From contig CADCWP010000057.1 in the NCBI GenBank assembly GCA_902806425.1, positions 1-38,518 of the forward strand: a stretch of DNA of 38,518 nucleotides, written 5' to 3'. How positions within the stretch are numbered: position 1 is the stretch's first letter; every line of letters starts with the position of its first letter. The DNA is from an uncultured Truepera sp. (GTDB lineage: Bacteria; Deinococcota; Deinococci; Deinococcales; Trueperaceae). The position numbers and the translations under genes were made by a program. Under the pieces are notes generated by a model. That model saw only the letters and a list, made by a program, of their open reading frames with translations, had not been told where the DNA came from and made no database searches. Of this stretch, positions 1 to 38,518 are shown piece after piece.

Positions 1-986
1 GCGGTCCCCTGCTGCCGTGGCGACGTTATCCTTTTCCTCTGGAATGGGATGAACAGTTTCCCGTCTCCGGGCCGCTGCACTTAGAAGTCGGCTTCGGTGA
101 TGGCCGCTACACCGTGCGCCGGGCTCAAGACGCGCCGGACGAGCGGTTCGTCGGCCTCGAGATCTCCTCCGCGAGCCTGCAACGTGGGCTTAACAACGTT
201 CGCAAACGAGGTTTGCGGAACGTCAAACTGCTTAAGGTTGGGGCGGGCTTTGCGGTGCAGCACCTTTTCGCGCCGCACTCCCTGGCGAGCGTCACGGTGA
301 ATTTCCCCGACCCTTGGCCTAAGGAGCGGCACGGGAAAAACCGCCTTTTGCAAGCCGCGTTTTTCAAGCTGGCCGCGAGCCGCCTCGTGCCTGGGGGCGC
401 GGTGCTGCTGGCGACCGATCACCCTGAGTATCTGGCGTTCGCTCTGGCGGAGTCGCAGAGGTCGGGGCTGTTTACACTCGAGACCGCCGAGCCGCCCGCC
501 GCCGTGTTTGAAACCAAATATGCTCTCAAATGGAAGACGATAGGTAAACCCTTGTTCTATCAGGTGTTTCGCTACAGCGGCGCACCTACACCCGAGTATC
601 CCGGTTTGGAGAGAGTTGACACGATGCCCCACGCCCTGTTGTCCGGTCACTTGCCGCCCCACGTCCCCTTCAGCAAACAGGTGACGCCCTACGCGGGCGG
701 GCACGTCATCTTGCATGAGGTCGCGCGAAGTCTGGGCACGGACGACGCGGATTCAGACAGTACGGGCGGCGAAAAGTGGCTCGTTCGGGCCACGGTCGAG
801 GAGCCCGAGCTTCGCCAACAGGTTTTGGTGAGCGTGCGCGTGCGGGGTGAGCGTGGGCTGATCGTGGGGCTCGAGCCCTTCGGCGACCCGGTGGTAACCC
901 CAGCGACGCGAGGCGCGGTTCACGCCGTCACCGAATGGCTGCTGACGCTGCCCGCCGACCTGAAGGTCCAAACGCGGTCGTATTAG
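1..986 (+). CDS. trmB: tRNA (guanine-N7-)-methyltransferase, 5' truncated by window edge
   Basis: Frame stays open from position 3 upstream of the listed GTG at 114: ...[20 protein letters not shown]...; motifs FVGLEIS and [19 protein letters not shown] are TrmB-typical. Confidence 0.88.
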
Positions 987-1180
987 GTCTTCCGCGTAGG
1001 GTGAGGTCGTGGTCATACAGGCACTTATGGTTTAGGCTGCACTCACGTCAAAGCCTAGCCTGCACTTTGGGACCAAGAACCTGTGAGCTGCTAAAACTTC
1101 CGCCACTGACAGGACTCCTTCAGATCAGTCACCAAAACTACCCAAAGCGCGCCCTGACGCCGTGCTTGATAGACTCTTAT

Positions 1181-2476
1181 ATGGTCGTAAGCATCGAACA
1201 CCTCCAGCAGCATATCGGCGAGACCGTAGACGTGCAGGGTTGGCTCGCTGGGTCACGCTCGAGTGGCAAAATAGCGTTTTTAGGGCTGCGTGACGGCTCC
1301 GGTTTCGTTCAGGGCGTGCTCGCCAAAACCGACGTAGATGAGGAGACGTTTAGGATCGCCCGTTCGCTCACGCAGGAGTCGAGCGTCGTCGTCACCGGCA
1401 CCGTGCGCGCCGACGAACGCGCCCCCTCCGGCGTCGAGTTGGGCGTCACCGGCCTTAAGGTCGTCGCCGAGACCGAGGGTTACCCCATCACGCCCAAAGC
1501 GCACGGGGTCGATTTTTTGATGGAGCACCGGCACCTGTATCTGCGGCACCGGGGACCGTGGGCCATCATGCGGATTCGAGACGAACTCGAGCGTGCCGTC
1601 CACGATTTTTTCGGGGAACGCGGGTTTGTCCGCTTCGACGCGCCCTTTTTTACCCCCAACGCCGCCGAGGGCACCACCAACTTGTTCGAGATCGACCTGT
1701 TCGGTGAGGACACGGCGTACCTGTCGCAGTCGGGGCAGTTGTACGCCGAGGCGGGGGCGCTCGCGCTCGGCAAGGTCTACACCTTCGGGCCGACGTTTAG
1801 GGCCGAAAAGTCAAAGACGCGCAAGCACCTTTTGGAGTTCTGGATGATCGAGCCGGAGGTCGCGTACCTGGAGCACGAGGGCAACATGAGGCTGCAAGAG
1901 GAGTTTGTAGCGTACCTCGTAGGACGGGCGTTGGAAAACCGCCGGGTTGAACTCGAGATGTTGGAGCGCGATACCCGTAGCCTCGAGGCGACCGCGCAAG
2001 GGGGCTTTCCTCGTCTTACGTACGATGAGGCGCTCTCCAAGCTGGCTGAACACGGCGAAGCGCTCACGTGGGGCGACGATTTGGGCGCACCGCACGAGAC
2101 CATCTTGGGCGGGCTTTACGACCGCCCGGTTTTCGTCCATTCGTGGCCTACCAAAACCAAAGCGTTCTACATGCAGCCCTTCGAGAGTGACCCGACCCGC
2201 GTCAAGTGCGACGACCTGATCGCCCCCGAGGGCTACGGTGAACTCATCGGCGGCTCGGAGCGCATCTACGACTACGCGCTCCTAAAATCGCGCATCGAGG
2301 CGCACGGGCTGCCGCAAGAAGCGTTTGCCTGGTATTTGGACCTGCGGCGCTACGGGTCGGTGCCGCACTCGGGTTTTGGGCTCGGCTTCGAGCGGCTTTT
2401 GGCGTGGATTACAGGCGTGCATCACCTGCGCGAGGTCATCCCTTTCCCGCGGCTTCTGACCCGCATGTATCCCTGA
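1181..2476 (+). CDS. asnS: asparaginyl-tRNA synthetase
   Basis: [46 protein letters not shown] (OB fold) followed by class II core ([36 protein letters not shown]). Start set to ATG 1181, 5 nt after a TAGACT -10-like box. Confidence 0.9.
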
Positions 2477-2511
2477 CGGGCGCGGCTCCCGGCCTAAACA
2501 TCGTCGGCGTG

Positions 2512-2877
2512 ATGGCGGGCGGGGCGTTGGGCGCGCTTGCCCGCTACCTGGTCACGCTGGCGGTGCAGGAACGGCTGTTGGGAACGCCCTACGCCGGGTT
2601 GCCGCTGGCAACGCTTTTGGTCAACGTCGGCGGCTCGCTCTTGCTGGCGTTTTTGGCGACGCTGGCTTTGCAGGATCGGCTCGGTGGGTTCTGGTTGCTG
2701 ACGCTGGGTAGCGGGTTTGTGGGCGCGTTTACAACCTTCTCGACCCTCGAGCTAGACGCCGACGCGCTGCTGAGGAGTGGGGGGTTGGGTGCGGCGCTTC
2801 TCTACGTCGGGGGCAACTTGTTTCTGGGCTACGGGGCGCTGCTGCTCGGACAGCTTGCTGCCATCAGGTTGCATTAG
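2512..2877 (+). CDS. crcB: CrcB/FEX-family fluoride channel
   Basis: GGALGALARYLV, PLATLLVNVGGSLLLAFL, GFVGAFTTFSTLELD motifs; start uncertain (GTG 2509 / ATG 2512). Confidence 0.87.
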   Translation: MAGGALGALARYLVTLAVQERLLGTPYAGLPLATLLVNVGGSLLLAFLATLALQDRLGGFWLLTLGSGFVGAFTTFSTLELDADALLRSGGLGAALLYVGGNLFLGYGALLLGQLAAIRLH

Positions 2878-2987
2878 GTTTAGGTGTGCTGGCTTATTTG
2901 GGCAACTCGGCCAAACCTTCACCAAGGCTCGAGCCCAAGAACCTAAGCGGACCTCTTTATGAAGGATTGATTAAAACTATGTGGCTA

Positions 2988-3008
2988 AACTTAAGGTTCG
3001 CTTAAGTT
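2988..3008. repeat. Inverted repeat AACTTAAG-gttcg-CTTAAGTT upstream of lipoprotein gene
   Basis: 8-bp perfect arms, 5-nt spacer. Confidence 0.6.
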
Positions 3009-3152
3009 CATCGGCATACAGTCTGTTTGCTAGTCAATAATGTGTGAAAAAATTTACTCCAGCTGAGGAGGATGCGGGAACAGGCCGTCTTGTACTGCGT
3101 CAGCTTAGGTCAACCCAGAACTATCTCGTGAACGACTGATTTGGAGAATGAT

Positions 3153-4241
3153 ATGAAACGCACGTGCTTAGCTGTCGCCGTAGCGCTACTGCTCGTGGCC
3201 TGTAGCCAAACCCCGGAAGAGGCTGCGCCCGACCTGTCACCCCAATTCGGTACCCCTGGCACCTACAGCGCCGTTGACCAGCTCGCTGTCGGGGAGAGCG
3301 GCGTCTACCTTGGGGGTACGTGGAAGGACAAACCGTCTCTCATCAAGTTCTCCCGCTCGGGCAACATCCCCTGGGTCAGAAGTCTGAGCGGTCAGGTCTT
3401 TGAGGTCGCGCTCGACTCGGGCGGTAGTGCCTACGTCCTCTTTCACAGTAGCGCGAACGACGCCGAGTATTTCCTCCGCAAGTACACCCAAACCGGCACG
3501 TTTGTCTGGCAGCGGCAGTTCACCGTCCCTGACGGAGACGGGAGTGGATACTACGCGTCCGACGTAGACGCGCAGAACAGCCTCTACCTGAGCTATGCGG
3601 GCTTTGACGCTTCAGACAAGAAGGAACTTAGGAAGTACCGCTCGGACGGCACGCTGCTTTATAGCAAACCGCTCGCAGAGGGCATCACCGATCTCGCCGT
3701 TGTCCCAGACGGTACTACCTATACCGTCTCGAGTAAGCAGCGCCTCACCCGCTACACGTCCCAAGGCGCGCAGGTATGGCAAAAAACACTTCCATTTGCA
3801 GCTAGCAGGGTTGCGGTTGGCAGTAACAGCCAAGTCTACGTTGCGGGTCAGCCTGTCTTCGACAATTACATTACTGAGAACCGGGTTCTGCTCGCCCGGT
3901 ACAACAGCAGTGGCGCTAAGTACTGGCAGCGGACGGTCCGGACGGGCTTCTTCGCGTATGGCGGAGGGCTCGACGCCGACACCGAGGGTAATGTCTTTGT
4001 TAGTGTCAACGACCAAGAGAGCCCCCGAGACGACAGAGACGTGTATTTCTACAGCTACAACGCAGCAGGGACACGGTTAGTGCAGCGCACGTTCGATTTC
4101 GACTATGACGCCAAACTAGCCGAACTCGGAGCCCTTAACGCCACCGAGGTCTATCTGGGCGGGACAGACGACAGCAGTTACGAAGAAGGTTTCCTGGTGC
4201 GCCTCAATGGGCTGACGGGGAGCGTGACCTGGCAGCGCTAA
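3153..4241 (+). CDS. secreted lipoprotein with beta-propeller-like repeats
   Basis: Signal peptide and lipobox MKRTCLAVAVALLLVAC; repeated Y-x-G-W-Q-R/V-W-Q-R blade-like segments; GGAG upstream of ATG 3153. Confidence 0.7.
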   Translation: MKRTCLAVAVALLLVACSQTPEEAAPDLSPQFGTPGTYSAVDQLAVGESGVYLGGTWKDKPSLIKFSRSGNIPWVRSLSGQVFEVALDSGGSAYVLFHSSANDAEYFLRKYTQTGTFVWQRQFTVPDGDGSGYYASDVDAQNSLYLSYAGFDASDKKELRKYRSDGTLLYSKPLAEGITDLAVVPDGTTYTVSSKQRLTRYTSQGAQVWQKTLPFAASRVAVGSNSQVYVAGQPVFDNYITENRVLLARYNSSGAKYWQRTVRTGFFAYGGGLDADTEGNVFVSVNDQESPRDDRDVYFYSYNAAGTRLVQRTFDFDYDAKLAELGALNATEVYLGGTDDSSYEEGFLVRLNGLTGSVTWQR

Positions 4242-4278
4242 GGAAGGGCTAAAACTTCATCCTTTAACCTGAAAGCGT

Positions 4279-4306
4279 AAAGGCTCCCGTAGCTACGGGA
4301 GCCTTT
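4279..4306. terminator. Bidirectional rho-independent terminator between lipoprotein gene and guaA
   Basis: Perfect 28-nt palindrome AAAGGCTCCCGTAGCTACGGGAGCCTTT between two convergent genes. Confidence 0.85.
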
Positions 4307-4413
4307 ATTGGTTTGTCTCCGGGTATGCACACGCTAACAACCTGTGGCGCCTGTCCCGCGACGAAGATTATGTGTGCTTGACATGAGTCAGCTTGCTGTG
4401 CAGACAGAAAGCT

Positions 4414-5946
4414 TTACTCCCACTCTATCGTCCCCGGCGGCTTGCTGGTGATATCAAAAACCACCCGGTTGACCTCCGGCACGCTGTTGACAATCCTGTT
4501 GCTGACGGTCGCCAAAAAGTCGTGGGGCAACCGGGTCCAGTCGGCGGTCATGCCGTCGACGGACGAAACCGCCCGCAAGGCCACGGTGCTCTCGTAGGTG
4601 CGCTGGTCGCCCATGACGCCGACCGAACGCAGCGGCGTCAACACCGCCAGCGCTTGCCAGGTCTCGTCGTACAGCCCGAACTCGCGTAGCGCGGAAATAA
4701 AGATGTCATCGACGCGGCGCAGCACCTCGAGGCGTCCTTGCGTAACCTCACCCAAGCAGCGGATCGCCAGCCCCGGCCCCGGAAAGGGGTGCCGTCCGGC
4801 CAAATAGGAGGGGAGACCTAGAAGTGTCGCCAACTCGCGCACCTCGTCTTTGAAAAGGGTGCGAAAGGGTTCTAAAAGCTCGAACTGCAAATCTTCAGGC
4901 AGGCCGCCGACGTTGTGATGCGACTTGATGTTGGCCGCGCCGTGCCCCCCCGCCGACTCGATCACGTCCGGGTAAAGGGTTCCCTGGGCTAGAAAGCGGA
5001 TAGCGCCCAGCTCAGCCTGTTTGGCCTTGACCTGCGCGTTAAAGACCTCGATGAACTCGCGCCCGATGGCGCGGCGTTTGTCCTCCGGGTCGCTTACGCC
5101 TACGAGCGCCCCCAAAAATTGCTCGGAGGCGTCTACAACGGTCAGGTTCATACCGACGCCCGTGAGCGCCTTTTCGACCTCTTCGGCCTCGCCCGCGCGC
5201 AAGAGACCGTGATCGACGAAGACCGCTTGCAGGTTGTCGCCTAGAGCGCGGTTGAGAAGCAGCCCCAGCGTGCTCGAGTCCACCCCACCCGAAATCGCCA
5301 GCATCACCCGCTCGTCCCCGACACGCTCCTTGACCTCGCGGGTCATAACCTCCAAGATGTGCTCCGGCGTCCAGTCCCGAACCATACCGGTGCGGCGCAC
5401 AAAGTTCTCGATTAGCGTCCGGCCCTTGGGCGTGTGCTGCACCTCGGGGTGAAACTGCATACAGTAGATCCCGCGCCCCGAACTCTCCATCGCCGCGATC
5501 TCGGTGTCCTGCGTGCTGGCCACGACCCCAAAGCCTTCGGGCAGGCTCATCACCGCGTCGCCGTGACTCATCCAGGCGACGAAGTCCCCCTCGACACCTC
5601 CGAAGAGCTCACCCCGATATCCCGTCAGGAGCGCCTTGCCGTACTCGCGCACGGGACTCCTCACGACTTCGCCGCCCAGCTCTTTGGCGAGCAGCTGCAT
5701 CCCGTAGCAGATGCCGAACAGCGGCAAGCCGGTGTCTAAAAGCCCGTCGGGCAGACCGGGGGTGTCTGGGTCGTAGACGCTCTTGGGGCCGCCCGAGAGG
5801 ACGACGCCCGCGGGGTCGTGAGCCAGAATGTCGGGGAGGCTGGCGTCGGCCTGTAAAATGGTCGAGAACACGCCGAGTTCGCGCAACCGGCGCGCGATCA
5901 GACGGGTGTACTGAGAGCCGTAGTCGAGCACAACGATGCTGGCCAT
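4414..5946 (-). CDS. guaA: GMP synthase (glutamine-hydrolysing)
   Basis: GATase [21 protein letters not shown]-PPase [16 protein letters not shown]-terminal KPPGTIEWE. Confidence 0.96.
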
Positions 5947-5969
5947 GACGTCCTTTCGGGATGCGGGCG

Positions 5970-7196
5970 TTAGGTGTTGATGAGCTGCAAGGCGACGAGG
6001 ACCAAAAGGGCGATCCCGAGGAGCGTCAGCAGCAGCACCCGCCGCCCGCCGCGGTTTAGCGTCGGGTCGGGGGCGCGGTCGTCGATATCGTCAACTACGT
6101 CGAATTCGGGCTCTACCGGAGCGGTGACGGGCGCGGCGCGCACGGGGCGCACGGGGCTCACAGCGCGTCCCGTGTTGCTCGTGGTCTGTGTGGGCGCAGC
6201 TGGGTCACTAGAGACGCGCTCGGCATTATAGCGGGCGCGGCGCGCTTCGTAAGCCGTGGTCTGATCTATCCGGCGAACCGCGTCCGCCGGGAGCGCCGGT
6301 TCTTTAGCGACTGGTTCTCGAGCTGCCAGGCGCACGACTCCGGGGCCGGGCCGGGGCGGGATCGGCACGCTTATCGGCGGCGTGTGCGGGCCGGGCGCTG
6401 GTATAGTCTCCGGCTGATCGGTCTCAAACTGAACGTCCAGTGGGGCTTCCGGCTCCGGCATGAGCGTTACCGAAAAATCGTCGGCGTCGTCTCCCTGAGC
6501 TTTAGCGCCGAAGTCCTCAAACGCCGACACGTCCCGCGCGGACTGAACTAGGCTCGGCTGCGGGCTGCGGGTCCCGAACGGGTAACTCTCTAGCGCCGCG
6601 CGCACCTCACGGGCTTGCGGGCGCGCCTTCGGGTCGGCGTTCAGGCAGCGGCTGAGTAGGTCGCGGAGGTCACCCGGTAGGGGGCCTGAAAGGTGGCGAA
6701 CGGTCATCGCCCACGAAAACAGGTCGGCAGCGAACGAAGGGCCGCCGATGCGCTCGGGTGGGGTGAACTCACTTGGTTTGACGCGCCAGGGCACGCCGTA
6801 GCCCTCCAGCAAAAACCTGCCACCTGCGCCCGCCTCGCGGTCGAACAGCACCCGTTCCGGAGATAGGTCGCCGTGAACGATCCCGGCGCGCGCGGCGTCG
6901 TCTAGGGCGGCGGCGGTGCCGCGTAAAAGCGCCTCGACCTGACCCGGCGCGACCGCGCCTTTGACGGTCCGGAACTCGGGTGAAAAGGCGACGATGACCT
7001 CGCCCGCGCCGCCGACAAAGCTCGAGCTCAGCACCGGCGGGATGTGAGGCGAGCCCAGCTCACCGACCTTGGCCGTCGGCTCGCCCATAAATGTATACAT
7101 ACGCACCGGGAGACCATTGACCGCGTCGCGTCCGGCGAACGTCTGCACGCCCCCCTGCTCGCCGGTAAGCGCCTGCGGCTGATAGCGTTTAGCCAC
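5970..7196 (-). CDS. protein kinase-fold (probable pseudokinase) membrane protein
   Basis: [39 protein letters not shown] kinase-like motifs; C-terminal TM helix [19 protein letters not shown]. Confidence 0.7.
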
Positions 7197-7333
7197 GACA
7201 ACCCCGGTTCGGCGTCGGGCACACAGTCGTCTTCACGCGCTCAGTATAGCCCGAAGGCGGCCCCCCTCAGCAGTGCGTCGGCCCAGGTGTTCCGGAAGCC
7301 TATAAGCGGGCGCGGAAGCTGTTAGCGTAGCTT

Positions 7334-8389
7334 ATGTCAAGGCTTACCGAACGCGCGGTTTTAGACGCGCTTAAAACGGTCGATGACCCCGAGCTGCACC
7401 GCGACTTGGTAAGTCTCGGGATGATTAAAGACCTCCAGATTAGTGGCGACGACGTGACGCTGACTGTCAACCTCACGACCCCGGCGTGCCCGATGCGGGC
7501 GCGGATTGAGGGGGACGTGCGGGCGGCGCTCGCCCAAGTTCCCGGCGTCGGACGGGTCAACCTGTCGTTCGACGCGCAGGTGCGGGCATCCGCACAAAAA
7601 GAGCTACCCGGCGTTAAAAACGTCGTCGCGGTAGGCTCGGGCAAGGGCGGCGTCGGCAAGTCGACGGTGGCGGCCAACTTAGCGGCGAGTCTGGCGCTCG
7701 AGGGCGCGTCGGTCGGTCTTTTAGACGCCGACATCTACGGCCCTTCACAAGCGAAGATGTTCGCCGTCGAGGGCAAACGCCTGATGGCCGACGACGAAAA
7801 ACGCATCCTGCCCTTACGCAATTATGGCGTCAAGGTCATCTCTATCGCCAACTTGGTCGAGGACGGCCAGGCCTTGACCTGGCGCGGTCCCATCTTGCAC
7901 GGGACGCTGACGCAACTTCTCAAACAGACCGTCTGGGGCGAGTTGGACTACCTGATCGTCGACCTGCCCCCCGGCACCGGCGACGTGCAGCTTTCTTTAG
8001 CGCAGCTCGTGCCGCTGACCGGCGCGGTGGTGGTGACCACGCCGCAGGACGTGGCCCTGTTAGACGTGCGCCGCGCCTATACGATGCTCCGCAAAACGCA
8101 CGTGCCGGTTTTGGGCGTCGTCGAGAATATGTCGTACTACGAACTGCCGGACGGCACGCGCGACTACATCTTCGGCGAGGGTGGCGCGGCCCGCTTTGCC
8201 GAGGCCGAGCGGCTTCCGCTTCTGGGTCAAATCCCCATTACTAGGGCGATGCGCGAGGCGGGGGACGCCGGGACGCCGCTCGTCATCTCTTCTCCGGGCG
8301 CCCCGGACGCTCAGGCGCTGCGACGGGCGGCCCGCGTTTTGGCCGGACAGATCAGCATCCAAAATCTGAACGCGCTGCCGGTCCTCTAG
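7334..8389 (+). CDS. apbC: Mrp/NBP35-family Fe-S cluster carrier ATPase
   Basis: N-terminal MIP18/DUF59-like domain; VGSGKGGVGKSTVAANLA deviant Walker A; LIVDLPPGTGDVQLSL. Confidence 0.93.
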   Translation: MSRLTERAVLDALKTVDDPELHRDLVSLGMIKDLQISGDDVTLTVNLTTPACPMRARIEGDVRAALAQVPGVGRVNLSFDAQVRASAQKELPGVKNVVAVGSGKGGVGKSTVAANLAASLALEGASVGLLDADIYGPSQAKMFAVEGKRLMADDEKRILPLRNYGVKVISIANLVEDGQALTWRGPILHGTLTQLLKQTVWGELDYLIVDLPPGTGDVQLSLAQLVPLTGAVVVTTPQDVALLDVRRAYTMLRKTHVPVLGVVENMSYYELPDGTRDYIFGEGGAARFAEAERLPLLGQIPITRAMREAGDAGTPLVISSPGAPDAQALRRAARVLAGQISIQNLNALPVL

Positions 8390-9130
8390 GCTCCGTCAAC
8401 GGGTGTCGAAATCGACCGTGCATGTAGGGTAGCTATGGGTAGAACGGCCGAACCGCTTACGCAGTTTTTGGGCTGCAATACTGCGTTAGACATGAAACAC
8501 TTTTAGCAAGACGGTTCGATCACGGTTCCTCAAATACCTGCCGAGGGGTTGCGGAGGAGCGGCGAGCGTCCCCATAACTGCCGCAAGCGGTACAGTCGTT
8601 AAGGTTTGTAGGATCGCGCAAGAATGCCGGACGATTATTCTTGGAAAGGAGTCAGCTATGAACAACCGGTTGAATTTCAGCGGCAAGGTGGCGTTTGTCA
8701 CCGGAGCAGGAGGCGGCATCGGCCGCGCCACGGCGCTGGCCTTCGCGCGCGAGGGTGCCAGCGTGGTAGTTGCCGACGTTTTGGAACCGGGTAAGTAGGA
8801 AACGGCGCGCATGATCGAAGCGGCGGGCGCTCGCTCGCCGTAACGTGCGACGTGACGCGAGAGGGGGACGTAAAAGCCGCTCTCGATAAGACCATTGAAA
8901 CCTTCGGGCGGCTCGACGCCGCCTTCAACAACGCCGGTATCGAACAGAAGGGGGCGGCAACCGCCGACATCCCGCTCTCAGATTGGGACCGGATCATCGC
9001 CGTCAACCTGCGCGGCGTTTTTCTCTGCTGAAGTACCAGATTTTGCCCATGCTCGAGCGGGGGGCGGGGCACTCGTGAACACCTCCTCGGGTGCCGGGAT
9101 CAGAGGTTTCAAGGGCGGGGCCGCGTACAA

Positions 9131-9138
9131 CGCTTCCA
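9131..9138. repeat. Target-site duplication, left copy CGCTTCCA
   Basis: Identical to 9914-9921. Confidence 0.88.
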
Positions 9139-9184
9139 GGTAGTCCTAAAGCTGTAAGGATGCGTTGTAGTGATGGACAAAGGT

Positions 9185-9508
9185 CTAGATGGCACCAATA
9201 TGGTTCTCCAGCTTTTTAGAGAACGACAGTGTGCTGCGAACGAGCCGTGACACCCGCTGTCTAAGGGTGCAGTTGAAACGTTCGATGTGGTTGGTTTTGC
9301 CGCTGCTCTTGCCGACGGCTTTATGGCGTTTGCTCGGAAGCACCTCGGCGTACGCCTTCCAGAAGTCGGTGTAGATGACAGCACGTTGTCGATAGACACC
9401 GGGCAATGAGCGCCAGAGCCCTTTAGCGCCCGCCTTGCCTCGACTGCCAACGAACACGCCGATGATCTCACGGGTTGCCGTGTCCAGCGCTAGCCAGACC
9501 CACTTTTA
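9185..9508 (-). pseudogene. insB: IS1 transposase InsB part (interrupted by in-frame TAA at 9506-9508)
   Basis: KWVWLALDTATREIIGVFVGSRGKAGAKGLWRSLPGVYRQRAVIYTDFWKAY...GKTNHIERFNCTLRQRVSRLVR; the same frame upstream reads RLSVQCDEVWSFVGSKGC-stop. Confidence 0.8.
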
Positions 9509-9555
9509 GCACCCCTTGGACCCCACAAATGACCAGACCTCATCGCATTGGACGC

Positions 9556-9882
9556 TTAGGCGTCCCCTTTTTGCGGCCTGGTCTCGATCCGCTTCGGGAC
9601 CGCTTCGTACTTCTGGTTGACATAGCCCTGTAACCACGGCTCTGAGACATCAGCTACTCTCGCAATACCTGCCAGTGGCAACTTTTCGAGCAGCAGCTTG
9701 TTGATCAGCGCTTTTGTCCCCTGGCTGATGATCTTGTTCTGCGGGTTCTGAACAAACTGTCTGCCACAACTTTTGCACTTGTGGTTCTGCTTGCCGTTAT
9801 GAATGTAGCCGTTTTTGACAGTATGCTTGGATGTGCAGCGGGGACAAGATGGTGTGTCAGCGCTCATCCTTCGCGCTAACAA
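9556..9882 (-). CDS. insA: IS1 InsA-like protein
   Basis: CPRCTSKHTVKNGYIHNGKQNHKCKSCGRQFV zinc-binding region plus HTH. Confidence 0.88.
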   Translation of the reverse strand: MLARRMSADTPSCPRCTSKHTVKNGYIHNGKQNHKCKSCGRQFVQNPQNKIISQGTKALINKLLLEKLPLAGIARVADVSEPWLQGYVNQKYEAVPKRIETRPQKGDA

Positions 9883-9913
9883 CCCGGACCGTCATTACCT
9901 GTTAGGCACTACC

Positions 9914-9921
9914 CGCTTCCA
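9914..9921. repeat. Target-site duplication, right copy CGCTTCCA
   Basis: Identical to 9131-9138; removing the IS plus one copy rejoins SDR sequence ...AAYNASKHAIIGLGKTAALDYA. Confidence 0.88.
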
Positions 9922-10308
9922 AACACGCCATCATCGGCCTCGGCAAAACGGCTGCCCTCGACTACGCCGCGCAGAACATCCACGTGAACGCCGTGTACCC
10001 CGGCATCATCGACACGCCGATGATGGATCGCTTCGGCGGGGGTAGGGGTACCCCCGAGGGGAAGGAGAGGGAGCTTGCGGGCGCGGCAGCGGCGCAGCCA
10101 ATCGGTAGGGCTGGCAAGGTAGAGGAGATCGCCGCCGCCGTTTTGTGGCTACGCTCGGACGCGGCCTCGTTTGTCACCGGCTCCGCGATGGTCGTTGACG
10201 GCGGCCAGACGGTATAGCGGCGAGCGCACGAGCGCCGCGCCATCAAGGCCCTGGCGCGCCAATGATCATAGCTGACGCCTCGCTAGAGTGGTTTATTGAA
10301 ACGCACGC

Positions 10309-10824
10309 TTAGCAGTCGAATACGAACCAACAAATGTTATTCCGCAACCGCTGATCGTCAAGCACAAGCTCACGGATCGCATCCGGCAACTGGTCGTGCT
10401 GCCACTGGCACTCGAGCCGCCCCGCGCGCTCGCACTCTTCTTTCGGCGCGGCAGCACGTGCGGCCTTGATCGCATAGGCGGCAGCGCCAAGCTCGTGCGC
10501 GGCAACGTGCGCGACCGCCGCAGCCTGGGCGGCAGCATATGCGGCGTGGCGGGGTGCCCCGCTTAAGTCCCTGGCCGCAGAGTTCGCCGCACCAGCCGAG
10601 GCGCGGGAACGGAACATCGGAAGCTCGCCTCGTACCCAGCCGCGAGCCTTCTCGATTGCCTGACGCGGTCGCGGGTCGTCGGGCCGAACCGACTCGAAGA
10701 GGGGAAGGACGTGTTCAGCACACGTAGCCGCCCATAAGGCAAGGAGGTGGTGGTCCGCATCTGTGAGGACTCCGCCACGGCCGATCGTTATGAAACGGGG
10801 GTCTCGCTTTTTTGGAAGGATCAT
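10309..10824 (-). CDS. putative immunity protein, Imm5-like family
   Basis: DPRFITIGRGGVLTDADHHLLALWAATCAEHVLPLFE...DDPRPRQAIEKARGWVRGE...QLPDAIRELVLDDQRLRNNICWFVFDC; start set to MILPKK. Confidence 0.75.
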   Translation of the reverse strand: MILPKKRDPRFITIGRGGVLTDADHHLLALWAATCAEHVLPLFESVRPDDPRPRQAIEKARGWVRGELPMFRSRASAGAANSAARDLSGAPRHAAYAAAQAAAVAHVAAHELGAAAYAIKAARAAAPKEECERAGRLECQWQHDQLPDAIRELVLDDQRLRNNICWFVFDC

Positions 10825-11324
10825 ACCTTGAACCCCTTTCGGGACAATAAGGTTAGCCGAAAGTACGAAGCATTGCTTGCCCATTTCTTTAGCAGCAACT
10901 CTGGGATTCAACTAACTCCCGGCAATGAAACACTCTCCGCTAAAGTGCTTTAAAAAAGGGCGCTACGCTGGGTATCTGTGGCCCACTAACGCCTTTTTTA
11001 TTGTCAGTACCGCAACAAAGCAGCTATGTTCTGTTGCATATTGGGTTATGCGGTTTTGAGCGCAGTAACCGCATAGTGGTTCATTCGGTTAAAACGATAC
11101 CGGTCGTGCAAACCATTTTGCGCCTTTAACAGAAGAAATCAGTTGCCGCAAGAATGCAAAATTTAGCGGATAAACCAATAGTGGTGGGGCGATAACCGGG
11201 ATGTCTGTTAGAACATCAGGTGCGTCAAACACAAGTATATTGTTACCCCAACGATTTACCTGAGCCGTGAGGCAAACTAGTAAGGCTAGCTTGCAGGCTA
11301 TACATTCTGCTATACTTCAGGAGC

Positions 11325-11594
11325 TTTGAGCGGGAAGAGTAGCCCGGCGAGCGCCCGACAGAGAGCCCAAGTGACACGCTGAGAGCTTGGGTCGGAGAGT
11401 GCCGAGTGAACGTCGCCCGTGAGCAGGGGAAGAACGGCGTCTGAAACGTCCATTAGACCCCCCGGTGCTGCCCGTTGCAGTGAATGAAGTGCTTGGACGT
11501 ATTGTTTTCGTAGACGATACCTCCGAGAACTGCGGTGGTACCGCGGGGTTCGCCTCGTCCGCAGAGCGTGAAGGCTCGGTGGAGGAGGTTTTTT
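11325..11594 (+). promoter_or_regulatory. T-box leader (valine) preceding methyltransferase-valS operon
   Basis: Stem I-like AGAGTA and GCTGAGAG...GTGAA elements, candidate specifier GUC 11412-11414, T-box TGCGGTGGTACCGCG 11531-11545, terminator stem 11553-11588 with T6 at 11589-11594. Confidence 0.85.
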
Positions 11595-11595
11595 C

Positions 11596-12326
11596 GTGGC
11601 GGTCAACCCCCGCGAGTTCGACGAAACGTACAGGCGCGAGCACGAACAGCACTTTACCCGTGAGCGTACCGAGCGTGAAGTCGACGTGTTGTGTTGGTTG
11701 AAGTCTTAAAATTTAGGCCTTCCGACCGCGTTTTAGACCTCGGCTGTGGTTGGGGACGGCACCTTGCGGAACTCCAGCGGCGCGGCCATACAGAACTCGT
11801 CGGGGTGGACGTGCAGGGAGGGTTTCTGGAGCCGCTCGAGGGAGTAGAACTGCTCGAGCGCGACGCCGCCGAGCTGGGCTTCGCCACCGACTTTGACGCG
11901 GTCTACTGCGCCTTTAACGCCCTGTTCTCCGACGCCGACACAGCCCCACAGGTTCTCAGAGCCGTTTCCGAAGCGCTCAAACCAGAGGGTCGTTTCCTAC
12001 TCGATACCACCAACCGCGAACGTCTGGCGCGAGCTGACAGCCCTGCGCGCTCGTGGCGCGGTGGGGGAGAGCTGCCTTGGCTGCTCGAGGAAGCCCGCTT
12101 CGACCTCCTAACCGGCGCGCAGAGCATCTTTCAGCGGCGCATCTTCGGAGACGGTCATAGCGAAGAACGCACCCTGACGCGCTACCACTACACGCTCCCC
12201 GAACTCATAAGACTTTTTAACGCTGCCGGACTGACCGTAACCGAGGTGTTCGGTGACTGGCAGCTAGGCTCCTACACGGCAGTAAGCCCACGAACGATGC
12301 TGATTACAAGAAAGGAAGCTCTATGA
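11596..12326 (+). pseudogene. SAM-dependent methyltransferase, frameshifted near codon 32 (or internally initiated at GTG 11691)
   Basis: GTG 11596 reads MAVNPREFDETYRREHEQHFTRERTEREVDVL then stops; the +1-shifted frame continues VLKFRPSDRVLDLGCGWGRHLAELQ... to 12326. Confidence 0.75.
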
Positions 12327-14932
12327 AAGAACTCGCCAAACAGTACAACCCGCTGAGCGTGGAAGACAGGTGGGTGAAGCGCTGGGCCGAGGAGCCCTTC
12401 ACCGCCGACGCCGGGAGCGACAAACCACCCTTTTGCATCGTCATCCCGCCGCCGAATGTGACGGGCAACCTGCACCTGGGGCACGCCTTCGACAACACGC
12501 TCATCGACACCTTGGTTCGGTTCAAGCGGATGAACGGCTTTGAGGCGCTTTTCCAACCCGGTACCGACCACGCGGGCATCTCCACGCAGGTTCAGGTCGA
12601 GCGGGCGTTGCGTGAAGAGGGGCTGACCCGTCAGGAGGTGGGCCGCGAAGCCTTTTTAGAGCGGATGTGGGCCTGGAAAGAACGCTACGGCGGCATTATC
12701 CTCTCACAGCTTCAGCGCCTCGGCATCTCGGCGGACTGGACCCGCACGCGCTTCACGATGGACGAAGGTCTGTCGCGGGCCGTTCGCAAGCAGTTTGTCG
12801 AGCTGTACAGGCGGGGGCTCGTGTACCGCGGCGAGCGCATCGTCAACTGGGACCCGGTCACTCAGACGACGCTCTCAGACCTCGAGGTCGACCGCGAAGA
12901 TCGCCCCGGCAAGATGTACACCCTCTCCTATGAGCTGGAGGACGGCGGCGCGCTACAGATCGCTACCGTGCGCCCCGAAACCATCTTCGCGGACGTAGCT
13001 GTAGCCGTTCACCCGCACGACGAGCGGTTTACTCACCTGCACGGTAAAAAAGCCCGCATCCCCCTTACCGACCGCTGGGTGCCCGTCATCACCGACGGGG
13101 CTGTGGAAATGGACTTCGGTACGGGTGCGCTTAAGATCACCCCGGCGCACGACCCTACCGACTTCGAGATCGGTCTCCGGCACGGCCTGCCGCGCCCGAG
13201 CGTGATCGGTCTCGACGCCAAGCTGACGGGTGAAGGGGTGCCCGAAGCGTTCAGGGGCCTTGACAGGTTTGACGCGCGCGCCGCGGTGGTAGCGGCGCTT
13301 CAAGAGGTGGGTGGCCTGGTAGGCGCGGCAGATTACACGGTTCCCGTGGGGTTGTCGGAACGGACCAAAGTCCCGGTGGAGCCGATTTTATCGACCCAGT
13401 GGTTTTTCAAGATGGGCGAGATTGCGCCGCAGGTTCTGGCCGCACTGGGCGCGGGCGAGATGCGTCTGACGCCCGAGCGCTACCTCAAGGTCAACCGCGA
13501 CTGGCTCTTGAACCTGCGCGACTGGAACATCTCCCGGCAGCTCTGGTGGGGCCATCAGATTCCGGTCTGGTACGACCCCGACGGCACCATCGTCGTGCCC
13601 GACCCCGCAACCCCCGACCTCGACCCGACCGACGACCCGCGCTATGCGGGCGTGACCTTGACCCAAGACCCGGACGTGTTCGATACCTGGTTCTCGTCAA
13701 ACCTCTGGCCCTTCTCGACGCTTGGCTGGCCGGACGAATCCGACCCTTTTTTCAGGAAGTTCTACCCAACCTCGGTTTTGGTCACAGGCTACGACATCCT
13801 CTTTTTCTGGGTGACAAAGATGCAGCTCGCCGGATACGCGCTCCTAAACGAAAAACCCTTTACCGACATCGTGCTGCACGGGCTGGTCTTGGACGAGCAG
13901 GGGCAGAAGATGTCCAAGTCGAAAGGCAACGGCGTCGACCCGCTGAGCGTCATCGGCACCTTCGGGGCGGACGCGCTGCGCTTTGCGATGGCCTACACCT
14001 CGACGGGTGGACAGGACATCCGCTGGGACGAGCGCCGGGTCGAGATGGGGCGCAACTTTAACAACAAGCTCTGGAACGCGGCGCGCTTTGCGATGCTGAA
14101 CTTTGGCGAGGTCCCGCAGACGGACGCCGTAACACCTGAGACCTTGGCCGACCGTTGGATCACGAGCCGCTTGCAGCGCGCAATCCGGGAGGTGACGCGG
14201 CATTTGGACGCCTACGACCTAGGCGCGGCAACCCGCGCGGCTTACGATTTCGTGTGGTCGGAGTTCTGTGACTGGTACTTGGAGGCGGCTAAACCCGAAC
14301 TCCGTGAGGGCAGCGCGGCGACGAAAGCGGTGCTGGCAAAGACGCTCACCGACATCTTGAAGCTCCTGCACCCGCTCGTTCCTTTTATCACCTCGGAGCT
14401 GTACGAAGCGCTGGGTCACGAGCAGCAGCTGGGGTGGGCAACTTGGCCGGAAGCTGACCCGAACCTCATCGACGCCGACGCCGAACGCGACTTTACGCGG
14501 CTACAAAACGCCGTGACGGGCGTGCGAAACCTGCGGGCCGAGGCGAACCTGCCGCCGTCGCAGGAGATTTCAGTGTCCGCGAGCGGTGCGGGAGCGCGGA
14601 CGTTGGGCGAGAACCGGGCGGTATTTAAGTCGCTGACGAGGGCGACCTTGCTGGAAACACCGCCCTCGGGGGCGTCCTTGTTGCAGGTGGTCTCGGAGCT
14701 CGAGCTTCGCCTTCCCTTGGAGGGCCTGGTCGACCTCGCCGAGTGGCGGGCGCGGCAGGAAAAACGCCTGAAAGACCTACAAGCGGGCCGCGACAGGAGC
14801 GCCAAAAAACTTTTAAATGCCAAGTTCGTCGAGAACGCGCCTGCCGAGGTCGTCAGGGAAGAGAAGCGCCGCTTGGCCGAAGCGGAGGAGCTTATAGCCG
14901 GTTTAGAGGCGAGCCTGGCTCAGCTCGCCTAA
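12323..14932 (+). CDS. valS: valyl-tRNA synthetase
   Basis: PPPNVTGNLHLGHAFDNT (HIGH), DEQGQKMSKSKGN (KMSKS), C-terminal coiled coil. Confidence 0.97.
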   Translation: MKELAKQYNPLSVEDRWVKRWAEEPFTADAGSDKPPFCIVIPPPNVTGNLHLGHAFDNTLIDTLVRFKRMNGFEALFQPGTDHAGISTQVQVERALREEGLTRQEVGREAFLERMWAWKERYGGIILSQLQRLGISADWTRTRFTMDEGLSRAVRKQFVELYRRGLVYRGERIVNWDPVTQTTLSDLEVDREDRPGKMYTLSYELEDGGALQIATVRPETIFADVAVAVHPHDERFTHLHGKKARIPLTDRWVPVITDGAVEMDFGTGALKITPAHDPTDFEIGLRHGLPRPSVIGLDAKLTGEGVPEAFRGLDRFDARAAVVAALQEVGGLVGAADYTVPVGLSERTKVPVEPILSTQWFFKMGEIAPQVLAALGAGEMRLTPERYLKVNRDWLLNLRDWNISRQLWWGHQIPVWYDPDGTIVVPDPATPDLDPTDDPRYAGVTLTQDPDVFDTWFSSNLWPFSTLGWPDESDPFFRKFYPTSVLVTGYDILFFWVTKMQLAGYALLNEKPFTDIVLHGLVLDEQGQKMSKSKGNGVDPLSVIGTFGADALRFAMAYTSTGGQDIRWDERRVEMGRNFNNKLWNAARFAMLNFGEVPQTDAVTPETLADRWITSRLQRAIREVTRHLDAYDLGAATRAAYDFVWSEFCDWYLEAAKPELREGSAATKAVLAKTLTDILKLLHPLVPFITSELYEALGHEQQLGWATWPEADPNLIDADAERDFTRLQNAVTGVRNLRAEANLPPSQEISVSASGAGARTLGENRAVFKSLTRATLLETPPSGASLLQVVSELELRLPLEGLVDLAEWRARQEKRLKDLQAGRDRSAKKLLNAKFVENAPAEVVREEKRRLAEAEELIAGLEASLAQLA

Positions 14933-15130
14933 CCGAACCAGCTGTCAGGTAAAGAGGAGCGTCTGAAAAAAGTGCTGAGACAACCGTCCTGAATCGGAGC
15001 GTTTGTCGCAGGTGTCAGCTGGTTTAAGCCAAGGTCAGGTTAAGCCAAACCCTCTCGGACACACTTTGAGAATGCCTGCGAACCTACTGAGTGTCGTGTG
15101 GAGCCTTGTAAACGCGCTCGGCGGCTTCGG

Positions 15131-16087
15131 TTACGACTTCATGTCCTCTTGCAGAGGCGGTGCGTCTAGCCGCGAGTCGGCGTACATCCGGCGGTCGGCT
15201 TCCTGGACAACTTCGTCTAGGTCGACCACGCCGGACCTACCCTGAATACCGATTCTGGCCTCTATCTGGAGAGACGCCAGCTTCGTTTGAACGGGTTTTG
15301 CAAACACCTCGCGCAGCCGCGTTTCGAGGTCGGGCGCGCTGCTCGCCGCGATAAACTCGTCTCCGCCGTAACGAAACAAGATGTCGTGGCGGCGCAGGGC
15401 GTGACGCAACCGCCTCGCTATGGCGCTCAGCGCCTCGTCCCCGGCCGCGTGACCGTAGAGGTCGTTAATCGCTTTGAAGTGACGTAGGTCGATAAACGCG
15501 AGCGTCAGGTTGCCGCCCTGTTTCCCGAGCTGAGCGAGTTCCTCGAGACCAGCTCGGCGGGTCAGCACGCCGGTCAAACCGTCGGTCCGGTGGTCTCGGC
15601 GCTCGAGCACGACCGCCAGGGCGACGGTGCTGGCGAGGCCGACCGCGAGCGTTTGCACCACCGCGTAACCGAGTGGGTCGCTGGTGCCGGGGGCGTGAGT
15701 GACCAAAACCAGCCACGCCGCCAGGCTGTAAACGGGTAACAGGATGGGTCGCCCTTTACGTAAGTTGGCGATGGTGGTGCCGATAAGCCAAGCGGGTACA
15801 ACGGCCTCGAAAGCCGGTTCGTGCGACGGCAGATGGATAAGTCCGATAAGGGCGGGCAGGTCGCCCAGCGTCAGGAGCGTGTCGCTAAGCCCTTCGTTAC
15901 GTCTGCGAAAAATAGCTGACGCCATGTAGAGCGTAAACGTCGTGATACCGCCCCCCACGGCGAAGCCGAGATAGTCCCGGGCGATAAACAGGGCGATAAG
16001 GCTGATGACGAGCGTGCGTAAACCGATACGGAGCAGATAGCGACGGTTTAGGTTACGGCGCACGCTGCGGGGGGCGGCGGTGCTCAC
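15131..16087 (-). CDS. membrane GGDEF diguanylate cyclase
   Basis: Multiple N-terminal TM helices; DGLTGVLTRRAGLEEL, FIDLRHFKAINDLYGHAAGDEAL, RRHD-ILFRY-GGDEF (I-site and A-site). Confidence 0.88.
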   Translation of the reverse strand: MSTAAPRSVRRNLNRRYLLRIGLRTLVISLIALFIARDYLGFAVGGGITTFTLYMASAIFRRRNEGLSDTLLTLGDLPALIGLIHLPSHEPAFEAVVPAWLIGTTIANLRKGRPILLPVYSLAAWLVLVTHAPGTSDPLGYAVVQTLAVGLASTVALAVVLERRDHRTDGLTGVLTRRAGLEELAQLGKQGGNLTLAFIDLRHFKAINDLYGHAAGDEALSAIARRLRHALRRHDILFRYGGDEFIAASSAPDLETRLREVFAKPVQTKLASLQIEARIGIQGRSGVVDLDEVVQEADRRMYADSRLDAPPLQEDMKS

Positions 16088-16110
16088 AAGCTAGTGTACG
16101 GCGTCAGCGG

Positions 16111-16142
16111 CTGACGGTCTCCTTACATTCTCCCCATAGACT
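16111..16142 (+). promoter_or_regulatory. Candidate Pho-box/promoter upstream of phoX
   Basis: 11-bp repeats CTGACGGTCTC/CTTACATTCTC then TAGACT; geometry matches the pstS upstream region. Confidence 0.45.
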
Positions 16143-16174
16143 CACCCTCGGCAACGACTCTGAAGGAGGAACAC

Positions 16175-17887
16175 ATGTCAGTAGCTGAGAAGAGCCTGTG
16201 GCACAAACTTCTGGATGGGAAGGTCTCGAGGCGCATGGTCATTCAGTCCGCTATCGCGGCGGGGGTCGCCGGGAGCCTCAAGGTCGCCGAAGCGCAGGGC
16301 GCGGCGCAGTCCGGCGACGTGAACGCGAACAACGGTGCGCCCGCGGCCTCCGTGGGGAATAGGGCTCAGCTTCGGCCTCCCTTCTCAACTGTCGAGACGA
16401 ACTTTAACGACGACCTGACGCTGCCCGTCGGCTACGACTACCAGGTCCTCGCGCCCTGGGGCGAGCTCATCAACGAGCGTGGCGATACGGTCGGCTACAA
16501 CCACGACTTCGTCGGCTACTTTCCGATTGACCTCTTAGAGGGGGGCAGCTCGAGCGCCGACGCGCTTCTGACTATCAACCAGGAGTACCCGAACGCGCTC
16601 TTCGTCGGCGGCAACGTCGACAACGCTACCGACCCCAAACAGGTCGAGGCGGAGATGAAGGCCGTGGGCGTGTCGGTGGTGCGCGTGCGTAGGGGAGGAA
16701 ACGCTTGGGAGGTCGTGATGGACCCGCGTAACCGCCGCATCGACGCGACTACCGAGTGCGAGCTGACCGGCCCGGTGCGCGGCAAAGAGGTTGTCGGCGG
16801 CGCGACGGTCGTCAAGGGTTCTGTCGGCAACTGTTCGGGCGGACAGACCCCGTGGGGCACGCTGCTGACCTGCGAGGAGAACGTCGACGGCTACACCGAG
16901 ACCTGGGGCGAGGCCAGCGACTACGACGCCACGCACCAGGGCTGGATCACCGAGATCGACCCCTTCGACGCCTCTGCCAGGCCCAAAAAACGCACCGCGA
17001 TGGGCCGTTTTCGTCACGAGAACGCCGCTGTAACACTCGCCGCTGACGGGCGCGTGGTCGTCTATATGGGCGACGACATGCGCGACGCCTGCGTCTACAA
17101 ATTCGTCTCCAAGGGTTCCTATAACCCGGATGACCGTGCCGCCAACATGGACCTGCTGGTTGAAGGCGACCTCTACGTCGCGGACTTCAGCAGCGGCGCG
17201 TGGCTCTTGCTCGACTACGACCGCAACCAAGACCTTAAAGACGCCGTAGACGAGGAGACCGGCGCGAGTGTGGTCCGCAGTCAAGCGCAGGTCTTGGCGG
17301 ACGCCCGCACCGCCGCGCTGGCTATCGGCGGCACGCCGGTAGACCGCCCCGAGGACATCGAGATTCACCCCAGAACCGGCGAGGTGTACGTCGCGCTCAC
17401 CAACAACAGCGACCACGGCAACTACTACGGGCAGATCGTCAAGCTGCGCGAGAGTGCGGATGATTGGGCGGCCGCAAGCTTCCACTGGGAGATTTTTGCG
17501 GTAGGCGGGCCGCAGAGCGGCTTTTCCAGCCCCGACAACCTCGTCTTCGACCCGCACGGCAACCTCTGGATGGTGACCGATTCGGGCACCGGTGAAGATA
17601 GCATTTACGAATTTTTAGGCAATAACTCGATGTTCTTTTTTCCGACCGAAGGCCCCGACGTGGGCAAGGCGTTTCGCTTCGCGGTCGGCCCCAATGAGGC
17701 GGAGATGACCGGCCCAGTCTGGACACCTGACGGCAAGACGCTCTTTTTATCGATTCAGCACCCCGGCGAAGACTCGGAGAGCTTAGACGCGCTGACCTCC
17801 AACTTCGCAGCAAAGGAAGGTACGAACGTTCCGCGACCAACTTTGGTGGCGATTTCGGGTTTTCCAGGCTGGGGCGCGGATGTCTAA
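16175..17887 (+). CDS. phoX: PhoX-type alkaline phosphatase (DUF839), Tat-exported
   Basis: Tat motif SRRMVIQSAIAAGVAGSL; GGATVVKGSVGNCSGGQTPWGTLLTCEENVDGY; RFRHENAAV. Confidence 0.88.
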   Translation: MSVAEKSLWHKLLDGKVSRRMVIQSAIAAGVAGSLKVAEAQGAAQSGDVNANNGAPAASVGNRAQLRPPFSTVETNFNDDLTLPVGYDYQVLAPWGELINERGDTVGYNHDFVGYFPIDLLEGGSSSADALLTINQEYPNALFVGGNVDNATDPKQVEAEMKAVGVSVVRVRRGGNAWEVVMDPRNRRIDATTECELTGPVRGKEVVGGATVVKGSVGNCSGGQTPWGTLLTCEENVDGYTETWGEASDYDATHQGWITEIDPFDASARPKKRTAMGRFRHENAAVTLAADGRVVVYMGDDMRDACVYKFVSKGSYNPDDRAANMDLLVEGDLYVADFSSGAWLLLDYDRNQDLKDAVDEETGASVVRSQAQVLADARTAALAIGGTPVDRPEDIEIHPRTGEVYVALTNNSDHGNYYGQIVKLRESADDWAAASFHWEIFAVGGPQSGFSSPDNLVFDPHGNLWMVTDSGTGEDSIYEFLGNNSMFFFPTEGPDVGKAFRFAVGPNEAEMTGPVWTPDGKTLFLSIQHPGEDSESLDALTSNFAAKEGTNVPRPTLVAISGFPGWGADV

Positions 17888-18224
17888 CGTGGGCCGGGTG
17901 TTCACCTCCGCGTCGCCGTGGATTGTAGGTCGTGAAGCCCTCCTGACGGACGCCGTAGACGACTTTTTGCACGAGATGACGCGCCGGAAACCGTGGGTGC
18001 GAAGGCGCTACGAGGCGCTTCTGGGGGAGCTCGTAGAGCACTTAGACGCCGCTCTAGAGCGCCCCGCCCCGCTCACCGCTCTTTCGTACAGACATGCGAA
18101 CGCGTGGCTGAAAACCACCGACGACCGCGCACTCGCCGAACGCGCGCTGGCTGACTTTACCGACTACTTGGTCAAGTGGGGCTGGTTGGGGGCGCACCCG
18201 TTGCGCCAGCTGCAAGCCGTTTAA
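17880..18224 (+). CDS. standalone tyrosine-recombinase N-terminal (SAM-like/core-binding) domain protein
   Basis: DDFLHEMTRRKPWVRRRYEALLGELVEHL...ANAWLKTT...ALADFTDYLVKWGWLGAHPL resembles Xer N-terminal domain; no catalytic domain follows. Confidence 0.5.
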   Translation: MSNVGRVFTSASPWIVGREALLTDAVDDFLHEMTRRKPWVRRRYEALLGELVEHLDAALERPAPLTALSYRHANAWLKTTDDRALAERALADFTDYLVKWGWLGAHPLRQLQAV

Positions 18225-18227
18225 GCT

Positions 18228-18257
18228 GCGAGCGCCCTGATTTTATGGGGCGCTCGC
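18228..18257 (+). terminator. Terminator-like hairpin
   Basis: GCGAGCGCCC-tgattttatg-GGGCGCTCGC, 10-bp perfect stem; no clear U-tract. Confidence 0.55.
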
Positions 18258-18289
18258 TATAGCCACGAAGTTTCTTATGGGGAGCCTAA

Positions 18290-18850
18290 ATGAAAAACTT
18301 GCTCGTCACCTTTTCTTGCGTCCTTACACTTGGCGTCGCGTTGGCTCAAGCGCCTGCGACGGTGGTAGATGTCGTCACCGCCAACGAAGACCTCAGCACG
18401 CTGGCCCAGGCGCTGGAGGTCGCAGGGCTCGTCGAAGCGCTCTCGGGCGAAGGCCCCTTTACCCTCTTCGCGCCCACGAACGAGGCGTTTAAGGCGCTGC
18501 CCGATGGGGGACTCGAGCGTCTGCTCGCCAGCCCTGACGAGCTTGTGCAGGTTCTGAACTATCACGTCGTTGCAGAGGCGGTGAACTCGGAAGCCGTGGC
18601 TGAGTCTGCGGACGACAGCGCGCCGCAGCAGTCGTTTGACACTGTGCAAGGCGAGAGCCTAAATCTCGCCCCCCGTGAAAACACCGACGAGCCTATCTAT
18701 GTCAACGACGAGGCGATGATCACTGAGGCCGACATCAGCGCCGGAAACGGCGTCGTTCACATTATCGACACGGTGCTGTTACCCCAGGCCCCGGTAGGCA
18801 GCACGACCAGCGGGGGTATGACGGGTGGTGGCAGCCCCACCGGGCGGTAG
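18290..18850 (+). CDS. secreted fasciclin (FAS1) domain protein
   Basis: Signal peptide; GPFTLFAPTNEAFKALPDGGLERLL...VLNYHVV...NGVVHIIDTVLLP. Confidence 0.88.
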   Translation: MKNLLVTFSCVLTLGVALAQAPATVVDVVTANEDLSTLAQALEVAGLVEALSGEGPFTLFAPTNEAFKALPDGGLERLLASPDELVQVLNYHVVAEAVNSEAVAESADDSAPQQSFDTVQGESLNLAPRENTDEPIYVNDEAMITEADISAGNGVVHIIDTVLLPQAPVGSTTSGGMTGGGSPTGR

Positions 18851-18887
18851 TCACCGCACCCTGGCCGAGGCGTCACAACCCTTTTAG

Positions 18888-18919
18888 CTGATAGAACGCT
18901 GACAAAACCCCACTAGTCT
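18888..18919 (+). promoter_or_regulatory. Candidate Pho-box/promoter upstream of pstS
   Basis: CTGATAGAACG/CTGACAAAACC 11-bp repeats then TAGTCT. Confidence 0.45.
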
Positions 18920-18941
18920 CTCCTTGGAGGTCATCCACATC

Positions 18942-19901
18942 ATGAAAAAAATCCTTGCGCTCCTCGCTCTCGTTCCCGGTACGGCGTTTGCCCAGCAGAT
19001 CGCCGTCGACGGCTCCTCGACCGTTTACCCGATCTCGCTGGCGATGGCCGAAGAGTTCCAGATCGTCAACCCCGACGCGCAGATCACCGTCGGTTTCGCC
19101 GGAACGGGCGGCGGCTTTGAACGCTTCTGCGCCGGTGAAACGCAGATCTCGGACGCGAGCCGCGTTATCGAACCCGATGAAGTCGCCGCTTGCCAAGAAG
19201 CCAGTATCCCCTTTATCGAACTGCCGATAGCTGCCGACGCGCTCACCGTCGTCGTCAACCCCGAAAACGACTGGGTCGAGTGCCTCACGGTCGAACAGCT
19301 TACCCAGATCTGGTCGGCGGACGGCGGCGTCACCACCTGGAGCGACGTAAATCCTGAGTGGCCCGAAGAACCCCTCGAACTCTACGCCCCCGGCGTCGAT
19401 TCGGGCACCTTCGACTACTTTAACGAGGCCATCATCGGCGACGACGCCGAGATCCGTCAGGACTTTTCGCCGAGCGAAGACGACAACGTGCTGGTGCAGG
19501 GCGTGCAGGGTAACACGAACGCGATGGGCTTTTTTGGCTACGCCTACTACGCCGAAAACCCCGACACCTTAAAAGCGGTCGAGATTGACGGCGGTGACGG
19601 CTGCGTCGCGCCGAGCGCCGAAACGGTCGAGGACGCCTCCTATACGCCGCTCTCGCGCCCGTTATTTATCTACGTAAGCCAGAGCGCCGTCGATTCCACC
19701 CCGGCGCTTCAGGACTTTGTCGATTTCTACCTCTCGCCCGACAATACCGAGCTGATCGAGGACACCGGCTACGTGACCTATGACGAGGGCATCTACGAGG
19801 CTGTACAGGCGCGCTTTGACGAGCGTGTGACAGGCAGCGCCTTCGCCGACTTTGCGCCTGGCGACGATGTGCTCGAGGCCGTTCAAGAGGCGGAGCAGTA
19901 A
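18942..19901 (+). CDS. pstS: phosphate ABC transporter substrate-binding protein
   Basis: MKKILALLALVPGTAFAQQ signal; VDGSSTVYPISLAMAEEF; DASRVIEPDEV; GTFDYFNEAIIG. Confidence 0.92.
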   Translation: MKKILALLALVPGTAFAQQIAVDGSSTVYPISLAMAEEFQIVNPDAQITVGFAGTGGGFERFCAGETQISDASRVIEPDEVAACQEASIPFIELPIAADALTVVVNPENDWVECLTVEQLTQIWSADGGVTTWSDVNPEWPEEPLELYAPGVDSGTFDYFNEAIIGDDAEIRQDFSPSEDDNVLVQGVQGNTNAMGFFGYAYYAENPDTLKAVEIDGGDGCVAPSAETVEDASYTPLSRPLFIYVSQSAVDSTPALQDFVDFYLSPDNTELIEDTGYVTYDEGIYEAVQARFDERVTGSAFADFAPGDDVLEAVQEAEQ

Positions 19902-19944
19902 GCCTGACGATGAGCTGACACTGCGCTGAAATACGTAGACTAGG

Positions 19945-19971
19945 CTAGCCTTCATATGAAGGCTAGTTTTT
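19945..19971 (+). terminator. Rho-independent terminator/attenuator between pstS and pstC
   Basis: Perfect palindrome CTAGCCTTCATATGAAGGCTAG followed by TTTTT. Confidence 0.82.
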
Positions 19972-19986
19972 ACTCGAGGAGACGGC

Positions 19987-20928
19987 ATGGAGCGTAAAAC
20001 GCCCGGGATGCTCGGCAGGGCGCGGGCTGTAGGTCTTAACAAGCGGGCAGACCGGCGCGTGGGTGAGGCCGTGATCGGCACGCTGCTGCTTTTGTGTGCG
20101 CTCGTCTCGGTCGTGACGACGGTGGCGGTCGTCTACTCGATAGCCGAGGAGACGTTCCAGTTTTTCCGCGAGGTCTCGGTCGTCGAGTTTTTTACCAGCC
20201 GGGTCTGGACGCCGCTTTTTGAAAACCAAAACTTCGGTATCGCGCCCCTTGTCCTGGGCACCCTTATGGTGACCTCAATCGCCTGCGTGATCGGCTTGCC
20301 GCTGGGTCTGGGCGCGGCGATCTACCTGGCTGAGTTCGCGGGCGACCGGACACGCCGCACCGTGACGCCGATCCTCGAGGTTTTAGCCGGTATCCCCACC
20401 GTGGCGCTCGGCTACTTCGCGCTGCTCTTCGTCACGCCCGTGATCCGCGACCTTATCCCCGGCGTCAACCTCTTTAACCCGCTTTCCGCCGGGTTCGTGA
20501 TGGCGTTTCTGATCCTGCCGACGGTGACCTCTATCTCGGTCGACTCGCTGCGGGCTGTGCCCCGGAGCCTCCGTGAAGCGGGCTACGGCTTGGGCGCGTC
20601 CAAATTTGAACTGATCACCCGGGTGGTGGTGCCAGCGGCGCTCTCGGGCATTATCGCGTCGTTTATCCTGGCGATCTCCCGCGCCATCGGCGAAACCATG
20701 ATCGTGACGCTGGCGAGCGGCGGGCGGCCCAACTTTACCTTCGACCCACGCCAAGAGATGGCGACGATGACCGCCTTTATCGTGCAGGCCGGGACCGGCG
20801 ACCAAGCCGCCGGGTCTCTCGGGGCGCGCTCGCTCTACGCCGTGGCTGCGGTGCTCTTTACCATCACGCTGGTTCTCAACATCTTGTCGCAGCAGGTCGT
20901 GCGGCGGTTTTCGGAGAAGTACGAATGA
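19987..20928 (+). CDS. pstC: phosphate ABC transporter permease PstC
   Basis: PLGLGAAIYLAEFAGDRTRRTVTPILEVLAGIPTVALGYFAL; ISRAIGETMIVTLASGG. Confidence 0.92.
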   Translation: MERKTPGMLGRARAVGLNKRADRRVGEAVIGTLLLLCALVSVVTTVAVVYSIAEETFQFFREVSVVEFFTSRVWTPLFENQNFGIAPLVLGTLMVTSIACVIGLPLGLGAAIYLAEFAGDRTRRTVTPILEVLAGIPTVALGYFALLFVTPVIRDLIPGVNLFNPLSAGFVMAFLILPTVTSISVDSLRAVPRSLREAGYGLGASKFELITRVVVPAALSGIIASFILAISRAIGETMIVTLASGGRPNFTFDPRQEMATMTAFIVQAGTGDQAAGSLGARSLYAVAAVLFTITLVLNILSQQVVRRFSEKYE

Positions 20929-22307
20929 AAGCGTCTCTTAGCGCGCCTGCCGGTGCCGCCCGGCGTCCCGGCAAACGCCTCGTCAGCGCCGAAGAAGCAC
21001 GCCGCTTAGCCGCCCGGACCCGCGCGGGCCGCATCTTCGCGGTAGTGACGTTTATCCCGGTCGTCCTGGCCGTAGCCCTTGTCGGCGTGCTCTTGCTCGA
21101 CACGCTCCTCGACACCGTATCGTGGCAGATCGTCGAACCGAGCAGCAGCACGAGCGGCGAGAGCTTCCCTTGGTCGGCTGCGCCTTTGGGCGGGCGTGAG
21201 GTGATCCGCCTAGACCTCGCCGCGCAGGGCGAGACGCCCGAAGACGTGCAGGCGTTCATGAACGACCCCGAGGAGCTGCGCCTCTTTGAAGCGCGGGGCC
21301 GGATCGAACTCATGTGGCGTACGGAGGACGGGCCCTTCCGCTGGGTGGTGACCAACAGCCGCGACGACAGCGTAGCGGACATCGGCTTATTCGGTGTGAA
21401 CGCGTACTTGAGCGAGCTGCGTGGTGAATTGGCCGAAGATGTGGAGGATTTGGACCCCGCCGAAGGGGGGCTTTTAGGCCGGTTGCAGGGGGCCGACCTG
21501 GACGGGCTGTTTAACCGCTTCGCCAACATCGGGTTGCTTTCAAGTACCTTAGGGGAGGATCAGAACCTCTACCTGAACCCCTGGCTAGACCTTTCTTTCT
21601 TGACCAAAAACGCCTCCCGCACGCCGGTCGTCGCCGGTCTCAAGGTTGCGCTCCTGGGCACGCTCTGGGTGATGGGGTTGGTTATTCTCATCACCCTGCC
21701 GACGGGTGTGGGGGCGGCCATCTATCTGGAGGAGTACGCGCCGGAAAACCGCTTCTCGAGGCTTTTAGAACTCAACATCCGCAACCTGGCGGGCGTCCCC
21801 AGCATCGTCTACGGCATTTTGGGTTTGTACGTGTTTGTGCGGCTTGCCCAGATCGGCCCGACGATCCTATCGGCGGCCTTGACCCTTTCGCTGCTCGTGT
21901 TGCCGGTCGTGATCATCGCGGCGCGTGAAGCTATCCGGGCCGTACCCAGCACCCTGCGCCAAGCGAGTTACGGCCTGGGCGCGACCAAATGGCAGACGGT
22001 GAGCGAAGTCGTCCTGCCCAACGCTGTCGGCGGCATCGTAACGGGCGTGATTCTGGCGATAGCCAGGGCCATCGGCGAGACGGCCCCGCTCCTTTTGGTG
22101 GGCGCGGTCGGGTTTATCGCCTACCCGCCCAACGGACCCTTTTCGCGTTACACGGTGATCCCCTCACAGATCTACAACTGGATTGCCGAGAACGACGTCG
22201 AGTTCGCGCACGTCGCTTCCGCCGGAATCATCGTGCTGCTGGCCCTCCTTTTCGTTCTCTACGGCGTAGCTTTTTACCTGCGCCGCCGCTTCGAGCGGTC
22301 GTGGTAG
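20925..22307 (+). CDS. pstA: phosphate ABC transporter permease PstA with large N-terminal periplasmic insertion
   Basis: C-terminal LPTGVGAAIYLEEYAPENRFSRLLELNIRNLAGVPSIVYGILG; AIARAIGETAPLLLVGAVGF; ATGA overlap with pstC. Confidence 0.9.
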   Translation: MKASLSAPAGAARRPGKRLVSAEEARRLAARTRAGRIFAVVTFIPVVLAVALVGVLLLDTLLDTVSWQIVEPSSSTSGESFPWSAAPLGGREVIRLDLAAQGETPEDVQAFMNDPEELRLFEARGRIELMWRTEDGPFRWVVTNSRDDSVADIGLFGVNAYLSELRGELAEDVEDLDPAEGGLLGRLQGADLDGLFNRFANIGLLSSTLGEDQNLYLNPWLDLSFLTKNASRTPVVAGLKVALLGTLWVMGLVILITLPTGVGAAIYLEEYAPENRFSRLLELNIRNLAGVPSIVYGILGLYVFVRLAQIGPTILSAALTLSLLVLPVVIIAAREAIRAVPSTLRQASYGLGATKWQTVSEVVLPNAVGGIVTGVILAIARAIGETAPLLLVGAVGFIAYPPNGPFSRYTVIPSQIYNWIAENDVEFAHVASAGIIVLLALLFVLYGVAFYLRRRFERSW

Positions 22308-22452
22308 AAGCCATCTAAAAAATCCTCGTCGGGCTTTGTGACCGTAGGAAATCTTTTAGGGCCTAACGAGGATTTGAGCGAGTGGAACGAGTAAGATTGA
22401 ACGCACTCAGTCTACAAAACCATTCTTGAGATAAGTTCTAGTCAGGAGCTTT

Positions 22453-23313
22453 ATGACGACGCCCACTGTCAGCACAGAACCCAACACCCGCGCCAACACC
22501 CACGTCGGCGCAAAACCGTTTGACCTTTCGCAACCGAGCGTCCGCACCGCCCCCGTGTCCGACGAGCACGCTGTTGTGAGCATCAAAGACTTTAACCTCT
22601 GGTACGGCAACTTCCAGGCGCTCCACCACGTCTCGCTCAACATCCCCAAAAATCAGGTGACGGCGCTTATCGGCGCGTCGGGCTGCGGCAAGTCGACGCT
22701 GCTGCGCGCGATAAACCGGATGAACGACCTTATTCCGATTGTAAAAACAGACGGCACCATCACCTACGAAGGCGTCGACCTCTACGACCGTGCCGTTGAC
22801 CCGGTCGAGGTGCGCCGCCGCGTCGGGATGGTGTTTCAAAAACCCAACCCCTTTCCCAAGTCGGTCTTCGACAACGTCGCCTTTGGGCCGCGCTTAAACG
22901 CCTATAAGGGCGACCTGAACGCTCTGGTCGAAAAGTCGCTCAAACGTGCGGCGCTCTGGGAAGAGGTCAAGGACAAATTGAAGGGGTCCGGTTTAGGCCT
23001 TTCGGGTGGACAGCAGCAGCGCCTCTGCATCGCCCGGGCGATGGCGACCGAACCCGACATCATCCTGATGGACGAACCCACCTCGGCCCTCGACCCGATG
23101 TCGACCGACCGCATCGAGGGGCTTATTCACGAGATTAAAGAGCACTACACGGTCGTCATCGTTACCCACAACATGCAGCAGGCGGGGCGTGTCTCGGACC
23201 GGACGGCGTTTATGCACCTGGGCGTCCTGATCGAAGAAGGTCCGACCGACCAGATCTTTACCAACCCCAAGCACGAGATGACCGAGCGATACGTCGAGGG
23301 GCGCTTTGGCTAA
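22453..23313 (+). CDS. pstB: phosphate ABC transporter ATPase PstB
   Basis: GASGCGKST Walker [36 protein letters not shown] signature. Confidence 0.96.
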
Positions 23314-23405
23314 GCCGCCCTGGGTAGAACTTCACAGTAGAGCCTTACACGGGCAACCGTAACGTTTCCTGTTCGGGCTCCGCTCGAGGCATGTTGTAGT
23401 GGTGT

Positions 23406-24533
23406 GTGACCCGTCTTTTCGTTGTGGTTTTAGCGTTGGCTTCCTGCACGCCGCAGGTGACGCCGCTAGCTGTAGTCGGTGGCACGGGTGTAGGGCTAGG
23501 GCGCGAGCCCTACTTTACCGGTCTCACCAAGCCCACCGACCTGCGCTTTGTCGGCGACGGGCGGGCGCTCGCGGCTCAGCAAAAAGGCACAGTCGTGCGC
23601 CTCGGCGACGGCAAAAACAAAACTGTGCTCGACCTGCGGGGGCGCGTCGGCTGTTGTGGTGAGCGGGGCTGCTGAGTCTGGCGCTGTACCCGGACTTTGC
23701 CCAAAACGGGCTGATGTTTCTCTACGCGACCGACAAAACCGGGGCTACGGTGCTGAGCCGGGTGCGGCTCGACGTGCGGACGCTTGCGGCCAACCCCGCC
23801 ACCTATGACGTTCTTCTAGTAATTCCCCAACCCGGCCCAACCCATAACGGCGGCTAGCTCCAGTTTGGCCCGGCTGGGCTTCTCTACCTAAGCACCGGCG
23901 ACGGCCTCTACCGTCCGTCGTGGTTGGGCGCCCCCCTACGCACAGGAGACGGACGGGATGTTGGGCAAGCTTCTCCGCTTTCGGGTTGATGAGGCTGGAC
24001 TCTCCGTACCCGCCGATAATCCCTTCGTCCATGTAGAGGGCGCGGAAGCGGCGGTGTGGGCCTACGGTCTTTGCAACCCGTGGCGCTTCTCTTTCGACCG
24101 TGAGGGGGACGAGATTTACATGGCCGACGTGGGGGAAACGGCGTTTGAAGAGATCAATGTGCAGCGGCTGAGGGCGTCTCGAGGCGCGAACTATGGCTGG
24201 CCCCTCGCCGACGGGCCGCGGTGCCGCGTGCCGGGAGGGTGCGCCGGGTTTGTCCCACCAGCCCTCAGCTATACACACGCCGAGGGCTGTTCGGTCACGG
24301 GCGGTTACGTCTACCGGGGCGCGGCGCTCCCTGAGCTGACCGGACGGTATCTGTATGGCGACTTTTGGAGCGGCGTCATCTGGGCTGCCGAGCGCCGGGA
24401 TGGGCTCTGGCAGGCTGAGGTCGTGGCCGATACCTCCCTGATCCTCAGCAGTTTTGCTCGGGACGCCGCAGGCGAGGTGTATGTGCTCGATTATGCGGGA
24501 GGTGCAGTCTACAGACTCGCTGAGGCGAAGTAG
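23406..24533 (+). pseudogene. PQQ-dependent sugar dehydrogenase-like (soluble beta-propeller), multiply disrupted
   Basis: Pieces GLTKPTDLRFVGDGRALAAQQKGTVV, then another frame LALYPDFAQNGLMFLYATDK...QPGPTHNGG-TAG-LQFGPAGLLYLSTGDG, then 23958-24533 YGLCNPWRFSFDREGDEIYMADVG...ANYGWP. Confidence 0.85.
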
Positions 24534-24562
24534 GGTTGCGGCGTGGTGTCAGCACAAACTCA

Positions 24563-24597
24563 TTGACATATTTATATCTGTCTATTAGTATATGTCT
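24563..24597 (+). promoter_or_regulatory. arsR promoter and putative operator
   Basis: TTGACA (24563-24568), 17-nt spacer, TAGTAT (24586-24591); inverted repeat GACATAT/ATATGTC at 24565-24571 / 24590-24596. Confidence 0.7.
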
Positions 24598-24909
24598 ATG
24601 AACGACCTGGCTACCGAACTCAAAGCCCTAGCTGACCCGGTCAGGCTCAGCATTCTCGAGTTTCTCCTCGATCCGGTGCAGACCTGCTGTGCGAGCGACG
24701 AAGGCGTGTGCGCCTGCGACTTCGAGACCATCTTGGGACTGTCACAGCCAACCGTGAGCCACCACATGAAGCTTTTGGTGCAGGCGGGCTTCGTGCGCGC
24801 CCGAAAGCGTGGGCGCTGGGTCTACTACGACCTCAACCGTGAGGCGTTTGGGGCGCTACAAAAAGTACTCTCCCGCTTCGCCTCCCTTCCGGTTTTAGAA
24901 AGGGGGTGA
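24598..24909 (+). CDS. arsR: ArsR-family metalloregulator
   Basis: LADPVRLSILEFLLDP..TCCASDEGVCACDFETILGLSQPTVSHHMKLLVQAGFVRARKRGRWVYYDLN; start at 24598 (leaderless) or 24592. Confidence 0.92.
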   Translation: MNDLATELKALADPVRLSILEFLLDPVQTCCASDEGVCACDFETILGLSQPTVSHHMKLLVQAGFVRARKRGRWVYYDLNREAFGALQKVLSRFASLPVLERG

Positions 24910-24913
24910 GACC

Positions 24914-25000
24914 ATGCAACTAGTTGTGCTGAACGACGACGGCTGCGACTGCGGCGAAAGCTGCACCTGCGATGAAAATTGCAGCTGCACCTGCTGCTGA
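24914..25000 (+). CDS. 28-aa cysteine-rich peptide MQLVVLNDDGCDCGESCTCDENCSCTCC
   Basis: Strong purine-rich RBS (aaagggggtgag) before ATG, 4 nt after arsR stop; 8 Cys, all TGC; not in ORF track because short. Confidence 0.75.
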   Translation: MQLVVLNDDGCDCGESCTCDENCSCTCC

Positions 25001-25007
25001 ACCTTGT

Positions 25008-25033
25008 AGGGCGCGCTGAACATCGCGCGCCCT
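25008..25033 (+). terminator. Intra-operon hairpin (possible attenuator) after Cys-rich ORF
   Basis: AGGGCGCGC-tgaacatc-GCGCGCCCT, 9-bp perfect stem; weak T-tract. Confidence 0.65.
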
Positions 25034-25054
25034 TTCCTATCCAAGGAGAACCCC

Positions 25055-25102
25055 ATGCACCCTTTTGACCTTTACAGGCGAAGCAACGACCGGGCGGCGT
25101 AG
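25055..25102 (+). CDS. 15-aa ORF MHPFDLYRRSNDRAA directly upstream of arsM
   Basis: Strong RBS AAGGAG upstream; stop 2 nt before arsM ATG, which has no clear RBS of its own. Confidence 0.45.
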   Translation: MHPFDLYRRSNDRAA

Positions 25103-25104
25103 CT

Positions 25105-26193
25105 ATGGACGTGCGCGAGCGAGTACAGAACTATTACGGGCGACGTATCACCCAGAATCAGGGCTGTTGCGCCTCCAAAGGCGAAACGGGTCGCGTTGGG
25201 ACGCTCGAGGTGCCGACTTACGGTTGCGGCACGCCCACCCGTTTCGCCGACCTGCAACCGGAGGAGACGGTGCTCGACCTCGGCAGCGGTGCAGGCCTAG
25301 ACTGCTTCCGGGCGGCCCAGGCGGTCGGCGAAACCGGGTACGTCATCGGCGTAGACATGACCCCGGAGATGCTGAAACGGGCGCGGGCAGGCGCGGCTCA
25401 GCTCGGCCTCCTAAACGTCGAATTTCGAGAAGGCTACATCGAAGCGTTGCCCGTCGAACCGGGAAGCGTCGACGCTATCTTGTCGAACTGCGTGGTGAAC
25501 CTGTCTACCGATAAAACCGCGGTACTGCGCGAAGCCTACCGGGTGCTGAGAGCGGGTGGACGACTGGCGATCAGCGACATGGTGCGGGTTGGTGACGCTC
25601 CGGCGAGGGTCACGGACGAGGGCTGGTGCGCCTGCGAGGACGGTGCGGAAACGGTTGCACAGTACCAGGCGCGGCTGCAAGAGGTCGGTTTTGCCGGTAT
25701 CAGCTTCACCGGCAACGCTCCGGAGAACGGCACCTATAGCGCTCAGATACGGGCCACGAAACCCGCCATCCGTGAGGCGTCACCCGCTGACCGGCAAGCT
25801 ATCGAAGCGCTTCTAGAAGGGGCTGATCTGCCCACGGACGGCTTAGGCGCGACCGAACTCCTGGTGCTCGAGGAAAACGGCACTGTGATGGGTGTCGTCG
25901 GCTTTGAACCCTACGGCGAGGCGGCCCTGTTGCGGTCGCTGGTGGTAGCACCGAAAGGGCGCGGTGGTGGGCTGGCGTGGGCACTGCTGGTGCGCGCTCT
26001 AACCGTGCTGCGCGCGCGGGGCTTCACGGTCGCCTATGTCCTTACGACCACCGTTCCTGAACTGCTGCTTAAGCATGGGTTTACGGAGCTTTCACGGGAC
26101 GCCCTGCCCGAAGCTCTGGGCGCTTCGGCACAGCTCCGGGGGGCGGGAGCGTGCCCCGCATCGGCTCGAGCCTTTACCAAGCAAATCGTATGA
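25105..26193 (+). CDS. arsM: arsenite methyltransferase ArsM fused to ArsN2-like GNAT N-acetyltransferase
   Basis: N-terminal [35 protein letters not shown]...[11 protein letters not shown]...[11 protein letters not shown]-terminal [26 protein letters not shown]...[21 protein letters not shown]...[14 protein letters not shown]. Confidence 0.88.
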
Positions 26194-27335
26194 CAACCGC
26201 ACCCCTACAGGCCCCACGCAAGCGGCTTTCCTTCCTCGACCGCTACCTGACGCTGTGGATTTTTCTGGCGATGGCTTTGGGAGTCGCCCTCGGGGCAGCG
26301 GTTCCCGATGTGGGCCGCGTCCTCGACGCTTTGAGCGTCGGCGCCACCAACATCCCGATTGCGGTCGGGCTGGTGCTGATGATGATCCCGCCGCTTGCCA
26401 AAGTACGCTATGGCAAGCTGCCGCAGGTCTTCCGCAACGTCCGGGTGCTCGGCCTGTCGCTGCTGCAAAACTGGCTCATCGGGCCGTTTCTGATGTTCTT
26501 TCTAGCGGTTGCCTTTTTGCAGAACTATCCGGAGTACATGGTGGGCGTTATCCTGATCGGCCTCGCCCGGTGCATCGCCATGGTGCTGGTTTGGAACGAG
26601 CTGGCCGAAGGTGACAGGGATTACGCGGCGGGGCTGGTGGCCTTTAACAGCGTTTTCCAGGTACTTTTTTTCAGCGTCTACGCTTGGTTTTTTCTCTCGG
26701 TGCTGCCGCCCCTGTTCGGACTCTCTGGAAGCGTCATCGGTATCAGTATCACCGAGGTCGCTAGGGCCGTGCTGGTCTACCTCGGGATTCCGTTCGCCAT
26801 CGGCGTTTTGTGCCGGGTTGTCTTGATTCCGCGCAAGGGACAAGCGTGGTACGACACGGCATTTTTGCCGCGTATAGGCCCAGTGACCCTGATCGCCTTG
26901 CTGTTTACCATCGTAGTGATGTTCAGCCTGCAAGGGGGCGCGATTCTTTCGCAGCCGGTCAATGTGCTCCTCGTCGCCACGCCGCTACTGATCTACTTCG
27001 TGGTGATGTTTCTGGTCAGCTTCGGCATGGGCAGGTTGATCGGGGCCGACTATTCACAGACCGCTACCCTCTCGTTTACCGCTGCCGGGAACAATTTTGA
27101 GCTGGCCTTGGCGGTCGCCGTGGCGGTGTTCGGCGTCGGATCGGGGGTTGCGTTCGCTGCCGTTATCGGACCGCTGGTGGAAGTTCCGGCCATGATCGCG
27201 CTGGTCAGCGTAGCTTTTTGGCTGCGTCGGCGCTATTTTGGCGAGCCACAACCTACCGATAGAACGGTGCTGCAAAGTGCGGATGCGGGCTGCGCGACAG
27301 AGATCGGCCACTCCATCAAAGGGAAACGCGCGTGA
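26190..27335 (+). CDS. acr3: ACR3-family arsenite efflux permease
   Basis: [79 protein letters not shown] overlap with arsM. Confidence 0.95.
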
Positions 27336-27808
27336 CGCGGGTTTTACTGTTCTGCACCCACAACTCGGCGCGTAGCCAGATGGCCGAGGGCTGGGTGCGG
27401 CACTACGCGCGTGAGCTGAGCGCGGACATCGCGGTGTCCTCTGCCGGGACGGAACAGACCTGGGTCAAGCCGGAAGCCACCGAGGTGATGCGGGAAGTTG
27501 GTATCGACCTGTCCGGTCACACCTCCAAAAGCTTGGACATGCTGCCCGACCCGTGGGCCTTTGACGTGGTGGTGACGGTCTGCGACAGCGCCAACGAAGC
27601 CTGCCCCGTCTACCCGATCAAAACCACGCGGCTGCATGTGTCGTTCCCCGACCCTAGTGGGCAGGGCGTGCAGAGGTGGCGCGAGGTTCGGGACGCGCTC
27701 GGCGGCATGAGCCGCGCGCTGGTCGAAGCGATAGCTAGCGGTGAAGCCCCGACACAAGAAACGTTGATTGAGGCGGGCAAGCTGCCCCAGCTGGGACTAT
27801 CACGGTGA
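27332..27808 (+). CDS. arsC: arsenate reductase (LMW-PTP-like ArsC)
   Basis: [39 protein letters not shown]. Confidence 0.9.
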
Positions 27809-28212
27809 ACGTGCTGTTTCTCTGTACTGGCAACTCGGCCCGTAGTCAGATGGCCGAAGCGTTCCTGCGCCACTACAGTAGCGAAACCTGCAATGTCTAC
27901 AGCGCAGGGCTTAAACCGAGTCAGGTGGGCCCGTACACCATCCGCGTGATGGAAGAACCCGGTTTTGACATAACTGGGCACCATGCGAAGAGCGTCCGCG
28001 ACTTTTTAGGAGGGTCGAACTTCGCGTATGTCATCACGGTCTGCGCGAAAGCTGAGGAAGACTGCCCCTCGACCTTCCCCGGCAGACCGACCAAGCTGGC
28101 CTGGTCGGTCGAGGACCCGGCGGCCTTAAGAGGAAGCGACGCCGCGAAGCTCGAGAAGTTCCGCGTGGTGGGCGACCAGATCGGGGCTCGAGTCCAGGGG
28201 TGGACGAGCTAA
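27805..28212 (+). CDS. second arsenate reductase-like LMW-PTP protein
   Basis: [54 protein letters not shown]. Confidence 0.88.
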   Translation: MNVLFLCTGNSARSQMAEAFLRHYSSETCNVYSAGLKPSQVGPYTIRVMEEPGFDITGHHAKSVRDFLGGSNFAYVITVCAKAEEDCPSTFPGRPTKLAWSVEDPAALRGSDAAKLEKFRVVGDQIGARVQGWTS

Positions 28213-28778
28213 AGGCGCAAGTCTAGACCGTTAAAGCGCCCCATCGCGGCTTCCGTGCCCTCTTTCAGCAACACTTCAACGGCGTCGGCCGCGTTTTCGA
28301 CAACCTCTTTCAGCAAGGATTTTTCGGCTTCCTGAAAACGGCTCAGCACCCAGGAGTCAACCTTCCAGCCCGCGGGAGGTCTCGAGATGCCCACCTTGAG
28401 ACGCGTGAACTCCGGCCCGAGGCGGCGAACCGTGTCGGCGACGCCGCGCTGCCCGCCCGCGCTGCCGCCGGTTCGGATCCGCAGGCGTCCGAACGGCAAG
28501 TCGAGGTCGTCGTGAACGATGAGCAGGTCGGCGGGGGTCAGGCGAGCTTTGCTTAGGGCAGCTTGTACGGCGCTGCCCGACGCGTTCATAAAGGTTGTGG
28601 GTTTAAGGAGCGTGACGCCCTCCCACTTCGCCTCCTCAGCGTTTTTGCCCACCCGAAACGACACCCCGTGACGCGCCGCGAGCGCGTCCAAAACGAGAAA
28701 CCCGGCGTTGTGCCGGGTCTCCCTGTACTGTGGGCCGGGGTTCCCCAGCCCTACGATGAGCTTTTTACTCGGCGTCAC
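28209..28778 (-). CDS. pth: peptidyl-tRNA hydrolase
   Basis: KLIVGLGNPGPQYRETRHNAGFLVLD; HDDLDLPFGRLRIRTGGSAGGQRG; likely GTG start at 28778 overlapping rplY stop. Confidence 0.94.
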   Translation of the reverse strand: MTPSKKLIVGLGNPGPQYRETRHNAGFLVLDALAARHGVSFRVGKNAEEAKWEGVTLLKPTTFMNASGSAVQAALSKARLTPADLLIVHDDLDLPFGRLRIRTGGSAGGQRGVADTVRRLGPEFTRLKVGISRPPAGWKVDSWVLSRFQEAEKSLLKEVVENAADAVEVLLKEGTEAAMGRFNGLDLRL

Positions 28779-29391
28779 GCTCCGCCTCGTCACCTTCACC
28801 CTCGTCACCGATGACTTCGGGTTCGGCGGCTTCGACCGGCTCGGCGGGTTCCTCGACGCGCGGCGGCAAGATGGCGATCACGGCCTCTTCGGGATCGTCC
28901 AAGACCTCGGCCTGCGGCGGTAGCTGGCTGATAATGTCGCTCAGGTGCAGCGAATCGTTGATAGCGAGCCCGCTCACATCGACCTCGAGGTGATTGGGAA
29001 TGAAGCGCGGCAGGATGCGGATATGCACCTCGCGGCGCTGGACGTCGACCTGACCGCCCTCTTTGGCTCCGACGGGGTCGCCGACAAATTCTAGAGGTAC
29101 GTAGACGTCAACCGGCTGGTTGGCGGTCACGGCGAAGAAGTCTACATGCCTAGGCTGGCGGCGGCGCTTATCCATCTGCACGGCTTTAACCAATACGTCG
29201 TGTTCGTCGCCGTCGATGTCCAGATTGATGATGCTGGCCGTTCCCTGACTGCGGAAAGCTTTATCGAACTCGCGCAGCTCCAGGCTGACCGGGATGTTGG
29301 TCTCCTTGTTGTACACGACTCCGGGCAGCCGACCCGCTTTAATCAGGATGACGGCGTTTCCAGGGGTGCGTTTCTGGGCGGATACTTTCAT
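28765..29391 (-). CDS. rplY: 50S ribosomal protein L25/Ctc
   Basis: LPGVVYNKETNIPVSLELREFDKAF; C-terminal TL5-like domain with acidic tail. Confidence 0.9.
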   Translation of the reverse strand: MKVSAQKRTPGNAVILIKAGRLPGVVYNKETNIPVSLELREFDKAFRSQGTASIINLDIDGDEHDVLVKAVQMDKRRRQPRHVDFFAVTANQPVDVYVPLEFVGDPVGAKEGGQVDVQRREVHIRILPRFIPNHLEVDVSGLAINDSLHLSDIISQLPPQAEVLDDPEEAVIAILPPRVEEPAEPVEAAEPEVIGDEGEGDEAERDAE

Positions 29392-29410
29392 GGTTCCTCC
29401 TACTGGGCTC

Positions 29411-30367
29411 TTATTTGGGAAAGAGCGAGCTGACCGAGCTGTTGTCGTGAACGTTCTGAATAGCGCTGGCGAGAAGACCGGCGACGGACAAGACCTTGAT
29501 CTTGGACAGCTCGCCGCGGTACGGGATGGTGTCGGTGACGAAGACCTCGCTGATCGCCTCGTGCGCGAGCCGCTCCAAAGCGGGTGGCGTAAAAACCGGG
29601 TGCGTAGCGACGACCCGCACGTCGGGGAGTGCGCCGAGTTCTAAAAGGGCTTCGACGCCCCGAGTAATGGTGCTGGCGGTCGTGATCATGTCATCGGCAA
29701 TAATTGGGCGCATCCCTTTGACCTCGCCGATGACGTGGGTGACCGCTGTTTCGGTCGGGCTGCTGCGGCGTTTATGAAGGATGGCGAGCGGCAACCCCAA
29801 GTGATTAGCGAGCCGCCGCCCTTCGGTCGCGCGGCCCACGTCCGGCGACACCACCACGCTGTTCGATAGGTCCTGCGATCCCAAATGCTCACCTAGAATG
29901 CCTAGGGCGGTGAGGTGATCGACCGGCACGTCGAAAAACCCTTGGACCTGACCGGCGTGCAGGTCGACGGCGACCACGCGGTCGACCCCAGCCTTCTCGA
30001 GCATGTTCGCTACTAATTTTCCGGTGATGGGTTCGCGTGCCTGCACCTTTTTGTCCTGCCGGGCGTAGCCGAAATACGGGATAACCGCGTTGATACGCCA
30101 CGCCGAAGCCCGCCGCAGCGCGTCGACGAAGACAAGCAGCTCCATCAGGTTGTGGTTGACCGGCGAACAGGTCGACTGCACAATGTAACAGTCCGCGCCG
30201 CGAACCGACTCGTCGATCTGCACCCGCGACTCGCCGTCGGGAAAACTCGAGGCCCAGCCTTTAGACAGCTCGCCGCCGAGATGCCGGGCAACTGAGGCGG
30301 CGAGTTCAGGCGTCGCGCTGCCACAAAAAATCCGCAGCTCGTCGCCTACCACGGCGCGAACCCGCAT
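29411..30367 (-). CDS. prs: ribose-phosphate pyrophosphokinase
   Basis: LRIFCGSATPELAASVARHLG; RINAVIPYFGYARQDKKVQAREPITGKLVANML; IIADDMITTASTI. Confidence 0.96.
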   Translation of the reverse strand: MRVRAVVGDELRIFCGSATPELAASVARHLGGELSKGWASSFPDGESRVQIDESVRGADCYIVQSTCSPVNHNLMELLVFVDALRRASAWRINAVIPYFGYARQDKKVQAREPITGKLVANMLEKAGVDRVVAVDLHAGQVQGFFDVPVDHLTALGILGEHLGSQDLSNSVVVSPDVGRATEGRRLANHLGLPLAILHKRRSSPTETAVTHVIGEVKGMRPIIADDMITTASTITRGVEALLELGALPDVRVVATHPVFTPPALERLAHEAISEVFVTDTIPYRGELSKIKVLSVAGLLASAIQNVHDNSSVSSLFPK

Positions 30368-30602
30368 CTGGGAAAATACATCAAGGCTGACCTCACAAGC
30401 TTCAAATCACACAAAAAAGCCGCCACAGCTAGAAGCCGTGGGCGAGCAGCGTGCCAAAGGGGAGTATACACAAAAAAACAGGGTCGGGGCAACGAGTCGG
30501 GAAAGGGTCTTTTTATAGTAACCCCTGTAGATTGGCACCGGGCTTTCGGGGAGCTCGCCCTATGGGGTAGCTCAACTAGCCGAGGGGTATACTCGGGCAA
30601 TA

Positions 30603-30931
30603 AACAACAAGATAAATACCGTGGATATGCTGGCGCAGTTTACCGATCCCTAAAAACTGTCGCCCACCTCGACGTCATAGTCGTTAAGGTCAGGTGTGCG
30701 TTCGCTCGGCATAAGCACGACGAAACCGACGCCTTTTTCTTGGTGCTCACGGGCCGGTTGCAGATTCGCCTGCTAGGGCACGAGATCGAGTCGGGGCCAG
30801 GCGAACTGTACGCTGTTCCTAGAGGAGCATCAACCGTTCGCCGGGGAAGAGGGGCGGCCACTGCTGATCGAGCCAAAGGACACCCAAACACCGGAGACGA
30901 GAGTGCGGCTGCACAGCGCCGGGTTATCTGA
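30603..30931 (+). pseudogene. small cupin-domain protein relic
   Basis: NTVDMLAQFTDP-stop in one frame, VIVVKVRCAFARHKHDETDAFFLVLTGRLQIRLLGHEIESGPGELYAVPRG in another, EEHQPFAGEEGRPLLIEPKDT in a third. Confidence 0.8.
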
Positions 30932-31021
30932 CCGCCAAGGTTTGTCGTGATGAAAGTCCCCCTATAGTTTGAAGAGGGCTTGGGGTCGAGCAGGCGCGTT
31001 TCCCCGAGCCCTCCCTCACCC

Positions 31022-33708
<2,687 letters not shown>

Positions 33709-33742
33709 TGAGGCCTCCTTAAGGTTAACTACATAATCACCA

Positions 33743-34987
33743 TTACGCGCTTAGTACCGACCAGAGCAGCGACAGCGCGGCAAAGGCGGCGCGTTCCCGC
33801 ACCCAGTTGCGCTCTAGCGGTGGGAACTGAAGGCTTCTTACCGTATCCGCGCCGTCCACGCGGCGAAACACCGCCAAGTGGATTTCGCCGACGGGTTTTC
33901 CTTCTGAGCCCCCTGGTCCGGCTACCCCGGTGGTCGCCAGCCCGTAATCGCTTTCAAAACGTGTAGCGGCAAGCTCGGCCATCGCCCGGGCCGCTTCCGC
34001 CGAGACGCTGCCATGCGTCTCTAAAAGTGTTTGGGGTACGCCAAAAGCCGCCTTCTGGTGCTCCCTATATGCTACCACGCCGCCCTCATACGCCGCCGAC
34101 GCCCCCGGCACCGAGGTGAGCAGGTCGCCTAGAAGCCCGCCCGTAAGCGACTCCATGGTGGCGAGCGTCTGCCCTTTCGCGCTGAGCTTTTCCAAAATAA
34201 CAGCGGCGAGCTCGTCGTCATCCTCGCCCCACACCCGGTCCCGCAAAAGCTCGCGCACCCGGCTTTCGACGCTGGCGGCTCGAGCCGCAGCCGCTTCGGG
34301 GGTGTCCGCTTTAGCCGCGACGCGCACCTGCACGCCGTCGCGTTTGGCGTAGGTCGCGACGCTCGGGTTCGCGCCGTCGGTAAGGCTGCCCAGCCGCTCA
34401 GCAACCGTCGACTCGCCGATGTTATGCGTCTTAAAGGTTTTGCTGTATAGGGCGGCGGGGGAGAGCTTAAGCCTCGGCACGGCCTCGTTCAACCACATCG
34501 GCCTCAGTTCACGCGGCGGCCCCGGCAGCGCGATCAACCATCTGGGAGCGCCGTCCAGCGTCGTCCGGACAAACCACCCCGGCGCGGTTCCCTGCGGGTT
34601 GGGCAGGGCCTCGGCGGACGGAATCAGCCACGCCTGTTTAAGGTTTCTTTCGGGCATCTCCCGCATCCCGTAGGACAAGAAGCGGTCGCGCAGGGTCCGC
34701 TCAAGCCCCGGGTCGACCGTAGGCGTTTCCCCTACAACTGCCGCGATGGCCTCACGGGTGAGGTCGTCGTCGGTCGGCCCCAGGCCGCCGCAAAGGATGA
34801 CGGCGTCGCTTCGCGCTAAGGCTTGGCCGAGCGCCAGCGTGACGCGCCCCAGATTGTCGCCGACGCGCTGCGACCACAAGATGTCGACGCCGCGTCGCGC
34901 TAAATCTTGCGCCAAAAAGGCGCTGTTGGTGTCTACGATTTCACCCAGTAACAGCTCGGTGCCGACGCTTAGAAGTTCCGCGATCAT
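33743..34987 (-). CDS. cinA: CinA-like competence/damage-inducible protein (nicotinamide-nucleotide amidase)
   Basis: [77 protein letters not shown]. Confidence 0.95.
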
Positions 34988-35270
34988 GCGTGCAGCATAC
35001 CCAGCGCGCGGGCTGCGACACGTTGCGTCACCCGCTAGGCCGGGGGCCGAGCGCCGAGGCGTGCGCGCTTGGCCCGTTGAGGATGTGCAGAGTGCGCTAC
35101 GGCGGGCCGTGACCCCACGGCCGCCCACTTCACGTTTGGTGCAGCTTATTTCACACCGCCCCCGCTCGGGCTGACGGCGACAAATGCGGCCTCCCCACAC
35201 ATAGAGGTCGTTTCGGGCGGTGGTACCATAGCTTAGTGAACTTAGAACCGCTGGACAGTTGGGAGACTGG

Positions 35271-36704
35271 ATGAACGCAACAACGTTAGCTGAACTTCGC
35301 GCGACGCCGTGGCTGACCCGTGCGGGCCGCAGCGTTAAGCAAGAACTCCGCGACAACCTCGTCTGCCGCTTGCGCGAAAACCGCCCCGTATTTCCCGGCA
35401 TCGTCGGCTACGAGTCGACCGTTACGCCGCAGGTCGTCAACGCTATCTTAAGCCGTCACAACTTTATCTTGCTGGGCCTGCGTGGTCAGGCGAAGACGCG
35501 CATCCTGCGGCAGCTCACCGACCTCTTGGACCCTGAGATTCCGGTCCTGGCCGACAGTGAACTCAACGACGACCCCTTCGCTCCTATCAGCGGCGAGGGC
35601 AAGCGGATCGTGGCCGAACAGGGCGACGCCGCCCGCATCGCTTGGCTTCCGAAAGAGGCGCGCTACATCGAAAAACTGGCGACGCCTGACGTAACGGTTG
35701 CCGACATCATCGGTGACGTCGACCCGATCAAGGCCGCCAAGCTCGGGGTGGCACTAGGCGACGAGCGCAGCATCCTCTACGGCCTCCTGCCCCGCGCCAA
35801 CCGCGGCATCTTTTCGATGAACGAGCTTCCGGACCTGTCCGGCAAGGTGCAGGTCGCGCTATTTAACATCATGCAAGAGGGCGACGTGCAGATTAAGGGC
35901 TATCCGATCCGCCTGCCGCTCGACGTGATGCTCGTCTTTTCAGCCAACCCCGAGGACTACACCGCCCGCGGCAAGATCATCACGCCGCTTAAAGACCGGG
36001 TCGGCTCGGAGATTCGCACGCACTACCCAGCGACCGTCGAAGAGGGCATGGCGATCACCGCGCAAGAGGCGTGGACCACCCGTGAGCTTGCGGTCAACGT
36101 TCCTGATTTTGTTGCCGAGATCGCCGAAGAGGTAGCTTTCGTCGCCAGAGACGACTCGCGCGTCGATAAGCACTCGGGTGTGTCGCAGCGCCTACCGATC
36201 AGCCTCTTAGAGAACGTTGTCAGCAACGCCGAACGCCGCGCCTACACGCTCGGTGAAGACGAGCCCGTCGCCCGCGTGACCGACCTCTACGGGGCGCTCG
36301 GGGCGGTAACGGGCAAGCTCGAGCTCGAGTATGAAGGCGAGCTTAAGGGTGGCGAGGCCGTCGCTAAGGACATCGTGCGCCGTGCTATCGGGCAGGTCTA
36401 CAGCCGCCGCGCGGTCAACGCCGAAACCGCCGAGATCACCGACTACTTCGAGGCTGACAACAACCTTAAAGTTCCGGACACCGTCCCGACCGCGCAGCTC
36501 GTCGGCGTGTTCGAGCAGGTGCCGGGGCTCGTCGCCGCGGCCCGTGAGCTTTCCGGAAGCCGCACCCCGCAGGACGTAGCGGTCGCCGCCGAGTTTATCC
36601 TGGAGGGCCTCTACGCCCGAAAACAGGTGGCGCGCAGCGAGGAGCGCGGCTACAGCGCCGCCGAACCCGACATGTCGCAGACCTCGAGGCGGCGCTGGAA
36701 TTAA
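35271..36704 (+). CDS. MoxR/magnesium chelatase-like AAA+ ATPase
   Basis: [90 protein letters not shown]. Confidence 0.88.
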
Positions 36705-36768
36705 GGGGTAGCCGCGCGATAGGGGATTTTGACCAGGAGATGACACCTCCGCCGATCAGGAGGCTTTA

Positions 36769-38025
36769 ATGCCGACGACCCGCTACAGTAAGTACGAAGC
36801 GACCCTAGACGACCTCGACATGAGCGAGCTGATGAAGATGATTCAGGACCGGCTCATGGAATCGGGCTATCAGCGCAACCCTTGGGACCCTGACCCCAAC
36901 TATCAGCAGTCGATGCAGGACCTTTACGACGCTATCGCTGAGGCTTTAATCAACAACGAGTTGGTCAGCGACGAGATGATCGAACAGGCGATGAACGCCG
37001 AGAACTGGATGGACTCGAAGCTCGGCGAAGCGGTCAAGGAACTCGCGCAGCGCCTCGAGCGCGAGGGCTACTTGAAGCCGCAAGAGGGCGACGGCGAGGA
37101 GCGCGACCCCAACAACCCCGGTCAGGGTGGTCAGGGCCCCGACCGCGATCCCGGTCAGGTCAAGTTCGAGCTGACAAATAAGGCCATCGACTTTTTGGGC
37201 TACCGTACACTCCGCGACGTGCTGGGCGGCGCTGGAAAGTCGTCGGTGGGCGCACACGAGACGAAATTTCAAACGACGGGCGTTGAGTCTTCAGCCGAGT
37301 CCAAGCCCTATGAGTTCGGTGACACCATCAATATGGACGTTGCGGCAACCTTTGGCAACGCCGCTAAACACGGGCTGAACGACGACGGCACCTTTGATTT
37401 ACAATACGGCGACCTCGAGGTCGTTCAGACCGAATATAACTCGTCGGCGGCGACCGTCGTCCTGCTCGACTGCTCGCACTCGATGATCCTTTACGGTGAG
37501 GACCGCTTCACTCCGGCCAAACAGGTGGCGCTGGCGCTCGCGCACCTGATTCAGACGCAGTATCGCGGCGACACCATCCAGTTCGCGCTCTTTCACAATT
37601 CTGCCGAAGAGCTGCCCCTCGCCAAGCTCGCGCAGGCGCAGGTCGGGCCGTACCACACCAACACGGCTGAAGGCTTGCGGTTGGCGCAGAAGATGCTCAA
37701 ACGCCAGAACAAAGACATGAAGCAGATCGTGATGATCACCGACGGTAAGCCCTCGGCTATCACGCTGCCGAACGGGCGCGTCTACAAAAACGCCTACGGC
37801 CTTGACCCGATGGTCTTGGGTGAGACGCTCCGCGAAGTCGGCAACTGCCGCCGTTCGGGAATCCAGATCAACACCTTTATGCTCGCCCGCGACCCCGAAC
37901 TCATCGCCTTCGTGCAGCGTGTTTCAGCGATGACGCAGGGCAAAGCGTACTTTACGACGCCCCACACCATCGGCCGCTACGTGCTCCAAGATTTTCAGTC
38001 GCGCCGGACGAAGACGGTCAATTAG
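36769..38025 (+). CDS. VWA-domain protein partner of MoxR ATPase
   Basis: [52 protein letters not shown]-type MIDAS. Confidence 0.88.
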
Positions 38026-38518
38026 CCCCTCCAAGCCAGGTTGCCAGCACCTTCGTCGGATACACCGGCGAGCGGCTGTGCCGGGGGCAAAAGCGCATCT
38101 TCACCCGGTTTTTCCAGCCAAAATCGCCTGGCTGGAAGAAGATCGCCGAAACGGTAAATGTCTATATCAAACGCCTCTAAGATTGACATAGCCTCTTTTT
38201 CTTCTCGTTCTGAAACTCCATTTTTCCACTTGCTGACGAGACGCCTGCGTGCGCTCTCGTCATGTCCCGTTTCAAGGAGCTTTTGTGTTTCCGCGTTCGA
38301 CTTGTGTTTGACCCTCGAAGCGCGTGTAAGATGCGCCATCAGCCGCGCTCTGTCCGGTAAGGCGAGCTTTTCAGCAAGGTGGTCTATTGCCGGTCTCGGC
38401 TTTAGGACAAGCTGCTCGTAGGTCACTACGGCCCAGTCGGATTCGATTTCACGTAACGGGACCGAGTTATGCAGACACCAGTCGAGTACCCCTCTTTGCA
38501 GCTTGGACCCGCTTTTGA
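38022..38518 (-). CDS. sulfotransferase-like protein, 5' truncated by window edge
   Basis: Frame open beyond the listed GTG: ...[56 protein letters not shown], typical of a sulfotransferase C-terminal half. Confidence 0.6.

Follow-up and report, generated by a model that had tools for sequence, protein, structure and literature searches.

A cysteine-rich 28-residue peptide encoded between arsR and arsM of an uncultured Truepera sp. is a candidate arsenic mini-metallothionein

The window, that is, the whole 38,518-nt stretch of DNA from an uncultured Truepera sp. that was analyzed in this work, encodes a peptide of 28 residues with eight cysteines within an arsenic-resistance operon, and on balance we lean toward the view that this peptide is a mini-metallothionein under ArsR control, with which the cell would buffer As(III)/Sb(III) before ArsM and Acr3 act. 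Counted in its favor are the Cys richness of the peptide, the top-ranking Shine-Dalgarno (SD) sequence of its gene, the bias in its inter-Cys residues, and the placement of its gene in the arsR-arsM interval, preceded by only one promoter-like site, along with the occurrence of its Cys lattice in small acidic proteins elsewhere, the fungal metallothioneins, and the Cys-tailed proteins that occupy the same slot in other genomes. Counted against it are the lack of any homologue in the relatives, phylum genomes, and arsM loci searched, the lack of a family match, and the presence of a hairpin and a terminal CC that also fit an attenuator. Furthermore, many CXC peptides prefer Cu(I), Cd, Zn, or Hg over As(III), which also weighs against an As(III) buffer. 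The source assembly consists of 376 contigs and is 92% complete.

24914..25000, + strand: ORF of the 28-aa, 8-Cys peptide MQLVVLNDDGCDCGESCTCDENCSCTCC (ATG at 24914, TGA ending at 25000)

The peptide ORF begins 4 nt after the arsR stop codon (24907-24909), exactly where an initial annotation, made from the sequence alone, had placed it, and the Cys spacing given there, CXC-X3-CXC-X3-CXCXCC, is that of the translated peptide. Cysteine accounts for 28.6% of the residues (8 of 28), in three CXC motifs plus a CC; F, Y, W, and H are all absent, as are basic residues and a signal peptide. These properties are those of the metallothionein class, whose members are small, contain ~20 to 30% Cys in CXC/CC motifs, have few or no aromatic residues, and lack a signal peptide. 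ORFs with at least 8 Cys at a Cys content of at least 25% were found neither among 141,798 ORFs of 20 to 60 aa from 300 Markov shuffles of the window nor among 5,164 real ORFs from 147 partly overlapping ars/arsM loci, and the Cys pattern itself did not occur in 100 shuffles of the window. Since such Cys richness is unmatched in both the shuffled and the real controls, the peptide ORF is not a chance ORF. Moreover, all 10 inter-Cys residues belong to the set D/E/N/S/T/G, being small or acidic/polar, a bias with p ~4e-5 against the composition of soluble ars proteins, or 3e-4 when repeated positions are not counted. This bias favors selection on the peptide over selection on the Cys codons alone.

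The initial annotation further suggested that the peptide had grown by a 24-nt duplication. The 12-bp direct repeat AGCTGCACCTGC on which this was based is present within the ORF (24959-24970 and 24983-24994), and a repeat of at least 12 nt arises in ~1% of simulations in which the Cys codons are held fixed (p ~0.01). The overall self-identity of the ORF is unremarkable at both lag 24 and lag 18 (p 0.16 and 0.20, respectively), and the period of the lattice is 18 nt (CXCX3), not 24. A 24-nt duplication is possible but weakly supported.

24897..24909, + strand: extended SD sequence AGAAAGGGGGTGA of the peptide ORF, overlapping the end of arsR (SD duplex energy)

The ribosome-binding site, which had been called strong, proved to be exceptional. 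Its pairing partner was the 16S 3' end AUCACCUCCUUUCU of the same-family genome G017 (also given as GGATCACCTCCTTTCT), with which AGAAAGGGGGTGA forms a 13-nt duplex containing one G-U pair; a 16S 3' end was not found in the window's own assembly. At −21.2 kcal/mol, the SD duplex of the peptide surpasses those of all other ATGs in the window (635 in total), the top value among the 33 long ORFs being −15.5 kcal/mol, that of a 15-codon mini-ORF located upstream of arsM −8.3 kcal/mol, and that of arsM itself −5.8 kcal/mol.

Profile searches with NCBIfam and Pfam gave the gene order arsR, peptide, arsM-arsN2, acr3, arsC, arsC, and the matches of the neighboring genes indicated that the arsenic-resistance context described in the initial annotation is genuine.

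24560..24601, no strand: imperfect inverted repeat that overlaps the promoter, its 12-nt arms separated by 18 nt (sequence repeat)
24563..24591, + strand: sigma-70-like promoter TTGACA-17-TAGTAT of the ars operon, the sole promoter-like site in 24300-25300
24592..24909, + strand: arsR, metalloregulator of the ArsR/SmtB family with cysteines in TCC...CACD (NCBIfam NF033788, E 1.2e-23)
25105..26193, + strand: fusion of ArsM arsenite methyltransferase and ArsN2-type acetyltransferase, 362 aa (NF008823, residues 38-208; NF040501, residues 229-359)
26190..27335, + strand: acr3, arsenite efflux transporter (TIGR00832, E 1.5e-129)
27332..27808, + strand: arsC copy 1, thioredoxin-type arsenate reductase family (NF010053, E 4e-28, below the NCBI cut-off; Pfam LMWPc)
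27805..28212, + strand: arsC copy 2, thioredoxin-type arsenate reductase family (TIGR02691, E 3.8e-31, below the NCBI cut-off; Pfam LMWPc)

The promoter scan of 24300-25300 revealed no second promoter-like site between arsR and the peptide. The inverted repeat is a candidate ArsR operator, and the ars mRNA may be leaderless because its predicted transcription start lies near the arsR ATG at 24598. Several further observations were made at this locus. The two arsC genes lie in tandem (27332-28212) with a 4-nt overlap. The ArsM-ArsN2 fusion protein has near full-length matches in the genomes G015, G038, and G035 and two separate matches in G013 and G017. Upstream of arsR, a glucose/sorbosone-dehydrogenase-like gene (23399-24533) is split over several frames and appears to be a pseudogene or an assembly error. 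The ars operon is closely preceded by the phosphate transport genes pstS-pstC-pstA-pstB (18924-23313), and phosphate transport of this kind is a likely entry route for arsenate.

Searches for relatives of the peptide yielded nothing of substance. Only noise with E > 0.05 was obtained from 292 relatives, and the six-Cys lattice occurred in 2 of 112 genomes of the phylum, namely, this genome and a repetitive Leu/Arg-Cys tract in G006, such that no credible second lattice was found among them. An ORF scan of 80 arsM loci from 389 genomes detected no small Cys-rich ORF with a CXC array near arsM. The same-genus genome G001 has two loci that each contain a relative of arsR; this is followed by arsC or by other genes, and a comparable peptide ORF is missing from both. 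A tblastn search of PLSDB gave no match, a negative of little weight because BLAST may have filtered out the query as low-complexity sequence, and the single match among PDB sequences was meaningless. Neither Pfam, searched to E 10, nor NCBIfam gave a match for the peptide, in agreement with the initial annotation, which recognized no named family. Among the phylum genomes searched, the peptide is an orphan with no occurrence beyond the source genome. The earlier metallothionein reading stands insofar as a metal-thiolate peptide could be expected to have this composition and this Cys lattice, but the conservation of a small Cys-rich ORF or CXC pattern that was proposed as its check is absent from the 292 relatives, the 112 phylum genomes, and the 80 arsM loci.

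The slot occupied by the peptide was then considered in other genomes. In three genomes of the same family (L011, L014, and L015), the gap between arsR and arsM encodes a protein of 66 to 85 aa with a Cys motif at its end (...GTCCAEGA, ...NCCPAGA, and ...TCAVSAPAGCCASPA). Cys-tailed small proteins also follow arsR in Thermus oshimai (L048) and on two Deinococcus plasmids (L046 and L047), where the next gene encodes DUF6428 or is an apparent homologue of such a gene; the closest plasmid-borne matches to ArsR are likewise from Deinococcus and Thermus.

L011:1184-1441: slot-protein ORF, same-family genome
L014:1290-1499: slot-protein ORF, same-family genome
L015, − strand: slot-protein ORF of 66 aa, same-family genome
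L048:3850-4059: slot-protein ORF, T. oshimai
L046:3833-3991: slot-protein ORF, Deinococcus plasmid
L047:3821-3973: slot-protein ORF, Deinococcus plasmid

What these proteins have in common with the peptide is the slot after arsR, their C termini carrying CC, CXXC, or CAC...CC. Unlike the peptide, they are 50 to 85 aa long, have an N-terminal part that is long and charged, and contain only 2 to 4 Cys. In shuffle tests, the first three slot proteins and that of T. oshimai were weakly similar, similarity was strong for the Deinococcus pair alone, and none of the slot proteins resembled the 28-mer beyond Cys. Together with the slot survey, these tests indicated that, in the sequences compared, Cys-tailed small proteins recur in the post-arsR slot but the 28-mer does not. 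We also noticed a terminal CC in the ArsR-like proteins L056, L357, and L372, where it might form a metalloid site.

The lattice CXCX3CXCX3CXCXC was found in genome contigs elsewhere, where the matches listed are mostly repeats or out of frame. Credible lattice proteins among the matches listed are L244 and L245, with L218, L226, and L228 lying inside larger ORFs; the credible proteins include one of 49 aa from Micrarchaeota. L244 (L244:3897-4091) is a 64-aa protein encoded in a Bacilli MAG, in which the CXC lattice recurs with the unit C-K-C-D-E-N-C-T-C-G-C; it is encoded 30 nt downstream of an ORF that, judged by its sequence, is cation-diffusion-facilitator-like, Pfam matched it best to Metallothio_5, though not significantly (0.063), and it looks like an unrecognized metallothionein. 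L218:2030-4045 from a Prevotellaceae MAG encodes a protein identified by eye as methylmalonyl-CoA-mutase-like, with a Cys-rich insert bearing the CXC lattice. These occurrences are probably convergent. A 7-Cys pattern was tried on viral contigs and discarded, its matches being swamped by TGY repeats.

Three known systems invite comparison. ArsD, a protein of ~120 aa that serves ArsA, is like the candidate peptide a small Cys-containing ars-operon protein proposed to hand over As(III); the ArsD profile did not match the peptide, and neither ArsA nor ArsD was found among the operon genes scanned. At the smtB-smtA locus, a metallothionein gene adjoins that of an ArsR/SmtB-family repressor, and the peptide gene resembles those of SmtA/BmtA in encoding a putative metal-thiolate peptide beside such a repressor gene. 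The peptide differs from SmtA/BmtA in having half the length and no His, SmtA-type metallothioneins employing His as well as Cys ligands in a zinc-finger fold (PMC10612145), and it gave no match to Pfam Metallothio_Pro (SmtA/BmtA) at E up to 10. The fungal copper metallothioneins of Binz-Kagi family 8 (Neurospora crassa and Agaricus bisporus) have 26 aa and 7 Cys in the arrangement X2-CXC-X5-CXC-X3-CXC-X2-C-X3 (PMC4755600), sharing with the peptide three CXC pairs, small polar spacers, the lack of aromatics, and a terminal Cys after the CXC pairs, with no homology claimed. The peptide does not follow the family 8 spacing, since it has X3/X3 spacers and an XCC end (CXC-X3-CXC-X3-CXC-X-CC); in further contrast, it has 8 Cys, is acidic and bacterial, and is encoded in an ars operon.

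The region between the peptide and arsM holds two elements that are absent from the initial annotation and give rise to a regulatory alternative.

25008..25033, + strand: perfect 9-bp G+C-rich hairpin followed by TTCCTA, beginning 8 nt past the peptide stop (folding z −4.7)
25055..25102, + strand: 15-codon mini-ORF MHPFDLYRRSNDRAA with RBS AAGGAG at 25043-25048, its TAG 2 nt before the arsM ATG

The hairpin has a weak U-tract and does not appear in the list from the terminator scan; it could act as an attenuator or as a terminator of partial efficiency. Folding also predicts a second stem, in which UUUCCU pairs with AGGAG and thereby covers the mini-ORF RBS. This ORF is likely a translational coupler for arsM, because the SD of arsM is weak. 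The similarity of its 15-aa product to the slot proteins, with a best p of 0.008 among six comparisons, is too slight to support homology.

The strength of the hairpin after the peptide ORF makes a Cys-codon attenuator, in which the site of ribosome stalling matters and not the product, the main alternative, although we consider it unlikely. In such a scheme, arsenite would tie up thiols, charged Cys-tRNA would run low, and ribosomes would pause on the TGC run, whereupon the hairpin at 25008-25033 or the small AAGGAG-covering hairpin would be remodeled and expression of arsM-acr3-arsC would rise. Apart from the hairpin, the second stem over the mini-ORF RBS and the CSCTCC end of the peptide ORF are in keeping with it. 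According to PMC13236596, which cites Canestrari 2020, mycobacteria use short polycysteine ORFs as attenuators that respond to cysteine, these being leader ORFs before cysteine genes. The likeness lies in a short Cys-codon-rich ORF followed by a hairpin and then the operon, and the difference lies in the internal position of the peptide ORF after arsR and in its regular CXC spacing. Against an attenuator, the peptide ORF is the second gene of the operon and not a leader, the downstream genes are not cysteine genes, the U-tract is weak and the hairpin is missing from the terminator scan, and folding gave no clear antiterminator. Furthermore, stalling needs no regular CXC-X3 spacing, and the choice of inter-Cys residues is strongly biased.

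Less probable than an attenuator is a metallothionein-like peptide for another soft metal, such as Cu(I), Cd, Zn, or Hg, that is merely cotranscribed with the ars genes. The closest Cys lattices with measured ligands are those of the fungal copper metallothioneins, the same-lattice bacterial protein L244 adjoins the cation-diffusion-facilitator-like gene, and an AfArsR peptide has a much higher affinity for Hg(II) than for As(III) (PMC11212059), but all the other genes of the operon are arsenic-specific. We regard as slightly more improbable still a young or neutral orphan ORF without function, or a remnant: restriction to a single genome with no conservation even in the same genus, and the visibly broken upstream neighbor gene, would suit such an origin, whereas an SD unsurpassed in the window and a composition that no control matched would not. 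Finally, it is very improbable that the peptide is a C-terminal Cys tail of ArsR providing an extra metalloid site through a +1 frameshift at GAA-AGG-GGG-TGA: although the ORF is +1 to arsR and its frame is open from 5 codons ahead of the ATG, a terminal CC is found in several other ArsR proteins, and the arsR stop carries a G-run and SD-like sequence, as is the case in prfB, no relative shows such an ArsR tail, and ordinary initiation accounts for the peptide start, since the G-run is an excellent SD at normal spacing to the ATG.

We therefore return to the As(III) buffer that we favor. Arsenite or antimonite would free the promoter of ArsR so that the arsR-peptide mRNA is transcribed, and the exceptional SD would ensure abundant synthesis of the 28-mer, which would be acidic and unstructured and offer 8 thiols. 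It would hold As(III) via three thiolates per As, with room for two As and two thiols to spare, and would keep free As(III) low until its export by Acr3 or methylation by ArsM. The hairpin may raise arsR and the peptide above the downstream enzymes, and the resulting abundance of the peptide would match the need of a stoichiometric buffer. Such binding is chemically plausible, since the short disordered AfArsR peptide with three Cys binds As(III) as AsS3 with a log K of 6.35 (PMC11212059). That the peptide is translated, induced, and beneficial, and that it binds As(III) with this stoichiometry, we infer from its sequence and setting; a handover of As(III) to ArsM is speculative, and a chaperone role with delivery to ArsM or Acr3 is purely conjectural.

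More tentatively, the peptide could represent a dedicated ars-operon metallothionein, namely, an ArsR-controlled, ribosomally made tri-thiolate ligand that both stores As(III) and serves as a thiol carrier to ArsM/Acr3 in a lineage that may lack glutathione; this broader proposal is a possibility that we hold with considerable doubt. A 2025 study states that ars operons are not known to contain a specific gene for intracellular arsenic sequestration (PMC12093948). If the proposal is true, the peptide would be a candidate for the first sequestration gene inside an ars operon and would rank among the shortest gene-encoded metallothioneins, of a size that permits direct synthesis and titration. 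Moreover, it would illustrate the de novo emergence of such peptides inside an operon.
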